A DNA stretch of 64,000 bases, taken from assembly GCF_009720385.1 (NCBI RefSeq), contig NZ_WARX01000001.1, positions 806,001 through 870,000 of the forward strand. Direction: 5' to 3'. The notes beneath the pieces are model-generated. The model did no database searches. It was not told the origin of the DNA and saw nothing but the letters and a program-made list of their open reading frames with translations. Positions 1-64,000 of this stretch are shown piece after piece. Origin of the DNA: Catellatospora vulcania. GTDB taxonomy: Bacteria > Actinomycetota > Actinomycetes > Mycobacteriales > Micromonosporaceae. A program made the position numbers and the translations under genes. Position 1 is the stretch's first letter. The number at the start of each line of letters is the position of its first letter.

Positions 1-1373
1 GCCAGGCGGCCGGCGATAGGCTCCAGCACCTGGTACGCGCCGTCCGAGAGGTCGCCGTCGCCGCGCATGTCCCGCAGCTTGGCCAGCAGGTCCCGGGCCT
101 CGTCGGCGGCCTCGTCGTCGCCGTCCTTGCGCAACCGCTTCTCGATGTCCTGGACCTGCTTGCGCAGTTCGGCAGCGTTCTTGCCGGCGATGCCGCCCGT
201 CTGCGCCAGCCGGTCTATCTCCTGCCGCAGCTGCCGGAGCTGATCGGCGGGCCGGGCGGCGGACGGCTGCGGCGCGGCGGCCCGGGAGGCGCTCGCGGGG
301 ACCGACGGCCCGGCCACGGCGGCGTTGCCGGGCGGTGACCCGGCCGAGGCGAGCACGATCATCATGAGCCCGGCGACGATGGCCAGCACGCCCGCGGTCC
401 CCCACAGCACCGGCCGCAGCCAGCGGTCGGGTCGTGCCGGGCGGGCTGCGGACCTGCGCGCTGGTTCGGGCCGGTAGAGCGGGGGAGGGGGCACGGAGGC
501 CACCCCGACCAGCGTGCCCGACGATCGTGCGCCGGACGGTGACACCGGTGCCGAGATGAGGGTGTCGGAGAGCTGGGCCGTCGCGTACGGGTCGGGCACT
601 ATCGCCTCGCCGATCGTCAGCAGCTGCGCCGCGACCTGGTCGGCGCTGCCGGGCCGGTGCCGGGGGTCGGCCGCGGTCAGCCGTCCGGTGAGCTCGGCCA
701 GGGGCTCGGGCACTCCGGCGCGCAGCAGGTCGTCGCGTACGCCGTCGCCGTCGTGCCCGGCCGGGGGCGGGGCGCCGGTGAGCATCGCGTACAGCGAGCA
801 GCCCAGCCCGAACACGTCGGTGCGCGCGTCGACGGGCCCGCCTGCGGCCTGCTCGGGGGCGGTGTAGCCGCGGGTGCCCGCGATCAGGGACGGGTACGCC
901 GCCTCCTGCCAGGCGGCGATGCCGAAGTCGCACACCTTGACCGTGCCCGACGAGTTGACCAGCAGGTTGGCCGCGGTCACGTCGCGGTGCACGATGCCGG
1001 CCGAGTGCGCGGCGGCCAGGGCTGCGCATGTCTGCACGGCGATGCCGACGGCCTGGTCGCGGTGCAGCGGGCCGTCCTGCAGCAGGGTGTGCACGCTGGG
1101 CCCGTCGACGAGTTCCATCACCACGTACGCGTCGTCGGACTCGACGGCGACGTCGTACACCGCGACGATGTGCGGGTGCGGCAGCGCGGCGACGGCCTGC
1201 GCCTCACGCCAGAAGCGCTGCCGCATGCCGGTGTCGGCGAACCGTGCCGGGTCCAGGATCTTCACGGCGACCGGGCGGCGTAGACGCAGGTCGCGTCCAC
1301 TCCAGACGGTGGCCATGCCGCCGTGCCCGATCTCCTCGTCGATCTGGTACCGGGCGCTCAGGAGTCTGCCCAT
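1..1373 (-). CDS. Membrane-anchored Ser/Thr protein kinase (C-terminus beyond window)
   Basis: Bacterial Hanks-type kinase with a cytoplasmic kinase domain followed by one membrane segment (about residues 322-343) and an extracytoplasmic tail. Visible motifs are the Gly loop GHGGMATV (16-23), the ATP-binding Lys in VAVKIL (K38), HRD (D131) and DFG (D149). The catalytic loop reads HRDVTAANLL, so the Lys normally found two residues after HRD Asp is replaced by Thr. The tail after the membrane segment is Ala/Pro-rich and then a charged helical stretch with RKQVQDIEKRLRKDG; no PASTA repeat is visible in what remains. The ATG at 1373 begins MGRLLSARYQ, the usual start of these kinases. The gene runs off the left edge, so its end is unknown. 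Confidence 0.93.
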   Translation of the reverse strand, partial: MGRLLSARYQIDEEIGHGGMATVWSGRDLRLRRPVAVKILDPARFADTGMRQRFWREAQAVAALPHPHIVAVYDVAVESDDAYVVMELVDGPSVHTLLQDGPLHRDQAVGIAVQTCAALAAAHSAGIVHRDVTAANLLVNSSGTVKVCDFGIAAWQEAAYPSLIAGTRGYTAPEQAAGGPVDARTDVFGLGCSLYAMLTGAPPPAGHDGDGVRDDLLRAGVPEPLAELTGRLTAADPRHRPGSADQVAAQLLTIGEAIVPDPYATAQLSDTLISAPVSPSGARSSGTLVGVASVPPPPLYRPEPARRSAARPARPDRWLRPVLWGTAGVLAIVAGLMMIVLASAGSPPGNAAVAGPSVPASASRAAAPQPSAARPADQLRQLRQEIDRLAQTGGIAGKNAAELRKQVQDIEKRLRKDGDDEAADEARDLLAKLRDMRGDGDLSDGAYQVLEPIAGRL

Positions 1374-1642
1374 TCGGTGGCTCTACCCGGCTCTCCAGAC
1401 CGCAAACCGAATCCGGCCGATGTCACCCTTACGCGTCCGCCGGAGCGTGGCGCGAGTCGGGAAGGCGACCCGGTCCGGCCGAGGTTTATGCGGATCTTGT
1501 GGGCCGTTTAAGGTCTCCACAAGGGAGTTCTCCGTAGCGTTCCGGGCATCGGCCGTGCACCGCGGCCGCCGCCGCACGCCGCCGTCCCGCCAGCCGGGCT
1601 GCCGGACGCGTGCGTGCCCCCGGCAGGAACGGAGTTCACCGC

Positions 1643-2461
1643 ATGCGAAGACTGGTCGCCTACCCGCTGGTGGCGCTGGGTCTCGTGACCGCGTCGCTGG
1701 CGCTCGCCTCGCCCGCGTCCGCGCACGGGTACGTGTCGTCGCCCCCGAGCCGCCAGGCGCTGTGCGCGTCGGGCAGGGTCACCGGCTGCGGCCCGGTCCA
1801 GTACGAGCCGCAGAGCGTCGAGGGCCCGAAGGGCCAGCGCAACTGCCACGGCGGCCTGGCGCAGTTCGCCGTGCTGAACGACGACAGCCGCAACTGGCCG
1901 GCGACGTCGGTCGGCTCCTCGGTGACGTTCAACTGGGTGCTGACCGCGCGTCACTCCACCAGCAGTTGGGAGTACTTCATCGGGGGTAGGCGGATCGCGT
2001 TCTTCGAGGACGGCGGCCGCCAGCCGAACGCGACGGTGTCGCACCAGGTGAGCCTGGCCGGGTTCAGCGGCCGGCAGACGCTGCTGGCGATCTGGAACAT
2101 CGGCGACACCCCGATGGCCTTCTACAACTGCATCGACCTGCAGATCGGCGGGGGCGGCCCGGCTCCGTCGCCGACCGCGTCGCCGACGGCCCGGCCCAGC
2201 ACGTCGCCCACCGCCCGGCCCACCGCCCGCCCGAGCGCGCAGCCGACGGTGCGGCCGTCGAGCCCGGCCGGGTCGCCGTCGGCCCGGCCGACGGGCCCCG
2301 GGCCCGGCGCGCCCGCCGGCGAGTGGGCCCCGGGCACGGCCTACCGGACCGGTGACGAGATCAGCTACCAGGGTGTGCGCTACCGCTGCCGGCAGTCGCA
2401 CACCTCGATCGTCACCTGGGAGCCCTCGTACTACACGCTGGCGCTCTGGCTGCCGATCTGA
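1643..2461 (+). CDS. Secreted AA10 lytic polysaccharide monooxygenase with CBM5/12-like tail
   Basis: Copper-dependent oxidative cleavage of chitin or cellulose outside the cell. The 272-residue product has a Sec signal peptide (1-27) ending PASA, so the mature protein begins with His28 (HGYVSSPPS), the N-terminal half of the copper histidine brace. The second brace His is H104 (TARHSTSS) and the axial Phe is F160 (AFYNC). A Pro/Ser/Thr/Arg linker (about 180-225) leads to a C-terminal module with WAPGTAYRTGDEISYQG and WEPS motifs typical of CBM5/12. The ATG at 1643 is preferred over upstream starts because GGAG lies about 8 bases before it and the signal peptide starts cleanly. Substrate (chitin versus cellulose) cannot be decided by eye. 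Confidence 0.95.
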   Translation: MRRLVAYPLVALGLVTASLALASPASAHGYVSSPPSRQALCASGRVTGCGPVQYEPQSVEGPKGQRNCHGGLAQFAVLNDDSRNWPATSVGSSVTFNWVLTARHSTSSWEYFIGGRRIAFFEDGGRQPNATVSHQVSLAGFSGRQTLLAIWNIGDTPMAFYNCIDLQIGGGGPAPSPTASPTARPSTSPTARPTARPSAQPTVRPSSPAGSPSARPTGPGPGAPAGEWAPGTAYRTGDEISYQGVRYRCRQSHTSIVTWEPSYYTLALWLPI

Positions 2462-2467
2462 CCGGCT

Positions 2468-2499
2468 CCGGCGGGCCGCACCGCCGTGCGGCCCGCCGG
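2468..2499 (+). terminator. Terminator hairpin after the LPMO gene
   Basis: A perfect 13-bp GC-rich stem (2468-2480 with 2487-2499) and a 6-base loop start 7 bases after the stop codon. There is no strong T tract, as is usual for actinobacterial terminators. Confidence 0.7.
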
Positions 2500-2590
2500 T
2501 CACCGGCTGCCCTGCCCACCAGCCCTGCCCGCGGCTGAGACCCCCGCACCCGACCCGGCGATCGCGCCGTCTCCGAACAGGACCGTGACG

Positions 2591-3172
2591 ATGAGAAGGA
2601 TCAAGTTCGCGCTGGCCGCCGCCGCGCTCACGCTGCTGGCCGCCTGCGGCACCGCGGCACCCGAACCGGTGGCGTACCGGCCGCCGTCGGCGCCCGAGGC
2701 CGGCGCGACGTTCAACTCGACCGACGTGATGTACCTGCAGATGATGGTCGCCCACCACACGCAGGGCCTGGAGCTGGTCAAACTCGCTCGCACGCGCGGG
2801 ACCAGCGAGGAGGTGGCGCAGCTCGCGGGCGCGATCGAGGTCACCCAGACCACGGAGCTGGAGGTCATGCAGGGCTGGTTGACCGGGTGGGGCGAGCCGA
2901 CGACCGCGGGTCACGACCCGAACGCGCACGCCTCGCACGGCGGCCTGCCGATCACCGGCGCGGACGAGATGGCGGCGCTGCGCAAGGCGACCGGCGGACA
3001 GTTCCAGACGACGTTCCTGAACCTGCTGATCGGCCACCAGCACAACGCCGTCGAGATGGCCCGTATGGAGACCGACAGCGGCCTCAACGAGAAGGTCAAG
3101 GACCTCGCCAACCGGATCAGTCTGTCCCGCACCGAACAGATCAAGCAGATGCTGGGCCTGGTCGCGGCCTGA
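2591..3172 (+). CDS. DUF305 lipoprotein
   Basis: 193-residue lipoprotein: signal peptide with lipobox LAAC (Cys at about 18), then a DUF305 domain, a ferritin-like four-helix fold of unknown function often linked to copper or other metal handling. The paired motif is visible as VAHHTQG (H55, H56) and GHQHN (H149). Start chosen at the ATG giving the short signal peptide MRRIKFALA; in-frame starts further upstream would add a Pro-rich stretch before it. It lies 129 bp after the LPMO gene on the same strand, beyond a terminator, so it is probably transcribed separately. A link to copper supply for the LPMO is speculation. Confidence 0.9.
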   Translation: MRRIKFALAAAALTLLAACGTAAPEPVAYRPPSAPEAGATFNSTDVMYLQMMVAHHTQGLELVKLARTRGTSEEVAQLAGAIEVTQTTELEVMQGWLTGWGEPTTAGHDPNAHASHGGLPITGADEMAALRKATGGQFQTTFLNLLIGHQHNAVEMARMETDSGLNEKVKDLANRISLSRTEQIKQMLGLVAA

Positions 3173-3184
3173 CCCCGCGACCAG
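3158..3184 (+). terminator. Terminator-like hairpin overlapping the DUF305 stop
   Basis: Perfect 10-bp stem 3158-3167 with 3175-3184 and a 7-base loop that contains the stop codon. It is probably a terminator for the lipoprotein gene. Confidence 0.5.
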
Positions 3185-3336
3185 GCCGACCCGGCGCCCG
3201 AAGGTCCCCCGGCCGCCGTGTCCGAGGCTCCGTCCGCGCTGCTCTGGCAGCATGGGCGGAGCCTCGGCTGATTCCTGCGGCGGCGGCGTGAACCTGGACG
3301 GCCCGTCCGGCGACTGTGCTGGTCGAGGAGGCGGGT

Positions 3337-3858
3337 ATGAGCGACGAGCTGCTGGTGGTGCGGTGCCGGCTCGGCGAGCGGGATGCGCTCGCGGAGCTGG
3401 TGCGGGCCTGGCATGCGCCGGTGTGGGGGTACGTGCGGCGCATGATCGGGCCGGGCGAGGCCGACGACGTGACGCAGGAGGTATGGCTCGCGGTGGTGCG
3501 GGGCCTGCCGGGGCTGCGGCAGCCGGAGCGGTTCACGCCGTGGCTGTTCACCATCGCGCGGCGGGCGGTGACCAACCGGCTGCGGGCCGAGTACGCCCGC
3601 CCCGAGGTGGCCGCCGACGCCGAACCGGTGACGCCCGATCCCGCCGACGCGCTGGTGGACCGGGCCGAGCTGCTGGCCGGGCTGGCGGCGCTGCCGGCCC
3701 GGGAGCGGGAGGTGCTCATCCTCTTCCATCTTCAGGACCTGCCGCTGGAGACGTGCGCGGCGATCTGCGACGTCCCGGTCGGCACCGTCAAGTCACGCCT
3801 GTCCCGTGCGCGGCGGCTGCTGCGCGAGGAGCTGAACCGGAAGGAAGGCCGCCCGTGA
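3337..3858 (+). CDS. ECF-type RNA polymerase sigma factor
   Basis: 173-residue extracytoplasmic-function sigma factor with only regions 2 and 4. Region 2 contains GEADDVTQEVWLAV and the -10 recognition helix around FTPWLFTIARRAVTNRLR. Region 4 contains LPAREREVLILF and the helix-turn-helix end VGTVKSRLSRARRLLR. A GAGGAGG ribosome binding site at about 3325-3331 fixes the ATG at 3337 rather than the in-frame GTG at 3316. Its stop overlaps the GTG start of the next gene, which encodes a membrane protein, the usual arrangement for an ECF sigma factor and its regulator. Confidence 0.93.
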   Translation: MSDELLVVRCRLGERDALAELVRAWHAPVWGYVRRMIGPGEADDVTQEVWLAVVRGLPGLRQPERFTPWLFTIARRAVTNRLRAEYARPEVAADAEPVTPDPADALVDRAELLAGLAALPAREREVLILFHLQDLPLETCAAICDVPVGTVKSRLSRARRLLREELNRKEGRP

Positions 3859-4304
3859 ACGCCGACGAAATGATCTCCCGACTGTCCGGGCCGCTGTCGC
3901 TGCGCCGCCGGGTGGCCACCGTGGCCGTGCTGCTGGGCGGGCTGTTCGGGGCCGCGTTCGTCGGCCTGCTGTGGCTGACCGAGCCGGTGCTGCCGGTCCG
4001 CACGCAGCTCGCCTTCGGGGGGCTGGTGCTGGTCGGGCTGGGGTGGGCCGGTTACGGCGGGTGGGTGCTGTCGCGGCGTACTCCGCTGTTCGCGCTCGAC
4101 CGCGTGATCGCCGGTTGGCTCGCGCTGGCCGCCACGGGCCTGCTCGCCGGGTCGACGGCGCTGGTGGCGGTGACCCGGGGCGGCGTGCACCCGGCGGCGT
4201 ACGCGATGGTCGGGGTGCTGGTCGTAGTGGCGGTGGGCAACCTCGTCCGGGCCCGCGCGTCGCGTGGCGCGCTGTTGCGCCGCAAGCGGGAGCTCGGCGG
4301 CTGA
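3855..4304 (+). CDS. Four-helix membrane protein, probable partner of the upstream ECF sigma factor
   Basis: 149 residues with four predicted membrane helices (around residues 20-42, 50-72, 83-107 and 113-133) and an Arg/Lys-rich C-terminus (ALLRRKREL). Translation starts at GTG 3855, overlapping the sigma-factor stop as GTGA, so the two are translationally coupled. There is no zinc anti-sigma motif (HxxxCxxC), so a role as anti-sigma factor is inferred from position only. Confidence 0.8.
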   Translation: MNADEMISRLSGPLSLRRRVATVAVLLGGLFGAAFVGLLWLTEPVLPVRTQLAFGGLVLVGLGWAGYGGWVLSRRTPLFALDRVIAGWLALAATGLLAGSTALVAVTRGGVHPAAYAMVGVLVVVAVGNLVRARASRGALLRRKRELGG

Positions 4305-4416
4305 CTCCTACGGGCCGAGGCCCCGTTCCTGCCGTCGAACCGGCATGGGCGGGGCTTCGTTCCTGTGCGGGAGGGTGGCCGTGGTGAGCCCGCGCCACGG
4401 CCCGGGGCCGCGCCGG

Positions 4417-5424
4417 TCACTCGTGACGATCGCCGCGCAGCAACTCTGACAGCCAGCTCATTTGGCGGCGGACCTGGAAGGCCTCGCCGCCCTCGTGGTG
4501 GTTGAACGGGTAGGCGTGGATCTCGCGGGCGGGGCGCTGCGGGCGGCCGTTGGCGGCGCCGTAGTGGTTGTGGGCGGCGAACACGCCGCCGGGTGGGCAC
4601 ACGTTGTCGCGCAGCCCGGCGCCGAAGTGCGCGGGCGCCACGGCGCGGCGGGCGAAGTTGACCCCGTCGACATAGGACAGGGTGTGCCGGACCGCGTCTT
4701 CGGCCTCCCGGTGCACGGCGAGGAAGTTGACGATCTCGCCGTACGGCGGGGCGTCGGTGATCTCGATGGCGCGCTGCAGGTGGCACAGCAGCGGGGCGGT
4801 GGCGATCAGCGCGGCGAGGTCGGGCACCAGGCCCGCGACGGCCAGCGCGAGGCCGCCGCCCTGGCTGTTGCCGGTGGCGACGACCCGGTCGGGGTCGACT
4901 CCCGGCAGGGCGCGGATCGCGTCGACGGCCCGGACGGCGTCGGTGATCAGCCGACGGTAGTAGTAGTCGCGCGGGTCCAGGATGCCGCGGACCACCGGCC
5001 ACGGCCCGCCGAGTGCGCCGCCGTGCGGGTCGGGGGTGTCCCCGCCGCTGCCGTACTGGCCGCCCTGGCCGCGGGCGTCCATGAGCAGGTGGGCGTATCC
5101 GGCGACGGGCCAGGTCAGGCGTTCGTGGGGCAGGCCGCGGCCGCGGCCGTAGCCGACGTACTCGACGACCGCGGGCAGTGGGGTGTGCACGCCTGCGGGG
5201 CGGGTGTACCAGGCGCGGACGGGGTCGCCGCCGAATCCGGCGAAGGTGACGTCCCAGGTGTCGAGCAGGGGCAGGTCCGTGCGCACCGGATGGACGTCGC
5301 CGAGCACGGGGTGGGCGGCGGCGTCCTTCAGCGTCGCGGTCCAGAACTCGTCGAAGTCGGCGGGTTCGGTGACGTCGGGCGTGTAGTGCCGGAGCTGGTC
5401 GAGCGGTAGGTCGAACAGGGGCAT
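4417..5424 (-). CDS. Acetylxylan esterase, CE7 (AXE1) family
   Basis: 335-residue alpha/beta hydrolase of the AXE1/cephalosporin-C deacetylase family, which removes acetyl groups from xylo-oligosaccharides. Seen: N-terminal PLFDLPLDQLRHYTP typical of the family, the nucleophile elbow GNSQGG (Ser187), and a late His in NHHEGGE at about residue 308. No signal peptide, so it should act on imported oligosaccharides. GAGGA lies just before the ATG. It follows the LacI gene by 6 bp and is almost certainly co-transcribed with it. Its place beside xylan-type transport and glycosidase genes fits deacetylation of xylan fragments. Confidence 0.92.
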   Translation of the reverse strand: MPLFDLPLDQLRHYTPDVTEPADFDEFWTATLKDAAAHPVLGDVHPVRTDLPLLDTWDVTFAGFGGDPVRAWYTRPAGVHTPLPAVVEYVGYGRGRGLPHERLTWPVAGYAHLLMDARGQGGQYGSGGDTPDPHGGALGGPWPVVRGILDPRDYYYRRLITDAVRAVDAIRALPGVDPDRVVATGNSQGGGLALAVAGLVPDLAALIATAPLLCHLQRAIEITDAPPYGEIVNFLAVHREAEDAVRHTLSYVDGVNFARRAVAPAHFGAGLRDNVCPPGGVFAAHNHYGAANGRPQRPAREIHAYPFNHHEGGEAFQVRRQMSWLSELLRGDRHE

Positions 5425-5430
5425 GGGTCC

Positions 5431-6474
5431 TCACCGGGTGTTCTGGCGCAGGTGCGCGGGTGGGGCTGTGGTCTCGCGGACGACGAGTTCGGTCACCAGG
5501 TCGATCCGGCTGGTCGCCAGGTCGATCTTGTCGGCGAGGTCGAGCACCATCTGGGCGGCGATTCCGGCCATGTCACGCAGCGGCTGGTCGACGGTGGTGA
5601 GGGCGGGGTCGGTCCAGGCGGCGACGGGCAGGTTGTCGTAGCCGATGACGGACAGGTCGTCGGGCACGTGCAGGCCGAGCTGCCGGGCGGCGCGCAGCAC
5701 GCCCATGGCCTGCATGTCGGAGCCGGCGAAGATCGCGGTGGGCCGGTCGGGCCGGGTGAGCAGGTCCATGGCGTGCTCGTGGCCGGTGGCGACGTAGAAG
5801 GCGCCGTGCCGGACCAGGGCGGGGTCGACGGGCAGGCCGGCTTCCTCGTGTGCGGCGCGGAAGCCGGCGGTGCGGGCGCGGCTGCACAGCACGTCGGTCG
5901 GGCCGGAGATGACGGCGATCCGGCGGTGGCCGAGTTCGATCAGGTGGCGGGTGGCGAGCAGGCCGCCGCTCCAGTTGTTCGCGCCGACGGTGGGCACGGA
6001 GGCGGAGGTGGCGCTGTCGGTGTCGATGACGACGAACGGGATCGCGCGGCGGTGCAGTTGCCGGCGCTGGGGTTCGGAGAGGTGGCATTGCACGAGCACC
6101 ACGCCGCGGGGCCGGCGGGACAGGACGCCGTCGAGCCATTCCTGCGGGGGCCGGTGGCGGCCGTCGAGCTGGGACAGCACCACGCCGATCCGGGCGGGGA
6201 CGGTCACCGTCTCGATCCCGCGGATGATCTCCATGGCCCAGGTGGAGTCGTACTCGTGGAAGACGAGGTCGATCTGGCCGGTGGGCAGCCGCCGGGAGCG
6301 GCGGCGGTAGCGGTTGCGTTCGAGGCTGGCTTCGACGCGGGCCCTGGTCAGGGCGGAGACGTCGAGGCGGCCGTTGAGGACTTTCGAGACGGTGGCGGTG
6401 GAGACGCCGACCTCGTCGGCGATGGCCGCGATCGTCACCGCGCCGGATGCGGCGCTCGGACGGGACTTCGTCAT
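5431..6474 (-). CDS. LacI-family transcriptional regulator of the xylan-type locus
   Basis: 347-residue repressor: N-terminal LacI helix-turn-helix (TIAAIADEVGVSTATVSKVLNG, about 14-35, split here by the usual VSxATVS recognition helix) followed by a periplasmic-binding-protein-like effector domain with SVIGYDNLPVAAWTDP near the C-terminus. The ATG at 6474 is preceded by GGCGAGG at proper spacing; an in-frame GTG further upstream would add about 43 residues without domain support. It is divergent from the transporter operon. A 13-bp near-palindrome 20 bp upstream of its own start matches 11 of 13 positions of a perfect palindrome in front of the transporter operon, so it probably represses both directions. 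The inducer is likely a xylan- or arabinogalactan-derived sugar (inference). Confidence 0.93.
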   Translation of the reverse strand: MTKSRPSAASGAVTIAAIADEVGVSTATVSKVLNGRLDVSALTRARVEASLERNRYRRRSRRLPTGQIDLVFHEYDSTWAMEIIRGIETVTVPARIGVVLSQLDGRHRPPQEWLDGVLSRRPRGVVLVQCHLSEPQRRQLHRRAIPFVVIDTDSATSASVPTVGANNWSGGLLATRHLIELGHRRIAVISGPTDVLCSRARTAGFRAAHEEAGLPVDPALVRHGAFYVATGHEHAMDLLTRPDRPTAIFAGSDMQAMGVLRAARQLGLHVPDDLSVIGYDNLPVAAWTDPALTTVDQPLRDMAGIAAQMVLDLADKIDLATSRIDLVTELVVRETTAPPAHLRQNTR

Positions 6475-6493
6475 CTTTGCCTCGCCAGGAGCC

Positions 6494-6506
6494 TCGGAAG
6501 TTTCGG
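6494..6506. promoter_or_regulatory. LacI operator-like site upstream of the lacI-type gene
   Basis: The sequence TCGGAAGTTTCGG matches 11 of 13 bases of CCGAAAGTTTCGG, the reverse complement of the perfect palindrome at 6685-6697. It lies 20 bp before the regulator start codon, which suggests autoregulation. Confidence 0.65.
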
Positions 6507-6630
6507 ACCGAACTCTAACACCACGATCGGCATTCTCGGCCAGACTGATGTTTCCGGGGATCGAGGAGATCGATGGTCCTCTCCGGAGGGTCACGCACTG
6601 CAATCGTTTGTGTCAGCAGTTCAACGACCC

Positions 6631-6659
6631 TTGACATGCCTCGGTGGGGCGCTTAAGTT
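6631..6659 (+). promoter_or_regulatory. Sigma-70-type promoter of the transporter/glycosidase operon
   Basis: -35 TTGACA (6631-6636), 17-bp spacer, -10 TAAGTT (6654-6659). Transcription would start near 6666, placing the palindromic operator at about +20 and leaving a leader of about 120 nt before the first permease. Confidence 0.7.
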
Positions 6660-6684
6660 GCCCGGCAAAGGTAACGCAATATTT

Positions 6685-6697
6685 CCGAAACTTTCGG
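6685..6697. promoter_or_regulatory. LacI operator, perfect palindrome CCGAAA-C-TTTCGG
   Basis: Perfect 6+1+6 inverted repeat just downstream of the predicted transcription start. Its core GAAACTTTC resembles operators reported for LacI regulators of xylan and xylobiose genes in actinomycetes, such as BxlR-type sites (recalled, not checked). Confidence 0.75.
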
Positions 6698-6788
6698 TGG
6701 AACGCGGAGGTCGGCTCTCGCTGTCCGTGATGGACCGCGCTGTGGTCGTACGCGATGCGCTGTGGTTTTGAACAGGGGAGGTCCTCCG

Positions 6789-7781
6789 ATGAGCGTGCCC
6801 GGGACGCTGGACCCGCCGCGGTCCACGCCGGAGGTGGTGCGGCCGGCGCCCGCTCCCGCGCCGCCCGTCCGCGCCCGGCGGCCGACCTGGCGGCGGGCGC
6901 TGCGCCGGGACTGGCAGCTGTACTCGCTGGCGCTGGCGCCGCTGCTGTTCTTCGCGGTCTTCCGCTACCTGCCGATGATCGGCAACGTCATCGCGTTCCG
7001 TAAGTTCTCGCCCGGCGGCAACCCGCTCGGGGAGTACTGGGTGGGCCTGCGCTACGTCGAGATGTTCCTCAACGACCCGACGTTCTGGAACGTGTTCACC
7101 AACACCCTGGTGCTGGGCGTGCTGACGCTGGTGGTCTGCTTCCCGCTGCCGATCGTGCTGGCGCTGCTGTTCAACGAGCTGAGCAGCCGCCGGCTCAAGC
7201 GCTTCGTGCAGTCGGTGTCCTACCTGCCGCACTTCCTGTCGGTCGTGATCATCGCGGCGATGGTGATGCAGCTGCTGTCCGTCGACGGCACGGTCAACCA
7301 GGTCGTGCGGGCGTTCGGCGGTGAGCCGGTCTCGTTCCTGCAGCAGCCGGAGTGGTTCCGCACCATCTACGTCTCCTCGGAGGCGTGGCAGACCGTCGGC
7401 TGGGGCACGATCCTGTACCTGGCCGCGCTGACCACCATCGACTCCGACCTGTACGAGGCGGCCCGCATCGACGGGGCCGGCCGGTGGCGCCAGACCTGGC
7501 ACGTCACCCTGCCCGGCATCCGCCCGACCATGGTGACCCTGCTGATCCTCAACATCGGCACGTTCATGGCGGTCGGCTTCGAGAAGATCCTGCTGCTGTA
7601 CAACCCGCTGACCTACCCCACCGGCGACGTGATCTCCACGTACCTGTTCCGGATGGGCGTGCTGTCCAACAGCTTCAGCTACGCCGCCGCGATCGGCCTG
7701 TTCGAGGCCGTCATCGGCCTGACGCTGGTGCTGACGGCCAACCTCATCGCCCGCCGCGCGGTAGGGACGAGCCTGTGGTGA
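6789..7781 (+). CDS. ABC sugar transporter permease, LplB type
   Basis: 330-residue inner-membrane permease of the CUT1/LplB group that imports oligosaccharides. After a Pro/Ala/Arg-rich cytoplasmic N-terminus (1-35) it has six predicted helices; the EAA loop is EAARIDGAGRWRQTWHVTLPG and the family motif FEKILLLYNP is present. GGGGAGG at 6775-6781 sets the ATG at 6789. Its stop overlaps the GTG of the second permease. No ATPase gene is present in the window, so it probably borrows a multitask ATPase of the MsiK kind encoded elsewhere (family knowledge plus absence here). Confidence 0.94.
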   Translation: MSVPGTLDPPRSTPEVVRPAPAPAPPVRARRPTWRRALRRDWQLYSLALAPLLFFAVFRYLPMIGNVIAFRKFSPGGNPLGEYWVGLRYVEMFLNDPTFWNVFTNTLVLGVLTLVVCFPLPIVLALLFNELSSRRLKRFVQSVSYLPHFLSVVIIAAMVMQLLSVDGTVNQVVRAFGGEPVSFLQQPEWFRTIYVSSEAWQTVGWGTILYLAALTTIDSDLYEAARIDGAGRWRQTWHVTLPGIRPTMVTLLILNIGTFMAVGFEKILLLYNPLTYPTGDVISTYLFRMGVLSNSFSYAAAIGLFEAVIGLTLVLTANLIARRAVGTSLW

Positions 7782-8677
7782 CCGTCGGACGCAAGCCCGC
7801 CCGGCGGCGGATGCAGGTCACCCGGGGCTACCGGGTGTTCCAGGCCGTCAACGCGGTCGTGCTGACCGTCGTGGTGATCGTGACGCTGTACCCGTTCGTC
7901 AACGTGGTGGCGCGCTCGTTCAGCCAGGAGAGCTACATCCGGGCCGGGCAGGTCAACCTGGTGCCGCGCGGGTTCAACCTGGCCACCTACAAGCTGGTCA
8001 TGGCTGACGACATGTTCTGGGCCAACTACCGCAACACCGTGTTCTACACCGTTGTCGCGACCGCCGTCGCGATCACGCTGACCACCTGCTACGCGTACGT
8101 GCTGTCCAAGAAGCACCTGCGCGGCCGGTCGGCGCTGGTCGGCATCGCCGTGTTCACGATGTTCTTCTCCGGCGGCCTGATCCCGAACTACATCCTGATC
8201 ACCAGCCTGGGCCTGAAGAACTCGGTGTGGGCGATCGCGCTGCCCAACGCGATCAGCGTGTTCAACCTGCTGGTCATGAAGGCGTTCTTCGAGAGCATGC
8301 CGGTCGAGCTGGAGGAGGCCGCCGCCGTCGACGGCCTGGACACCTACCGCATCCTGTGGCGCATCGTGCTGCCGCTGTCCAAGGCCATGATCGCGACGAT
8401 GGTGCTGTTCTACGCGGTCGCGTTCTGGAACTCGTGGTTCTCGGCCTTCCTCTACATGGACCAGTCAGACCTGTTCCCGGTCACCGTCTACCTGCGCAAT
8501 CTCATCGCGGGGGCGACGGGGGCGGGCTCCGTCGGCGCAGCCGACGCCGATCTGCAAACGGCGGCCAACATCCAGGCCGTGACGATCGTGCTCACCGTCG
8601 TGCCGATCCTGCTGGTCTACCCCTTCGTCCAGAGGTACTTCGTGTCCGGCGTGATGCTCGGGGCGGTCAAGGGGTGA
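7778..8677 (+). CDS. ABC sugar transporter permease, LplC type
   Basis: 299-residue second permease of the same importer, with six helices, the EAA loop EEAAAVDGLDTYRILWRIVLPLS and C-terminal GVMLGAVKG, which is typical of LplC/YtcP proteins. Start taken at GTG 7778, overlapping the previous stop; GTG 7775 or ATG 7811 are alternatives. The pair of permeases plus the following large lipoprotein form a complete CUT1-type importer except for the ATPase. Confidence 0.93.
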   Translation: MTVGRKPARRRMQVTRGYRVFQAVNAVVLTVVVIVTLYPFVNVVARSFSQESYIRAGQVNLVPRGFNLATYKLVMADDMFWANYRNTVFYTVVATAVAITLTTCYAYVLSKKHLRGRSALVGIAVFTMFFSGGLIPNYILITSLGLKNSVWAIALPNAISVFNLLVMKAFFESMPVELEEAAAVDGLDTYRILWRIVLPLSKAMIATMVLFYAVAFWNSWFSAFLYMDQSDLFPVTVYLRNLIAGATGAGSVGAADADLQTAANIQAVTIVLTVVPILLVYPFVQRYFVSGVMLGAVKG

Positions 8678-8733
8678 ACCGGCGCTGTCCGCAAGTCGCA
8701 CCTTCCACTCCTCAACCCGAAAGGCGCAAACAC

Positions 8734-10368
8734 ATGGCAACCCGCTCCCGCAGACGTGTCGCGGCCTTCGCCGCCGCGCTGCTGGCCGTATCCCTGTCCG
8801 CGTGCACCGGCGAGGAATCGAGCTCCGACGACCTGTCCGGCAACCGCGTCGGCGCGATGTCCGACTACGCCGTGAACTCGCAGTTCAAGGCCACCGAGGC
8901 GCTGAACTTCTCGATCCTGTACAACAACCACCCGAACTACCCGATCAAGAACGAGTGGCTGTTCTGGTCCGAGCTGACCAAGCGCACCGGCGTCACGCTG
9001 CAGCCGACCGCGGTGCCGCTGTCGGACTACGAGCAGAAGCGCAGCCTGCTCATCGGCGCGGGCGACGCGCCGCTGATCATCCCGAAGACCTATCCCGGCC
9101 AGGAGACGCCGTTCGTGGCCTCGGGCTCGATCCTGCCGGTCAGCGACTACCTCGACCTGATGCCGAACTTCAAGGACAAGATCACCAAGTGGAACCTGCA
9201 GCCTGACGTCGACCAGCTGCGCCAGCTCGACGGCAAGTTCTACCTCCTGCCCGGCCTGCACGAGAACGTGTGGACCGACTACTCGCTCGGCGTGCGCACC
9301 GACATCCTCGCCCAGCTCAACCTCACCGCGCCCAAGACCTGGGACGAGGTGTACACGATGCTCAAGGCGATGAAGGCGGCCTACCCGAACCAGTACCCGA
9401 TGTCGGACCGGTGGAGCAAGCCCACGCCCGGCGGCGCGCTGTTCAACTACATGGCCGGGGCGTTCAGCACCAACGGCGGCTGGGGCTACCGCAACGACTA
9501 CTGGGACGCCGACGCCAAGAAGTTCGTCTTCACCGGCGCCACCGACGGCTACCGGCAGATGGTCACCTACCTGAACAAGCTGGTGAAGGAGGGGCTGCTC
9601 GACCCGGAGAGCTTCACCCAGGACGACGACACCGCCATCCAGAAGCTCGCCACCGGCAAGTCCTTCGTGATCAGCGCCAACGCTCAGGAGCTGGTCAACA
9701 AGTACCGCACCACGATGGCCGAGACGCTGCCCAAGGCGACGATGGTCAAGATCCCGCAGCCGGTCGGGCCGGCCGGCGAGGTCAAGGCGGGCAGCCGCCT
9801 GGAGAACGGCGTCATGATCTCCAAGAAGGCCCGGGAGAGCAAGAACTTCGTGGCGATGATGCAGTTCATCGACTGGCTGTACTACTCCGACGCGGGCCAG
9901 GAGTTCGCCAAGTGGGGCGTGCCCGGCACCACCTACGACAAGGACGCCTCGGGCAAGATCACGCTCGCGCCCGACGTCGACTACGTCAAGCTCAACCCCA
10001 CCGCCACCAAGCACCTGCAGAAGGACTTCGGCTTCGGCAACGGCGTGTTCGCCTACGGCGGCACCACCGCGCTGCTGCAGTCGACGTTCTCCGCCGAGGA
10101 GCTGGAGTACCAGAAGGCGATGGACACCAGGAAGATCCTGCCCGTGCCGCCGCCGCACCCGTACGAGGACGCCGAGGCCGAGCAGGCCACCCTCTGGGAG
10201 ACGCCGCTGAAGGACCACGTCGCCCAGATGACGCTGAAGTTCATCCTCGGCCAGCGTGACCTGTCCGAATGGGATGCCTACGTCGCCGAGCTGAAGGCCA
10301 AGAACTCCGACGCCTACATCGAGCTCGTCAACAAGGCGTACGACCGCTTCGCCAAGCAGCGGGGCTGA
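8734..10368 (+). CDS. Extracellular solute-binding lipoprotein of the LplA family
   Basis: 544 residues, longer than standard sugar-binding proteins and typical of the LplA/YesO-like group that serves LplB/LplC permeases. Signal peptide with lipobox LSAC (Cys22), then a Type II periplasmic-binding fold with conserved WDEVYTMLKAMK and KARESKNFVAMMQFIDWLY segments. It captures oligosaccharides at the cell surface. It lies 56 bp after the second permease. A strong hairpin after its stop could protect or partially terminate its message, which would make this the most abundant product of the operon. Confidence 0.94.
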   Translation: MATRSRRRVAAFAAALLAVSLSACTGEESSSDDLSGNRVGAMSDYAVNSQFKATEALNFSILYNNHPNYPIKNEWLFWSELTKRTGVTLQPTAVPLSDYEQKRSLLIGAGDAPLIIPKTYPGQETPFVASGSILPVSDYLDLMPNFKDKITKWNLQPDVDQLRQLDGKFYLLPGLHENVWTDYSLGVRTDILAQLNLTAPKTWDEVYTMLKAMKAAYPNQYPMSDRWSKPTPGGALFNYMAGAFSTNGGWGYRNDYWDADAKKFVFTGATDGYRQMVTYLNKLVKEGLLDPESFTQDDDTAIQKLATGKSFVISANAQELVNKYRTTMAETLPKATMVKIPQPVGPAGEVKAGSRLENGVMISKKARESKNFVAMMQFIDWLYYSDAGQEFAKWGVPGTTYDKDASGKITLAPDVDYVKLNPTATKHLQKDFGFGNGVFAYGGTTALLQSTFSAEELEYQKAMDTRKILPVPPPHPYEDAEAEQATLWETPLKDHVAQMTLKFILGQRDLSEWDAYVAELKAKNSDAYIELVNKAYDRFAKQRG

Positions 10369-10374
10369 CCCCGC

Positions 10375-10410
10375 CGGCCCGGCCGCATCCACGGGGGTGC
10401 GGCCGGGCCG
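10375..10410 (+). terminator. Intra-operon hairpin between binding-protein and GH39 genes
   Basis: Perfect 13-bp stem 10375-10387 with 10398-10410 around a 10-base loop, starting 6 bp after the binding-protein stop and ending 23 bp before the GH39 start. It is probably a partial terminator or 3-prime mRNA stabiliser. Confidence 0.65.
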
Positions 10411-10433
10411 ACGCACCGACGCAGGAGACCGCG

Positions 10434-11981
10434 ATGCGCATCCACGTTCCCGAGACCGCCTCCGGACGGCTCACCGACGCCTGGCGTTTCTGCGTCGGCA
10501 CCGGCCGCTTCGAGCTCGCCCTGCGGCGCGACTACCAGGACTCGCTGGCGATGATCCAGCGCGACATCGGCTTCCGGCACATCCGCGGGCACGGCCTGCT
10601 GTCCGACGGCGTCGGGGTGTACCGGCCCTACGAGTACCAGGGCGCGAGCCGCACCCGGTACGCGTTCACCTACGTGGACCAGGTGATCGACGCCTACCTC
10701 GACCTCGGCATCGCGCCGTTCGTGGAGCTGGGGTTCATGCCCGCGGCCCTGGCCTCGGGCGAGCAGACCGTGTTCTGGTGGGGCGGCAACGTGACCCCGC
10801 CCCGCTCCTGGACCCAGTGGGCCGACCTGGTCAAGGCGACCGTGTCGCACCTGGTCGACCGGTACGGCGTCGAGCAGGTCCGGACCTGGCCGATCGAGGT
10901 GTGGAACGAGCCCAACCTCAAGGAGTTCTGGGCCGGCGCCGACCGCGACGCCTACCACCGGCTGTACGAGGTCAGCGCCGATGCGGTCAAGGCGGTCGAC
11001 GCGTCGTTGCAGGTCGGCGGCCCGGCGATCTCACCCGGCGCGGACGACTGGCTGATTCCGTTCGCCGAGTTCGCGGACAGCCGCGGGGTGCCGGTCGACT
11101 TCGTCAGCAAGCACGCCTACACCTCCGGGCCCGCCCAGCACGTGCCGTTCGGGGTGCACCAGACCCTGGCCCCGGCCGAGCAGCTGCTGGAGCAGTTCGC
11201 GACCCCGCGGGAGCTGCTGGCCGCGACCGGCCTGGCCGGGCTGCCGGTGCACATCACCGAGTTCAACTCGTCCTACCGGCCCGACAACCCCGTGCACGAC
11301 ACGGCCCTGCACGCCGCCTACCTGGCGCCGGTGCTGGCCAACGGCGGCGACCTGGTCGACTCGTTCTCGTACTGGACGTTTTCCGACATGTTCGAGGAGA
11401 CCGGCGTGCCGACGTCGCTGTTCCACGGCGGCTTCGGCCTGCTCACCCACCGGCAGCTGCGCAAACCCACCTACCACCTGTACGCGTTCATGGCCCGGAT
11501 GGGCGAACAGATCCTCACCCGCGGCGACGACCACCTGGTGACCCGCGACGCCACCGGCCGGGTCACCGTGCTGGCCTGGGCCCCGGTCGACGTCAGCGGC
11601 GGCCCCGCGGTCGACGGCCACACCGTGCGGCTGTCGATCCCGGTCGGCGGCCCCGGCACGGCGTCGGTGTACCTGAACCGCTCCTCGGTCAGCGAGGAGG
11701 CGGGCAACGCCTGGACGGCCTGGTGCGAGATGGGCCGGCCCGCCTCACCCGACCGCCGCCAGCTCGCCGACCTGTACGAGGCCGCCGAACCGGCCCGTTG
11801 CCACCGCAACCTGCCCCGCGTCGGCGGCTGCGTCGAGCTGGACCTCGTCCTGGCCCGGCACGAGGTGACCCTGGTCGAGCTGACCCCGGTCGTCGACGAG
11901 ACCCCGCCCTGGTGGGACGACAACCGGCTGCTCGGCCTGAGCCGCCCGGCCCCGCAGCCGTCGGGGCGAAGCGATGGCTGA
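10434..11981 (+). CDS. GH39 beta-xylosidase-like glycoside hydrolase
   Basis: 515-residue retaining glycosidase of family 39 (beta-xylosidase, occasionally alpha-L-iduronidase or related). The acid/base Glu is E159 in VWNEPN and the nucleophile is E276 in HITEFNSS, both in their expected barrel strands; a C-terminal beta-sandwich region follows. No signal peptide, so it cleaves imported oligosaccharides. AGGAG precedes the ATG at good spacing. It overlaps the DUF624 gene by 8 bp. Beta-xylosidase is the most likely activity given the acetylxylan esterase and alpha-glucuronidase nearby; this is inference. Confidence 0.92.
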   Translation: MRIHVPETASGRLTDAWRFCVGTGRFELALRRDYQDSLAMIQRDIGFRHIRGHGLLSDGVGVYRPYEYQGASRTRYAFTYVDQVIDAYLDLGIAPFVELGFMPAALASGEQTVFWWGGNVTPPRSWTQWADLVKATVSHLVDRYGVEQVRTWPIEVWNEPNLKEFWAGADRDAYHRLYEVSADAVKAVDASLQVGGPAISPGADDWLIPFAEFADSRGVPVDFVSKHAYTSGPAQHVPFGVHQTLAPAEQLLEQFATPRELLAATGLAGLPVHITEFNSSYRPDNPVHDTALHAAYLAPVLANGGDLVDSFSYWTFSDMFEETGVPTSLFHGGFGLLTHRQLRKPTYHLYAFMARMGEQILTRGDDHLVTRDATGRVTVLAWAPVDVSGGPAVDGHTVRLSIPVGGPGTASVYLNRSSVSEEAGNAWTAWCEMGRPASPDRRQLADLYEAAEPARCHRNLPRVGGCVELDLVLARHEVTLVELTPVVDETPPWWDDNRLLGLSRPAPQPSGRSDG

Positions 11982-12657
11982 CGCCGTTGCGGGCCGGTTC
12001 GGGCAGGGCGTGCTGTCGCGGGCCGCGGCGCTGGTCTACAGCCTGCTCGTCGTGGAACTGCTGCTCGTGGCGACCACGCTGCCCGGCCTGGCGCCGCTGG
12101 TGCTGCTGGACCGCGACGCCAGCAACATCCCGCTGTTCGCGGCCTGCGCGCTGCCGCTCGGCCCGGCGGTGTCCGCCGCCCTGTACGCGCTGCACCACCA
12201 CCGTGCCGACCTCGCGGACCTCACGCCCGCCGCCGCGTTCTGGCGCGGCTACCGGGTCAACGCCGGCCCGGTGCTGCTGGTCTGGGCGCCGTGGCTGCTG
12301 TGGCTGGCCGTCGTCGCGGTGAACCTCGCCCACCTCGACGCCGCCGCCGTGCCCCGGTGGTGGGCCGCGCTGCTGGTCGTGCTCGCCGTCGCGGCGGCCC
12401 TGTGGGGCGTGAACCTGCTGGTGATCACGTCCCTGTTCGACTTCCGGGTCCGGGACGCCGCCCGGCTCGCGTCGTACTTCCTGGTGCGCCGCCCCGCCGT
12501 CGCCCTGGGCAACCTCAGCGTGCTCGTCGCGGCGGCCGGGCTCACCGTGCTGCTGTCCGAGGCGGTGCTCACCCTGTTCGGCGCGGTGCTGGTGTTCGTG
12601 CTGTCACGCAACTGCCGCCCGATGGTCGGCCAGATCTCCAGGGAGTTCACCGCATGA
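11974..12657 (+). CDS. DUF624 (YesL-like) membrane protein
   Basis: 227-residue membrane protein with five predicted helices. YesL-type DUF624 proteins sit beside LplABC-type importers in many Gram-positive bacteria, but their job is not established. It is embedded between GH39 and GH42 with overlaps on both sides (8 bp and ATGA), so it is part of the operon. The C-terminus CRPMVGQISREFTA is short and cytoplasmic. Confidence 0.87.
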   Translation: MADAVAGRFGQGVLSRAAALVYSLLVVELLLVATTLPGLAPLVLLDRDASNIPLFAACALPLGPAVSAALYALHHHRADLADLTPAAAFWRGYRVNAGPVLLVWAPWLLWLAVVAVNLAHLDAAAVPRWWAALLVVLAVAAALWGVNLLVITSLFDFRVRDAARLASYFLVRRPAVALGNLSVLVAAAGLTVLLSEAVLTLFGAVLVFVLSRNCRPMVGQISREFTA

Positions 12658-14702
12658 CCCTGCCCGCCACCTCGAAGATCGCCTACGGCGGCGACTACAA
12701 CCCCGAGCAGTGGCCGCGCGACGTGTGGACGCAGGACTACCAGCTGTTCGACGAAGCCCGTATCGACACCGTCACCGTCGGCGTGTTCACCTGGGCGCAG
12801 ACCCAGCCCGCACCCGACGTGTACGACTTCACCACCCTCGACGCGATCGTCGGACGGGCCGCCGAGCAGGGCCGCGCCGTGTGCCTGGCGACCGGCACCG
12901 GCGCGCACCCGGCCTGGCTGGCCCGCGCCCACCCGGAGGTGACCCGCGTCGACTTCGAGGGCCGGCGGCACAGGTTCGGCCAGCGGCACAACTCGTGCCC
13001 CAGCTCGCCGGTGTTCCGGCGGCTGTCGGCCGAACTGGCCCGCCGCATCGCCGCCCGCTACGCCGACGAGCCCGCCGTGGTCGCCTGGCACGTCGGCAAC
13101 GAGTACGGCGGGGCCTGCTACTGCGAGCTGTGCGCGGCCGGGTTCCGGGACTGGCTGCGGGAGAAGTACCGGACCCTGGACCGGCTCAACCACGCCTGGT
13201 GCACGACGTTCTGGTCGCACACGTTCACCGGCTGGGACGAGATCGAGGCCCCGTCGGCGCTGACCGAGCACTGGCGCGGCCCGAACCACACGGCCTTCCA
13301 GGGCATCACCCTGGACTACCTGCGGTTCATGTCCGACGCGATGCTGGCCGACTTCGCCGACGAGAAGGCCGCGATCCGCGAGTCCAGCCCCGACATCCCG
13401 GTGACCACGAACTTCATGGGCATGTACCGGCCGCTGGACTACCACCGCTGGGCGGCGCACCTGGACTTCGCGTCCTGGGACAACTACCCGCCCGACGACC
13501 GGTCCGCGGCCCGGATGGCGCTGACCCACGACCTGATGCGCGGCCTCAAGGACGGGCAGCCGTTCTGGCTGATGGAACAGACCCCGAGCGTCACCGCCTG
13601 CCGCGACGTCAACCCGCTCAAACGCCCCGGGATCAACCGGCTGTGGAGCTGGCAGGCCGTCGCGCACGGCGCGGACGCGGTGCTGTACTTCCAGCTGCGG
13701 GCCTCGCGGGGGGCGAGCGAGAAGTACCACGGCGCGGTCATCGGGCACGCCGGCCGGTCCGATACCCGGGTGTTCGGCGAGGTCGCGCAGCTCGGCGCGG
13801 AACTGGACCGGCTCGGCGGCGCGAGCCTGGGCGCGCGGACCCCGGCCCGGGTCGCGCTGCTGTTCGACTGGGACAGCTGGTGGGCGCTGGAGATCTCCGA
13901 CGGCCCGTCCCGGCTGGTGCGCTACCAGCAGGTCGTGCTCGCCTACCACCGGGCGCTGTGGGACGCCGGGGCCGACGTGGACGTGCTGCCGGTGACCGCC
14001 GACCTGTGCCGCTACGACGTGGTCGTCGCGCCCGCCCTGCATATGGTCAAGGGCGACCTGGTGCGGCGGTTGGAGGCGGTGGCGGCGCGCGGCGGCTCGG
14101 TCGTGACGACGTTCCTGTCCGGGCGGGTCGACGAGGACGACAACGCGTTCCTGACCGACGTGCCCGGCCCGCTCGGGCCGCTGATGGGGGTGCGGGTCGA
14201 CGAGTGGGACGCCCGCGAGGCCGACGTGGTCAACCCGGTGCTGCTGGAGTCCGACGACGACCGCCTCGAAGGTCCGTCGCGGCTGCTGTTCGAGCTGGTA
14301 ATCCCGCAGGGCGCGGACGTCGTCGGCGCCTACGGGGCCGACTTCTACGCGGGCACGCCCGCCGTCACCCGCAACGCGTTCGGGGCCGGGCACGGGTGGT
14401 ACGTCGGCGCCGGGCTGGAGCAGGACGGCGTGTCGTGGGTGATGCGGCAGGTGCTGGCCCGCCACGACCTGATCGGCCCATACGCCGAGGTGCCGGACCT
14501 GGAGACGGCGGTGCGGGTCGCTGCCGATGGGACGCGCCTGCTGTTCCTGCTCAACCATGCGATGGCCCCTGCCGAGGTGGCCGCCTGCGTTGCGGGCGTC
14601 GACCTGCTGACGGGTGAGCGGATCGTGCGTGGGCAGCGGCTCGCTCTCGCCGCCTGCGCCGTCATGGTGATCGCGTGCGACAGCACGACCGCCAGCCGCT
14701 GA
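12654..14702 (+). CDS. GH42 beta-galactosidase-family enzyme
   Basis: 682 residues. It starts with the family signature YGGDYNPEQWP; the acid/base is E150 (GNEYGG) and the nucleophile E308 (LMEQTPS). Cys residues in HNSCPSS and GACYCELC form the zinc site found in many GH42 enzymes. A Rossmann-like trimerisation domain (about 395-600) and a short beta domain follow. Cytoplasmic. Translation is coupled to DUF624 by ATGA. In a xylan-type locus it may act on beta-D-galactosides or alpha-L-arabinopyranosides of hemicellulose side chains; the substrate is not decidable here. Confidence 0.95.
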   Translation: MTLPATSKIAYGGDYNPEQWPRDVWTQDYQLFDEARIDTVTVGVFTWAQTQPAPDVYDFTTLDAIVGRAAEQGRAVCLATGTGAHPAWLARAHPEVTRVDFEGRRHRFGQRHNSCPSSPVFRRLSAELARRIAARYADEPAVVAWHVGNEYGGACYCELCAAGFRDWLREKYRTLDRLNHAWCTTFWSHTFTGWDEIEAPSALTEHWRGPNHTAFQGITLDYLRFMSDAMLADFADEKAAIRESSPDIPVTTNFMGMYRPLDYHRWAAHLDFASWDNYPPDDRSAARMALTHDLMRGLKDGQPFWLMEQTPSVTACRDVNPLKRPGINRLWSWQAVAHGADAVLYFQLRASRGASEKYHGAVIGHAGRSDTRVFGEVAQLGAELDRLGGASLGARTPARVALLFDWDSWWALEISDGPSRLVRYQQVVLAYHRALWDAGADVDVLPVTADLCRYDVVVAPALHMVKGDLVRRLEAVAARGGSVVTTFLSGRVDEDDNAFLTDVPGPLGPLMGVRVDEWDAREADVVNPVLLESDDDRLEGPSRLLFELVIPQGADVVGAYGADFYAGTPAVTRNAFGAGHGWYVGAGLEQDGVSWVMRQVLARHDLIGPYAEVPDLETAVRVAADGTRLLFLLNHAMAPAEVAACVAGVDLLTGERIVRGQRLALAACAVMVIACDSTTASR

Positions 14703-14787
14703 CCGGGCATCGGTTGCGCCGGGGCAGAGATGCCGAGCCGGGCGACGACGCTCACCGCGTCCGCCCGCTTCCTGACCGGGTGGCCGC

Positions 14788-14855
14788 GAAGATCTGTTTT
14801 TGTGGACGCCAGCTGTCCCTATAGGGGCGTCCAGCGTCCACAAAAACAGATCTTC
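14788..14855. terminator. Large bidirectional hairpin between convergent GH42 and GH67 genes
   Basis: A perfect 22-bp inverted repeat (14788-14809 with 14834-14855) around a 24-base loop. The stem holds a run of five T on one strand and five A on the other. The loop contains CCCTATAGGG and a second copy of the GGCGTCCA arm, so the inner part can refold as an alternative 8-bp hairpin (14803-14810 with 14826-14833). It lies between two convergent stops and probably terminates both. Confidence 0.75.
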
Positions 14856-14875
14856 AGCCGTGGATCGAGCGCGGG

Positions 14876-17071
14876 TCAGTGGATGCGGCGACCGTGGGCG
14901 TCGGGGATGCCGGATTTGCGGTAGAAGTAGGTGTTGATCTGGTCGCGCCACTCCTGGGCGCTGCGCAGCTGCTCGCCGAGGCGTTCGCGCACCCGGCCGT
15001 CCACGTCCGGGGCGACCAGCCCGGCGAGCCCCGCCCACTGCGATCGCATCCGCGCCACCCGCTCCGCACCGTCGAAGTGGGTGTCGTAGATGTGCTGGAT
15101 CACCGCCTTCCCGCTGCGCAGCAGGTGGGTGTAGGGCACGTGGTGGAAGAACAGCAGCAGCTCGTCGGGGCATGAGTCCAGCGACTCGTAGCGCGCCGAC
15201 CAGGGCTGCGGGTACTGGCCGGTGAAGCCGGTGCCGGTGGCGCGGGTGCGGTCGACGCCGACGCCGTCGCGGTCGGCGAAGTGGTAGGTGCCCCACGGGG
15301 TGTACTCGTAGCCGTCGACGTCGGGGCCGTAGTGGCTGCCGGGCCGGACCATGAACCCGACGCCCAGCGGCGCGGTGTACGACTCGTAGACGTGCCACGA
15401 GTCGTCCATGACCTCGTGCAGGGTCCGCCGCAGCAGCTCGGGGTCGGCGGTCGCCGACGGCGTGAAGGTCAGGCCGATCCACTCGTCGAGGACAGCGGCC
15501 GGGTCCAGGCGCGGGTTCCAGGCCAGGCGGCCGAAGGCGTACAGGTTGGCCTGAGCGAGGGGGTGCCCGGTCCAGAACGGGTCGTCGCCCACGTTGGACA
15601 CGGCGACCAGCCCGCCGGGCAGCCCCGTCGGGCCGTTGTCGGCGCCCAGCCCGGCCGCGACCTGGGCCACGGTCCGCCCCCGGCCCCACGGCTCGAACGC
15701 CAGCACCTCGCTCCACAGCGGGCCCAGGTAGCAAACGTGCCGCTGCTGGCCGGTGTACTCCTGCGTCACCTGCAGTTCCACTGCCAGCCGGGTGCCGGGC
15801 ATCGCGGCGATCACCGGCGACACCGGCTCACGGGTCTGGAAGTCGATCGGGCCGTACTTGACCTGGAGGATCACGTTGCCGGCGAACTGCCCGTCGAGCG
15901 GGGCGAAGTGGTCGTACGCCGCGCGGGCCCGGTCGGTGCCGCGGTCGCGCCAGTCCTGGCGGTGGTCGTAGACGAACGCGCGCCAGTGCACGACGCCGCC
16001 GAACGGCTCCAGCGCGACGGCGAGGGTGTTCGCGCCGTCGGCGTGGGTGCGCCCGTAGCCGAACGGGCCGGGCTGCCCCTCGGAGTCGGCCTTCACCACG
16101 TACCCGCCGAAGTCGGGGATCGCCGCGTACACCTGCTGGGTCGTGGCCGCCCACCACGCCCGCACGTCGGAGTGCAGCGGGTCGGCGGTGGGCAGGCCGC
16201 CCAGCGCGACGGGGGAGTTGAAGTTCACCGAGAGATGGGTCCGGATGCCGTAGGGGCGCAGCACGTCCGCGAGCGCCGCGACGTCGCCGAGGCGGTCGGT
16301 CAGCAGGTGCGCCTCGGTGGCGTGCACGTTGACGTTGTTGACGGTGACCGCGTTGACGCCGGTCGAGGCCAGCAGCCGGGCGTAGGCACGGACCCGGCCG
16401 AGGTCCGGGGTCAGCCCGCCGTCCCGCCAGAAGATCGAGCCGCCGGAGTAGCCGCGTTCGACCTGGCCCATCACCGGATGGGTGTCGATGTTGTCCCAGT
16501 GGTTCAGCATCCGGCTCGCCGTCACGGGGTGGTGCAGCTCCAGCGGCAGCGTCGCGCCGAACGCCGCCTCGCCGAGCCGGACCACCTGGAACAGGCCGTA
16601 GAGCAGCCCCGCCGGTTCGCCGGCCAGGACCACGGTGACGCCGTCGCGCCGTGCCAGCGCGAAGCCCTCCGGGCCGAGCGTGCCCCGCCCGGCCCGGTAG
16701 TCCAGCTCGGCCAGCACCGTCGCCGCCGTATCCGGCAGGCCGTCCGCGGCTGTCAACGCCAGCACCAGGTCGAACCGGCCGTCACCGCCGATGCCGCCGT
16801 CCGGACCGCCGTCACCGCCCGTGCCGCCGGCGCTGCCCGCGCTGCCCGCGCTGCCCGCGCCGCCCGCGTCGTCCGGCCGAGGTTCCGCCCGTCGTGTCGG
16901 CCGGTGGTGCAGGCTGCCGCCGTGCTGTTCGGCGGCCTGGATGACCTCCTGCACGACGGTCTGCGCCAGGAACCCTTCGGCGATGATCAGGGTGCGGCGG
17001 GAGCCGAGTGCCCGGAACGCCTCGGCGGGCAGCCAGGCCGGGTGCGGTGTGGCCGTCTGGTCACCAGTCAT
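14876..17071 (-). CDS. GH67 alpha-glucuronidase
   Basis: 731-residue family 67 alpha-glucuronidase, which removes (4-O-methyl)glucuronic acid from the non-reducing end of xylo-oligosaccharides. Seen: [19 protein letters not shown], the conserved acid segment [15 protein letters not shown] (E331), [14 protein letters not shown] and [16 protein letters not shown]. There is no signal peptide, as expected for an intracellular enzyme. An unusual Gly/Ala/Ser/Asp-rich stretch (about 68-97), partly made by a 9-bp tandem repeat, interrupts the N-terminal domain. Its ATG lies 11 bp inside the mannonate dehydratase gene, so the two are an operon that frees glucuronate and then catabolises it. Confidence 0.95.
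16831..16857. repeat. 9-bp tandem repeat inside the GH67 gene
   Basis: Three perfect copies of CGCTGCCCG. On the coding (minus) strand they give repeated Gly-Ser-Ala-type codons within a low-complexity insertion. Copy number is likely to vary between strains by slippage. Confidence 0.7.
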
Positions 17072-18284
17072 GGACGGTGCCGTCCTTGAGCCGGTTCACC
17101 GGCAGGTACGCGGCCACGTACGGGAAACGCGCGGCGGCCCGCTCGTCGAGTTCGACCCCCAGGCCCGGCTGCTCGCCGGGGTGCAGGTAGCCGTCGACGA
17201 AGGTGAACGACTGCCGGAACACCTCGTCGGTCAGCCGGCTGTGCTGCATGTACTCCTGGATGCCGAAGTTGTGGATGGCCAGGTCCAGGTGCAGCGCGGC
17301 GGCCATGCCGACCGGCGAGATGTCGGTCGGCCCGTGGATGCCGGACTTGATCTGGTACTGCGCGGCGAAGTCGAGCAGCTTGCGCATGGCGGTGATGCCG
17401 CCGGTGTGCGTGACGGCCGAGCGCACGTAGTCGATGAGCTGCTCGCGGATGAGGGTCTGGTAGTCCCAGACGGTGTTGAAGACCTCGCCGATGGCCAGTG
17501 GCGTGGTGGTGTGCTGCCGGACCAGCCGCAGCGCCTCCTGATTCTCGGCCGGGGTGCAGTCCTCCAGCCAGAACAGGTCGTATGGCTCGAGGTCCCGGCC
17601 GAGCCGGGCGGCCTGGATGGGGGTCATCCGGTGGTGGCCGTCGTGCAGCAGCGGCAGCTCGGGCCCGAACTCGTTGCGCACCGCCTCGAACACGCCGGGC
17701 AGGTGGCGCAGGTAGGCGCGGGTGTCCCAGTCCTCCTCGACCGGCAGCGGGGTGCGCTGGGCGGGTTCGTAGTCGTAGCGCTCGCCCTCGGTCTGCGCGG
17801 CGACGCCGTAGACCGCGTCGATGCCGGGCACGGAGGTCTGGATGCGGATGGACCGGAAGCCGAGCGCGAGGTGTTCGCGTACGGAGTCGAACAGCTCGGG
17901 CAGGTCGCGGCCGGAGGCGTGCCCGTACGCCATGATCCCGTTGCGGGACGCGCCGCCGAGCAGCTGGTAGAGCGGCATCCCGGCGGCTTTGGCCTTGATG
18001 TCCCACAGGGCCACGTCGACGGCGGCGATGGCGGCCATGGTGACCGGGCCGCGCCGCCAGTACGCCGAGCGGTACAGGTACTGCCAGGTGTCCTCGATGC
18101 GGTGGGCGTCGCGGCCGATGAGCAGCGGCGCGACGTGGTCGGTCAGGTAGGAGGCGACGGACAGCTCGCGGCCGTTGAGCGTGCCGTCGCCCAGGCCGGT
18201 GATCCCGTCCTCCGTGGTGATCTTCAGGGTGACGAAGTTGCGGCTGGGGCTGGTGACGATGACTTCCGCGGCGACGATCTTCAC
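17061..18284 (-). CDS. manD: D-mannonate dehydratase, enolase superfamily (ManD/RspA type)
   Basis: 407 residues, closely matching the ManD subgroup of the mandelate-racemase/enolase family. Signatures include [49 protein letters not shown] (here split by its conserved core), [29 protein letters not shown] and NFGIQEYM. The reaction is D-mannonate to 2-keto-3-deoxygluconate. Upstream of GH67 in one operon, it fits glucuronate catabolism, although uronate isomerase and fructuronate reductase are not in the window. Some ManD homologues have low or no activity on mannonate, so the exact substrate is uncertain. The promoter lies in the divergent region with the GntR gene. Confidence 0.93.
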
Positions 18285-18321
18285 AAGGCGCCCTTTCTGG
18301 ACGGTGCTGGTTCGCCCCGAA

Positions 18322-18351
18322 ATGCTAGGCCCATAAATCAGACGTAATCAA
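18322..18351 (-). promoter_or_regulatory. Promoter of the manD-GH67 operon
   Basis: Minus strand: -35 TTGATT (18351-18346), 18-bp spacer, -10 TAGCAT (18327-18322). The spacer contains one CCCATAAA repeat, so binding there would block RNA polymerase. Confidence 0.6.
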
Positions 18352-18382
18352 GGACAACCCATAAACTGATATGTTGTATGGG
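18330..18382. promoter_or_regulatory. Putative GntR/FadR operators in the divergent manD/regulator region
   Basis: CCCATAAA occurs twice in direct orientation (18330-18337 and 18358-18365, 28 bp apart). The second copy is the left end of a 25-bp interrupted palindrome, CCCATA-N13-TATGGG (18358-18382), which abuts or overlaps the regulator start. The placement fits repression of manD and autoregulation. Confidence 0.55.
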
Positions 18383-19099
18383 ATGGACACACCCCCCGCC
18401 GCCTCCCGGCTGCATGCCCGCGTCCTCGACGAACTCGGCGTCGCGATCTGCGGCGGAAAGTTCGCGCCCGGCACCGTGCTCTACATCGACGAGCTGGTCG
18501 AACGCTGCGCCGTGTCGCGTTCGGTCGTCCGCGAGGTGCTGCGGGTGCTGGCCTCGATGGGCCTGGTGGAGGCGCGCCGCCGGGTCGGCACCCGGATCCG
18601 TCCCGCCGCCGACTGGAACGTCTTCGACCCGCAGGTGATCCGCTGGCGGCTGGCGTCGGCCGAGCGGCTGGTCCAGCTGCGCTCGCTGACCGAACTGCGG
18701 GCCGCGGTGGAGCCGCAGGCGGCGCTGCTGGCCGCCCGGCGGGCGTCGTCGGCCGAGGCCGCCGAGCTGGTCGCGCTCGCCGCGAAGCTGTGGGCGGCGG
18801 CCGAGTCCGGCGACGAGGCGGGTTTCCTGGCCGCAGACATCGAGTTCCACCGGCGGGTGCTGCTGCACTCCGGCAACGAGATGTTCGCCGGGCTGCACGA
18901 ACTCGTGGCCGCATCGCTGGTGGGCCGCCATCACCACCACCTGATGCCGCAGCATCCGGACCAGCGTGCGCTGACCCTGCACGCCGACGTCGCGCAGGCG
19001 ATCCAGCGCCGCGACGGCGAACGCGCCCGGACCGCGATGACCGACCTCATGCAGCAGATACACGACGAGATGAAGGACGCCCACCCGCCCACCGCCTGA
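18383..19099 (+). CDS. GntR family regulator, FadR subfamily
   Basis: 238 residues: N-terminal winged helix (LHARVLDELGVAICGGKFAPG, with recognition region CAVSRSVVREVLRVLASMGLVE) and a C-terminal FCD helical domain with metal-ligand candidates in DIEFHRRVL and the HHHH stretch near residue 190. FCD regulators commonly bind uronates or other sugar acids, which suits the divergent manD gene. The start is uncertain: ATG 18383 (MDTPPAASR) is used here, but ATG 18371 in the same frame is possible; neither has a clear Shine-Dalgarno, and the message may be leaderless. Confidence 0.9.
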   Translation: MDTPPAASRLHARVLDELGVAICGGKFAPGTVLYIDELVERCAVSRSVVREVLRVLASMGLVEARRRVGTRIRPAADWNVFDPQVIRWRLASAERLVQLRSLTELRAAVEPQAALLAARRASSAEAAELVALAAKLWAAAESGDEAGFLAADIEFHRRVLLHSGNEMFAGLHELVAASLVGRHHHHLMPQHPDQRALTLHADVAQAIQRRDGERARTAMTDLMQQIHDEMKDAHPPTA

Positions 19100-19105
19100 G
19101 CGAAA

Positions 19106-19153
19106 GGAAGGGCACCTTCACATCGCTATGCGTTGTGGAAGGTGCCCTTCCTA
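19106..19153. terminator. Bidirectional hairpin with GGAAGGGCACCTT arms
   Basis: Perfect 15-bp inverted repeat (19106-19120 with 19139-19153) between the convergent GntR gene and secreted hydrolase gene. Each arm is itself nearly palindromic (GAAGG-GCA-CCTTC), so a cruciform with two small hairpins is also possible. Confidence 0.65.
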
Positions 19154-19177
19154 ACGGGTGTCGTCCTGCGTGGCAGG

Positions 19178-20143
19178 TCAGACGCCGCTGAGGGTCTGGG
19201 TCACGCCTGCGGTGAGCAGGCCGTCGTAGTACGCGCCGCCCGGGTAGTGGGTGGCGGTCGTCGTGCCGGCGACACCGTCGGCGGCCCAGGTGACGGCGAG
19301 GGTCTGCAGCGCGGTGACGTTCCGGGCCTGCGGCGTGCCCGAGGTCAGCGTGCACAGGCCGTCGGTGCTGGCGCCCTCGGCGTCGCAGTGGCAGCCGGTG
19401 GTCAGCCGTACGCCGAGGAACGGGCGGGGCACGTCGTTGGTCAGCTCGACGGTGCCGCTGGCGTCGCTGTTGGCCAGGTACGGCGGCGACGAGATCGCGT
19501 ACATCGGCAGGGCGGTGGTCTTCAGGCCACCGAAGGCGTTGGCCATGCTCTGCCCGACCGGCGACTTCACCGGGTCGAGCAGCACCAGCGCCTTCACCTT
19601 GGCGAACTGGGATGCGTACGAGGTGCGCAGCTTGTTGGCGACGTAGGCGGCGACCTCGCCGCCCGCCGAGTGGCCCGAGATCACGTAGCCGGTCGGCAGG
19701 GCCAGCCCGGCGCGGCCGGCCTTGGTGCGCGCGTCGGCGAAGCTGCGGCCCAGCTTGTCGGTGCTGTCGGCGGCCTTGCCGAGCAGGTCGGCGACGTTGT
19801 CGAGGAACGCGGTGTTGTTGCCGATGTTGTTGACCGTGCAGCCGTAGAGGTTGGCCGAGGGCAGCGTGGGCGCGAAGACCACGAAGCCCGCGGCGGCGTA
19901 GTGCTCGGCCAGGTCCTGCACGTTGCCGTTGCTGCGGGAGAACCCGTGCTGCAGGTAGACCAGGCCGCGCGGGGCGCCGGCCGGGAAGTACCAGTCGGTG
20001 TCGGCCTTCATCGTGTAGAACGCGCAGCGGATGTCGACGGTGTTGCTGACCTCGACTACGCCGGGAGCGGCGGACGCGGGCGACGGTGCGGCGAGGAAGG
20101 TGGCGGCGAGGGCTAGGGCGAGCACGGCTCTGCGGAACGACAT
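19178..20143 (-). CDS. Secreted alpha/beta hydrolase (lipase/esterase-like)
   Basis: 321-residue exported hydrolase: Sec signal peptide (about 1-26, ending ASAA), oxyanion-region motif YLQHGFSRSNG and nucleophile elbow GHSAGG at about residue 175. The late His may be the one in THYPGG near the C-terminus. Cys pairs (CHCDAEG, CTLTSG) suggest disulfides. It resembles chlorophyllase- or cutinase-like secreted esterases, but the substrate is not identifiable. It is monocistronic, convergent with the GntR gene. Confidence 0.85.
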   Translation of the reverse strand: MSFRRAVLALALAATFLAAPSPASAAPGVVEVSNTVDIRCAFYTMKADTDWYFPAGAPRGLVYLQHGFSRSNGNVQDLAEHYAAAGFVVFAPTLPSANLYGCTVNNIGNNTAFLDNVADLLGKAADSTDKLGRSFADARTKAGRAGLALPTGYVISGHSAGGEVAAYVANKLRTSYASQFAKVKALVLLDPVKSPVGQSMANAFGGLKTTALPMYAISSPPYLANSDASGTVELTNDVPRPFLGVRLTTGCHCDAEGASTDGLCTLTSGTPQARNVTALQTLAVTWAADGVAGTTTATHYPGGAYYDGLLTAGVTQTLSGV

Positions 20144-20175
20144 GATGCCTCCGGTTTCCCTTGGTGGAACGGCGT

Positions 20176-20188
20176 TTCCCTTAGGGAA
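20176..20188. promoter_or_regulatory. TTCCCT-T-AGGGAA palindrome in a divergent promoter region
   Basis: Perfect 6+1+6 palindrome, 33 bp upstream of the secreted hydrolase start, with a related TTTCCCTTGGTGGAA nearby. Possible operator; no regulator gene is adjacent. Confidence 0.35.
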
Positions 20189-20296
20189 GATTAAGGAGGT
20201 CGGTACCCGGGCAGGTCAAGGCCTCCGATGTGCCATATTGGACGAAGCTCGGATGCCGCTCGTACCGTCACGACGGACGCCAGGAGGTACCACCGC

Positions 20297-21157
20297 ATGA
20301 ACGGCACGACACGGCACCGCGCGGAACGCTTCGCCGAACTGCACCGCGCAGGCTGCTTCCTGCTGCCCAACGCCTGGGACGCGGGCAGCGCCCGGATGCT
20401 GGCCGCCGCGGGCTTCCCCGCCGTCGCGACCACCAGCGCGGGCATCGCGTTCTCCCTGGGCCGCCCCGACCACGACTACCACGATCCCGGACAGTCCCCG
20501 GACGACCGGGTCGGCCGCGACACGATGCTGCGCCGGGTACGCGAGATCGCCGACAGCGTCGACGTGCCGGTCAGCGCGGACCTCGAAGACGGCTTCGGCG
20601 CGGCGCCCGAGGACGTGGCGGCCACGATCACGGCCACGCTTGCGACGGGGGCCTGCGGCGGCAACATCGAGGACTTCACCGGCGACCGGGCCGAGCCGCT
20701 GTACGACCTCGCCCGCGCCGCCGACCGCATCCGGGCCGCCCGCGCCGCCGCCGACACCTGCGGCGAGCCGTTCGTCCTGGTCGGGCGCACCGACGTGCTC
20801 CTGGTCGGCGGCAGCCTCGACGAGAGCATCCGGCGGGCCAACGCCTACCTGGCCGCCGGGGCCGACTGCGCGTTCGTCCCCGGCGCGGCCGACGCCGCGA
20901 CCATCGGCACACTCGTCCGCGAGCTGGCCGGCCCGCTCAACGTCGTCATGGGACTGAGCGGCAACGCGCTGTCGCTGGACGACCTGCGGGAGCTGGGCGT
21001 GCGGCGGGTCACCGTCGGCGGCAGCATCGCCCGCAGCATGTACCGGCAGCTGCAACGCGCCGCCCGGGAACTCGCCGAGCAGGGCACCTTCAGCTACGCC
21101 GACGACCAGGTCAGCCAGACCGAACTCAACGACGTCTTCCGCCACCGGGCCGGGTGA
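20297..21157 (+). CDS. PEP mutase/isocitrate lyase superfamily protein
   Basis: 286 residues of the PEP-mutase-like group. Seen: LPNAWDAGSARML, VATTSAGIAFSLG, the metal-binding segment VSADLEDGFG, GNIEDF and VGRTDVLLVGG. The KKCGH catalytic motif of isocitrate lyase is absent, so it is not that enzyme; it may be a 2-methylisocitrate-lyase-like or oxaloacetate-hydrolase-like enzyme acting on a small 2-oxoacid. CAGGAGGT before the ATG supports the start. It stands alone, divergent from the secreted hydrolase. Confidence 0.88.
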   Translation: MNGTTRHRAERFAELHRAGCFLLPNAWDAGSARMLAAAGFPAVATTSAGIAFSLGRPDHDYHDPGQSPDDRVGRDTMLRRVREIADSVDVPVSADLEDGFGAAPEDVAATITATLATGACGGNIEDFTGDRAEPLYDLARAADRIRAARAAADTCGEPFVLVGRTDVLLVGGSLDESIRRANAYLAAGADCAFVPGAADAATIGTLVRELAGPLNVVMGLSGNALSLDDLRELGVRRVTVGGSIARSMYRQLQRAARELAEQGTFSYADDQVSQTELNDVFRHRAG

Positions 21158-21271
21158 CCGGGCCTGCCCGGCCGGTAGGGACCTGACAGGGCTTGCGCGG
21201 CGTTGTACGCTTCCTGCGATGACTACCTCCTCGATCAGATCGGGGGTCCCGTCCGCAAAAGGTGAGTGCTG

Positions 21272-22690
21272 ATGCGCTCCTTGACTGCGATGAGGGACAC
21301 CCGCCTTGCCCTGTGGCTGCGCGTGCGCGAGTTCGCCGTGCCGCCCTCGATGATCGAAAGTGCGACCGCCCGCCGGGCCGCCGGCGACTGGGCCGGGGCC
21401 TGCGCCGCCGCACGTGTCGACGTCGATCTGAACCTGCGTACCGTGGCCCACGCCCACGGCCGGGAGCTTGCCGCCCGGGTCCGCGCAGACCTCAAGAACC
21501 TCGCTCCTGACCTGCTGCGCTGGCACATGCCCAGGATCGCGCCGGACGGCCTGCTGCGCCCGGGGCTGACCATCTCCCTGGCCCGCTACCAAGGGGCGGG
21601 CACGGTGCATCTCGTCGCCCGGACCGCGCCCGCCTGGGCGGACGCCGGGCAGCGGATCAGCCTCGCGCTGTGGGACGGCTCCGGGTCCGGCGACGTGCCG
21701 TACCTGCATCCGCACCCCCACCCGGACCGCCGGTTCCGCCTCGACCTGCACCGCCAGCTGTGGGACGCGCGCCGGTCCGGCGACCTGGCGCACCGGGCCG
21801 GGGCAGGCCGGTGGCGGCGCACCGGCCAGCGGGCCGCCACGGACCGGTGGCCCACTCCCGGCCGGGTGTCCGAAGCCGACCAGCCCGTCCGCGACCCGTT
21901 GCCGGTCGGGGACGGGTGCGCCGTGCACCGATGGGGGCCGGAGGCGGCCCTGTTGTTGCACGCCGAAGGCCGGTCCAGCGGTGTGGTCGTGGTGCGGCTC
22001 GACAGCCGGCACCGCTTCGCGGTCGACGTCGGCGCGTCGCCGGCCGCCACGCGGATCACGGCGGTGCCGTCCCGGGACCGCGCCCGCGCGTCGCTGCTCC
22101 TGCCGGACGCCGCGACGTGGGTGCTGCCGGACCTGGAGCTGCTCGACCACGGGCTCATCGACGCCGACGGGCTGCACCCGCTCGTCGCCGCGGCGCTCGC
22201 GCCGGACCGCCCACCGCCCACGTCGCGCACCGCGGACGACATGAGCGGCACCCGGTTCGTCGACTGCCGGGGCGAGCAGCACCGGATCGGCCTCGTGGAC
22301 GGGGTGCTCACCGCGCTCGACCACAGCGCGGTCGAGATCCGGCGCGAGGAGCTGCTGACCGCGCTCGGCGGCCCGGCGCTGCCCTGCCTGCGGGCCGTCG
22401 ACGAGACACACCGCCACCCGGAGTGCCTCGTCGACGTCCGCGCCCGCCTCGACCACGGCGACGCCGCCGGTGCACTGGCCGCCGTCGAAGGCCTGCTCGG
22501 CCCGGACGTGCTGCTACGCAGCGGTGCGCTGCGCGACGAGCTGGCAGCGGCGGCGCAGGGCCGGATCACGCACGGGCTGTTCCGGGCCGGCCTGGCCGGG
22601 CTCGGCCGCGGACCCGCCAGCCGGGACCCCAGCAGCCTGCTGACCCGCAACACGGTCCGCACCCGGCCGCGCCACGCCTCGCGCCCCTGA
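21272..22690 (+). CDS. Uncharacterised protein, first gene of a MoxR/VWA cassette
   Basis: 472 residues, no recognised domain, no signal peptide or membrane helix. The N-terminal part (MRDTRLALWLRVREFAVPP, then ARRAAGDWAGACAAA) looks like a helical repeat; a similar DHGDAAGALAAVEGLLGP unit recurs near the C-terminus. The tail RDPSSLLTRNTVRTRPR is basic. AAGGTGAG before 21272 decides the ATG. Orthologues recalled from other actinomycetes sit beside the same two downstream genes, so it probably works with the ATPase as adaptor or client; function unknown. Confidence 0.82.
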   Translation: MRSLTAMRDTRLALWLRVREFAVPPSMIESATARRAAGDWAGACAAARVDVDLNLRTVAHAHGRELAARVRADLKNLAPDLLRWHMPRIAPDGLLRPGLTISLARYQGAGTVHLVARTAPAWADAGQRISLALWDGSGSGDVPYLHPHPHPDRRFRLDLHRQLWDARRSGDLAHRAGAGRWRRTGQRAATDRWPTPGRVSEADQPVRDPLPVGDGCAVHRWGPEAALLLHAEGRSSGVVVVRLDSRHRFAVDVGASPAATRITAVPSRDRARASLLLPDAATWVLPDLELLDHGLIDADGLHPLVAAALAPDRPPPTSRTADDMSGTRFVDCRGEQHRIGLVDGVLTALDHSAVEIRREELLTALGGPALPCLRAVDETHRHPECLVDVRARLDHGDAAGALAAVEGLLGPDVLLRSGALRDELAAAAQGRITHGLFRAGLAGLGRGPASRDPSSLLTRNTVRTRPRHASRP

Positions 22691-22838
22691 CAGCCCACCT
22701 CGGCGCTGCCTCCACGACACCGGCTACGGCCGTCGCTGCCCTCATGACACCGGCTCCGGCCGCCCTGGCTCTGCACGCCGGCAACTCGCCGTCTCCGCCG
22801 GCCGCCTCGCGGCCCCGCACACCCGAAGGTGATCTCAC

Positions 22839-24092
22839 ATGACTGTTACCGTCCCGTCCACCGTCGAACTCTCCCGAGCTGTGGGCGACGTCCCGCAGCT
22901 CGACGTCGCCGCCGAGCTGCTCGCGCTGCTCGGCGACACCGCCACCGAGCAGCGTGCCGACACGCAGCTGGAGGCGCTGACCCTGGCCGTGGCCGCCGAC
23001 CTGCCGGTGCTGCTGTGGGGCGAGCCGGGAATCGGCAAGACCGCCGCCCTGACCCAGCTCGCCGCGTCCCTCGACCTGCCGCTGACCACGGTGATCGCCA
23101 GCGTGCACGAACCGTCGGACTTCTCCGGTCTGCCCGTCGTCGGCGACGACCCCGCCGTACAGGGCGTCCCGATGGCGCCGCCGGACTGGGCCGTACGCCT
23201 GGTGCGGGCGGGCCGCGGGCTGCTCTTCCTCGACGAGCTGTCCACCGCCCCGCCCGCCGTGCAGGCCGCGCTGCTGCGGCTCGTGCTCGAACGCCGGGTC
23301 GGGGCGCTGCGACTACCGCCCGGGATCCGGATCGTGGCCGCCGCCAACCCGCGCTCGTCGGCCGCCGACGGCTGGGAACTCAGCGCGCCGCTGGCCAACC
23401 GGTTCGTCCATCTGCAGTGGACCCACGACCACGACGTCGTGGTACGCGGCCTCGGCGGGACCTGGCCGAGGGCGTCGCTGCCCCGGCTCGACCCGGACCT
23501 GCTCGGCGATGCCGTGGCATACGCCCGCCGGGCCGTCTGCGAGCTGCTGGCCACCCGTCCCAAGCTCGTGCACCGGTTGCCCGACAGCGAGACCCGCCGG
23601 GGCGGCGCATGGCCCTCGCCCCGCAGCTGGGACATGGCGCTGCGCCTGATCGCGTTCGCCACCGCCGCGGGAACCTCCCGGGAGGTGCTGTCCATGCTGG
23701 TCCGCGGCACCGTCGGCGACGGCCCCGGGCTGGAGCTGCTGGCGAGCCTGGACCGGATGGACCTGCCGGACCCGGAGACGCTGCTGGCCGACCCCGCGTC
23801 GGCCGTCCTGCCCGACCGGGGCGACCTGCGCCAGGCGGTGCTCGACGGCGTGGTCGAGGCGGTCCGCCGGCGGCCCGACCAGTCCCGCTGGGACGCGGCC
23901 TGGGCGGTCCTGGTCCGAGCCCTGGAGACCGGGGCCCCGGACCTGGTCGTGGTGCCCGCGGCGACGCTCGCCGCGCTGCGCGACGACGACTGGACGGTCC
24001 CGGCGGAGATCGAGCGGCTCGCCGGCGCGGTGTCGCTGTCGCAGCGGGCCGACCGCGCCGCCGAACGCACCCCCGTCGGCGCCGGCCGATGA
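22839..24092 (+). CDS. MoxR-family AAA+ ATPase (cassette 1)
   Basis: 417 residues: Walker A GEPGIGKT (61-68), Walker B LLFLDE (D132-E133), sensor-1-like AAANPRSS and an Arg-finger region SAPLANRFVHL. MoxR ATPases act as chaperones that insert cofactors or remodel partner proteins, usually with a VWA protein encoded next door, as here. The ATG is preceded by GAAGGTGA. Its stop overlaps the next start as ATGA. Confidence 0.93.
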   Translation: MTVTVPSTVELSRAVGDVPQLDVAAELLALLGDTATEQRADTQLEALTLAVAADLPVLLWGEPGIGKTAALTQLAASLDLPLTTVIASVHEPSDFSGLPVVGDDPAVQGVPMAPPDWAVRLVRAGRGLLFLDELSTAPPAVQAALLRLVLERRVGALRLPPGIRIVAAANPRSSAADGWELSAPLANRFVHLQWTHDHDVVVRGLGGTWPRASLPRLDPDLLGDAVAYARRAVCELLATRPKLVHRLPDSETRRGGAWPSPRSWDMALRLIAFATAAGTSREVLSMLVRGTVGDGPGLELLASLDRMDLPDPETLLADPASAVLPDRGDLRQAVLDGVVEAVRRRPDQSRWDAAWAVLVRALETGAPDLVVVPAATLAALRDDDWTVPAEIERLAGAVSLSQRADRAAERTPVGAGR

Positions 24093-25303
24093 CCATGGAC
24101 CTGGAGAAGCTCTACGCCGCCCGGCTGCACGCCGCCCGGGTCCGGCCGTACCTGGCCACGGCGCTGTTCGCCTTGACCGTGGTGGAGTCGCGGCGGGTGC
24201 CGACGATGGCCGTGGACAGGCAATGGCGCTGCTACGTCTCGCCCGGTTTCGTGGACGCGACCCCGGTCGAGGAACTGGCCGGGGTATGGGTCCACGAGGT
24301 CTCCCACCTGCTGCGCGACCACCACGGACGCGGCGACCGGGTCGCCGCCGCACGCGGCCTGACCGGCCCGGGGGAGCGCCTGCGCATCAACATCGCCGCC
24401 GACTTCGAGATCAACGACGACGTGTACGGCGACGGGCTGGCCCGGCCCGCCGACGTCGTCGTCCCGGGCATGCTCGGGCTGTGCGCGGGCGAGCTGATGG
24501 AGGACTACCTGCGCCAGTTCCGGCTCGGCCGGCATACCCAGGGCATGGTCTGGCTCGACTGCGGCAGCGGCGCCGACGGGCTGGACCGCGAATGGGACCT
24601 GGGACCCGGCGGCGCGCACGGGCTCAGCGACCAGGAGCAGGACGCGGTCCGGTTCCGGGTGGCGCAGGGCGTCACCGGAGCCCCGGGCTGCGCCCCGAAG
24701 GGCTGGCAGCGCTGGGCCGAAGACGTGTTCCACCCGCCGCAGCCGTGGCGGGACCTGCTCGGCGCGGCGGTCCGGTCCGCGGTGACCTCCGCCGGGGCAG
24801 GCGACGACTACACCTACGGCCGGCCGTCGCGGCGGTCCGCGGGCCTGCCCGGGGTAGTCCTGCCGAGCCTGCGGCGCAGGCCGCCCCGGGTCGCCGTGGT
24901 CATCGACACGTCCGGGTCGGTCAGCGACGCCGAACTGGGCAGCGCGCTGCTGGAGGTCACCGCCATCGCCCGCGCCGTCGGCGGGCGGCGGGACCTGGTC
25001 ACGGTGCTGTCCTGCGACGCGGCCGCCGGGGTCGCGTACGCGCTGTGCCGGGCGGAGGGCATACCGCTGACCGGCGGCGGGGGCACGGACCTGCGCGCCG
25101 GGTTCGCCAAGGCGCTGCGGCTCAGCCCGCGCCCGGACGTCGTCGTGGTGCTGACCGACGGGCAGACGCCCTGGCCGCAGGCACAGCCACCGTGCCGCAC
25201 GGTGGTGGGACTGTTCCCCCGGCCGAGCAGGTACGACGAGGACGACGAAGGGTACGTCCCGGATACGCCGCCGGACTGGGCGCGGGTGGTCACCATCGGC
25301 TGA
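24089..25303 (+). CDS. DUF2201-type protein: putative metallopeptidase domain plus VWA-like domain
   Basis: 404 residues. The N-terminal DUF2201_N region carries HEVSH (69-73), a zinc-metallopeptidase HExxH motif, followed by NIAADFEINDD. The C-terminal VWA-like half carries the MIDAS signature DTSGSVS (D273) and VVVLTDGQTPW. It is translationally coupled to the MoxR gene. The pair is a typical MoxR/VWA machine in which the VWA protein binds metal or client. Whether the HExxH site cleaves proteins is not known. Confidence 0.92.
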   Translation: MTMDLEKLYAARLHAARVRPYLATALFALTVVESRRVPTMAVDRQWRCYVSPGFVDATPVEELAGVWVHEVSHLLRDHHGRGDRVAAARGLTGPGERLRINIAADFEINDDVYGDGLARPADVVVPGMLGLCAGELMEDYLRQFRLGRHTQGMVWLDCGSGADGLDREWDLGPGGAHGLSDQEQDAVRFRVAQGVTGAPGCAPKGWQRWAEDVFHPPQPWRDLLGAAVRSAVTSAGAGDDYTYGRPSRRSAGLPGVVLPSLRRRPPRVAVVIDTSGSVSDAELGSALLEVTAIARAVGGRRDLVTVLSCDAAAGVAYALCRAEGIPLTGGGGTDLRAGFAKALRLSPRPDVVVVLTDGQTPWPQAQPPCRTVVGLFPRPSRYDEDDEGYVPDTPPDWARVVTIG

Positions 25304-25330
25304 GCGCGGCAGACAAATGGTCTCCCGACC

Positions 25331-25984
25331 CTAGTCTTCCACGCCCTCGTAGAACACCACGAGAGCGAGGACGTAAAGAGCGACGGTCAGCACGAGCGAG
25401 ATCCACGCCAGCGGACTCGTCACGTGCAACAGGGCGAAGATTCGCACGTAGGCGTACACGTAGAAAGCGAGCGGCAATGCGATGAACACCAGGATCTCGG
25501 TGATCCACGCTGCTTCCAGCACCTTCTTCATCCGGCCGCTCCGGGCGATCGCGTCGGGCTCGGAGGTGACGAAGAAGAGGTTCGGCACCAGCAGCGTGTC
25601 CAGATCCGAGCGGTACAGCCCGGGAAACGCGTGTTCGTTCAACGAGAAGTAGGTCTTGTTCACCACGGAGCGCTGGACGTTGAGGATGGCCGCCCGGGCG
25701 AAGAGTCCGACCATGACGACGGGGATGAGCGCGGTGAGGAAGTGGAGATTCCCCAACTTCACACCGCCGACGCTCACCTCCTGGACTCCTTGCACATCGA
25801 TGAGGACGAAAAGGGCGGCCAGCAGGAACATGAACCCCAGAGCCTTGTTGAGCTGACCGACGATCGAACGCTGCTCGGCCAGGAGCAGGTTCAGGTACTC
25901 GCGGACGAGTTCCGGGCTGGTCTTCTCGTCGTCGAGGAACTGCTTGACGCGGTCGGCAATGCGACGCTCAGGGCTGCTCGGCAT
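25331..25984 (-). CDS. Four-helix membrane protein of unknown function
   Basis: 217 residues. A charged helical N-terminus (about 1-45, RIADRVKQFLDDEKTSPELVR) precedes two pairs of predicted helices (about 48-66, 83-103, 157-177 and 186-213). AGGA lies just before the ATG at 25984. It is convergent with the MoxR cassette by 27 bp. No family recognised. Confidence 0.8.
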   Translation of the reverse strand: MPSSPERRIADRVKQFLDDEKTSPELVREYLNLLLAEQRSIVGQLNKALGFMFLLAALFVLIDVQGVQEVSVGGVKLGNLHFLTALIPVVMVGLFARAAILNVQRSVVNKTYFSLNEHAFPGLYRSDLDTLLVPNLFFVTSEPDAIARSGRMKKVLEAAWITEILVFIALPLAFYVYAYVRIFALLHVTSPLAWISLVLTVALYVLALVVFYEGVED

Positions 25985-26251
25985 GTTCCTCGGGCTTTCT
26001 CTCCGCTGTGGAATCGCCGGGTGCGCCACAGTGAATCAGGGTTGCCCGGCGGTGGCTCCGGGCGCAACAGCCGGCCAGGTCTGTCGACTTCGCCGGGTGG
26101 ATCGAAGCAGTCCACGCGCCAGTGCGCGACGTGGTGACTCCGTGCACGCCACATTGAGCCTTCACCTCGCACGCGAGCATCGCGGTCGTGGCCTTGAGCT
26201 GTTGTCGGCGCTCGCGATCGGGATGGTGTCCGCGCGTCTACGCTTCAGCAC

Positions 26252-26479
26252 GTGGAGAAGTTCGTCGGCCTCGTCGATCCCGCCGCTCTCACGCTTGAGC
26301 AGGCGCGCCAGATCCGAAGATGGCGCGTGGACGAGGAGGCGAGCTGGCGAGGTGTCGCCCAGGCCGCGACGGAGCTGTGGGGTTCCGAGTTCGGTGACAA
26401 CCAGCTGTACGGCGAAGATCTGTGCCGGGCAGCTGCGTTGATACTCGGCGAGGACGCGCGCCGGGAGCCATGGGACTAG
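26252..26479 (+). CDS. Small conserved-looking protein, GTG start
   Basis: 75 residues, acidic, all-helical: residues 14-45 (LTLEQARQIRRWRVDEEASWRGVAQAATELW, quoted here only by its ends LTLEQ and ELW) look like a small helix-turn-helix. The gene starts at GTG, with no clear ribosome binding site. Similar small proteins are common in actinomycete genomes; function unknown. Confidence 0.6.
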   Translation: MEKFVGLVDPAALTLEQARQIRRWRVDEEASWRGVAQAATELWGSEFGDNQLYGEDLCRAAALILGEDARREPWD

Positions 26480-26539
26480 CTCCGGGAGGGCCCCGATGTG
26501 ACGGCGTCACGGGAGGCGGTCCGATGCGTCGGCGCGAAA

Positions 26540-26570
26540 GAAGGCCTGTCCGATGATCGGACAGGCCTTC
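26540..26570 (-). terminator. Terminator of the minus-strand tRNA cluster
   Basis: Perfect 15-bp palindrome arms (26540-26554 with 26556-26570), read on the minus strand as GAAGGCCTGTCCGAT and its complement followed by TTT. It lies 5 bp after the CCA end of tRNA-Val. Confidence 0.85.
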
Positions 26571-26575
26571 TGATC

Positions 26576-26650
26576 TGGTGGGCGATACTGGGTTTGAACC
26601 AGTGACCTCTTCCGTGTCAAGGAAGCGCGCTCCCACTGCGCCAATCGCCC
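26576..26650 (-). tRNA. tRNA-Val(GAC)
   Basis: Acceptor GGGCGAT/ATCGCCC, anticodon stem CTTCC/GGAAG with loop TTGACAC (anticodon GAC), T-loop GGTTCAAACC, and an encoded CCA end. Confidence 0.96.
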
Positions 26651-26671
26651 GTGCTGTCGTGCTGTACTACG

Positions 26672-26742
26672 AGGTGGAGACGGGATTTGAACCCGTGTAC
26701 ACGGCTTTGCAGGCCGTTGCCTCGCCTCTCGGCCACTCCACC
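26672..26742 (-). tRNA. tRNA-Cys(GCA)
   Basis: Acceptor GGTGGAG/CTCCACC with discriminator U; anticodon loop CTGCAAA (GCA); T-loop GGTTCAAATCC. CCA is not encoded. Confidence 0.96.
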
Positions 26743-26769
26743 GTGGTGACGCCTTGCGGCGGTTCTCCG

Positions 26770-26842
26770 AGCGGATGACGAGATTCGAACTCGCGACCCT
26801 CACCTTGGCAAGGTGATGCGCTACCAGCTGCGCTACATCCGC
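26770..26842 (-). tRNA. tRNA-Gly(GCC), copy 1
   Basis: Acceptor GCGGATG/CATCCGC, anticodon loop TTGCCAA (GCC), discriminator U, CCA not encoded. Identical over 73 nt to the plus-strand copy at 28173-28245. First gene of a Gly-Cys-Val tRNA operon. Confidence 0.96.
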
Positions 26843-26888
26843 TTGTAAGGTTTGCCCGCCTTCCGGCGTGCTTGCCCAACGGTTGAGA

Positions 26889-26918
26889 ACTTTAGCCGGT
26901 CCGCAGAGGTCTTGACAA
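26889..26918 (-). promoter_or_regulatory. Promoter of the Gly-Cys-Val tRNA operon
   Basis: Minus strand -35 TTGTCA (26918-26913), 18-bp spacer, -10 TAAAGT (26894-26889), about 47 bp upstream of tRNA-Gly. Confidence 0.7.
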
Positions 26919-26937
26919 ACCGGGGTCCCCCGGCGCG

Positions 26938-28020
26938 TCACGCTGCGGGGCTCTTGGCCAGCCCGGTGCAGCGTGCAGCCTGGTCAAGCCTGCCCTGTAC
27001 GGCCTTGAGCGCGGCTCCGGTCACCGGCTTGGGCTGTCCATTGTTCGAGACGACCCCGGGGGTGAACTGCCTGGTTTCGACCTTCCCATCCTTGATCGTC
27101 ACGGTCAGCAGGCCGGTGTCGGTGCTCTTGGAGGTCGAGTACCAGAGGAAGTTGCCCAGGCCGTAGTGCACGTAGGCGCCGCCGAGGAAGCCGTCGGCGA
27201 GCAGCACGTGCGCGTGGGTCCCGATGATCAGGTCGGCTCCGGCCGCGGACAGGGCTTTGGCGATGCTCTTCTGGTCGCCGTTGGGGCAGCCCTGGCCCTC
27301 GGTGCCCCAGTGCATGAACGCGATCACCACGTCGGCCTGCTCGCGGGCGGACTTGACGGCGGCGACGGCCAGCTTCCGGTCGAACGCCATGGCGATGCCG
27401 GGGCGGGTGGCGGTGGGCTTCCACTGCTCCTTGAGCTCGTGGACCTGCGACATGCCGACGACGGCGAGCCGGACTCCCTTCACGGTGACCAGGTGGGGGG
27501 CGTACGCCTCGGTGGTGTTGTGGCCCGCGCCGACGATCGGCATCCCGGCGGCCTTGGCGGAGTCGAGGGTGTCGAGCAGGCCGACCTGGCCGTAGTCGAG
27601 GGTGTGGTTGTTGGCGATGGACACCAGGTCGATGCCGGCGGCCTGGATCGCCGCGTACGCCGTGGTCGGCGCCCGGAAGTGGAACTCCTTGGGCTGCGGG
27701 GTGCCGCGGTCGGTGACCGCGGTCTCCAGGTTGACCATGGCGAAGTCCGCGGCGCGCAGCTGCTCGGCGTACGGGCCGAAGGCGGTGTCCGGGTTCTTCA
27801 GCAGGGGCAGGGTGCGCCCGGTGAAGTGCACGTCGCCGGCGAACGCCAGGGTGATCTCAGCGGCGGGCGGGCTGCTGGGCGCGGCGCTGTCCGCGGGCGC
27901 GGGCACCGGGGGTGTGCCGCCGGGCTGCTGCCAGACGGCGGGCTCCTCGCCCGAGCAGGCCGCCAGGGCGACGGCGAGGGCCAGGGCCAGGGTGCGGCGG
28001 ACGGCGCGGGGGGAGGTCAC
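26938..28020 (-). CDS. CapA/PgsA-like metallophosphatase-fold lipoprotein
   Basis: About 360 residues. The signal peptide ends in lipobox LAAC (Cys at about 22), followed by a Pro/Ser linker and a CapA-type domain with the metal-site motifs AFAGDVHFTGR, MVNLETAV, IANNHTLDYG, FMHWGTEG and IIGTHAHVL. CapA proteins take part in poly-gamma-glutamate or capsule synthesis; actinomycete homologues are mostly uncharacterised. GTG 28020 is used because it gives a standard lipoprotein leader; ATG 28056 or GTG 28059 in frame are possible. It is flanked by the two identical tRNA-Gly genes. Confidence 0.9.
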   Translation of the reverse strand: MTSPRAVRRTLALALAVALAACSGEEPAVWQQPGGTPPVPAPADSAAPSSPPAAEITLAFAGDVHFTGRTLPLLKNPDTAFGPYAEQLRAADFAMVNLETAVTDRGTPQPKEFHFRAPTTAYAAIQAAGIDLVSIANNHTLDYGQVGLLDTLDSAKAAGMPIVGAGHNTTEAYAPHLVTVKGVRLAVVGMSQVHELKEQWKPTATRPGIAMAFDRKLAVAAVKSAREQADVVIAFMHWGTEGQGCPNGDQKSIAKALSAAGADLIIGTHAHVLLADGFLGGAYVHYGLGNFLWYSTSKSTDTGLLTVTIKDGKVETRQFTPGVVSNNGQPKPVTGAALKAVQGRLDQAARCTGLAKSPAA

Positions 28021-28172
28021 GGCACGAGGGTACGGGCAGGTGAAGGCGTTTCGCATCACCGTCTCGACCGGCTTGCCGACATCCGGGGGGATACCCGGTG
28101 GCGGGGCCGCCGGAGGACCCGCTAAAGTTCTCTCCTGTCAGGCAGCGAGCCGCAAGGCCAGCTGAGGGACGT

Positions 28173-28245
28173 GCGGATGTAGCGCAGCTGGTAGCGCATC
28201 ACCTTGCCAAGGTGAGGGTCGCGAGTTCGAATCTCGTCATCCGCT
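28173..28245 (+). tRNA. tRNA-Gly(GCC), copy 2
   Basis: Same 73-nt sequence as copy 1 on the other strand: GCGGATG acceptor, anticodon GCC, T-loop GAGTTCGAATC. A TAAAGT -10-like box lies at 28123-28128. Confidence 0.96.
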
Positions 28246-28257
28246 CTCTTTCCCCGA

Positions 28258-28290
28258 AATCGCCGGGACCCCCACGGGTCACCGGCGATT
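28258..28290 (+). terminator. Terminator after tRNA-Gly copy 2
   Basis: 9-bp stem AATCGCCGG/CCGGCGATT (28258-28266 with 28282-28290), 12 bp after the tRNA and followed by CGCCTTTCCC. Confidence 0.7.
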
Positions 28291-28430
28291 CGCCTTTCCC
28301 GCCCCGCCCCGCCCCCGCCCCGCCACCGGCCCTCCGGCCACCGCCTCCTGGCGCAACTCTGAAGGACTTGCGGCCTCGTGGCCCCTCGGAGGGCGCGACT
28401 CTTTAAGTGTTGCGCAGGGGATGGGGCGGG

Positions 28431-28973
28431 TCAGGGGGTGGGGGCTTCGCCGCGGAGGTAGGGGGCGGGGATCTCGTCGGTGAGGTAGACGCCGTTGGCG
28501 CTGCGGTAGAAGGTGTGGCCGTCGGCGGCCATCGCGGCGGCGTCGACGATCAGGATCACGGGTGCGCCGTGGCGGCTGCCGACGTTGCGGGCGGTGTCGG
28601 GGTCGCCGGACAGGTGCACGTGGTGGCGGCTGCCGCGGTGCACGCCGCCGGCCATGATCGAGTCCAGGTTGCGGCGGGCGGTGCCGTGGTAGAGCCGCGC
28701 GGGCGGGGCGATCGGGGCCAGCCCGAGGTCGACCGGCACGGAGTGGCCCTGGCTGGCCCGGATGCGGTCGCCGTCGACGGCGAAGCGCTGCTTGTCGTTG
28801 TCGGCGACTACGGCGTCGAGGGTGGCGCGGCTGATGGCCTTGCCGTGGGCGCGCATCGCGGCCAGCAGGGTGTCGATCGGCACCCAGCCGTCGGGGCCGA
28901 GGGTGATGCCGATGCTGTCGGGACGGTGCCGCAGCACGTACGACAGTTGCTTGCTTATCTTCTTCAGGTCCAT
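28431..28973 (-). CDS. kptA: RNA 2-prime-phosphotransferase, Tpt1/KptA family
   Basis: 180 residues, full length for the family: LSYVLRHRPDSIGITLGPDGWV at the N-terminus (conserved Arg-His-Arg), then YHGTARRNLDSI, HVHLSGD and FYRSANGVYLTDEIP with the second catalytic Arg. The enzyme transfers a 2-prime phosphate from RNA to NAD+. In eukaryotes it completes tRNA splicing; its bacterial role is unsettled and may involve RNA repair or ADP-ribosylation. It stands alone, next to tRNA genes and divergent from an ECF sigma gene. Confidence 0.95.
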   Translation of the reverse strand: MDLKKISKQLSYVLRHRPDSIGITLGPDGWVPIDTLLAAMRAHGKAISRATLDAVVADNDKQRFAVDGDRIRASQGHSVPVDLGLAPIAPPARLYHGTARRNLDSIMAGGVHRGSRHHVHLSGDPDTARNVGSRHGAPVILIVDAAAMAADGHTFYRSANGVYLTDEIPAPYLRGEAPTP

Positions 28974-29078
28974 GTCGGGGCTCACGTTAGCGGCGCGGGG
29001 CGGATCCGTCGATCGAATACGTCGTGCCGGGACCCCTCCACGGTGCCGGTCCGCCGCGTGTACGAGGCGGAGGTGGCG

Positions 29079-29585
29079 ATGACCTACGCCGAGTCGTTCG
29101 AGGAGTACGCGCGCTCCCGGCTGCCGATGCTGGCCCGGGTGGCGTACCTGCTCACCGGCGACCCGTACCTGGCCGACGACCTGGTGCAGCTGACGCTGCT
29201 GCGCCTGGCGTCGCGCTGGGAGCAGGTGTCCGCCGCGCGCGAGCCGGACGCGTACGTGCGCCGGATCCTCTACACCCAGCACGTGTCCTGGCGGCGGGTG
29301 CGCCGGGAGGCGCTGCCGGTCGCGGTGCTGCCGGAGCGGGCGGCGGCGGACTTCGCGGGCGAGACGGTGACCGCGCTGGCGGTGCGCGAGGCGCTGGCCC
29401 GGCTGGCGCCCCGGCAGCGGGCGGTGCTGGTGCTGCGCTACTTCGAGGATCTGAGCGAGGCGGAGACGGCCGCGGTGCTGGGCGTCGCGGTCGGCACGGT
29501 GAAGAGCCAGACCAGGGATGCGCTGGCGCGGCTCCGGAGGATCGCTCCCGAGCTGTCGGATTCCTTGGCGGAGGTGAACCGGTGA
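29079..29585 (+). CDS. SigE-family ECF sigma factor
   Basis: 168 residues: region 2 (FEEYARSRLPMLARVAYLLTG, then LADDLVQLTLLRL) and region 4 (LAPRQRAVLVLRYFEDLSEAETA, VGTVKSQTRDALARLR, each quoted in part). This SigE-like subgroup is abundant in actinomycetes and controls stress or cell-envelope genes. GGAGG precedes the ATG at 29079. Its TGA overlaps the GTG of the next gene, encoding a membrane protein, so the two form a sigma/regulator pair. Confidence 0.92.
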   Translation: MTYAESFEEYARSRLPMLARVAYLLTGDPYLADDLVQLTLLRLASRWEQVSAAREPDAYVRRILYTQHVSWRRVRREALPVAVLPERAAADFAGETVTALAVREALARLAPRQRAVLVLRYFEDLSEAETAAVLGVAVGTVKSQTRDALARLRRIAPELSDSLAEVNR

Positions 29586-30931
29586 GCGAGACGTTGCGGG
29601 AAGCGCTGCGGCGGGCCGCGGAGTCCGCGCCGGTGCCGCGGCTTGACGGGCAGCTGTGGCGGCGGGGCCGCCGGCGGCGGCGGATGCGCCGGGCGGCGAC
29701 GACGCTGGCCGGGTTGCTGCTGGTGGCGGGCCTGGCCACGCTGCCGGGTCTGGCGGGCGGCGGCGTGCTGCCCGGACCGGCGCAGGGTGACGTGATCGTG
29801 GGCAGCCTGGGCAAACCCTTCCCGTGGCAGCTGTCGCACGAGGCGGGGCCCAACGGCCCGGTGGTGGCGGTGTTCACCGACGACGACACGTTCTCCGCGG
29901 GGGCGGGAGTGCTGGTCGGTCAGGACGGCTCGTACCGGCTGCTGCCGATCGACCCGGGCAAGGAGCTGGGGCTGGTCTCACCGGACGGCCGCCACCTGGC
30001 CCGGGACTTCCAGCTCGTGGACCTGGTGACCGGGCGGGTCGGCGCGGTGTACGGGCGGCCGCTGGCCTGGTCGCCGGACGGGCGCCGGCTGCTGCTCTGG
30101 GTGGACCGCGCCGACGGGTTCACCCGGCAGTACGTGGACGGCGCGGAGAGCGACCCCGCGCGTCCGGACGAGATCGTGGTGTACGACCTGGACACCGACC
30201 AGTCGCTGCCGATCATGAATGTCGACACGGCCCCGCCGGTGGGGGCATTCGCGCCGGACGGCGACCGGATCGCGGTGAGCTACGGGACGGCCGACAGCGG
30301 GCTGCACCAGCTGGTGATCGTTGACGACATCACCGGCAGCCCGTCGACTTCTCACGTGCTGACCGGCGAGCAACGGCTGGCCGGCCCGGCCGCGTGGACG
30401 CCGGACGGGCGCTCCGTGGTGCTGACGGTCGCGGACGGGTGCGCCTGGTCCGCCTGCCAGGCAAGGCCGGACAGCCTGCGCGGCTGGCGGATGCAGTATG
30501 TCGACGCTGCCACGGGTGCGGTCACCGACGAGGAGGCCCGCGGCCGGGCAGGGCTGCCGCGGGCGCTGGCCGGGTGGCGGGACGGGCTTCCGGTGTTCGT
30601 CGAGGGCGGGCGCTTTTCGCCGCCGGAGCTGGTGGTGGCGCGTCCCGGCGGAGGGCGGGAGGTGCTGCTGGCCGGCCCGGCGGGTGCCGGAGAGCTGGAC
30701 GTGCCGCGGGATCTGGTCGAGCACGGCACGTTCGGTGTTTACACCGCGAACCCGTTGCAGGCGCAGCCGTGGGCGTTCGTGGGCCTCGCCGCCTGCCTGG
30801 CGCCGCCGGTGGTGCTGCTGGTGGTGCTCCGGCTGCGCAGGAGGGCGCTCAGGGCGTTGCCGGGGCTACGGGTAGGGCAGGGTGCGGGGCCCGACGATCT
30901 GCGCGCCGAGGGCGGTGACGCGGTCGCGTAG
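29582..30931 (+). CDS. Membrane-anchored beta-propeller-like protein, probable regulator of the ECF factor
   Basis: 449 residues. A cytoplasmic N-terminus with an Arg tract (RRGRRRRRMRR, about 36-46), one membrane helix (about 47-68), then an extracytoplasmic WD40/TolB-like region with repeated SPDGRHL, SPDGRRL, APDGDRI and TPDGRSV motifs, then a second helix near 395-417. The N-terminal cytosolic part would touch the sigma factor while the propeller senses outside; this is inferred from gene order. Its 3-prime end overlaps the convergent NYN gene by 66 bp. Confidence 0.83.
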   Translation: MSETLREALRRAAESAPVPRLDGQLWRRGRRRRRMRRAATTLAGLLLVAGLATLPGLAGGGVLPGPAQGDVIVGSLGKPFPWQLSHEAGPNGPVVAVFTDDDTFSAGAGVLVGQDGSYRLLPIDPGKELGLVSPDGRHLARDFQLVDLVTGRVGAVYGRPLAWSPDGRRLLLWVDRADGFTRQYVDGAESDPARPDEIVVYDLDTDQSLPIMNVDTAPPVGAFAPDGDRIAVSYGTADSGLHQLVIVDDITGSPSTSHVLTGEQRLAGPAAWTPDGRSVVLTVADGCAWSACQARPDSLRGWRMQYVDAATGAVTDEEARGRAGLPRALAGWRDGLPVFVEGGRFSPPELVVARPGGGREVLLAGPAGAGELDVPRDLVEHGTFGVYTANPLQAQPWAFVGLAACLAPPVVLLVVLRLRRRALRALPGLRVGQGAGPDDLRAEGGDAVA

Positions 30932-31258
30932 GCCGCGGTCCGCGGTGGCGACGACCACGGCAGGCCGCGAAACGCTCTCCTGGCGCACCAGGTCGACGAT
31001 CGCGTCGTCGCCGCTGCGGGACGCGGCGAGCACCCGCACTCCCGGTGCGTCCGCGACGCCGCGGGCCGCGCCCTCGACGACGAGCACCACGTCCAGCGGG
31101 CCGGGCAGCTGCGGCAGGCCGGTGTCGGCGATGCGCGCGACGGCGTCGCGCAGCCGGGTGGCGGCCCCCTGGCGGTCGCGCCACCAGCCGTCGGGCACGG
31201 AGCCGACGACGTTGGCGGCGTCGACGACGAGCAGCGGGCGGGGCGCGGGTGCGGTCAC
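30866..31258 (-). CDS. NYN/PIN-like domain protein
   Basis: 130 residues with a PIN/NYN nuclease-like fold: LLVVDAANVVGS (first acidic residue), VVLVVEGAARG, GDDAIVDLVRQ and VVATADRGLRDRV. These acidic positions (D, DD, D) match a metal-dependent RNase core. GTG start, coupled to the GNAT stop (GTGA). The final 66 bp lie antisense to the end of the propeller gene. The RNA target is unknown. Confidence 0.85.
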   Translation of the reverse strand: MTAPAPRPLLVVDAANVVGSVPDGWWRDRQGAATRLRDAVARIADTGLPQLPGPLDVVLVVEGAARGVADAPGVRVLAASRSGDDAIVDLVRQESVSRPAVVVATADRGLRDRVTALGAQIVGPRTLPYP

Positions 31259-31707
31259 AGTGCCAGTTTCATACCCAGGTGCGTTCCTTCGAAGCCCAGA
31301 CCCTCGTAGAAGCGGTGCGCGTCGGTGCGGGACCGGTCGGTGGTGAGCTGCACCAGGCCGCAGCCGTCGGCGCGGGCGCGGTCGATCGCCCACTGCACGA
31401 GCCGGCGGCCGGTGCCGTGGCCGCGCTGGTCGGCGCGTACCCGCACGGCCTCGATCAGGGCGCGGCGCATGCCGCGGCGGCTGAGGCCGGGGATGACGGT
31501 GAGCTGCAGCGTGCCGACGACCTCGCCGCCGCGTTCGGCGACCACGAGGAGCTGGTGCGGGTCCGCGTCGAGTGCGGCGAAAGCCTGGGCGTACGCGGGA
31601 TCCGCCGGGTCGCCCTCCCGGGTCGCGCCGAGCGGGTCGTCGGCGAGCATGGCGACGATGACCGGCACGTCGGCGAGGGTGGCGCGGCGAATTTCAAGAT
31701 CACTCAC
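31255..31707 (-). CDS. GNAT family N-acetyltransferase
   Basis: 150 residues, single GNAT domain: beta4 VVGTLQLTVIPG, acetyl-CoA loop VRADQRGHGTGRRLVQWA (Q/RxxGxG/A), then LTTDRSRTDAHRFYEGLGF. Acts on an unidentified amine in the cytoplasm. GTG start at 31707. Upstream partner of the NYN gene. Confidence 0.92.
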   Translation of the reverse strand: MSDLEIRRATLADVPVIVAMLADDPLGATREGDPADPAYAQAFAALDADPHQLLVVAERGGEVVGTLQLTVIPGLSRRGMRRALIEAVRVRADQRGHGTGRRLVQWAIDRARADGCGLVQLTTDRSRTDAHRFYEGLGFEGTHLGMKLAL

Positions 31708-31777
31708 GGGCGCGACGGTAGCAGAATGCCGACGCTGCGCGGACCTACCGTGGCGCACGCCCTCTACGCTGGCGCGC

Positions 31778-32005
31778 ATGGAACGTATCTCTCGTGTTTG
31801 GGCCGCTGTGGTGGCCGGTTTCCTGGCCACCGTCCTCGTGCCCGCCACCGCGTGGGCCGAGGAGTCCGGCGTCGCCGATGTGCTGCGCAAGAAGAAGGGC
31901 GTCAGCTTCGGCTTCGGCGGCATCTTCGGCCTGATCTGCTGCCTCGTCGTGATCGCGATCATCGTCGGGGCAGTGTTCCTGGTGATGCGCAGCCGCAAGA
32001 AGTAG
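31778..32005 (+). CDS. Small membrane protein
   Basis: 75 residues: an N-terminal signal or anchor helix (about 5-27) ending ATAWA, a basic stretch VLRKKKG, and a second helix (about 49-70, GGIFGLICCLVVIAII) ending RSRKK. No family recognised. Followed at once by a strong bidirectional terminator. Confidence 0.65.
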   Translation: MERISRVWAAVVAGFLATVLVPATAWAEESGVADVLRKKKGVSFGFGGIFGLICCLVVIAIIVGAVFLVMRSRKK

Positions 32006-32014
32006 TGCACGCGA

Positions 32015-32055
32015 AGACGCCGGTGGGCGCGCGCGGGGCGCGCCCACCGGCGTCT
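32015..32055. terminator. Bidirectional terminator between small membrane protein and conservon
   Basis: Perfect 18-bp GC stem (32015-32032 with 32038-32055) and a 5-base loop between convergent stops at 32005 and 32067. Confidence 0.85.
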
Positions 32056-32066
32056 GTCGTCGCAGG

Positions 32067-32654
32067 TCAGGCCGGGACGGAGCTGCGGACCATCGTCAGC
32101 ACGTGCTCGACCAGCGTGATCAGCACGTTCTTCACCGACATCCGGTCGCGCGCGTCGGTGAGCAGCACGGGCACGTGGCCGTCCACGTCCAGCGCCTCGC
32201 GCACCTGCTCGGCGGTGTAGCGCTGGTCGTTGTCGAAGCAGTTGACCGCGATGACGAACGGCGTGTTGCGCTGCTCGAAGTAGTCGATCGCGGCGAACGA
32301 GTCGGCCAGCCGGCGGGTGTCGGCCAGCACGACCGCGCCCAGCGCGCCGGTGGCCAGCTCGTCCCACAGGAACCAGAACCGGTTCTGCCCCGGGGTGCCG
32401 AACAGGTACAGCACCAGGCTCGGGTTGATGGTGATCCGGCCGAAGTCCATCGCCACCGTCGTGGTGGTCTTGGTGGCGACCCCGGTGGTGTCGTCGGTGC
32501 CGACGCCCGCGGTGGTCAGCACCTCCTCGGTCCGCAGTGGAGCGATCTCACTCACCGCGCCGACCAGGGTCGTCTTGCCGGCGCCGAAGCCCCCGGCGAC
32601 CAGGATCTTGAGCGCCTGGGGGACCGGTGCGGTGTCAGAGCGCACGGAGTCCAT
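32067..32654 (-). CDS. cvnD: Conservon GTP-binding protein CvnD
   Basis: 195-residue small Ras/Gtr-like GTPase: G1 GGFGAGKT (21-28), G3-like LFGTPGQNRF, G4-like AVNCFDND. Last gene of the four-gene conservon, overlapping cvnC by 20 bp. In Streptomyces conservons the four products form a membrane-linked signalling complex likened to eukaryotic G-protein systems (established for the family); the signal here is unknown. Confidence 0.93.
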   Translation of the reverse strand: MDSVRSDTAPVPQALKILVAGGFGAGKTTLVGAVSEIAPLRTEEVLTTAGVGTDDTTGVATKTTTTVAMDFGRITINPSLVLYLFGTPGQNRFWFLWDELATGALGAVVLADTRRLADSFAAIDYFEQRNTPFVIAVNCFDNDQRYTAEQVREALDVDGHVPVLLTDARDRMSVKNVLITLVEHVLTMVRSSVPA

Positions 32655-33024
32655 GGATCACCGCCTGCAGGGTTTCGACGTTCGGGAGATGGTCAGTGGG
32701 GGGAGGATCGTATCGAGCGATCAGCCCGTCGGAAAGCAGATCACACAACAGGACCCGGACGACACCCAGGGGCAGGTCCACGCGGGAGGCCACCTCGGCC
32801 ACCGCGCGGGGCTCCTGGGTCAGCGCCAGGATCGCCTGGTGCTCCGGGCTGGGGGTGTCCGCGGCCAGCGTCGCCGTGGCCACCAGGTAGGTGATCAGGT
32901 CGAAGTCGACGGTGGTGGGCCGGACCCGGCCGCCGGTGACCATGTACGGGCGCACCACGGGGCCGGCCTCGTGGTCCCACCAGGCCGGGCCTTCCTCGAC
33001 ACCGTCGAGCGGATCAGTGGACAT
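32635..33024 (-). CDS. cvnC: Conservon DUF742 protein CvnC
   Basis: 129 residues with N-terminal VVRPYMVTGGRVRPT and C-terminal LPLGVVRVLLCDLLSDGLI, a winged-helix-like DUF742 domain. Start overlaps the cvnB stop by 11 bp. Confidence 0.93.
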   Translation of the reverse strand: MSTDPLDGVEEGPAWWDHEAGPVVRPYMVTGGRVRPTTVDFDLITYLVATATLAADTPSPEHQAILALTQEPRAVAEVASRVDLPLGVVRVLLCDLLSDGLIARYDPPPTDHLPNVETLQAVIHGLRAL

Positions 33025-33433
33025 CGGTGCCCGGCCGGGACGGTGTGGCCAGATGCGTGCCCACGCGGGTCGCCAGCATGGCCATCTCGTACGCGAGGAT
33101 GCCCAGGTCGCTGTCCGGGTCGGCCAGCACCGCCAGGCAGGAGCCCTGCCCGGCCGTGCTCACCAGCAGGAACGCCTCCTCCATCTCGACGATGGTCTGG
33201 CGCACCTGGCCGCCCTTGAAACGCTGGCCGGTGGCGGTGGCGAGACTGGAGAACCCGGACGCGACCGCCGACAGGTGCTCGGCGTCGTCGCGGGACAGCC
33301 CGCTGGAGGCTCCCGTGAGCAGTCCGTCGACCGAGAGCACGACGGCGCAGCGGGCCTGTGGGACCCGGGCGAGCAGGTCGTCGAGCAGCCAGTCGGTCGC
33401 GGGTCGGGTCGTCGTCGGTACCACGTCAGGCAC
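33014..33433 (-). CDS. cvnB: Conservon roadblock/LC7 protein CvnB
   Basis: 139 residues, roadblock/LC7 fold as in GTPase-activating partners: WLLDDLLARVPQARCAVVLS, VDGLLTGASSGLSRDDAEHL (quoted in part), LVSTAGQGSCLAVL. GTG 33433 is chosen because GGAAGGAC precedes it; it overlaps the end of cvnA by 8 bp. Likely regulates the CvnD GTPase. Confidence 0.92.
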   Translation of the reverse strand: MPDVVPTTTRPATDWLLDDLLARVPQARCAVVLSVDGLLTGASSGLSRDDAEHLSAVASGFSSLATATGQRFKGGQVRQTIVEMEEAFLLVSTAGQGSCLAVLADPDSDLGILAYEMAMLATRVGTHLATPSRPGTDVH

Positions 33434-35738
33434 GTCCTTCCAGGGTGGAGCTGTCTTCCATACCGGCGCTGTCTTGCGGGGTCGGTGCTGTGGCGGGTGC
33501 ATCCCCGTTCGCGGTGCTCTCGGTGACGGCCTTCGCGCGCCCGCGCACGGTACCCGACTGGAACGCGGACATCATCGTCCGGACCTGGTCGGCGCTGCGC
33601 TGGCGGGGGACCACGGGGGTTTCGGCGGTGCCCAGCGAGACGGTGGTCTCCTCGGTGACCGGGGCGGTCTCGGGGGCCGCCTTGCGCACCCGCTTGGGCA
33701 GCAGCGCGGTGGTCTCCTCGCCGCCGGAGCCCAGGTCGACGGTCTGCTCCTCGACCGGAGCGGCCGGTGCGGCCTCGACGGCGCGGGGGGCGCGCGGGGC
33801 GAAGATGCCCAGCGGCTCGCCCTTGTCGGTCGGGTCGGTCAGGGCCAGCTCGGTCGGGATGAGCACGACGGCCGTGATGCCGCCGTATGACGAGGAGCGC
33901 AGCCGCACGTTGATGCCCTGCCGCGCGGCCAGCCGGGCCACCACCAGCAGGCCCAGGCGGGCGCTGCTGGAGGGGTCGAACGCGGGCGGCTCGGCCAGCT
34001 TGCCGTTGGCCTCCAGCAGCTCGGCGTCGCTCATGCCCAGGCCGCGGTCCTCCACGTGCAGGGCCAGGCCGTTGCCGACCTGCTCGGCGAAGACGCGCAC
34101 CCGGGTGTGCGGCGGGGCGAACGAGGTCGAGTTCTCCAGCAGCTCGGCCAGCAGGTGGATGATGTCGCCGACGGCCCGGCCGACGATCTTCACGTCGGGC
34201 ATGCGGTCGATGGTGACCCGCTGGTAGTCCTCGATCTCGGAGGTCGCGCCGCGCACCACGTCGATGACCGGCACCGGGTGCCGCCAGCCGCGGCCCGGGG
34301 CCGCGCCGGCGAGGATGACCAGCGCCTCGGCGTGGCGGCGCATGCGGGTGGCCATGTGGTCGAGCCGGAACAGGTCCTCCAGCTCCTGCGGCTCGGTGGT
34401 GCGCCGCTCCATCCGGTCCAGCAGGGTCAGCTGGCGGTGCAGCAGCGCCTGCGAGCGGCGGGCGATGTTGAGGAAGACCTCGCTGATGCCGCGGCGCAGC
34501 ACGGCCTCGTCGACGGCGGCACGCACCGCGGTGCGCTGCACGGCGCCGAAGGCGTGGCCGACCTGGCCGACCTCGTCGGTGCCGACGGCGACCAGCGGCA
34601 CGTCGGTCAGCGACGGGTCGTTGACCAGTGCGCCGGGCTGGCGCAGCGCGGCGATGGCGCGGGGCAGCCGCTCGTGGGCGACCTCGAGGGCCGACACCCG
34701 CAGGCGCTCCAGGCGGCGGACCACGGAGCGGCCGGTGCGCAGCGCCAGGACCAGCGAGATCGCCGCGCACAGCAGGCCCAGCAGCGCGGCGACGATGGTC
34801 TGCGCGAAGGCCGCGATGCCCAGCTCGTTGGCCAGGTCGGAGGTGGCCGCGGCGGCCGCGCCCTCGGTGGCGTCCATCTGCGCGTAGATGGCGTCGTTCG
34901 TGCTGCGCCAGGTGGCGGCGTCGACGAGCACCTTGCCGGGGCGGGAGGTGCTGAGCGTCTCCTCCATCGCGAACAGGGTGCCGTAGGTGTCGCTGTCGAA
35001 GATCTGCCGGAAGTGCTCGCGGTGCGGCTCGGGCAGGGCGGCCAGCGCCTCGTCGTGCACCTGGCGCCGGGCGCCGACGGCGCGCAGCAGGTGGCCCTGC
35101 TCGGCGAGGGTGAGCTTGCCGTCGGCGACCGCGCCGGTGATCACGGCGTCCTCGCGGGCGAGCAGCTCACGGGCCCGGCTGATGGCGAAGATGCTGTGCG
35201 CCAGGGCGGCCAGGTCGGGGTCGGCGAGCTTGGTCATCGGCGTGAACGCCTGGTACAGCGTGTCGATGATCTCGGAGTAGCGGCGTACCACGGCCGTGGG
35301 GTCGGCGTTGCCGGCGTCGACGTCGGTGCGCAGTTCGGGCAGCTTGGCCAGCTTGGCCAGGAAGGCGTCGACCTGCGCGAGCTGGTCGGGCGGCAGGTCG
35401 TCGCGCAGCTTGCTGTCGGCCAGTCGGGTGTGGAACTGCTGCTCGCGCTCGTCGGTGGCGCGCCGCTGCTCGGCCAGCGCGGCCGAGCCGGGCTTCTCGG
35501 CGACCGAGACCCGCCGCTCCTTCTGCAGCTGCACCATCATGCGCTCGCCGTACGCGCCGAAGACCTGCTCGTAGTCGCGGGCGGCGAGTAGATTCAGCGC
35601 CCCGCCCGCGCTGACGGCCACTCCGAAGACGGAAAGGCCGGTGATGGCAACCAATGGCACCACTGCCAGGGTCATGATCTTGGCGCGAATGCTCCAGCCA
35701 CGGTTTCTCACACTGACCACGTCCAAGGTACGGCTCAC
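33426..35738 (-). CDS. cvnA: Conservon sensor histidine-kinase-like protein CvnA
   Basis: 770 residues: membrane helix (about 20-45), extracellular nitrate/nitrite-sensing-like NIT domain (about 50-295), second helix (about 302-325), linker, then an HATPase_c domain with N-box ELLENSTSFAPP and G-box DRGLGMSD, and a disordered Pro/Glu/Thr-rich tail of about 150 residues. No standard phospho-accepting His box is obvious, in line with conservon kinases that have no cognate response regulator. GTG 35738 is the likely start; the next GTG in frame (VRNRGWS) is an alternative. Confidence 0.9.
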   Translation of the reverse strand: MSRTLDVVSVRNRGWSIRAKIMTLAVVPLVAITGLSVFGVAVSAGGALNLLAARDYEQVFGAYGERMMVQLQKERRVSVAEKPGSAALAEQRRATDEREQQFHTRLADSKLRDDLPPDQLAQVDAFLAKLAKLPELRTDVDAGNADPTAVVRRYSEIIDTLYQAFTPMTKLADPDLAALAHSIFAISRARELLAREDAVITGAVADGKLTLAEQGHLLRAVGARRQVHDEALAALPEPHREHFRQIFDSDTYGTLFAMEETLSTSRPGKVLVDAATWRSTNDAIYAQMDATEGAAAAATSDLANELGIAAFAQTIVAALLGLLCAAISLVLALRTGRSVVRRLERLRVSALEVAHERLPRAIAALRQPGALVNDPSLTDVPLVAVGTDEVGQVGHAFGAVQRTAVRAAVDEAVLRRGISEVFLNIARRSQALLHRQLTLLDRMERRTTEPQELEDLFRLDHMATRMRRHAEALVILAGAAPGRGWRHPVPVIDVVRGATSEIEDYQRVTIDRMPDVKIVGRAVGDIIHLLAELLENSTSFAPPHTRVRVFAEQVGNGLALHVEDRGLGMSDAELLEANGKLAEPPAFDPSSSARLGLLVVARLAARQGINVRLRSSSYGGITAVVLIPTELALTDPTDKGEPLGIFAPRAPRAVEAAPAAPVEEQTVDLGSGGEETTALLPKRVRKAAPETAPVTEETTVSLGTAETPVVPRQRSADQVRTMMSAFQSGTVRGRAKAVTESTANGDAPATAPTPQDSAGMEDSSTLEGRA

Positions 35739-35996
35739 CGCGACGTCACCATCGTGTTCCGGGGGCCAGCCGGTGCACGAAGCGGAACCATGACACGCCA
35801 CAGGTCGCTATCTGACAATGCCTCCGGGCAGTGAACCTAGTCGGCTCTGGAGTTCCTGTCCACTGCGGTGAATCTCCATTGTGGACAAGGTCACTTAAGG
35901 CGATGGAGCGCTTGCGCAGGGTGTATGGGCTTGGCTCGCCGCCGGTCGCCCGGCACACTGTCGCACGGCAGCGGCGTCATATCTGGAGGGTCATCG

Positions 35997-36788
35997 ATGG
36001 GCGACATCGTCACCGTGGTCTCGGCGGCACTGTCCGTGCTCGGCGCGATCGTCGCCGGCGTCATGACCACCTGGTCGGCGCGCCGCAACGCGATGTTCGA
36101 GCACCGGCTGGCCGCCGAACGCCACGAGGCCAGCAAGGCCGAGCAGGCCCAGGAGGTGATCAGCCGCTACCGCGAGCCGCTGCTGCTGGCCGCGTTCAAC
36201 CTCCAGTCCCGCCTGCACAACGCTGTCGGCGGCGTCTACCTGGCGGAATATCTCAACCACGAGGATGAGGACGAGCGCCGCTACGCCCGCGACTACACGG
36301 TCTACGTGCTGGCCGACTACCTCTGCTGGGTCGAGATCATCCGTCGTGACCTGCGGTTCCTCGACCTGGGCGACGAGGACAGCAACCGCACCTTCAACCG
36401 GCACCTGACGCTGGTCGGCACGGCGTTCTCGTCGCTGAAGCTGCCGGGCACCCACTTCCGGCTGTTCAAGGGCCAGCAGCGGGCCATCGGCGAGCTGATG
36501 ATCGAGACCGCCAACGGCCGGGCCGACAGCATGACCTACCCGGCGTTCTGCGCCCGGCTGGACCAGAGCCTCGAGTTCCGCCGCTGGTTCCGCCGGCTGC
36601 TCGACGACGTCGCCGAGATCGTGGCCCAGGACTGGGCAGGCAACGAGCGGCTGCTGCGGGCCCAGCACGCCCTGATCGACCTCATCGACTTCCTGGATCC
36701 GGCCCGGACCCGGCTGCCGGACGACCGGGCCAAGCTCGCCGAGGCCGCACCCGCGCCGAGCCAGGCTGCCGCGCCCGTGGTGGTGTAG
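35997..36788 (+). CDS. Uncharacterised membrane-anchored protein
   Basis: 263 residues: N-terminal helix (about 3-25, IVTVVSAALSVLGAIVAGVM) then a long cytoplasmic helical domain containing EVISRYREPLLLAAFNLQSR and FLDPARTRLPD. Reminiscent of actinomycete proteins of unknown function with one N-terminal anchor. GGAGGG precedes the ATG. Ala/Pro-rich tail. It lies 98 bp before the SWIM gene and could be transcribed with it, but is not coupled. Confidence 0.78.
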   Translation: MGDIVTVVSAALSVLGAIVAGVMTTWSARRNAMFEHRLAAERHEASKAEQAQEVISRYREPLLLAAFNLQSRLHNAVGGVYLAEYLNHEDEDERRYARDYTVYVLADYLCWVEIIRRDLRFLDLGDEDSNRTFNRHLTLVGTAFSSLKLPGTHFRLFKGQQRAIGELMIETANGRADSMTYPAFCARLDQSLEFRRWFRRLLDDVAEIVAQDWAGNERLLRAQHALIDLIDFLDPARTRLPDDRAKLAEAAPAPSQAAAPVVV

Positions 36789-36886
36789 CCGGCGCCGGCC
36801 GTGGGATGACGCCGTGCGAACAGGTGGCGGCCGGATCGACCGGGGTGCGACCGTCGTTGTCGGACGGGGTGGCTACGGTGGCGCGC

Positions 36887-38212
36887 ATGTCCGAACCGAC
36901 CGAGCCGCCCTGGACCGCCGAACAGGTCCAGGGACTGGCCCCCGACGCGGCGTCGTTCGCCGCGGCCCGCAAGCTCGCCGGCAAGTCCGGCTGGAGCAGC
37001 ACCGGCACGGGTGGCAGCCCGTCCGGGCTGTGGGGCCTGTGCCAGGGCAGCGGCAGCACGCCGTACCAGATCTGCGTCGACCTGGCCGAGCCCGCGTACC
37101 GCTGCTCGTGCCCGAGCCGCAAGTTCCCCTGCAAGCACGCGCTGGCGCTGCTGCTGCGCTGGTCGGCGGGGCAGGTCGCGGCCGAGGAGCCGCCGTTGTG
37201 GATGACCGAGTGGACCACCTCCCGCGAGGCGCGCGCCACGAAGAAGGCCGAGCAGGCCGCCGCGCCGCGCACCGAGGCGCAGGAGAAGGCCGCGCAGCGC
37301 CGGGCCGACAAACGCGCCGAGTCCGTCGCGGCGGGCATCGCCGAGCTGCGGACCTGGCTGTCCGATCAGGTCCGGCACGGCATCGCCGGGCTCGACCAGG
37401 CCGGCTACCGCCCGTTCGAGCAGGTCGCGGCACGACTCGTCGACGCGCAGGCACCCGGCCTGGCCGCGGCGGTGCGCCGCCTGGCCCCGGTGCCCAGCTC
37501 CGGCACCGGCTGGGAGCAGCGGCTGCTGGCCGAACTGTCGCTGCTGCACCTGCTGTCCGGCGCCGCGGCGAACCCTGACGCGCTGCCCGACGACCTGGCC
37601 GCGACGGTGAGCAGCCGCGTCGGCCACGCCGTGACCACCGAGCAGGTGCTGGCCGGGCCGCCGGTGCGCGACCGGTGGCAGGTCGTCGGCACCCGCGACG
37701 ACACCGAGGACAAGCTGACCAGCCGCCGGGTATGGCTGCGCGGCCGCGACACCGGACGCGCCGCGCTGATCCTGTCGTTCGCGATGCCCGGCCAGGCGCT
37801 GCCCGTCGACCTTGTGCTCGGCACCGAACTCGACGCCGACCTGACCTATTACCCCGGGGCGGCCCCGCTGCGCGCCCTGGTCGCCGCGCGCCACGGCACA
37901 CCCCGGGCCTGCCCGGTGCCCGGCCCGGCGCAGACCGTCGCGCAGGCCCTCGACGAGGTCAGCGCCGCGCTGGCCGGCGACCCGTGGCTGTTCCAGTGGC
38001 CGGTGCTGCTGCGCGGCGTGCTCGCCCCCGGCAGCCCCTGGCACCTGGTGGACCCCGACGGCGACGCGCTGCCCCTGGACCCGGCGCTGGGCGAGCCGTG
38101 GCGGCTGGCCGCCGTCGCGGGCGGACACGAGATCACCCTCGCGGCCGAGTGGGGCCCGGCCGGGCTGCGCCCGCTCGCCGTGTACGACGGCACGGAGGTG
38201 GCACGCGCATGA
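36887..38212 (+). CDS. SWIM zinc-finger protein (YehQ-like), first gene of a six-gene coupled operon
   Basis: 441 residues. The SWIM finger is CxCx6CxH: C73, C75, C82, H84 within RCSCPSRKFPCKHALALLL. After it comes an Ala/Glu/Lys/Arg coiled-coil-like stretch (about 108-150, with KKAEQAAAPRTEAQEKAAQ) and a long C-terminal domain of unknown fold. SWIM fingers bind nucleic acid or protein. It is the head of a block in which every junction overlaps; the block matches in gene content the E. coli yehQ/yehL/yehM/yehP neighbourhood as I recall it. Function unknown. Confidence 0.9.
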   Translation: MSEPTEPPWTAEQVQGLAPDAASFAAARKLAGKSGWSSTGTGGSPSGLWGLCQGSGSTPYQICVDLAEPAYRCSCPSRKFPCKHALALLLRWSAGQVAAEEPPLWMTEWTTSREARATKKAEQAAAPRTEAQEKAAQRRADKRAESVAAGIAELRTWLSDQVRHGIAGLDQAGYRPFEQVAARLVDAQAPGLAAAVRRLAPVPSSGTGWEQRLLAELSLLHLLSGAAANPDALPDDLAATVSSRVGHAVTTEQVLAGPPVRDRWQVVGTRDDTEDKLTSRRVWLRGRDTGRAALILSFAMPGQALPVDLVLGTELDADLTYYPGAAPLRALVAARHGTPRACPVPGPAQTVAQALDEVSAALAGDPWLFQWPVLLRGVLAPGSPWHLVDPDGDALPLDPALGEPWRLAAVAGGHEITLAAEWGPAGLRPLAVYDGTEVARA

Positions 38213-38352
38213 GGCCTTATTACTACGCCGCGCCCCGGACCCCTCAGCGCGCCCACCACGCCGGCCCGCCCGCCGAGCACACCGGGCAGGGCACGAGCCG
38301 CTGCCCCCAGGACACGACGCGGCCCCACGGGCCGCTGGGGGAGCCGGCATGA
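38209..38352 (+). CDS. 47-residue ORF bridging the SWIM and DUF5691 genes
   Basis: ATG 38209 overlaps the SWIM stop as ATGA, and its TGA overlaps the DUF5691 ATG, again as ATGA. The predicted peptide starts MRPYYYAAPRTPQ, is rich in Pro, His, Arg and Gly and has no predicted fold. The perfect double overlap makes it likely that ribosomes pass through it, so it may be a real small protein or only a coupling device. Codon use is less clean than in its neighbours. Confidence 0.45.
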   Translation: MRPYYYAAPRTPQRAHHAGPPAEHTGQGTSRCPQDTTRPHGPLGEPA

Positions 38353-39836
38353 GCACGAGCATCTGGTCCGATCTGATGTCCAGCGCGCTCGTCGGCACCG
38401 ACCGGCGCAGGCTCGTGCTGCCCGGCACGGACGGCCCACTGGCCGCGGTGCTGTCGCCGCTCGGCACGGAGCTGGACCCCGACGGGCTGCTGAGCGCGGC
38501 GGCCGCGGTGACCGTGGCCCGCCGCGCGGGGCAGGCCGCCGCCCGGCCGCAACGCCCCGAAGCCGCCCCCGCCGAAACCCTGCCATACGCGCCGGCCGCC
38601 GCGCAGCAGCGGCTCGCGGCGCTGCTGTCCGGCGGGGACGCCGAACTGGACCGGTCCACGAACCGGGAACTGGCCGGTGAATGGCTGCGGGTGGCTGCCG
38701 GACGCGGGCTGCTGGCCGGACCGGCGATCCTGGTCGCGCTGCTGGACCTGGGCAGCTCCGACTCGTCGGTACGCGCCACGGTGCGAGCCGTCGGCGGAAC
38801 ACGGCTCGGCTGGCTGGCCCTGCAGGGGCCCGGCCGCTGGGCGTGGGCCGTGCAGCAGGAGGAGACGGCGCAGCCGTCCGACTGGGACACCGGCCGGCTC
38901 GCCGACCGGGTCCGCTACCTCGGCGAGCTGCGCGCCCGCGACGCCGCCGCGGGGCGGGACCTGCTGCTGGCGGCGTGGCCGCAGGAGAAGGCGTCCGACC
39001 TGGCCGCGCTGCTCGCCGCGTGCGACGCCGGGCTCGGGCCCGACGACGAGCCGTGGCTGGAGAAGGCCCTCGACGACCGGCGGGCGCAGGTCCGCGAGGT
39101 AGCGGCGCGGCTGCTCGGTGCGCTGCCGGGCTCGGCGTACCGGCAGCGCATGGCCGACCGGGCGCTGGCCTGCGTGCACGTCGCGGCCCGGCGGCTGGTC
39201 GCGACGCCGCCCACCGAGTGCGACGACGCGATGCGCCGCGACGGCATCACCTCCAAAGCGCAGCAGGGCACCGGCGAGCGCACCCAATGGCTGCGCCAGA
39301 TCATCGAGTACGCGCCGCTGGACTGCTGGACCGCCTACGACGAGACACCCGCCGGGCTGCTCAGCCGCAAGTTCGACGACACCTGGGGCGCGGTGTTCCG
39401 GGCCGGCCTGGTCCGCGCCGCGATCACGCAACGCGACTCGGCCTGGGCCGCTGTGCTGATCCACGACGGGCTCGGCCTGCGGGACATGAACGAGTTGCGG
39501 GAACTCGCCGCGATCATGCCCGAACCGGACCTGGCCGAGCTGATCGCGGCGCAGCTGCGCCGCAAGGTCGACGCGGCGGTGCGGCTGCTCGACGTGCTGC
39601 CGCAGCCGTGGACCCCGCCGGTCGCCGAGGCCGTGCTGGAGTGCCTGGCCGACGACGAGCGCCGCCGCTCCGGCTGGTGGCAGCTGCTGCGCCACGCCGA
39701 ATGGGGCTTCGACCCGGCGTACGCGCCGCGGGCCCGCGCCCTGCACGACTCCGTTCCGATCCCGGACCAGCAACTGCTGGGCCGCTTCACCACGATGCTG
39801 CAGATCCGCCACGACATCCACCAGGAGCTTGCATGA
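38349..39836 (+). CDS. DUF5691 protein
   Basis: 495 residues, cytoplasmic, predicted all-helical with HEAT-like repeats (SSVRATVRAVGGTRLGWLAL, RRAQVREVAARLLGALPGS). It starts MSTSIWSDLMSSALVGTDRR, a signature of DUF5691 proteins that travel with SWIM, MoxR and VWA genes. Probably a scaffold or client-binding subunit (inference). Coupled at both ends. Confidence 0.88.
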   Translation: MSTSIWSDLMSSALVGTDRRRLVLPGTDGPLAAVLSPLGTELDPDGLLSAAAAVTVARRAGQAAARPQRPEAAPAETLPYAPAAAQQRLAALLSGGDAELDRSTNRELAGEWLRVAAGRGLLAGPAILVALLDLGSSDSSVRATVRAVGGTRLGWLALQGPGRWAWAVQQEETAQPSDWDTGRLADRVRYLGELRARDAAAGRDLLLAAWPQEKASDLAALLAACDAGLGPDDEPWLEKALDDRRAQVREVAARLLGALPGSAYRQRMADRALACVHVAARRLVATPPTECDDAMRRDGITSKAQQGTGERTQWLRQIIEYAPLDCWTAYDETPAGLLSRKFDDTWGAVFRAGLVRAAITQRDSAWAAVLIHDGLGLRDMNELRELAAIMPEPDLAELIAAQLRRKVDAAVRLLDVLPQPWTPPVAEAVLECLADDERRRSGWWQLLRHAEWGFDPAYAPRARALHDSVPIPDQQLLGRFTTMLQIRHDIHQELA

Positions 39837-40921
39837 CCGCCACCATCGACGCCACGCCCACGGTGCTGCGCCCGCACGCCGAGCAGCTCTACGCCGCGGA
39901 GCTGGAGCAGCTGGCCGCGGCCGACGACCTGCCCCGCCCGCCCGGCTGGCGGATGTCCCCGCAGGCCGTGGTGACGTACCTGCTCGGCAACGGCAAGGAC
40001 GTCAGCGCCAAGTACATCGGACCGCGGCGGCTGATGGAGGTGGCCGTGGCGACGCTGGCCACCGACCGGGCGCTGCTGCTGCTCGGCGTGCCCGGCACCG
40101 CCAAGACGTGGGTGTCGGAGCACCTGGCCGCGGCGATCAGCGGCGACTCGACACTGCTCGTGCAGGGCACCGCCGGCACGCCCGAGGAGGCGATGCGCTA
40201 CGGCTGGAACTACGCCCGGCTGCTGGCCGAGGGCCCGACCGCCGCTGCGGTGGTGGCCAGCCCGGTGATGCGCGCGATGCGCACCGGCACGATCGCCCGC
40301 ATCGAAGAGCTGACCCGGGTGCCCTCCGACGTGCAGGACACCCTGCTGACCATCCTGTCGGAGAAGACCCTGCCGGTGCCGGAGCTCGGCGAGGAGGTGC
40401 AGGCGGTCAAGGGCTTCAACGTCATCGCGACCGCCAACGACCGCGACCGGGGCGTCAACGAGCTGTCCAGCGCGCTGCGGCGGCGGTTCAACACGGTGGT
40501 GCTGCCGGTGCCGGGCACCGTCGAGGAAGAGGTCGAGATCGTCGCGCAGCGGGTCGCGTCGCTGGGCCGGGCCCTGGAACTGCCCGAGGTGCCGGACGCG
40601 ATCACCGAGATCCGCCGGGTGGTGACCGTGTTCCGGGAGCTGCGCGAAGGACTGACCGCCGACGGGCGTACCAAGCTGAAGAGCCCCAGCGGCACCCTGT
40701 CCACCGCCGAGGCGATCTCGGTGATGACCAGCGGCATGGCCCTGGCCTCGCACTTCGGCGACGGCACGGTCCGGGCCGCCGACGTCGCCGCGGGCATCCG
40801 CGGCGCGGTCGTGCGCGACTCCGTCTCCGACGCCGTCGTGTGGCGGGAGTACCTGGAGACCGTGGCGCGCGAGCGCGACGGCTGGAAGGACTTCTACCGC
40901 GCGGCCCGGGAGGCGGAGTGA
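39833..40921 (+). CDS. MoxR-type AAA+ ATPase (YehL-like), cassette 2
   Basis: 362 residues: Walker A GVPGTAKT (85-92), sensor-1-like NVIATANDRDRG, and Arg-finger region SSALRRRFNTVVLP. The Walker B position reads IARIEELTR (I157-E158-E159), with Glu where AAA+ proteins have Asp. The N-terminal 80 residues (MSPQAVVTYLLG, YIGPRRLMEVAVATLA) are longer than in cassette 1. Likely the motor of the complex formed by the coupled genes. Confidence 0.92.
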   Translation: MTATIDATPTVLRPHAEQLYAAELEQLAAADDLPRPPGWRMSPQAVVTYLLGNGKDVSAKYIGPRRLMEVAVATLATDRALLLLGVPGTAKTWVSEHLAAAISGDSTLLVQGTAGTPEEAMRYGWNYARLLAEGPTAAAVVASPVMRAMRTGTIARIEELTRVPSDVQDTLLTILSEKTLPVPELGEEVQAVKGFNVIATANDRDRGVNELSSALRRRFNTVVLPVPGTVEEEVEIVAQRVASLGRALELPEVPDAITEIRRVVTVFRELREGLTADGRTKLKSPSGTLSTAEAISVMTSGMALASHFGDGTVRAADVAAGIRGAVVRDSVSDAVVWREYLETVARERDGWKDFYRAAREAE

Positions 40922-43317
40922 GCACCGACCGGGTGCACGTCTTCGGCGTACGCCACCACGGCCCGGGTTCGGCCCGTGCCCTGGTGCGGGCGCTGGACGA
41001 GCTGAAGCCCGACATCATCCTGGTGGAGGGGCCGCCCGAAGCGGACGGACTGGTGGCGCTGGCCGCCGACGAGCGGCTCGAACCGCCGGTGGCGCTGCTG
41101 GCGTATCCGACGAACGCGGCCAAGGGCGAGCATGCGCGTACCGCGTCGTTCTGGCCCTTCGCGGTCTTCTCCCCGGAGTGGCAGGCGCTGCGCTGGGCCG
41201 TCACCCACGACGTGCCGCTGCGCTTCTGCGACCTGCCCGCCGGCCACCGCTTCGCCGCCCGCGCGGTCGAACCGGCCGGTCCCCTGGACGGGACCGGCCC
41301 GGTGGACCCGACTGCCGCGCAAGCGCCGCCCACCGGCACGGAAGCCGGCACCGCTCAGGAACCGGTGGTCGGGCTCGCCGCGCCTGCCGGACCGGACGCC
41401 GGCGCCGAGCCTGACGACGGCGCGCCTGCGGGCGCGACTCCTGACAGCGCCGAGGACGAGCTGCGGGTCGACCCGATCGCGGGCCTGGCCCATGCGGCCG
41501 GGTACGACGACCCGGAGCGCTGGTGGGAGGACGTGATCGAGCACCGGCGCGATGTGCCGCCGTTCGCGGCCGTGGCCGAGGCGATGGCGGCGGTCCGCGA
41601 GGCCGCCCCGGCGATCACCGAGGACCTGGTGCGCGAGGCGCACATGCGCCAGGTCCTGCGCGCCGCCCTGAAAGAAGGACACCAGCGCATCGCCGTGGTC
41701 TGCGGCGCATGGCACGTGCCCGCGCTGACCGGCGACCTGCCGCCCGCCAAGGCAGACACGGCCCTGCTCAAGGGCCTGCCGAGCACCCCGGCGACGGTCA
41801 CCTGGGTGCCGTGGACGCACGGGCGGCTCGCGTCGTGGAGCGGCTACGGCGCGGGCGTCACCGCGCCCGGCTGGTACCACCACCTGTTCACCGCCGAGGA
41901 CGCCCCGGTCGAGCGCTGGCTCGTCGCCGTCGCCGGGGTGCTGCGCGACGAGGACCTGCCGGTCTCCAGCGCGCACGTGATCGAGTCGGCGCGGCTGGCC
42001 GACACCCTCGCCGTGCTGCGGGGACGGCCGCTGCCGGGCCTGGCCGAGGTCACCGAGGCGACCAGGGCGGTGCTCTGCGAGGGCGACGACACCCGCCTGG
42101 AACTCGTGCAGCGCAGGGTCGTGGTGGGGGAGCGGCTGGGCGCCGTACCCCCGGACGCCCCAGCGGTGCCGCTGGCCCGCGACCTCGACGCGACCGCCCG
42201 CCGCCTGAAACTCGCCCAGCAGGCCCTGGTCAGCGACCACGACCTCGACCTGCGCAAACCCAACGACCTGGACCGCAGCCGGCTGCTGCACCGGCTGCGC
42301 CTGCTCGGCGTCGGCTGGGGCACCCCGGTGCAGCGCAAGTCCGGCAAGGGCACCTTCTGGGAGTCCTGGCAGCTGCAATGGCACCCGGAGTACGCGGTCG
42401 ACCTCGTCGCCGCCAGCGCCTACGGCACCACCGTGGAGCGGGCCGCCACCGCGAAGGTCGTCGAGACCTGCGCCGACGCCGACCTGCCGACACTGACCGG
42501 GCTGCTGGAGTCGTGCCTGCTCGCGCAGCTGCCCGACGCGCAGCCCGCGGTGCTGCGCACCCTGTCCGACCGGGCCGCGCTCGACACCGACGTCGCGCAG
42601 CTGATGGCGGCCGTCCCGGCGCTGGCCCGCTCGCTGCGCTACGGCGACGTACGCGCCACCAGCACCGACGCGCTTGCCGAGGTGCTGACGGGTCTGGTCA
42701 CCCGGATCCGGCTGGGCCTGCCCGGCGCGCTCACCGGCCTCGACGACGACGCGGCCCGCGCGATGCGCGAACATCTCGACGCCACGCACGAGGCGCTGAA
42801 CCTGCTCGCCGACCGGCTGCCGCTGCGGGAGGAGTGGCTGGACACGTTGCACAGGCTCGTCGACCGGTCGGACCTGCCCGGCCTGCTCGCCGGGCGGCTG
42901 CTGCGGCTGCTGCGCGACGCGGGCGCCCTCGACGCCGATGCTGCCGAGCTGCGGCTGGCCCGGGCGCTGACCGTCGGCGTGCCGCCGGTGACCGCCGCCG
43001 GGTACGTCGAAGGCTTCCTGTCCGGCGGCGGGCTGCTGCTGGTGCACGACGAGGCGCTGCTGACGCTGACCGACCGATGGCTGGCCGGGCTGGCCCCGGA
43101 CGTGTTCACGGCGGTGCTGCCGCTGCTGCGGCGTACCTTCGCCGCGTTCGCGGCCCCGGAACGACGTGCGGTCGGCGAGCAGGTCCGACGCCTCGGCACC
43201 GGTGGTCCGCGACCGAAGTCTGATGTGGACGAACTCGGCGAGCTGGACCCGGCGCGGGTCGCGCGGGTGCTGCCGACGCTGGAACTGCTGCTGGCAGCGG
43301 GAAGGGGAGCACGGTGA
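40918..43317 (+). CDS. DUF5682 protein (YehM-like)
   Basis: 799 residues. The N-terminus has VRHHGPGSARAL (H13, H14) and DIILVEGPPEAD, followed by IAVVCGAWHVPAL at about residue 265; spaced His and acidic residues of this sort recall the ChaN/TraB/EreA-like esterase-peptidase superfamily (a guess from pattern, not established). A low-complexity Pro/Ala/Gly/Asp insertion (about 120-180) splits this domain. The C-terminal 450 residues are helical. GTG start coupled to the ATPase stop. Confidence 0.88.
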   Translation: MSTDRVHVFGVRHHGPGSARALVRALDELKPDIILVEGPPEADGLVALAADERLEPPVALLAYPTNAAKGEHARTASFWPFAVFSPEWQALRWAVTHDVPLRFCDLPAGHRFAARAVEPAGPLDGTGPVDPTAAQAPPTGTEAGTAQEPVVGLAAPAGPDAGAEPDDGAPAGATPDSAEDELRVDPIAGLAHAAGYDDPERWWEDVIEHRRDVPPFAAVAEAMAAVREAAPAITEDLVREAHMRQVLRAALKEGHQRIAVVCGAWHVPALTGDLPPAKADTALLKGLPSTPATVTWVPWTHGRLASWSGYGAGVTAPGWYHHLFTAEDAPVERWLVAVAGVLRDEDLPVSSAHVIESARLADTLAVLRGRPLPGLAEVTEATRAVLCEGDDTRLELVQRRVVVGERLGAVPPDAPAVPLARDLDATARRLKLAQQALVSDHDLDLRKPNDLDRSRLLHRLRLLGVGWGTPVQRKSGKGTFWESWQLQWHPEYAVDLVAASAYGTTVERAATAKVVETCADADLPTLTGLLESCLLAQLPDAQPAVLRTLSDRAALDTDVAQLMAAVPALARSLRYGDVRATSTDALAEVLTGLVTRIRLGLPGALTGLDDDAARAMREHLDATHEALNLLADRLPLREEWLDTLHRLVDRSDLPGLLAGRLLRLLRDAGALDADAAELRLARALTVGVPPVTAAGYVEGFLSGGGLLLVHDEALLTLTDRWLAGLAPDVFTAVLPLLRRTFAAFAAPERRAVGEQVRRLGTGGPRPKSDVDELGELDPARVARVLPTLELLLAAGRGAR

Positions 43318-44465
43318 GCGACGACGAGCGGATGCGCCGGTGGCGGCTGGTCCTCGGCGGCGAGGGCGCCGAGGGCACCGGAGTGACGCTGGCCGGGGTG
43401 GACAAGGGCATGGACGAGGCCCTGGCCGCGCTCTACCGCGACGGCGGCGGCGACGGCGGATCCGGGCGCAGCGCCGGGCTGGGCGGCTCCGCGCCGAAGG
43501 TCGCCCGCTGGCTCGGCGACATCAGGCAGTACTTCCCGTCCACGGTGGTGCAGGTGATGCAGGCCGACGCGATCGAGCGGCTCAACCTGACCCGGCTGCT
43601 GGTCGAACCGGAGATGCTGGAGGCCGTCGAACCCGACGTGCACCTGGTCGGCACGCTGCTGTCGCTGAACAAGGTGATGCCCGACAAGGCCCGCACCACC
43701 GCGCGGATGGTCGTCGCGAAGGTCGTCAAAGAGCTGGAACGTCGCGTCGCGCAGCGCACCCGGGCCGCGATCACCGGCGCGGTCAACCGGGCCGCCCGGA
43801 TCAACCGCCCGCGCCACCGCGACATCGACTGGAACCGCACCATCCGCGCCAACCTCAAGCACTACCAGGCCGAACACCGCACCGTGGTGCCGGAGCGGCT
43901 GATCGGCTACGGCCGGCAGACCCGGTCCGTGCAGCGCGACGTGGTGCTGTGCGTGGACCAGTCCGGTTCGATGGCGGCGTCGGTGGTCTACTCCGGAGTC
44001 TTCGCTGCGGTGCTCGCGTCGATGAAATGCCTGCGTACGTCGCTTGTCGTGTTCGACACGGCGGTCGTCGACCTCACCGACGAGCTGCACGACCCGGTCG
44101 AGGTGCTGTTCGGCACGCAGCTGGGCGGCGGCACCGACATCAACCGGGCCATCGCGTACTGCCAGGGGCTGATCACCCGGCCCCGGGACAGCATCTTCAT
44201 CCTCATCAGCGACCTGTATGAGGGCGGGGTGCGCGCCGAGATGCTGCGCCGCGTCGCCACCATGAAGGCCGCCGGGGTGCAGGTGATCGTCCTGCTCGCA
44301 CTGTCCGATGAAGGACAGCCGGCGTACGACCACAGCAACGCCTCGGCACTGGCGGCGATGGGGGTTCCGTCCTTCGCGTGCACACCGGACGCATTCCCGG
44401 AGCTGATGGCGGCGGCGATCGAACGCCGGGAGCTCCAGCCGATCATCGAGAAGATGGGCCGCTGA
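43314..44465 (+). CDS. VWA domain protein (YehP-like)
   Basis: 383 residues: helical N-terminal half with a Gly-rich loop (GGGDGGSGRSAGLGG), then a VWA domain with complete MIDAS signature DQSGSMA (D215), Thr in GGGTDINR and Asp in ILISDLYEGG. The typical partner of a MoxR ATPase. GTG start coupled to DUF5682; last gene of the operon, followed by a GC hairpin. Confidence 0.93.
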   Translation: MSDDERMRRWRLVLGGEGAEGTGVTLAGVDKGMDEALAALYRDGGGDGGSGRSAGLGGSAPKVARWLGDIRQYFPSTVVQVMQADAIERLNLTRLLVEPEMLEAVEPDVHLVGTLLSLNKVMPDKARTTARMVVAKVVKELERRVAQRTRAAITGAVNRAARINRPRHRDIDWNRTIRANLKHYQAEHRTVVPERLIGYGRQTRSVQRDVVLCVDQSGSMAASVVYSGVFAAVLASMKCLRTSLVVFDTAVVDLTDELHDPVEVLFGTQLGGGTDINRAIAYCQGLITRPRDSIFILISDLYEGGVRAEMLRRVATMKAAGVQVIVLLALSDEGQPAYDHSNASALAAMGVPSFACTPDAFPELMAAAIERRELQPIIEKMGR

Positions 44466-44492
44466 GCCACGGATCAGCCACAACGCACGGAC

Positions 44493-44532
44493 CCGGCCGC
44501 GCTGACCTGGGGAGGTTGACGGGCGCGGCCGG
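44493..44532 (+). terminator. Terminator of the SWIM-MoxR-VWA operon
   Basis: 10-bp stem CCGGCCGCGC/GCGCGGCCGG (44493-44502 with 44523-44532), 28 bp after the last stop codon. The 20-base loop is long for a terminator. Confidence 0.55.
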
Positions 44533-44662
44533 ATCACACTGATCACACCGCTTGCCGGGCGTCCGGTCAAGTCCTCCGGACGTACGGGCCGCGCTGTCCG
44601 GAGCGCTCGGCCGCCACGCTCACCGGTGGTTTCGGCCCTGCGTCCGGCATGTTTCGGTGCGG

Positions 44663-45091
44663 TCAATGGGTGCTGACGTAGCTCCACGCCTGACTGACCA
44701 CGTTGACGCCGAAGCTGTAACGCAGGGTGGTGATGAGCACCGCGGCCACGAACACCAGCCCGGCCAGGCCGATCAGCACGCGGACCAGCAGCGACTGGCG
44801 TTTGACCCACTCGGTCCAGCCGCGCACCTTGTCCTTGGTGAACTGCAGCAGGTGGCGCGCCCACACGAACTCGATCGCCCAGATCGCGAGACCGCCGATC
44901 ACGATCAGCCAGCCCGGCCCCGGCAGAGGGATCAGCAGGATGCCGATCGCCACCACCACCGCCCCGAGCACCCCGATGATCACCTTGAGCGCGGCTGCCC
45001 CGGTCGGATTAGCCCGAACGGCCTGATGCGCTATCCGTGCCCGGTCCCGCCAGGTGCTGGAGCCCCGAGGAAAGTCCGGTTTGTCGCTCAT
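44663..45091 (-). CDS. PGPGW-motif membrane protein (TIGR02611-like)
   Basis: 142 residues with three predicted helices (about 40-62, 65-80 and 106-127) and the conserved IPLPGPGWLIVIGGLAIWAIEF segment (quoted: PLPGPGW and the helix after it). Actinomycete family of unknown function. ATG 45091 has AAGGG at good spacing; ATG 45112 would add MADKGVE. Confidence 0.87.
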   Translation of the reverse strand: MSDKPDFPRGSSTWRDRARIAHQAVRANPTGAAALKVIIGVLGAVVVAIGILLIPLPGPGWLIVIGGLAIWAIEFVWARHLLQFTKDKVRGWTEWVKRQSLLVRVLIGLAGLVFVAAVLITTLRYSFGVNVVSQAWSYVSTH

Positions 45092-45384
45092 CTCCACACC
45101 CTTGTCAGCCATGTCGTCAGGGTCGCGGAATCACCCGTCACCAACCCCGATGACTGGACGTTACCGGAGTGTGTCGACGGTCTTGGCCGGCATCGCACTA
45201 TCAGCAATACCGGGCAAAAGCACGGCATCTTACTCCCTGTAGGTGGGTCCGTGCCCGCGTAATCCTCGATCTTCCCGCTATCGGGTGAGATCGAACGATG
45301 ACGGAGCGTATAGGGGAGGGTCACCTTGAGTATGGGAGAGGCGGGGCGGTCAAGCTCCGCCGCAGTGCCGGGGGGAGTACGTCC

Positions 45385-45816
45385 ATGAGTGCTATCCGTC
45401 CTACGACCGTCGAGGTCGAGACATCGTTGCGGCTGGTCGCGCCCGACGCGACCTCGCTTCCGGTGCGGGCGAGTCTTCGCTACGACCCGGTCGACCCGTA
45501 CGCGGTGCATGTGCTCTTCCATGCCGAGTCCGCCGGCGGCGAGGCGGTGAGCTGGTCGTTCGCCCGAGAACTGCTGGTCACCGGACTCGACGAACCGGCC
45601 GGCATCGGCGACGTGCGGGTCTGGCCCTGGGCCACCCCGCGCGGAGACTTCGTCGCGCTCGCCCTGTCGTCGCCCGACGGCAACGCGCTCTTCGAGGTCC
45701 CACGAAGCGTCCTCGTACGCTTCCTGCGCCGCACCTACGTCGTGGTACCCCGCGGTCGCGAGACCGACCACCTCGACGTCGACGCGGCGGTCAACCGACT
45801 GCTCGCCGGACGATGA
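45385..45816 (+). CDS. ssgB: SsgB-like sporulation and cell-division protein
   Basis: 143 residues, SsgA-like protein family, orthologous by sequence to SsgB, which recruits FtsZ to future sporulation septa in Streptomyces. Conserved blocks: LRYDPVDPYAVHVLFH, DVRVWPW, VALALSSPDGNALFEVP, LVRFLRRTY. GGGGGAG precedes the ATG by 8 bases. Its presence argues for a sporulating filamentous actinomycete. Confidence 0.95.
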   Translation: MSAIRPTTVEVETSLRLVAPDATSLPVRASLRYDPVDPYAVHVLFHAESAGGEAVSWSFARELLVTGLDEPAGIGDVRVWPWATPRGDFVALALSSPDGNALFEVPRSVLVRFLRRTYVVVPRGRETDHLDVDAAVNRLLAGR

Positions 45817-45899
45817 TCAACTGCTGACCAGCGACGGTCAGCAGGATGATCACTCCCTTGAGCTAGGCGAACTCCGGCCGGACACCCGGTCAGCACTCC

Positions 45900-45928
45900 G
45901 ACGAGGTGCTCGTGATGAGCACCTCGTC
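45900..45928 (+). terminator. Terminator downstream of ssgB
   Basis: 12-bp perfect stem (45900-45911 with 45917-45928), GACGAGGTGCTC arm, 5-base loop. Confidence 0.75.
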
Positions 45929-46022
45929 TCGTGCTGTCTGGGGTGTTTGTCCGGTGCGCCACGCCGGAGGGGTACCGAGATGCGCTGGGCGCCGGGGGTG
46001 CTGTAGAGTTCCTTTTCGTTGC

Positions 46023-46094
46023 GGGCGATTGGCGCAGCGGGAGCGCGCTTCCTTCACACGGAAGAGGTCACTGGTTCGATCCCAGTATCGCCCA
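46023..46094 (+). tRNA. tRNA-Val(CAC)
   Basis: Acceptor GGGCGAT/ATCGCCC, anticodon stem CTTCC/GGAAG with loop TTCACAC (CAC), T-loop GGTTCGATCC; CCA not encoded. TAGAGT -10-like box at 46004-46009. Confidence 0.96.
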
Positions 46095-46108
46095 CCGATA
46101 TTTGCAGG

Positions 46109-46147
46109 GAAGAAGCTCGCTAGCGATCAACGCTAGCGAGCTTCTTC
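46109..46147 (+). terminator. Terminator after tRNA-Val(CAC)
   Basis: Perfect 17-bp stem (46109-46125 with 46131-46147), loop ATCAA, ending in CTTCTTC. Confidence 0.85.
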
Positions 46148-46280
46148 TATTGTCGGTGGGCAATCTGCTCCACAATTGCCCCACGTCAATGACTCAAGCT
46201 CGGCTTGGTCGCGCGTGGCGTCAGGTGCTGCAACCGGGCGCGGCCGGCCCCATCACACCGGGTACTTGGCACAATGCGGT

Positions 46281-46745
46281 CATGGAGCATTCCCACGTAG
46301 CTCTGCCTGAGCCTGAATATCTGGCCCGCATCGGTGAGGTGGCCTTACCGCAAGTTCGATCGAGTGGACGATCCTTGGCGACCTCCACCGGCTCGCCACC
46401 GACCTGCCACCCGAACTGACGCTCGCCGCCCTGGAGCCGATGATGACCGCGGGCATTGCCACATCAGTGAGGACGGCGGCCAAGTCGCTCCCGCAGGGTG
46501 CGATGAAGGACTACCTAACCGCGGTCTACCGCGGCCTGTTCATTGTCGCTGAGATCCGCAGCGATGTTCTGCACGCCCGTCCGGCGACCCATCCGGACGG
46601 CCAGCGACTCAACCGTGCCGAAGTCGTACAACGGGCCATCACCGGCAACCGTTTCTGGATCGACGACCGATGGCTGGACGCGAAGATTGCGCGGATGAAC
46701 GAGGTGATCGCAGATATCAACGCAGTCCGCCCGCCGCTGCGGTGA
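46281..46745 (+). pseudogene. Frameshifted gene of unknown family
   Basis: Three reading frames join into one protein-like sequence: MEHSHVALPEPEYLARIGEV (46281 on), then YRKFDRV, then EWTILGDLHRLATDLPPEL running to the stop at 46745 (TGKAVYRGLFIVAEIRSDV-like helix, RFWIDDRWLDAKIARMNEV). The breaks are an extra T near 46345 and a shift at 46364-46368, best explained by loss of one copy of a GTGGA repeat. No family recognised. Sequencing error would also produce this, but two shifts within 25 bases make decay more likely. Confidence 0.6.
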
Positions 46746-47441
46746 TCTCCGAAGTCGCGACCAGATGGCTGAGCGCTGCCCGTGCCGCTTATGTTGCCAA
46801 GTGGCACAACGCGGCGGCCTGCCGCAGACGGGTCTGCGCGACCGCGCCGGGGATGCCGTGGCCGCCGGTCTCGCGGGCGGTAGGGCTCGCGGCCGGGGGC
46901 GGTCAGGCGGCCAGCCGGAGCACCGTGTCCGGTGGCTCGTGCAGCCGGTGCTTGCAGCGCTTCCTAGACGGTGCGAACTCCTCCCGCAGATTCGTCGACG
47001 CCGTCGCCGCCCTGATCTCGGGCCTCACCATCACCTGGTGAACGCCCCGAGCAGTTCATCGCGCGACCTCAGCGATTGCGCACAAGATCGTAAGTCATGG
47101 AGTGGCACTTTTTGGTAGATCAACATGCACAGCGACGAAGCCCGTCACCAAGTCCAGCAGCACGACGATGTCGGGCGTGCCCAGTAGCAGCGCTACCAGC
47201 ACCGCCGCCGAGATCGGCACCGGCGTGGCAGCCGTGGTCGCCGTGGTCATGCGCGCGGCCATTCGGGTGTTCCTGGCCCACCTGGTCCCGCGCAGGCGGG
47301 CGCTGATCGGCCAGATCGCTGACCGCGAGCGGCGCGGCCGAACTGGCGTTAGACCACCGAAGTTCGGCCGCGTCGGGACAGCTCGACACCGGCCCCGGCG
47401 GCCGCGGCGATGCCCAGGTCCGGCCACCCGACCGCCGCGCA
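46746..47441. other. Gap with no convincing gene
   Basis: Only short frames with poor codon structure on both strands. A stretch ending FVDAVAALISGLTITW at 47041 (plus) looks protein-like but has no start or upstream continuation, and is probably a remnant. Confidence 0.5.
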
Positions 47442-47747
47442 TCACGATCCTTGCGCCAAAGCCTTGCCGAGCAGCGTGATCAGCAGCGTCGTCGAACCGG
47501 TCACCGCCACGACCGCGTCGCGGCGCAGTCCCTGCCACGGCGGGGGTCTGCGCCAGCTCGGGGCTGGACCGGCAGCGCTGGCGTGGGCTCAGCGGTCCTC
47601 GGCCGCGGCCCCTGTCGAGACCGGGTGCAGCATCGCCGAGGTGTTCTGCCGCGCCCCGGCCCGCTCGCGCACCAGCTCCAGCGCTCGGCCGACGTCAGCG
47701 CCACTATCAGCTCGGACCCCCGCCAGCGGCCTGGTAGGTGAGGTCAT
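47442..47747 (-). pseudogene. Short gene with an in-frame stop
   Basis: AGGGAG precedes ATG 47747. The frame gives 52 residues (MTSPTRPLAGVRADSG...LHPVSTGAAAEDR), a TGA at codon 53, then continues in the same frame to a membrane-like C-terminus VVAVTGSTTLLITLLGKALA ending at 47442. Codon use is gene-like on both sides of the stop. Unknown family; two separate small ORFs cannot be excluded. Confidence 0.35.
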
Positions 47748-47875
47748 CCGGAACTCCCTGCGTGCGGCAGCGCTGAAGGGTGCCGTTCGTACATGAGTTC
47801 GACTAGCGAATCAGGCCGCGGGGCTGGTCGACGCGAGAACGGCACCTCGCCGGTTCGAGATTCCGACCGCCCGCG

Positions 47876-48187
47876 TTACACCCGAGGCGGCCGGGCTGGG
47901 TCGCTCAGCTGGGCCAAGCGCTTGAGGTGCGGAGCGGCGAGGTAGCCGCCGCCCGTGAGTAGCGCCGCTGCCCAGCCGAGATTGGCCCACCAGAGAACGT
48001 CACCCGTGTCGATCACGAAGAACCCGACAGTGGCCTTCGCCTCGCCCACGAGCACGGCGGCCACTGCTGTGCGCCGGTAGCGGCGTACCAGTCCGCGCAG
48101 CGTGTCGATCTGCGCTGCGGCGTCAGGTCGCGAAGCGCCAGGGCGGGGATTCCGCGGCGGTACGCTGTTCGGCGGCTTCCTGGACAT
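47876..48187 (-). CDS. Small two-helix membrane protein
   Basis: 103 residues: basic Pro-rich N-terminus, helix-forming RRYRRTAVAAVLVGEAKATV, a likely membrane hairpin (about 52-85, GFFVIDTGDVLWWANLGWAA) and a short tail. TAGGAGCACAAC gives a good ribosome binding site for ATG 48187. No family recognised. Confidence 0.65.
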   Translation of the reverse strand: MSRKPPNSVPPRNPRPGASRPDAAAQIDTLRGLVRRYRRTAVAAVLVGEAKATVGFFVIDTGDVLWWANLGWAAALLTGGGYLAAPHLKRLAQLSDPARPPRV

Positions 48188-48616
48188 GTTGTGCTCCTAG
48201 GGGTTTGTCATCTGAGAAGCAGTGCGCCAGGCTCTAGCTCAACCACGCGGCACAAACCCACGGCGGCGAGGTGACGGCAACGTCACCGAAAAAAGTTCGC
48301 CAGAGCCGTGGGCTACCTCCGAACTGCCGAGATACCAGGGAGCGTGGCTGCTTCGGGGAGCAGCACGCGCGCCAGACACGATCGAGTTGATTTGATCTAC
48401 AACTCAGCATGGCGCGCGGTCACAGTGGCGAATCCCGATCAACGATCGGCCCTGATGCGGCTGGCCTGCGCAACCTCCTGGCCGCACCCGGGTACCCCCT
48501 CAGCGCAGGAAGGACAGGACCATCCACCCGCGACCGGCCGATCGCATCGCCGCACCCCATAAGCGGCTCGCGGTGGTTGCTGTCCGTGCGTGCGTCCATG
48601 TGCCGGCCGGCTCGCG
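48188..48616. other. Intergenic region with nested inverted repeats
   Basis: Divergent region between a membrane protein and a sigma-like gene. Holds a hairpin GGTGACG-GCAA-CGTCACC (48270-48287) inside a larger repeat CCCACGGC/GCCGTGGG (48257-48264 with 48305-48312). No gene supported. Confidence 0.5.
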
Positions 48617-49453
48617 ATGACGGAGGACTTCGAGGTTCCCGCCGATGAAGAGGCGGTGCCCGTCTTTGTCGATTACCTCCAACTGGACGACGACCTGCAA
48701 CAGGTCGAGGCGGTTGTCGGCAGCATCGACCGTGCGGCCAAACTCAGTTCGGAAGTCGAAGACCGGCTGCTTGCTGACCAACTGCTGCTACGGCGGCTGT
48801 TCGCCGCAGGTCTGCAGGGCCCCGAGTACGACGCCTTCATCGTCGAACTCACCAGATACGGGCTGGCGGTGATGACCGCGTGGGCGCTAGACGGCTCCGC
48901 GTTCGTGCGGGCCTTTAAAGTCGGCCGCCCAGTGGCCGTCGAACACCGGCCACTGGCTGGACGAACCCACCGCGACGACGCTCTGGCGATCGCAGATCTA
49001 ACGGTCACCCTCGGTTTGCAACTGTTCGACAAGGTCGTGCTGCGCGAACGGACCTGGTGCCCAGATCGTGGTGCCAGCATTAAGACGTACTTCATCGGCG
49101 GTTGCCTGCTGAAACTGAGCAACGCCTGCCGGATGTGGCGGGCGGACACGCCGATGTGCGAGATCCCCACCGGGGAGGCCCTGCACGTTCCCGGGCCGCG
49201 TCAGCAGAGCGACCCCCAGAACATCGCCGTCCTCCGTGAGATGATCATGCAAGTGCTTGGTTCCGAGCCACCTCGCATCGCGAAGATGTTGGCCCTGGCG
49301 GCCGAGGGCTACACCCACCGGGAGATTGCCGAGGCACTGGGTGGCGGGATAAGTGAACGCGGCGTAGAGGGCGAGCTCTACCGGGCGAGGCGGCGTGCTC
49401 GACTGGTATTGAAGGGAGGTGACAGCGATGCAGACCATGCTCGTCTGCGTTAG
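48617..49453 (+). CDS. Divergent sigma-70-like protein
   Basis: 278 residues. Residues about 130-180 (ADLTVTLGLQLFDKVVL, GASIKTYFIGGCLLKLSN) resemble sigma region 2, and residues about 225-270 (MLALAAEGYTHREIAEALG, then GVEGELYRARRRARL) resemble region 4. The acidic N-terminus (1-75) is extra. A family of such divergent sigma-like proteins occurs in actinomycetes; promoter specificity is unknown. It overlaps the start of the LuxR-type gene by 26 bp, so the two form an operon. Confidence 0.75.
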   Translation: MTEDFEVPADEEAVPVFVDYLQLDDDLQQVEAVVGSIDRAAKLSSEVEDRLLADQLLLRRLFAAGLQGPEYDAFIVELTRYGLAVMTAWALDGSAFVRAFKVGRPVAVEHRPLAGRTHRDDALAIADLTVTLGLQLFDKVVLRERTWCPDRGASIKTYFIGGCLLKLSNACRMWRADTPMCEIPTGEALHVPGPRQQSDPQNIAVLREMIMQVLGSEPPRIAKMLALAAEGYTHREIAEALGGGISERGVEGELYRARRRARLVLKGGDSDADHARLR

Positions 49454-50525
49454 TTCGCCGGCCGCGGCGAGCGCGATTTCCGCGGTTGCGGACCGTCTGA
49501 ATGTGGCCCCCGCCGTCCGCACAGCGGTCACCCAGGAAGAGGCCTTGGCTTGGCTCGGCGAGCATCCCGCTGACATCGTTCTGGCCGAAGTGACGTTGGC
49601 TCGCCACCCAGACATTGCGACGTTCGTTCGGAAAGTGCTTGCGCTAGTGCCCTACGCCACAGTGATCTTCTTCGGCGAGGAGGAACCGGAGGCTGCGCGG
49701 GCGGCGATCCGCGCGGGTGCCCGTGGGGTCATCGGCGCACCCGGTGAAACGGTCGCGACGGCAGCCAAGTCGATAATCTTGTTGGTGCTGGCCAAGGCTC
49801 CTCACAGTGCCGCCGATCGACGGACGCCCGCCATGGCCGTTGCCGCCGGCTCGACTGTGGGAGCTCGGGCGACTCTAATCCCCGGCCCGCGGTCCATCCC
49901 TCCTCGGGAACCTCTAGCGCAACGAATGTCGGGCCAGGAACTTCCGGGTCACGCACCTCCCGCTGTGGACGTCCTCGATCGCGCGAGACTGCAGGAGTTC
50001 TGGCGGCTGATCGAGGCGTCCTCGCTTGGAGCGGACGGTGCCCAGCAGTTGCGTGAACTTGTCGACCCAACGCGCTCCGCACTGGTTGCCTCCCAAGCTG
50101 GGCTCCGTGAGGGCTCGGCTGCCGGGTATCTACTCGGTGAGTTCGTTCAGATGTGCCAGTCCAGCCTCTATCCGGAGCGGTCGGGATCGGTTCACATCCA
50201 GACTCTATTCGACCTGCTGCGGCAAGCTGGCCGTCAAAGTGAGGCCGCCGAGCTGCGGATGCTTGCCATCGCAGAGGGCTTCGCTGTGGAGGCAGAACCT
50301 CGTGCTCTGAGGATGAGGCCCGCGCGTTCAGTCACCCTCACCGAGCGAGAGCTGCAGGTCCTTCGGGGGATGGCTGACGGGATGAGCAACGCCGAGATCG
50401 GCGCAGCCCTCTTCGTGAGCGAGGACACGGTGAAGACGCACGTGCGCCGGCTGTTTCGCAAGCTTGGTGCTCGGGATCGGGCACATGCTGTTGCGACTGG
50501 ATTCCGGGCCGGTCTGATCTTCTGA
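49428..50525 (+). CDS. LuxR-type response-regulator-like transcription factor
   Basis: 365 residues: N-terminal receiver-like fold (VCVSSPAAASAISAVADRL, then HPADIVLAEVTL where the phospho-acceptor Asp would be expected near E53-V54, then GARGVIGAPG), a variable middle, and a C-terminal LuxR helix-turn-helix (LTERELQVLRGMADGMSNAEIG, FVSEDTVKTHVRRLFRKLG; each quoted in part). GAAGGGAGG 8 bases upstream fixes ATG 49428. No kinase is adjacent, and the degenerate acidic pocket suggests phosphorylation-independent control. Co-transcribed with the sigma-like gene. Confidence 0.85.
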   Translation: MQTMLVCVSSPAAASAISAVADRLNVAPAVRTAVTQEEALAWLGEHPADIVLAEVTLARHPDIATFVRKVLALVPYATVIFFGEEEPEAARAAIRAGARGVIGAPGETVATAAKSIILLVLAKAPHSAADRRTPAMAVAAGSTVGARATLIPGPRSIPPREPLAQRMSGQELPGHAPPAVDVLDRARLQEFWRLIEASSLGADGAQQLRELVDPTRSALVASQAGLREGSAAGYLLGEFVQMCQSSLYPERSGSVHIQTLFDLLRQAGRQSEAAELRMLAIAEGFAVEAEPRALRMRPARSVTLTERELQVLRGMADGMSNAEIGAALFVSEDTVKTHVRRLFRKLGARDRAHAVATGFRAGLIF

Positions 50526-51030
50526 TCGGCGCAGAAACCAGATTCGGTAGAGGCATTTAATCTTCCGGATCTTCCCAGTCGTCGGTAAATCAAAGGGACA
50601 GCAGCGCTGCTGGCAAGTCCCGCTCGGTAAGCGGACGCCCGCCCACCCTCGGGGCGATTGCGCTACATGTGCCTGCTGCCCAAGCCACCTTGCTATTCAC
50701 TCAGGAGAAGCCCTGGGAGGCGGCGGTGATCATAGGGGCCAAACTAAAGAAGATCATCGAGATAGCTGCTGTGCAACATTGCCAGCGGATCTCGGAAGTG
50801 GATGCTCGAAGGAGGATCACTGATCAGCAGCAAGTATGGGGCGTGTAACGTCGCTGTGTTGTGACCGCCCTTACGCCATCACAATTCACCGAGTATTTGT
50901 CGAGGATGCGCGACAGGTTCGGCAGCGAGCCAGCAGGGGAGATATCGAGCACCCAGCGAACTAGCCTAGATGGCGGCTGCTCCGACGGCGGCTTGCGCGG
51001 GCGGCGCGCCATCGGAGACGCTGGGCCCTG
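50526..51030. other. Gap without a supported gene
   Basis: More AT-rich than its surroundings. A plus-strand 40-codon frame (VIIGAKLKKIIEIAAVQ, about 50728-50850) and a minus frame of 62 codons are both possible but have no family, ribosome binding site or clear codon bias. Confidence 0.5.
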
Positions 51031-51183
51031 TTAGCTCGTGAACCATCCGTCGACCTCGGCTACCTTGGCCAGCGGTGGAAGATCAGACAGTCCTGCGGAG
51101 GCTGTCTCGGCGGCGGCTCTGACGATGTCTGTCGGCCACAGTTCCGGCTCCGTGAGGATCGTCTGCGCCTCGGTGCGTGACAT
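51031..51183 (-). CDS. Small acidic protein or gene fragment
   Basis: 50 residues, MSRTEAQTILTEPELWPTDI then VRAAAETASAGLSDLPPLAK to WFTS. Gene-like codon use; resembles small actinomycete proteins of unknown function. It could be the intact tail of a truncated gene, since it abuts the broken AlbA-type gene head to head. Confidence 0.4.
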   Translation of the reverse strand: MSRTEAQTILTEPELWPTDIVRAAAETASAGLSDLPPLAKVAEVDGWFTS

Positions 51184-51211
51184 CTTCTTTAGCCTGATGC
51201 GGCCGGACAGC

Positions 51212-51753
51212 ATGTTCGCTCCGAACGCTTATCTGCTCGTCGGGGTATCACCTGGCGGGATCGGCGGCGTCACGGCGGTCGATCCACAGCTGCCGGTGGA
51301 GATCCGGGTTGCGGAAGGCGACGCCGTCCGCTGGACGCCCGAGTACGTGACGGTCGAGCAACGCCAGGTGCTCGTCGTCATCGTGGACCCGCCCCGTGCC
51401 GGCGATCCGATCCACGTCCTACGTAGACAGTTCGACAAGTTCCAGGCCGGACGGTCTTCGTGCGCAACACGGGCAGGACCGACCCTGCTACCCCCGCCGA
51501 TTTCGACATGCTCCAGGCGCGTCTACTGGAGCGGGTGCCGGGAGTCCCGTTGGAGCTCGTGGCGCAGTCGACCACCGTCGAGGTAGCCGCCGACCGGTCA
51601 CCGCGTCAGAGCGGTGGACGGATCAGCAGAGGCGGGACGCCAGAGGAGCGCGGGCGGCTGGCGGTCTGGGGGCGGTTGGCGGTGGGCCATCCCGCCCACC
51701 GCCAACCCAAACGGTTGCCTACGCCGAACCTGGTCCCGCCTGCATCTCGTTGA
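51212..51753 (+). pseudogene. Broken Schlafen/AlbA_2-type protein gene
   Basis: Frame 1 gives FAPNAYLLVGVSPGGIGG, VDPPRAGDPIHVLRRQFDKF (up to about 51449); after a one-base shift frame 2 continues TVFVRNTGRTDPATPADFDM and on to 51753. Joined, this matches the AlbA_2 (Schlafen-like divergent AAA) domain around its GxxxxGV and VRxG regions. The N-terminal part of the domain is missing. A decayed remnant in the accessory region. Confidence 0.55.
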
Positions 51754-51791
51754 CGGGTGGTGACCGGCGTGTCAGCCCTCTTATCGCAGTG

Positions 51792-52235
51792 TCAGCAGTA
51801 CGGCCAACTGTTGGTCCAGCGATGTGAGGCCAAGTAAACCCCGTCGCTGATGCCCGAGATGAACGACATCTTGCTGCCTTGGGCAATGCAATCCCAAATA
51901 GCGTTGGAGGGGTAGTTGGTGTTCTTGTACAGCATCACTCCCAAAAAGGAGGTGCTCTGCCCGCGGTTGTAGATGGACTTAACCTTGTTGTACCCCGACC
52001 ACGAACAGGTAACCGGAGCGTTCATCCAGTCGTTGTCCGCGTTCGCCCAGTTGCAACGGGAGCCCGTGCCGTCATACCCGCTCCAGACGCAGAGATCGCC
52101 GACAGGGCAGTCCCAGGCCGCTAGGGCCGTAGTGCGGGCGGTCGTAGCGTTGGCGGCCGCTGAGGTTCCGGTCAAGAGCAGAATCACCGCTGACAGAATG
52201 ACCGCAATCCGACGGGAAGTGTTTCCTGTACTCAA
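51792..52235 (-). CDS. Secreted peptidase-inhibitor-like protein (family I36 type)
   Basis: 147 residues with TTG start at 52235, supported by AGGAGG 6 bases upstream. Signal peptide (about 1-32, ending AANA) then a crystallin-like, Cys-rich domain: DCPVGDLCVWSGYDGTG, NRGQSTSFLGVMLY, SNSWPYC-like end (NSWPYC). The LCVW/Y-x-G pattern is that of peptidase inhibitor family I36 (SMI-like) domains. It may inhibit metalloproteases outside the cell or simply be a small secreted structural protein. Confidence 0.75.
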   Translation of the reverse strand: MSTGNTSRRIAVILSAVILLLTGTSAAANATTARTTALAAWDCPVGDLCVWSGYDGTGSRCNWANADNDWMNAPVTCSWSGYNKVKSIYNRGQSTSFLGVMLYKNTNYPSNAIWDCIAQGSKMSFISGISDGVYLASHRWTNSWPYC

Positions 52236-52706
52236 AGTTTTCCTCCTGATTGATAGGGGCGCTGCGACCCGGGGTGGACGTCGCTGTCCGGTGTCTTTCT
52301 GATGTGCCCGTGGCCGAGGTAGTGCATCAGCTCGACCACGAGCGATGCCTCCAAAGCGCGTTGGCCGGTGATCGTCGTCAACGCGCTGGAGCCACCGAGC
52401 TGATTGGCGGCCAGGATCGACCGCCGAACCGGGCACGCCGGTGTTCGCGCTACGGTGCGGTGACCGCGTCGGCGACGGCGGAGATATGAGCCGTAGCGCG
52501 GCGAGCCGGCTCACCGACGTGCTCTGCGACGCGGGGCCGCTGCCTGGAACGGGGCGCAAGCGGGCCAGTCAGTCGCGATACGCAGCCAGGCCGGCCGGGC
52601 TGACTGCGTATCTACGGGCTGCCGGTCTAGGCATCCGACCTCAACCCCTCACGGGATGTCGATGGATTGCTTCAGGCGCCAGGAGAAGAGAACGGTGCCG
52701 CGACGG
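52236..52706. other. Gap upstream of the secreted inhibitor-like gene
   Basis: Holds the AGGAGG of the inhibitor gene (52242-52247) and presumably its promoter. Frames on either strand look like shadow or decayed sequence; no gene supported. Confidence 0.5.
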
Positions 52707-53084
52707 TCAGCAGAGCTTCGTGGATCCGTACCCAGAGAGGTGATAGTCGGAGACCCAGCCGAAGTATCCGCCGTAATGGACAGCCGTCCAGGTGGCGACG
52801 CCGTTGACCGAGTCGCCGTACCGGAAGCAGTTCATGGGAAGCCAGGCACCCCATGGCGGTCGGACGAGGATGCTGCAATTGTGACCGGGTCCGGTCCGCA
52901 TCGCAGGGCCGGTGTAGCCGCTGACCGCGTTGATAACCTGCGACGACGCTGCGTCGTAGTCGGGCGCGGGCGGCCCGCATGTCACTGACGCAGACGCAGG
53001 TGAGGCGGTGGCGACCAAACCGCCGACGATGGCCAGCAGGACAGCCGCGAGCCCGACTCCGATCCTTTGCGGGACTTTACGCAT
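52707..53084 (-). CDS. Small secreted protein, SH3-like
   Basis: 125 residues: signal peptide (about 1-32, ASPASA), mature part with Cys pairs and SH3b-like features (GYTGPAMRTGPGHNCSIL, WTAVHYGGYFGWVSDYHLSG). TTAGGAG precedes the ATG. Similar short exported SH3-type domains may bind the cell wall. Second small secreted protein in a row on the minus strand. Confidence 0.75.
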   Translation of the reverse strand: MRKVPQRIGVGLAAVLLAIVGGLVATASPASASVTCGPPAPDYDAASSQVINAVSGYTGPAMRTGPGHNCSILVRPPWGAWLPMNCFRYGDSVNGVATWTAVHYGGYFGWVSDYHLSGYGSTKLC

Positions 53085-53499
53085 GAGAGCTCCTAAGTTG
53101 GATGGATATCGTCTTCGGGGTGAAGGTGGCTACGCCGACGACTGCGGCGAGCACGACGAGGGTGGATCGATCAGCGGTAGACGTTTCGAGACCTCCTTTT
53201 TCGGGCTGGCCGAGGCCTTGGCACTGGCCCTGCGTCGGTCGATCGGTTCCGTGGTGGCCGGGTCGCCGAGTCGGCGGGCTCGGGGTCGAAGCGGCCGGCG
53301 CGGGTCGTGGATCCGTTGCCTCTGTGGCCCGAGTCAACCGGGGCTACGCATCGTCAGGGTCGGGTGCCGACCGATTCCGGATTGATGTCAGCGGATGTCC
53401 TGGTCGCGGTCATGTCCGGGGGACCGGAAGCCGGACGCCGCCGGACGCTTCCGTACTCGCCAACAGGTTCGAAGGCCGGCTGCACGCCGACGGCGGACC

Positions 53500-53760
53500 A
53501 GGCGGCTTCACCGACGCCGCCGGCACCGGCACCGGCACCGGCACCGGCCTGTGCGTGCCCCACCGCAGACAGAAAGGCTAGAGCCCGACCGAGTCGACCG
53601 CGAGTACAACCGCGCCGTCGCCGCCCGCCGCGCCGGCATCGAGCGCGTTTTCGGGCACCTCAGGAACTGGCGGCTGCTGGCCACCGGCCACCGCCGCCTG
53701 CTCGACCGGTTCCCGATGTACCTCGACGCCATCACGAGCTCGACATCTGACGAACCTCAC
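53500..53760 (+). pseudogene. IS5-type transposase C-terminal remnant
   Basis: GLCVPHRRQKG in one frame and DREYNRAVAARRAGIERVFG plus HLRNWRLLATGHRR in another join across a shift near 53580 and match the C-terminal end of IS5-family DDE transposases (the REYN...ERxFGHLKNWR block). The N-terminal part cannot be recognised, and no terminal inverted repeats were found. Confidence 0.6.
53519..53547. repeat. GGCACC hexanucleotide tandem repeat
   Basis: At least four perfect GGCACC units inside the transposase remnant, encoding Gly-Thr repeats in one frame. Probably a slippage product. Confidence 0.75.
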
Positions 53761-53856
53761 GATCGTCGATTGAACAGCACGCTGAACCTCCATCTTCCCG
53801 ACCGGCGAAGAGGATCATGGCCTACGGGAATCGTCCGGTTGTTCTAAGGTGGCCTG

Positions 53857-54525
53857 GTGCCTTCACCTCGTGTGACGACTGTCCTGTTCGATTTCGCCTG
53901 GACGCTGTTCGCCAGCGACCCGGTCTGCTGGGTCGGCAACGCGGCGACCAAGATCGGGCGGACGGTCGCACCTGGTGAGGCGCAGCGCATCGCCGACGAC
54001 TTCGCCGAGTTGTTACGGTCGACCGCTACAGATCCTGAGCACATCGCGCGGGACCTCGACCCTCAGGTCTGGGATCAGGCGATTCTGGCCGTGCTGCAGC
54101 AGATTCCCGGGGTGAGCGCGGCATTTGCGCGCGCGCTGCATGAGACGCGCGCCGAAGCGGTCGAGCCGTACGCGGATACGTTGCCCACCCTCGCCGCGCT
54201 GCATGCCGCCGGCATCCGCCTCGGCGTGGTGAGCAACGTGGGCTGGGACATCCGTAAATGCTTCGTCCGGCACGGGCTTGACCACTACATCGACGCCTTC
54301 GTGCTCTCCTACGAGGTCGGCTTCGTCAAACCCGACGTGCGGATCTGGCGCACCGCCCTCGACGCCTTGGCGGCACAGCCGGACCGGACGCTGATGGTCG
54401 GAGATCATCCCGGCGGCGACGGTGGTTCCGTGACGGCCGGGATTCCGGCCCTTGTGCTGCCTATGGTGAGTTCGCCTGCCCAAAACCGTGGTTTCGATCA
54501 CGTGCTGTGGTTGGCCGGGATCTGA
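53857..54525 (+). CDS. HAD-superfamily hydrolase with altered motif I
   Basis: 222 residues, haloacid-dehalogenase-like: motif II GVVSNVGWDIR, motif III with Lys in VGFVKPDVRIW, motif IV VGDHPGGDG. Motif I is FDFAWTLF, keeping the nucleophile Asp but with Ala where most phosphatases have the second Asp (DxDGT). Helical cap between about 20 and 95. The altered motif suggests a dehalogenase-like or non-phosphatase reaction, or loss of activity. GTG start. Confidence 0.85.
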   Translation: MPSPRVTTVLFDFAWTLFASDPVCWVGNAATKIGRTVAPGEAQRIADDFAELLRSTATDPEHIARDLDPQVWDQAILAVLQQIPGVSAAFARALHETRAEAVEPYADTLPTLAALHAAGIRLGVVSNVGWDIRKCFVRHGLDHYIDAFVLSYEVGFVKPDVRIWRTALDALAAQPDRTLMVGDHPGGDGGSVTAGIPALVLPMVSSPAQNRGFDHVLWLAGI

Positions 54526-55068
54526 ACCTGCGGCAAGGGGACCGTCAGCACCGTGCGGTACGGGCCGACGGCACGGCGGCGCGCTGGCCGAGAAGCATGC
54601 CGTCGAAGATTCTCGATACCACCCATGGCGAAAAGCGACGATTACGGCGTCCGCTGCGGCGGTGGCGGGATCGATCGTGAGACTGCGGACGTCGTGGTAG
54701 CGGATCGTGAGGTCTTCCGCGTGGTTCCAGCAGTTGTGCCCGAGGCGTAGCTCGGCCCACCCGATTCCGTTGCTGCCGCCGACGGTCAGCGCCGAGGACT
54801 TGAAGTCCTTGACGCAGCGCCGACTGGAGAAGTCGTGGTGTCGGGGTTCGGTTGCGAAGGCGCCCCCGCCGGGCGTCACTCGTCCGACAGGCAGGCGCGG
54901 GCCACGTCACACAGCTGAACGACCCGGTCACGGCAATGCCGTGAATGGGCCTGCCCAGGGCAAGGAGCGGCGCTCGGCCTTATCTCATGCCCTCTGGTCG
55001 TTGTCCGGTCGCATGAATCAGCCTGAAGTCGCGGGCAACCTTGCATGCCCTTCGACCGTGGTAGGACC
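54526..55068. other. Gap with a possible decayed minus-strand gene
   Basis: Between about 54879 and 54640 the minus strand encodes a stretch with good third-position GC (KDFKSSALTVGGSNGIGWAE, LRLGHNCWNHAEDLTIRYHD) that then runs on without stop across the antisense of the HAD gene end. It may be the remains of a gene, but no start or family could be assigned. The rest holds nothing seen. Confidence 0.35.
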
Positions 55069-55602
55069 GTGACGAACCGAATCAAGGCACCGCATGGTGC
55101 CGACGCGGCGTACACGGCGTTCGTCGAGGCCGCCTGGCAGCGCCAACTGCGATTTGCTCTGCTCCTGACCGGCGATCGGTGGCAGGCGGAGGAGCTGCTC
55201 CAGGACAGCCTCGTGCGGATCTACGAGCGGTGGCGCCGGTTGTCGAGTGCCGATGACCTCCAGGCATACCTGCGCAAGGTGCTCGTGAACAACCACACTT
55301 CGATCTGGCGGCGGCGACGGCGCGAAAGCCTGGTCGCCGACGTGCCCGAGCGGTCTGCGCCGGACAGGGCGGTGAGCGCCGACGCGCTCGTGCTACGTGA
55401 CGCCCTGCGGGCGCTGCCGCCGCGCCAGCGCGCGGTGGTGGTGCTGCGTCATTACGAGGACCTGCCCGAACGGGAGGTCGCGGCGGTGCTCGGCTGCAGC
55501 CTGGGCACCGTCAAGAGCCAGCACTCCAAGGCCCTGGCCAAGCTTCGTCATCTCGTCGGCGAAGTCGGCGAGAACCACCTGGTACACGGAAGAAGCAGGT
55601 GA
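55069..55602 (+). CDS. SigE-family ECF sigma factor
   Basis: 177 residues: region 2 WQRQLRFALLLTGDRWQAEELLQ (quoted in part) with YERWRRL, region 4 LPPRQRAVVVLRHYEDLPER and LGTVKSQHSKALAKLR. GTG 55069 has TAGGA close by; ATG 55045 is an in-frame alternative. Coupled by GTGA to the next gene, a membrane protein. Same subfamily as the factor at 29079. Confidence 0.92.
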   Translation: MTNRIKAPHGADAAYTAFVEAAWQRQLRFALLLTGDRWQAEELLQDSLVRIYERWRRLSSADDLQAYLRKVLVNNHTSIWRRRRRESLVADVPERSAPDRAVSADALVLRDALRALPPRQRAVVVLRHYEDLPEREVAAVLGCSLGTVKSQHSKALAKLRHLVGEVGENHLVHGRSR

Positions 55603-56465
55603 AACACGTGAACTATTTCGACAGGCAGCTGACCGAGGGGCTGCACGAGCTGGCCGCCGCCGAGCCGGTCTCCGCCCCGCCGACCCGGCAGCTGCTCGAC
55701 CGCGGCCGGCGGGCACGCCAGCGCCGGGCCGCTTCGCTGGCCGGGACCTCGTTCGCGGTCGTGGCGCTCGGCGCGGTCGCCGCGGTCGTGATCGCCGGGA
55801 CGCCGTCCACCGCACCCGGCGGCCCGGTGCGGCCGGACGCTGCGGCGACGTCGGCCACCGTGACCGACCCGCGGCTGGAGCTGGTCGCCGCCATCGCCAA
55901 CAGCCAGCAGATCAGCTTCCGGCTGAAGACGACGACGACCGACCAGAAGGGCGACGGGAAGACGACGGTCCCGGCGTACACGATGGTCACCGAGACGGCG
56001 TTCGACCCGGCCACCGCCACCGGATACGTCCGGACTGTGGACGGCCGCGAGTACCGCCTGGTCAATGGGGTGCTCTACATGACCGACGGCGGACAGTGGT
56101 TGCGCGATCCCGGCACCTACACGTCACTGAACATGGACGAGGACAAGCTGCGCGGCGCGTTCGTCGAGTCCGCCGACTCGCAGCAGCTGTTCTCGGCGCT
56201 GAGCAGCGGCGGCAAGGTCGACAAGACCGGCGCGGACACCTACCACTTCGCTGTGACGAGCAGCAAGCACGAGGGAACCGTCACCTTCACCGGCGACATC
56301 GTCGTCGGCGCGGACAAGCGGATCGCGAAGGTGGCCTACGCCTGGCTGCTGGACTACGGCCAGGGCGGCTTCAAGAAGTCCAACGTCGTCCTGGAGTACT
56401 CCGGCTACGGCGAGCCGGTGGCCGTCGAAGCGCCGCCGAACCCGGTCCCGGCCTCGGCTGGCTGA
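55599..56465 (+). CDS. Membrane-anchored partner of the ECF factor
   Basis: 288 residues: cytoplasmic N-terminus (1-48) with RGRRARQRRAA, one helix (about 49-68, FAVVALGAVAAVVIAG), then an extracytoplasmic domain resembling LppX/LolA-type lipoprotein folds (AIANSQQISFRLKTTTTDQ, VRTVDGREYRLVNGVLYMTD). Probable anti-sigma factor or sensor by position; no ZAS motif. Confidence 0.83.
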   Translation: MKHVNYFDRQLTEGLHELAAAEPVSAPPTRQLLDRGRRARQRRAASLAGTSFAVVALGAVAAVVIAGTPSTAPGGPVRPDAAATSATVTDPRLELVAAIANSQQISFRLKTTTTDQKGDGKTTVPAYTMVTETAFDPATATGYVRTVDGREYRLVNGVLYMTDGGQWLRDPGTYTSLNMDEDKLRGAFVESADSQQLFSALSSGGKVDKTGADTYHFAVTSSKHEGTVTFTGDIVVGADKRIAKVAYAWLLDYGQGGFKKSNVVLEYSGYGEPVAVEAPPNPVPASAG

Positions 56466-56504
56466 CCTCCACTCGGATAGTCACTGCACCCCCATTCACG
56501 ACAG

Positions 56505-56545
56505 CAGAGGCTGCCCCCGACCCGTCGGGTCGCGGGCAGCCTCTG
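56505..56545 (+). terminator. Terminator between the ECF pair and the protease gene
   Basis: Near-perfect hairpin: CAGAGGCTGCCC (56505-56516) with GGGCAGCCTCTG (56534-56545), and an inner CGACCC/GGGTCG pairing, followed by TTCTG. Confidence 0.75.
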
Positions 56546-56572
56546 TTCTGCCACGGGCAAGGAGATACTCAC

Positions 56573-59500
56573 ATGCGTAGAGTCACATGGCGGCCTGCCG
56601 CAGCGGCCGCGGCTGCTGCCGCGCTGGTCGCCGGTCTACTGACCGGCATCGGTACCCCGATCGCGACGGCCGCGCCGGCGGCCGCCCCGCCCGACGCCGC
56701 CGGAGTCACCCTGGTGACCGGCGACAACGTCACGGTCTCGGCCGACGGCCAGGTCGCTGTCGAGCCGGGGCCGGGCCGGGCGGGCATGACGTTCCAGGTC
56801 ACGACGGCGTCCGGCCGGGTGCGGGTGATCCCGGCCGATGCGGGAGCGCTGCTCGCCGCAGGCAGGCTCGACGTCCGGCTCTTCGACGTCACGGGGTTGC
56901 TCGACGGCGGGTATGCCCGCCGCGACGGCCTTCCCCTGATCGTCACCGGCGACGGCTCCGGCACCCGGACAGTCGGCACGGCGACCGCCCGGCGGGGTGT
57001 CACCGGCATCGCCGGCCTGACGGGAGTACGCGATCTGTCTGCGATCGGCGGGGTCGCGGTCCGGCAGGCGCGGGCCACGGCCGCCGATGCGTGGCGCGGG
57101 CTGACGGGGTCGCCGGGCGGCGCCCGGCTGCGGGCCGGTGTCGGCAGGATCTGGCTGGACGGCGTACGCCGGCCGGCGCTGGACACCAGCGTCGTCCAGA
57201 TCGGCGCGCCCACCGCCTGGGCGGCCGGCTTCACCGGGACGGGTGCGAGCGTCGCCGTCCTCGACACGGGCATCGACACGGCCCATGCTGATCTCGCCGG
57301 GCAGGTTGCCGGACGCCGGGACTTCACCGGCAGCGGCGAGTCCGAGCTGGACCTGAGTGGGCACGGCACGCATGTCGCGGCGACGATCGCCGGGACCGGT
57401 ATGGCGTCGGGCGGCACGTACCGGGGCGTCGCACCGGGTGCGAAGCTGCTCGACGCCAAGGTGTGCGACCGTTACGACTGCTTCGACTCGGCCATCATCG
57501 CCGGGATGACCTGGGCCGCCGAGCAGGGGGCGAAGATCGCCAACCTCAGTGTCAGCGCACCCGACAGCCCAGGACTGGATCCGGTGGAGCAGGCGGTGCA
57601 GGACCTCAGCGCGAGCCACGGCATGCTGTTCGTCGTGGCCGCGGGTAACGCCGACGGCCCGACCGAAGGCGCGGTGGGCTCGCCGGGCACGGTCCCCGCT
57701 GCGCTGACCGTCGGAGCGGTGGACGGCGCCGACGCGGTCGCGCCGTTCTCCCGGCGGGGACCAGGCCCGGACGGCGTGCTGAAGCCGGAGATCACCGCCC
57801 CCGGGGTCGCGATCACCGCAGCCCGCAGCACGACCGCCCTCGACGTGCCCGGCGCGCTGGGCGACGCGTACACGGAGCTGTCCGGAACCTCGATGGCCAC
57901 GCCGCACGTCGCCGGCGTTGCGGCGCTGCTGAACCAGCGGCACCCGGGCTGGACGGGCCAGCAGTTGAAGGCGGCGCTGATGGCCGCTGCCCAGCCGCGC
58001 GCCGACCAGGCCGTGTACACCCAGGGCGCGGGCCGGGTCGACGCCGCACGCACCGTCGCGCAGACCGTCACGAGCACCACGGCCGGCATCTCGTTCGGCG
58101 CACTCAGGTGGCCGCACACCGACGACCAGGTCACCCACCGGCAGGCGGTCTTCCGCAACACCGCCGCCACGCCGGTCACCCTCGACCTGCGGCTGAACGT
58201 GACCGGGCCGGACGGCGCGGCCGTCCCGGCGGGAATGTTCACGGTGACCCCTGCGCAGCTGACCGTCCCCGCAGGCGGTGAAGCGACCGCGACCGTCACG
58301 GCCGACCCCCGGATCGGGCCGGACGGTCTGGTCGGCGGCTGGCTGACCGCGACCGCGGGCGGAATCGTCGTGGGCGTGCCCGTCGCCGTCGACAAGGAGG
58401 TGGAAAGCTACGACGTCACCCTGCTCCACACCGATCGGGCCGGGCGGACGCCGTCGTTCTTCCTCACCCAACTGGCCCGGCGCGACAGCGACCGGCCGCC
58501 GCTGGACCTGTGGGGGCCGGACCCGGACGGCACCGTGACCCTGCGGGTGCCGAAGGCGCACTACTCGCTGAACAGCTTCCTCCACGTCTACCCCGACGCG
58601 CCGCCGGTGACGAAGGGCGCCTCCGCCACCGCCGCCGCGGAGGATCGCTACGACGTCATGCTCGGCCAACCTGATCTGCTGATCGACCGGGCGATGACCA
58701 TCCGCCTCGACGGCACGCGGGGACTGCCGCTGTCGGTCACCGTGCCGCGCACGTCGGCCCGGCAGTACTACGCCGTCCTGGCCGCATACACCGGACGTCC
58801 ACACGGGACCGCCGGCGGCGCGCTCGTCGGCGGCGACTTCAGTAGCATCTACGCCGCCCAGCTCACCCCGGCGCCGCTTGATCCGGACTACGTCTCGATC
58901 GTGTCAGGTCAGTGGGCTCGCGCGGACACCTCCGGAAGCCTCTGGGCCAGCCCCTACGTCTACGCGCTCTCGTTCCCCGAGCGAGGCCGGATGGTGACCG
59001 GCTACCAGCGCGCCGTCACCGACGACCAGCTGGCGTCCGTGCGGGCCGACTTCGCGCATACGACTGCGGACACGAGAGGAGCCAAGCGCATCCGGGGCGG
59101 GCTGAGCGACTACAGCGTCGGCAACTTCGGCCCGTTCCTCAGCTTCCCGCTGCCGTTCACCCGCACCGAGTACTACACCGCAGACCCGCTCGTCACCTTC
59201 GCCGGCGACTTCGCCGAGATCGACGCCATCACCGACGAGAGGATCAGCGGCGTGTTCGGCGAACACAGGGCCTACCGTGCCGATCGGAGCTATCTCGAGC
59301 GATGGAACCGCGCCGTCTTCGCACCCAGCCTCGGCAACGGTGTCCTGGCGGGCGTCACCCGCACCGGCGACACGCTCACGATGGACCTTGGGCTGCACGG
59401 CGACGGCGCCGGGCGGCCCGGTCGGTCGCAGACCGACTCGGTCTCCGGGACGCTGCACCGCGACGGCGTCAAGCTCGCCGACCTCGACGGCGCCGAGTAC

Positions 59501-59950
59501 GCCGAGATCGCTCTGCCGGCGCAGGACGGCCGCTACCGGCTGGAGCTGCGTGCCGAGCGCGGCGCCCGGTTCGCGCTCACCACACGTACACAGGTCGCGT
59601 GGACCTTCCGGTCCGGGCACGTCTCCGGCGCCGCGCTGCCGCTGCCGCTGTCGGCGATCCGCTGGACCCCAGCCCTCGACCGGTTCGGCAGCGCGCCCGC
59701 CGGCCGGCTATCCGCCGTCCCGGTCACGGTGCTGCCCCAGGCCGGTTCCACAGCCGGAGCCGTCACGTCACTGTCCGTGCAGGCGTCGTTCGACGACGGC
59801 ACGACGTGGCAGAACGTCTCGGTCAAAGACGGCTGCGCATTGGTGCGCCATCCATCCGGCAGTGGTTTCGTGTCGCTGCGAGCGCAGGCCGCCACGGCCG
59901 ACGGCTCAACAGTCGAGGTGACCGTGATCCGGGCATACCGGTACGCCTGA
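56573..59950 (+). CDS. Large secreted subtilisin-family (S8) serine protease
   Basis: 1125 residues. Signal peptide (about 1-34, ATAAPAAA), a propeptide-like region to about 205, S8 catalytic domain with D231 (VLDTGID), H264 (SGHGTH) and S440 (SGTSMATPH), then about 640 residues of C-terminal beta-sandwich domains (VFRNTAATPVTLDLRL is Fn3/CARDB-like). Resembles actinomycete S8 proteases of about 1100 residues. AAGGAGA precedes the ATG. Secreted; substrate broad. It stands just after an ECF sigma pair, but a terminator separates them. Confidence 0.95.
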   Translation: MRRVTWRPAAAAAAAAALVAGLLTGIGTPIATAAPAAAPPDAAGVTLVTGDNVTVSADGQVAVEPGPGRAGMTFQVTTASGRVRVIPADAGALLAAGRLDVRLFDVTGLLDGGYARRDGLPLIVTGDGSGTRTVGTATARRGVTGIAGLTGVRDLSAIGGVAVRQARATAADAWRGLTGSPGGARLRAGVGRIWLDGVRRPALDTSVVQIGAPTAWAAGFTGTGASVAVLDTGIDTAHADLAGQVAGRRDFTGSGESELDLSGHGTHVAATIAGTGMASGGTYRGVAPGAKLLDAKVCDRYDCFDSAIIAGMTWAAEQGAKIANLSVSAPDSPGLDPVEQAVQDLSASHGMLFVVAAGNADGPTEGAVGSPGTVPAALTVGAVDGADAVAPFSRRGPGPDGVLKPEITAPGVAITAARSTTALDVPGALGDAYTELSGTSMATPHVAGVAALLNQRHPGWTGQQLKAALMAAAQPRADQAVYTQGAGRVDAARTVAQTVTSTTAGISFGALRWPHTDDQVTHRQAVFRNTAATPVTLDLRLNVTGPDGAAVPAGMFTVTPAQLTVPAGGEATATVTADPRIGPDGLVGGWLTATAGGIVVGVPVAVDKEVESYDVTLLHTDRAGRTPSFFLTQLARRDSDRPPLDLWGPDPDGTVTLRVPKAHYSLNSFLHVYPDAPPVTKGASATAAAEDRYDVMLGQPDLLIDRAMTIRLDGTRGLPLSVTVPRTSARQYYAVLAAYTGRPHGTAGGALVGGDFSSIYAAQLTPAPLDPDYVSIVSGQWARADTSGSLWASPYVYALSFPERGRMVTGYQRAVTDDQLASVRADFAHTTADTRGAKRIRGGLSDYSVGNFGPFLSFPLPFTRTEYYTADPLVTFAGDFAEIDAITDERISGVFGEHRAYRADRSYLERWNRAVFAPSLGNGVLAGVTRTGDTLTMDLGLHGDGAGRPGRSQTDSVSGTLHRDGVKLADLDGAEYAEIALPAQDGRYRLELRAERGARFALTTRTQVAWTFRSGHVSGAALPLPLSAIRWTPALDRFGSAPAGRLSAVPVTVLPQAGSTAGAVTSLSVQASFDDGTTWQNVSVKDGCALVRHPSGSGFVSLRAQAATADGSTVEVTVIRAYRYA

Positions 59951-59956
59951 CCGCTA

Positions 59957-59983
59957 GGGTGCCGGGCCTGCAGCCCGGCACCC
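59957..59983 (+). terminator. Terminator of the protease gene
   Basis: Perfect 11-bp stem GGGTGCCGGGC/GCCCGGCACCC, loop CTGCA, 6 bp after the stop. Confidence 0.85.
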
Positions 59984-60372
59984 TCACCAGGTCCAGCCGA
60001 CCTCGACAGCCGACTGGGTTCGACCCGGACGTGGGCGAGTTCGCGCTGCCTGTCGAACTCAGGTGGGGGCGGGCGAAGTAGACCTTGACGTCGGCGGCGA
60101 CCGACAGGGCGGCGTGTTCGGCCCTCTCGGTGTGGCAGTTGAGCCGGACTCATCGGCCACAACTGCTGGTTCGTGTCCGGGGAGCTCACGGGATTTCCGG
60201 CACGTACGGGCGAGTCGTGGGGGGGGGGGGGGGGGGGCCGCCCCCCCCCCCCCCCCCGCCGCGCCAAGCACCACCACCCACCCCCCCCCGCCCCGGTGTT
60301 GTCCGGCCCGTCGGGGCGTGCGGGGGGGGCCCGGCGACCCGCCCGCCCCCCACGACTCACGGGCCGTCTACG
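59984..60372. other. Low-complexity gap, possible assembly problem
   Basis: Contains G19, C17 and other long G or C runs (60219-60257, 60277-60290, 60322-60330) and CGAGTCGTGGGGGG/CCCCCCACGACTCA arms that fold back. No gene supported. Confidence 0.6.
60219..60257. repeat. G19-CCG-C17 homopolymer palindrome
   Basis: 19 consecutive G, then CCG, then 17 consecutive C. Could form a perfect hairpin or G-quadruplexes, or reflect low-quality sequence. Confidence 0.8.
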
Positions 60373-61776
60373 TCAGCAGAGGCCGCCCGTGCAACCGCCC
60401 ACCGGCACCGGTTCGCCGGTCATCGGGTTGGGCAGGTCGGGCCGCGACTCCGGCTTCGCCCGTGCCGCGTTGCCTGGCTCGATCAGCGCGAACAGGTCGT
60501 CGGCGTTCGGGTCGACCAGGATCAGCGCCCCCAGGTCGGGCAGGTCCGGCTCCTCCGAGCCCGGCCGCTGCCAGCCCTCCAGCACGGTGACCGCCGCGCC
60601 GCGTACCCGCAGCGTGCCTTTGACCACCTCTTCGGTGAGGACCGGCGGCCCGTAGTCGGGGTCGTACATGCCGCCCTCGGCGGTGCCGCTGCCCGTCTGG
60701 GTGCAGTTCTCGGCGTTGGCGTCGCAGCGGTAGGTGACCGTGCTGCTGGTGTTCTTTCCGCCCGGGACGTAACTCGACTCGGTATGGCTCACCGACGTGT
60801 CCATGACTTCGCCGTTGGCGTTCCGGTTGTACCGCGTGGTGTCGGTCTGGCTCTCGGTGTGCCCGTCCTTGAAGTGGAGCGTGACCGTCGTGGACTCCTT
60901 CAGGATGTTGCCGTCCGCGTCTTTCGTCGTCTCGTGCTCCTCGTCGACCCGCACGTCACCTTCCCAGTGGCTGTCGGAGGTGGTCGTCACGGTCGGTCCC
61001 GCGGACCCGCCGGGGTTGGTGTACTCGACGGTGGTCGTGCCGTTCTTGTCGGTCGTGGTGTGGGTCTCCGAGCCGTCGCCGTACGTGGTGATGTCGCCGC
61101 TGCCGTAGCCGCCCCAGTCCTTGACGCTGTCCACCACTCCGCCGCGCTCGGCCCCGTAGGTCGCACTGCCGTCCACGGCGAGCAGCGAGGTCTGCACACG
61201 GCCGGGCTTGACCGCGGCCAGTTTCAGGCCGCCGCTGCTGGTGCCGCCGTTGGTGCCGGGCAGGTCGAGGCCGAGGCTGAACGGGTCCTTCGTCGGGTCG
61301 AGGCCGAACTTCTTCATCAGGTCCCCGGTGACACCGAACCTGCCCACGGCGTCGGCGCGGCTCGGGATCGGGAACGCGCCCAGCCAGTCGTGGGCCACCT
61401 CCTGACGTTGCCGGACCAGCTCGGTGGGCAGCAGGAGGAACGCTCCGGCGCCCGCTTCGAACGAGGGCAGGGCGCGGTCGACGGCCAGGTCGACGAGTCT
61501 TTGCAGCAGCGGGCGGCTGGTCTTGTCGTTCGGGTCGGTGCCGGCGGCCAGTTCGTCGGCGTCGCAGTAGCCGTCGCCGTCGGAGTCGACCACGAACCAG
61601 GCCGCGTAGCAGGCGGTCGTGTCGCAGACGACAAGGTCGCGCGTGGGGCGGCGGGGCGGGTCCTCGGCGGCGGCAGCGGGCGCCGCCGCGACTGCCAGCG
61701 CCAGCGCGGCGGCAGCGGCGAGCGCTCTCCGGGCCGGCGCATAGGCGCCGCCACGATTCACGGAGGGGTTTGTCAT
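60373..61776 (-). CDS. Secreted protein with thrombospondin type 3-like calcium motif
   Basis: 467 residues: signal peptide (about 1-37, ending AAAA), then DSDGDGYCDADELAAGTDPN (about 64-83), a calcium-binding type 3 repeat followed by a helical region, then a Gly/Thr/Ser/Asp-rich beta region (TTTDKNGTTTVEYTN, HFKDGHTESQTDTTRYN) and a Cys-containing end GGCTGGLC. Probably a secreted or surface protein of unknown role. The upstream homopolymer lies just beyond its stop. Confidence 0.8.
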   Translation of the reverse strand: MTNPSVNRGGAYAPARRALAAAAALALAVAAAPAAAAEDPPRRPTRDLVVCDTTACYAAWFVVDSDGDGYCDADELAAGTDPNDKTSRPLLQRLVDLAVDRALPSFEAGAGAFLLLPTELVRQRQEVAHDWLGAFPIPSRADAVGRFGVTGDLMKKFGLDPTKDPFSLGLDLPGTNGGTSSGGLKLAAVKPGRVQTSLLAVDGSATYGAERGGVVDSVKDWGGYGSGDITTYGDGSETHTTTDKNGTTTVEYTNPGGSAGPTVTTTSDSHWEGDVRVDEEHETTKDADGNILKESTTVTLHFKDGHTESQTDTTRYNRNANGEVMDTSVSHTESSYVPGGKNTSSTVTYRCDANAENCTQTGSGTAEGGMYDPDYGPPVLTEEVVKGTLRVRGAAVTVLEGWQRPGSEEPDLPDLGALILVDPNADDLFALIEPGNAARAKPESRPDLPNPMTGEPVPVGGCTGGLC

Positions 61777-62163
61777 GCGGCGAATGCTGGCAGCACCGTC
61801 GGTGTCCGTACGCTGTCTGTCTGTTCCGTGACACCCGCGTCGGCCACCCCCAGGGGGATTCCCCAGTCCCGCCGCTCTCCTCGGGCAAGGCCCCGACCTC
61901 GGCGCGCCGCTGATGATCCCGGTGTCAGGCGTACGTTGCTGCGGAGCAAAACCCAGAAGATCGAGCTTCGCCGCGACAAGGGCGAAGGCGACCCAATCCT
62001 CAACGCCCTGAAGATCCAGCAGGACCCGCGCCTATGAGATAGCCGACCAATCCGCCGGCAGTGGTCAGAGCCTCCTCGGGTGCACGACACGCACCACATC
62101 GCTCGCGGGCGGCGCTGGATTCGGTTGACGGACGGTCCCGCGCTCCAGGCTGCGAGTGCCCGG
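61777..62163. other. Gap without a supported gene
   Basis: Presumably the promoter region for the minus-strand secreted protein. A short plus-strand frame (LLRSKTQKIELRRDKGEG, ending 62037) has no start in a suitable place. Nothing else seen. Confidence 0.45.
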
Positions 62164-62784
62164 CTAGGGACAGTCGACGTCGTCCGAGGCGTGCGGGTTG
62201 CCGCCTGGGTGGCGCTGCGCGAGCAGGCTGACATACCGGCCAAGCGGGGTGTTCAAGTGCGCACAGACGATCGACCGGCTGATGCTCGTCGTCGCCGTCC
62301 TGGTCGACTCGCCGCCGGTCGCGGTGACGGTGACGACCTTGCTGATGGCCCGGCTCTCGACGCCGTTCCCGGTGGGGAACGTGAAAGTCACCAGAATCTT
62401 GACGGGACCGGTACCGGTGACTTGAGCGGTGACGGTCGCGACCACGTTGCCGCCGCTCACGTGGCCGGCGATCTGTACAGACTTCAGTTTGCCCGCCGGC
62501 TTCGGCGACGGCTTCGGGCTGGGCGCGCGGGTCGGCTTCGGCGACGGGCTCGGCTTCGGTGACGGGCTGGGCACGGAAGACACGGACGGGCCGGCACTCG
62601 GCGTCGGCAGCTCGTCCAGCAGCGGCGTGCCGAAGCTCAGCATGCGAGGCGAACCGTTCTGCTGCCCGGCCCACGACCACACGGCGTAGCCGCCGCCCCC
62701 GCAGACGACCAGCGCGAGTGCGAGCAGGCCGATCAAAACGCCGCGCCGCAGTCGGGTCGGCGGCTGCCGAGGAAGGTCGCTCAT
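62164..62784 (-). CDS. Membrane-anchored protein with PSPKPS linker
   Basis: 206 residues: short basic N-terminus (RQPPTRLRRG), one membrane helix (about 16-40, VLIGLLALALVVCGGGGYAV), a Ser/Pro/Lys linker made of PSPKPS-type repeats (about 60-97), then an extracellular beta domain (GHVSGGNVVATVTAQVTGTG) ending with Cys204. Unknown function; domain may be Ig-like. Confidence 0.75.
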   Translation of the reverse strand: MSDLPRQPPTRLRRGVLIGLLALALVVCGGGGYAVWSWAGQQNGSPRMLSFGTPLLDELPTPSAGPSVSSVPSPSPKPSPSPKPTRAPSPKPSPKPAGKLKSVQIAGHVSGGNVVATVTAQVTGTGPVKILVTFTFPTGNGVESRAISKVVTVTATGGESTRTATTSISRSIVCAHLNTPLGRYVSLLAQRHPGGNPHASDDVDCP

Positions 62785-62935
62785 TGTCTCGCCGTTCTGT
62801 GGTCAACGAAGTCGGCTGAACCTACCGGAACGTCAGCGGCGCGGGGCGCCGGCATCCTGGATCGATCGCGCCGCGGGTCGGTCACCCGCGTTGATCATGT
62901 GCGGGATGGAGGAGAGCGGCGGGGCCGCACACGTC

Positions 62936-62970
62936 GCCGGCCGGGAGCAGGAAGACCGCTCCCGGCCGGC
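62936..62970 (-). terminator. Terminator of the right-edge gene
   Basis: Perfect 13-bp stem GCCGGCCGGGAGC/GCTCCCGGCCGGC (62936-62948 with 62958-62970), 8 bp after the minus-strand stop at 62979. Confidence 0.75.
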
Positions 62971-62978
62971 GGGCCAGG

Positions 62979-64000
62979 TCAGCTGTACGCGTACGTCAGC
63001 GTGGCCGGGCCGGTCGGTGTGATCGGCACGTTCGTGGCGGTGGCGAAGCCGGTGCCGCCGTACCAGCCGAACCGGTCACCGTTGCCGGCCGAGTACTGGA
63101 ACCGCACCTGCTGCCCGTGGAGGATGAGCAGGCTGACCTCGTCACCGGACTGTTCGGCGTATCCGATCGCGGCCAGGTCGCCGGTGGCGACGTTGAACGC
63201 GGCCGGCTCGCCGCCGTCCGGCCCGCCGGTGACGGTGACCCGCACCTGGGTTCCCCGCTTGAGCTGCTGGTCGAAAACGGTGGTCTGCTCGGCGGCGACG
63301 GGCACCTTCACCGCGTCGTGCCGTTTGGCGATCGCGCCGCTCCACTGCCAGGCATGCTCGGCGACCCGGAACTGCAGCGGCCACTGGTACGGCCCGAGCC
63401 ATCCGATCGTGTAGTGCCCGGTGCTGTCGATGGTGGCGCCGCCGCGGCTGCCGTTGCCGATGGTCGGGGTGACCATGGACACGACGCCGCCGGTGACCGG
63501 TTGGCCGTCCGCGCCGGTCACCACGCCGGTCACCGTCCCGGCCCGATCCATCTTGATCCGCTGGATCTGCCGCGTCTCGCCGGGTGCGAGTGTGATCGAG
63601 CGGGCATCCTGCTGGCTGCCGGTGCCGTGCCCGTCCTTGCCGAACCACTGCGCGCCGTACGGCGAACCGCCGGCGGGCAGCACGAACAGCTGCATCGTGC
63701 CCGGGTCCACGTGGTCGAGGGTCAGCGTGCCGTCCGGTCCGCTCTCGCCGGGGCAGCCCTGCCAGGTGCGGAAGCTCTGCCTGGTGGCGGGGAAGACGCA
63801 GACCCCGGCGAGCGGCTCTCCCGTCACGGCGTCGACGACCTTCGTGGTGATGTGGGCGTAGGGCGTGAGGGACACCTCCAGCTCGGTCGTCTGTCCGGCC
63901 GTGACCGTCACCGGGAACAGCTGGTAGCGGTATCCAGGGGCGTGCACCGCGACCTCGACCTGGCCCGCCGGCGCCCCGAGGAGCACCGCCACGCCGTGCT
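62979..64000 (-). CDS. Carboxypeptidase-regulatory-like repeat protein (N-terminus beyond window)
   Basis: At least 340 residues of tandem beta-sandwich domains of the carboxypeptidase-regulatory/CNA-B type: VVDAVTGEPLAGVCVFPAT, GTVTGVVTGADGQPVTGGVV and similar DxxGxPVxGxxV units. Probably the C-terminal part of a larger secreted or surface protein. The reading frame is open through the right edge, so the start is outside. Confidence 0.8.
   Translation of the reverse strand, partial: HGVAVLLGAPAGQVEVAVHAPGYRYQLFPVTVTAGQTTELEVSLTPYAHITTKVVDAVTGEPLAGVCVFPATRQSFRTWQGCPGESGPDGTLTLDHVDPGTMQLFVLPAGGSPYGAQWFGKDGHGTGSQQDARSITLAPGETRQIQRIKMDRAGTVTGVVTGADGQPVTGGVVSMVTPTIGNGSRGGATIDSTGHYTIGWLGPYQWPLQFRVAEHAWQWSGAIAKRHDAVKVPVAAEQTTVFDQQLKRGTQVRVTVTGGPDGGEPAAFNVATGDLAAIGYAEQSGDEVSLLILHGQQVRFQYSAGNGDRFGWYGGTGFATATNVPITPTGPATLTYAYS

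Follow-up and report, generated by a model that had tools for sequence, protein, structure and literature searches.

A conserved MoxR/VWA gene module in Catellatospora whose DUF5682 protein has a predicted TIKI/TraB-like domain

What could a bacterium do with a MoxR-type AAA+ ATPase, a VWA protein, a SWIM zinc-finger protein and two large proteins of the DUF5691 and DUF5682 families, all made from one tightly packed operon? The question is raised by a locus in a 64,000-nucleotide stretch of DNA (here, the window) from an 8.8-Mb genome whose DUF5682 protein is closest to those of Catellatospora (Micromonosporaceae; 93% to C. sichuanensis). Machines of the MoxR/VWA kind are already known, as is the YehL subfamily of MoxR proteins (PMC3893208). 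In the open literature searched, no paper mentions DUF5682 or DUF5691, and none links this cluster to the TIKI fold. What is new here is the predicted TIKI/TraB/erythromycin-esterase fold of the DUF5682 N-terminal domain.

All six reading frames of the original prediction, together with the five 4-base overlaps joining them (ATGA at 38209, 38349 and 39833; GTGA at 40918 and 43314), were found again in the sequence (Table 1). These stop/start overlaps suggest coupled translation. The claim of a coupled operon therefore stands, but overlaps are not proof of a fixed stoichiometry or of a single complex, as had also been proposed. The functional motifs of the encoded proteins are well kept: the CxCx(n)CxH signature is intact in the window's SWIM protein, and among relatives in the best 80 of 582 loci the corresponding pattern occurs in 66 of 72 SWIM proteins, the Walker A pattern in 75 of 76 MoxR proteins, and the DxSxS and GGGT[DN] patterns in 75 and 74, respectively, of 77 VWA proteins. 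Walker B motifs usually read DE; the variants listed among the commonest in these MoxR proteins read EE, where the Walker B search pattern matched at all; it missed 30 of 76.

Table 1. Features of the operon (window coordinates) and of two further DUF5682 systems in the same genome (locus coordinates)
Feature	Position	Strand	Evidence
SWIM zinc-finger protein, 441 aa	36887..38212	+	Pfam PF04434, E 4.6e-7
SWIM finger, residues 64-91	37076..37159	+	Pfam match stretch
Bridging mini-ORF, 47 codons, not a conserved protein	38209..38352	+	ATGA overlap at each end
Shine-Dalgarno-like G-rich stretch GGGGGAG before DUF5691	38337..38343	+	Read from sequence
DUF5691 protein, 495 aa	38349..39836	+	Pfam PF18944, E 6.3e-119
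MoxR-type AAA+ ATPase, YehL clade, 362 aa	39833..40921	+	Pfam AAA_5, E 4.6e-39; tree
Walker A motif GVPGTAKT of MoxR	40085..40108	+	Read from sequence
DUF5682 protein, 799 aa	40918..43317	+	Pfam PF18934, E 2.2e-270
Predicted TIKI/TraB-like alpha/beta domain of DUF5682, residues 1-346	40918..41955	+	AF2 model of residues 1-346 only, pLDDT 81.9
His13-His14, following first strand	40954..40959	+	Invariant in 16 diverse members and in 43
Glu37, end of second strand	41026..41028	+	Invariant in 16 diverse members and in 43
R239-E240-x-x-M243	41632..41646	+	Invariant (16 and 43 members); aligns with R-N of TraB
G263-A-W-H266 (GxxH)	41704..41715	+	G263 and H266 invariant (16 and 43 members); aligns with GAGH of TraB
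C-terminal part of DUF5682, mainly helical	41956..43317	+	DSSP of AF2 model
VWA (CoxE-like) protein, 383 aa	43314..44465	+	Pfam PF05762 (VWA_CoxE), E 9.4e-56
MIDAS core DxSxS of VWA protein	43956..43970	+	Read from sequence
Diverged DUF5682 system (types III and IV listed jointly)	L059 7453-11076	-	
Diverged DUF5682 system (types III and IV listed jointly)	L065 8910-11759	+	

The 47-codon frame had been counted as a sixth component; it is a bridge and not a protein family. It has no Pfam match; a search of the loci, covering frames of at least 60 or at least 35 codons, recovered nothing but the copy in the window itself, and congeners carry in its place mini-ORFs of other lengths or none. In nine of 11 Catellatospora genomes, the window's included, a mini-ORF runs from an ATGA at the SWIM stop to an ATGA at the DUF5691 start, with lengths of 14, 15, 15, 19, 27, 32, 37, 47 and 51 codons; in the remaining two, SWIM and DUF5691 overlap directly. 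Two further loci (L067 and L068), which from the lengths of their contigs duplicate genomes of this set, were left out of the count, and the chosen DUF5691 start lay 9 or 15 bases off the expected place in four of the 11 junction rows and in one duplicate. Shuffled spacers gave eight distinct lengths a chance of 4.4e-6, assuming independence among genomes that are in fact related. The G-rich stretch before DUF5691 lies at the same place in all nine bridged genomes, and the spacer in the window does not represent a dispersed repeat.

Bridging extends to other junctions of the operon. Among the best 80 of 582 loci, 32 gapped junctions contain a start codon that overlaps the stop of the preceding gene; bridges span 20 of them, where 4.8 would be expected (DUF5682-VWA, 11 of 14; SWIM-DUF5691, 6 of 7; MoxR-DUF5682, 3 of 10; DUF5691-MoxR, 0 of 1), a count in which many rows are related Streptomyces and the choice of start was free within limits. 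At the DUF5682-VWA junctions of L108, L112, L117 and L130, the bridging ORFs measure 47 to 48 codons in several Streptomyces. Short ORFs serving only ribosome delivery have been discussed, with MIRUs as an example (PMC12548453). The bridging mini-ORFs suggest selection for keeping the chain of translation unbroken, an indirect sign that joint synthesis of the products matters.

A lack of conserved neighbors in other genomes would have refuted the original prediction of one conserved module; in our survey the neighbors proved to be strongly conserved. The 80 named loci (the best 80 of 582) were retrieved with a DUF5682 pattern that includes the HH motif. All five genes lie within 10 kb in 67 of them, and several of the 13 incomplete loci are at contig ends; by gene, DUF5682 is present in 80, VWA in 77, MoxR in 76, SWIM in 72 and DUF5691 in 70 of these best 80 of 582 loci, as scored by a phmmer comparison that misses diverged partners (L132 was scored as lacking DUF5691, yet Pfam finds one in its genome). 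The order SWIM, DUF5691, MoxR, DUF5682, VWA is also found in Leptolyngbya, in Thiofilum (Gammaproteobacteria) and in Chloroflexaceae, Isosphaeraceae and Phycisphaerales MAGs. Within the same best 80 of 582 loci, SWIM and MoxR are divergent in all 23 Streptomyces loci holding both and, among 49 such loci outside Streptomyces, only in L120 and L126. Across whole genomes, DUF5682 was found in 21 of 296 actinobacterial genomes, and all 18 genomes with DUF5691 above the cut-off are among those 21, while three (G049, G153 and G187) have DUF5691 matches below the cut-off and no DUF5682. In a Pfam check of 12 genomes, G303 and G305 had no DUF5691, and in two cyanobacterial genomes the module genes are scattered, with DUF5691 still present elsewhere in the genome. 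The window's flanking genes recur in only two of the best 80 of 582 loci, both Catellatospora. An SsgA-type sporulation/division protein lies close to the operon (window 45298-45816, + strand) and has counterparts of 98 and 100% identity in two further Catellatospora, and upstream of the operon is a large NIT-domain sensor with an HATPase domain (window 33426-35801, - strand).

The full-length AF2 model of the DUF5682 protein has a pLDDT of 86.7, and the nine best VIA structural rows for the N-terminal domain model were all TIKI, TraB, Ere or ChaN, on which basis we predict a TIKI/TraB/erythromycin-esterase fold for this domain. The spacing of its conserved residues is also close to that of TraB (H to E, 24 versus 26 residues; R to H, 27 versus 26), and the His, Glu and GxxH signature, which the domain shares with TIKI/TraB/PrgY, erythromycin esterase and ChaN along with its predicted core fold, is invariant across all four types of DUF5682 system described below. 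The original prediction had singled out the HH motif as important, and HH indeed falls on the first strand of the predicted fold. As HH conservation in the 80 loci is there by construction of the search pattern, the claim of invariance rests on an alignment whose members came in through annotation or through the search with the Pfam family. DUF5682 differs from the TIKI superfamily in its setting within a MoxR/VWA operon, in the helical part that follows the domain (whose structural matches are mostly helical-repeat proteins) and in a sequence similarity below Pfam detection: the TraB family PF01963 gave no Pfam match to DUF5682 at E ≤ 1, and hhalign returned a probability of 12.5% (E, 0.0023).

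DUF5682 occurs in four arrangements that have a core in common. Type I is the layout of the window, and type II is that of E. coli yehI-L-M-P-Q, in the order DUF4132, MoxR, DUF5682, VWA, SWIM. Type III combines a 1,591-aa protein and MoxR with a DUF5682-VWA fusion and a SWIM protein related to YehQ, and type IV combines a 621-aa protein with VWA, MoxR and a DUF5682 that has diverged; the 1,591-aa and 621-aa partner proteins matched no Pfam family at E 0.1. The window's genome carries types I, III and IV. Type II is also found at locus L060 of genome G128, where the first gene has WGR and DUF4132 domains; the other locus of that genome, L035, is nearest to Streptomyces. Type I accounts for five of the 12 Pseudomonadota loci retrieved. 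Another five have YehI-like, MoxR, DUF5682 and VWA genes arranged as in type II, and the frame that follows these carries a SWIM-like motif; the last two are a locus truncated where its contig stops and a locus of odd gene order.

It had been proposed that E. coli yehL, yehM, yehP and yehQ hold the same domain set, and both annotation and the MoxR tree bear this out. YehL and the other DUF5682-linked rows of the tree, 32 in all, group in a single clade (99/97) that excludes RavA and six further AAA+ rows from the window's genome, with RavA and one other row on very long branches for which the program warns of long-branch joins. The YehL subfamily of MoxR is named in PMC3893208. The E. coli cluster resembles the window in having MoxR, DUF5682, VWA and SWIM in one neighborhood, with MoxR of the same clade, whereas in type II DUF4132 replaces DUF5691, the SWIM gene comes last and the SWIM protein resembles that of the window at the finger only. 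The window also encodes a second MoxR-like AAA+ protein (22839-24092, + strand; AAA_5, 1.6e-8), of which a close relative lies on contig C9, some 15 kb away from the type III system; neither protein belongs to the DUF5682-linked MoxR clade.

Known machines offer a template for how such proteins could work together. MoxR/VWA machines are known to help metal enzymes (PMC13036017) and Rubisco (PMC4660213). The VWA domain of NorQD inserts a finger into the MoxR pore, and a linker in NorD comes under strain as ATP is turned over (PMC13036017); a single NorD is believed to associate with each NorQ hexamer (PMC9976466); and the VWA protein of CbbQO serves as substrate adaptor (PMC4660213). NorQ-NorD and CbbQ-CbbO thus resemble the window in pairing a MoxR motor with a VWA adaptor, and the layouts of NorD (N-terminal domain plus C-terminal VWA) and CbbO (C-terminal VWA) (PMC9976466) resemble the type III DUF5682-VWA fusion; they differ in their targets, which are nitric oxide reductase and Rubisco.

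By analogy, we propose an ATP-driven MoxR/VWA machine with DUF5682 as a TIKI-like working subunit and SWIM-DUF5691 as a recognition or scaffold arm, a reading that we hold to be about evenly poised between right and wrong. It is supported computationally by the conserved module, the fold resemblance of DUF5682, the conserved motifs, the fusions and the chained overlaps. The YehL-clade MoxR ring would be the motor, and the CoxE-like VWA protein, with its intact MIDAS core, would be the adaptor docking on it. DUF5682 would be the working subunit, with its TIKI/TraB/erythromycin-esterase-like first ~346 residues followed by the helical part; because the type III fusion shares the layout of NorD and CbbO, we read DUF5682 as the working part seated on the VWA adaptor. 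Turnover of ATP by the ring may, by analogy with NorQ-NorD and CbbQ-CbbO, pull or twist the VWA-DUF5682 unit and thereby open the hydrolase site or feed a remodeled protein to it. SWIM and DUF5691, which are fused in 11 of the best 80 of 582 loci and are therefore read as a second unit, would act as a pair, most likely as a substrate-recognition or scaffold arm, and translation chained from gene to gene would let the subunits be made together. The physical complex, the hydrolase (most likely peptidase) activity, its gating and a housekeeping or stress role are what we infer from these data. A wider proposal, which we put forward tentatively and with more doubt than trust, is that DUF5682 modules constitute a new class of AAA+-powered hydrolases, most likely proteases, in which MoxR/VWA gates a TIKI-family site and a SWIM/DUF5691 or SWIM/DUF4132 arm picks the substrates. 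Such modules are near-core in E. coli and Streptomyces, and no description of them turned up in the literature searched.

The alternative that survives best, although we consider it unlikely, is a NorQD-like chaperone that inserts a cofactor or metal, in which DUF5682 would be a noncatalytic, metal- or heme-binding part of the adaptor and the client would be another enzyme. The VWA protein matches VWA_CoxE, metal insertion is a task performed by MoxR/VWA pairs (PMC13036017), and heme-binding ChaN is among the structural matches of DUF5682. However, in the best 80 of 582 loci the module has no conserved neighboring gene that could encode such a client: extra neighbor families found in at least 10 loci are limited to Streptomyces plus L101, L109, L120 and L126, each neighbor family occurs in at most eight of the 55 non-Streptomyces loci, and the window's own flanking genes, as noted, are confined to Catellatospora. 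The invariance of the His/Glu/GxxH set also favors a hydrolase.

It is also conceivable, if rather improbable, that DUF5682 is an independent enzyme that is matured by MoxR-VWA as a mere client and later works alone. MoxR proteins are described as chaperone-like factors maturing protein complexes (PMC3893208), and DUF5682 sits apart from DUF5691 in the two cyanobacterial genomes, but the recurrence of the MoxR-DUF5682-VWA trio in types I to IV and the type III fusion, with its N-domain/VWA order as in NorD and CbbO, suggest a standing partner.

Weakest is a conflict or anti-phage system akin to the MoxR-vWA ternary systems, with DUF5682 as the effector enzyme, which we regard as the least probable reading. 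In its favor, the logic of MoxR, vWA and a constant third protein is the same (eLife 2020; PMC7159879), the window's MoxR just clears the bpMoxR cut-off (27.4 versus 27 bits) and the window's genome holds three different DUF5682 systems. Against it, the module is near-core in Streptomyces (DUF5691 in 188 of 199 genomes, a sample assigned to that genus by 14 or 15 of the best 15 named loci for each of eight loci from it), its sister is near-core in E. coli (yehL-Q-matching DNA in 5,301 of 5,426 genomes, at least 80% covered in 5,162), PADLOC models gave no strong match to the operon (best E, 0.0083), and matches are rare on phages (1 of 50,697 records) and plasmids (35 of 72,556). The third proteins of the ternary systems are VMAP, iSTAND, FtsH or beta-propeller proteins (PMC7159879), in contrast to DUF5682 here; Pfam lists none of these in the six frames, although it may hold no VMAP or iSTAND models. 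A DUF5682 relative with 29% identity (L236, MT835988.1, 1450-3672) is encoded in an unverified fecal "Bacteriophage sp." record of 14 kb, which may be bacterial DNA.

The defense role that was originally among the options is thus disfavored by the near-core distribution and the PADLOC result. Together with rarity on phages and plasmids, the clade-wise core pattern points instead to a housekeeping or stress role for the module. In other samples, DUF5691 was present in 89 of 200 genomes from the family to which the window belongs (Micromonosporaceae) and DUF5682 in 12 of 299 Pseudomonadota, next to the 21 of 296 actinobacteria mentioned above. The deletion list of the reduced E. coli strain DGF-298 includes yehI to yehQ (PMC10652928), which makes the module dispensable in that strain.

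If a MoxR/VWA machine is indeed built on a TIKI-like hydrolase, it would add an enzymatic kind to the MoxR/VWA machines, and one that the majority of sampled E. coli and Streptomyces genomes would encode. DUF5682 gains a testable hypothesis with named residues, and the little-studied yehI-Q cluster becomes an immediate bench target: with a sister of the module in the majority of E. coli strains, its job could be tested directly.
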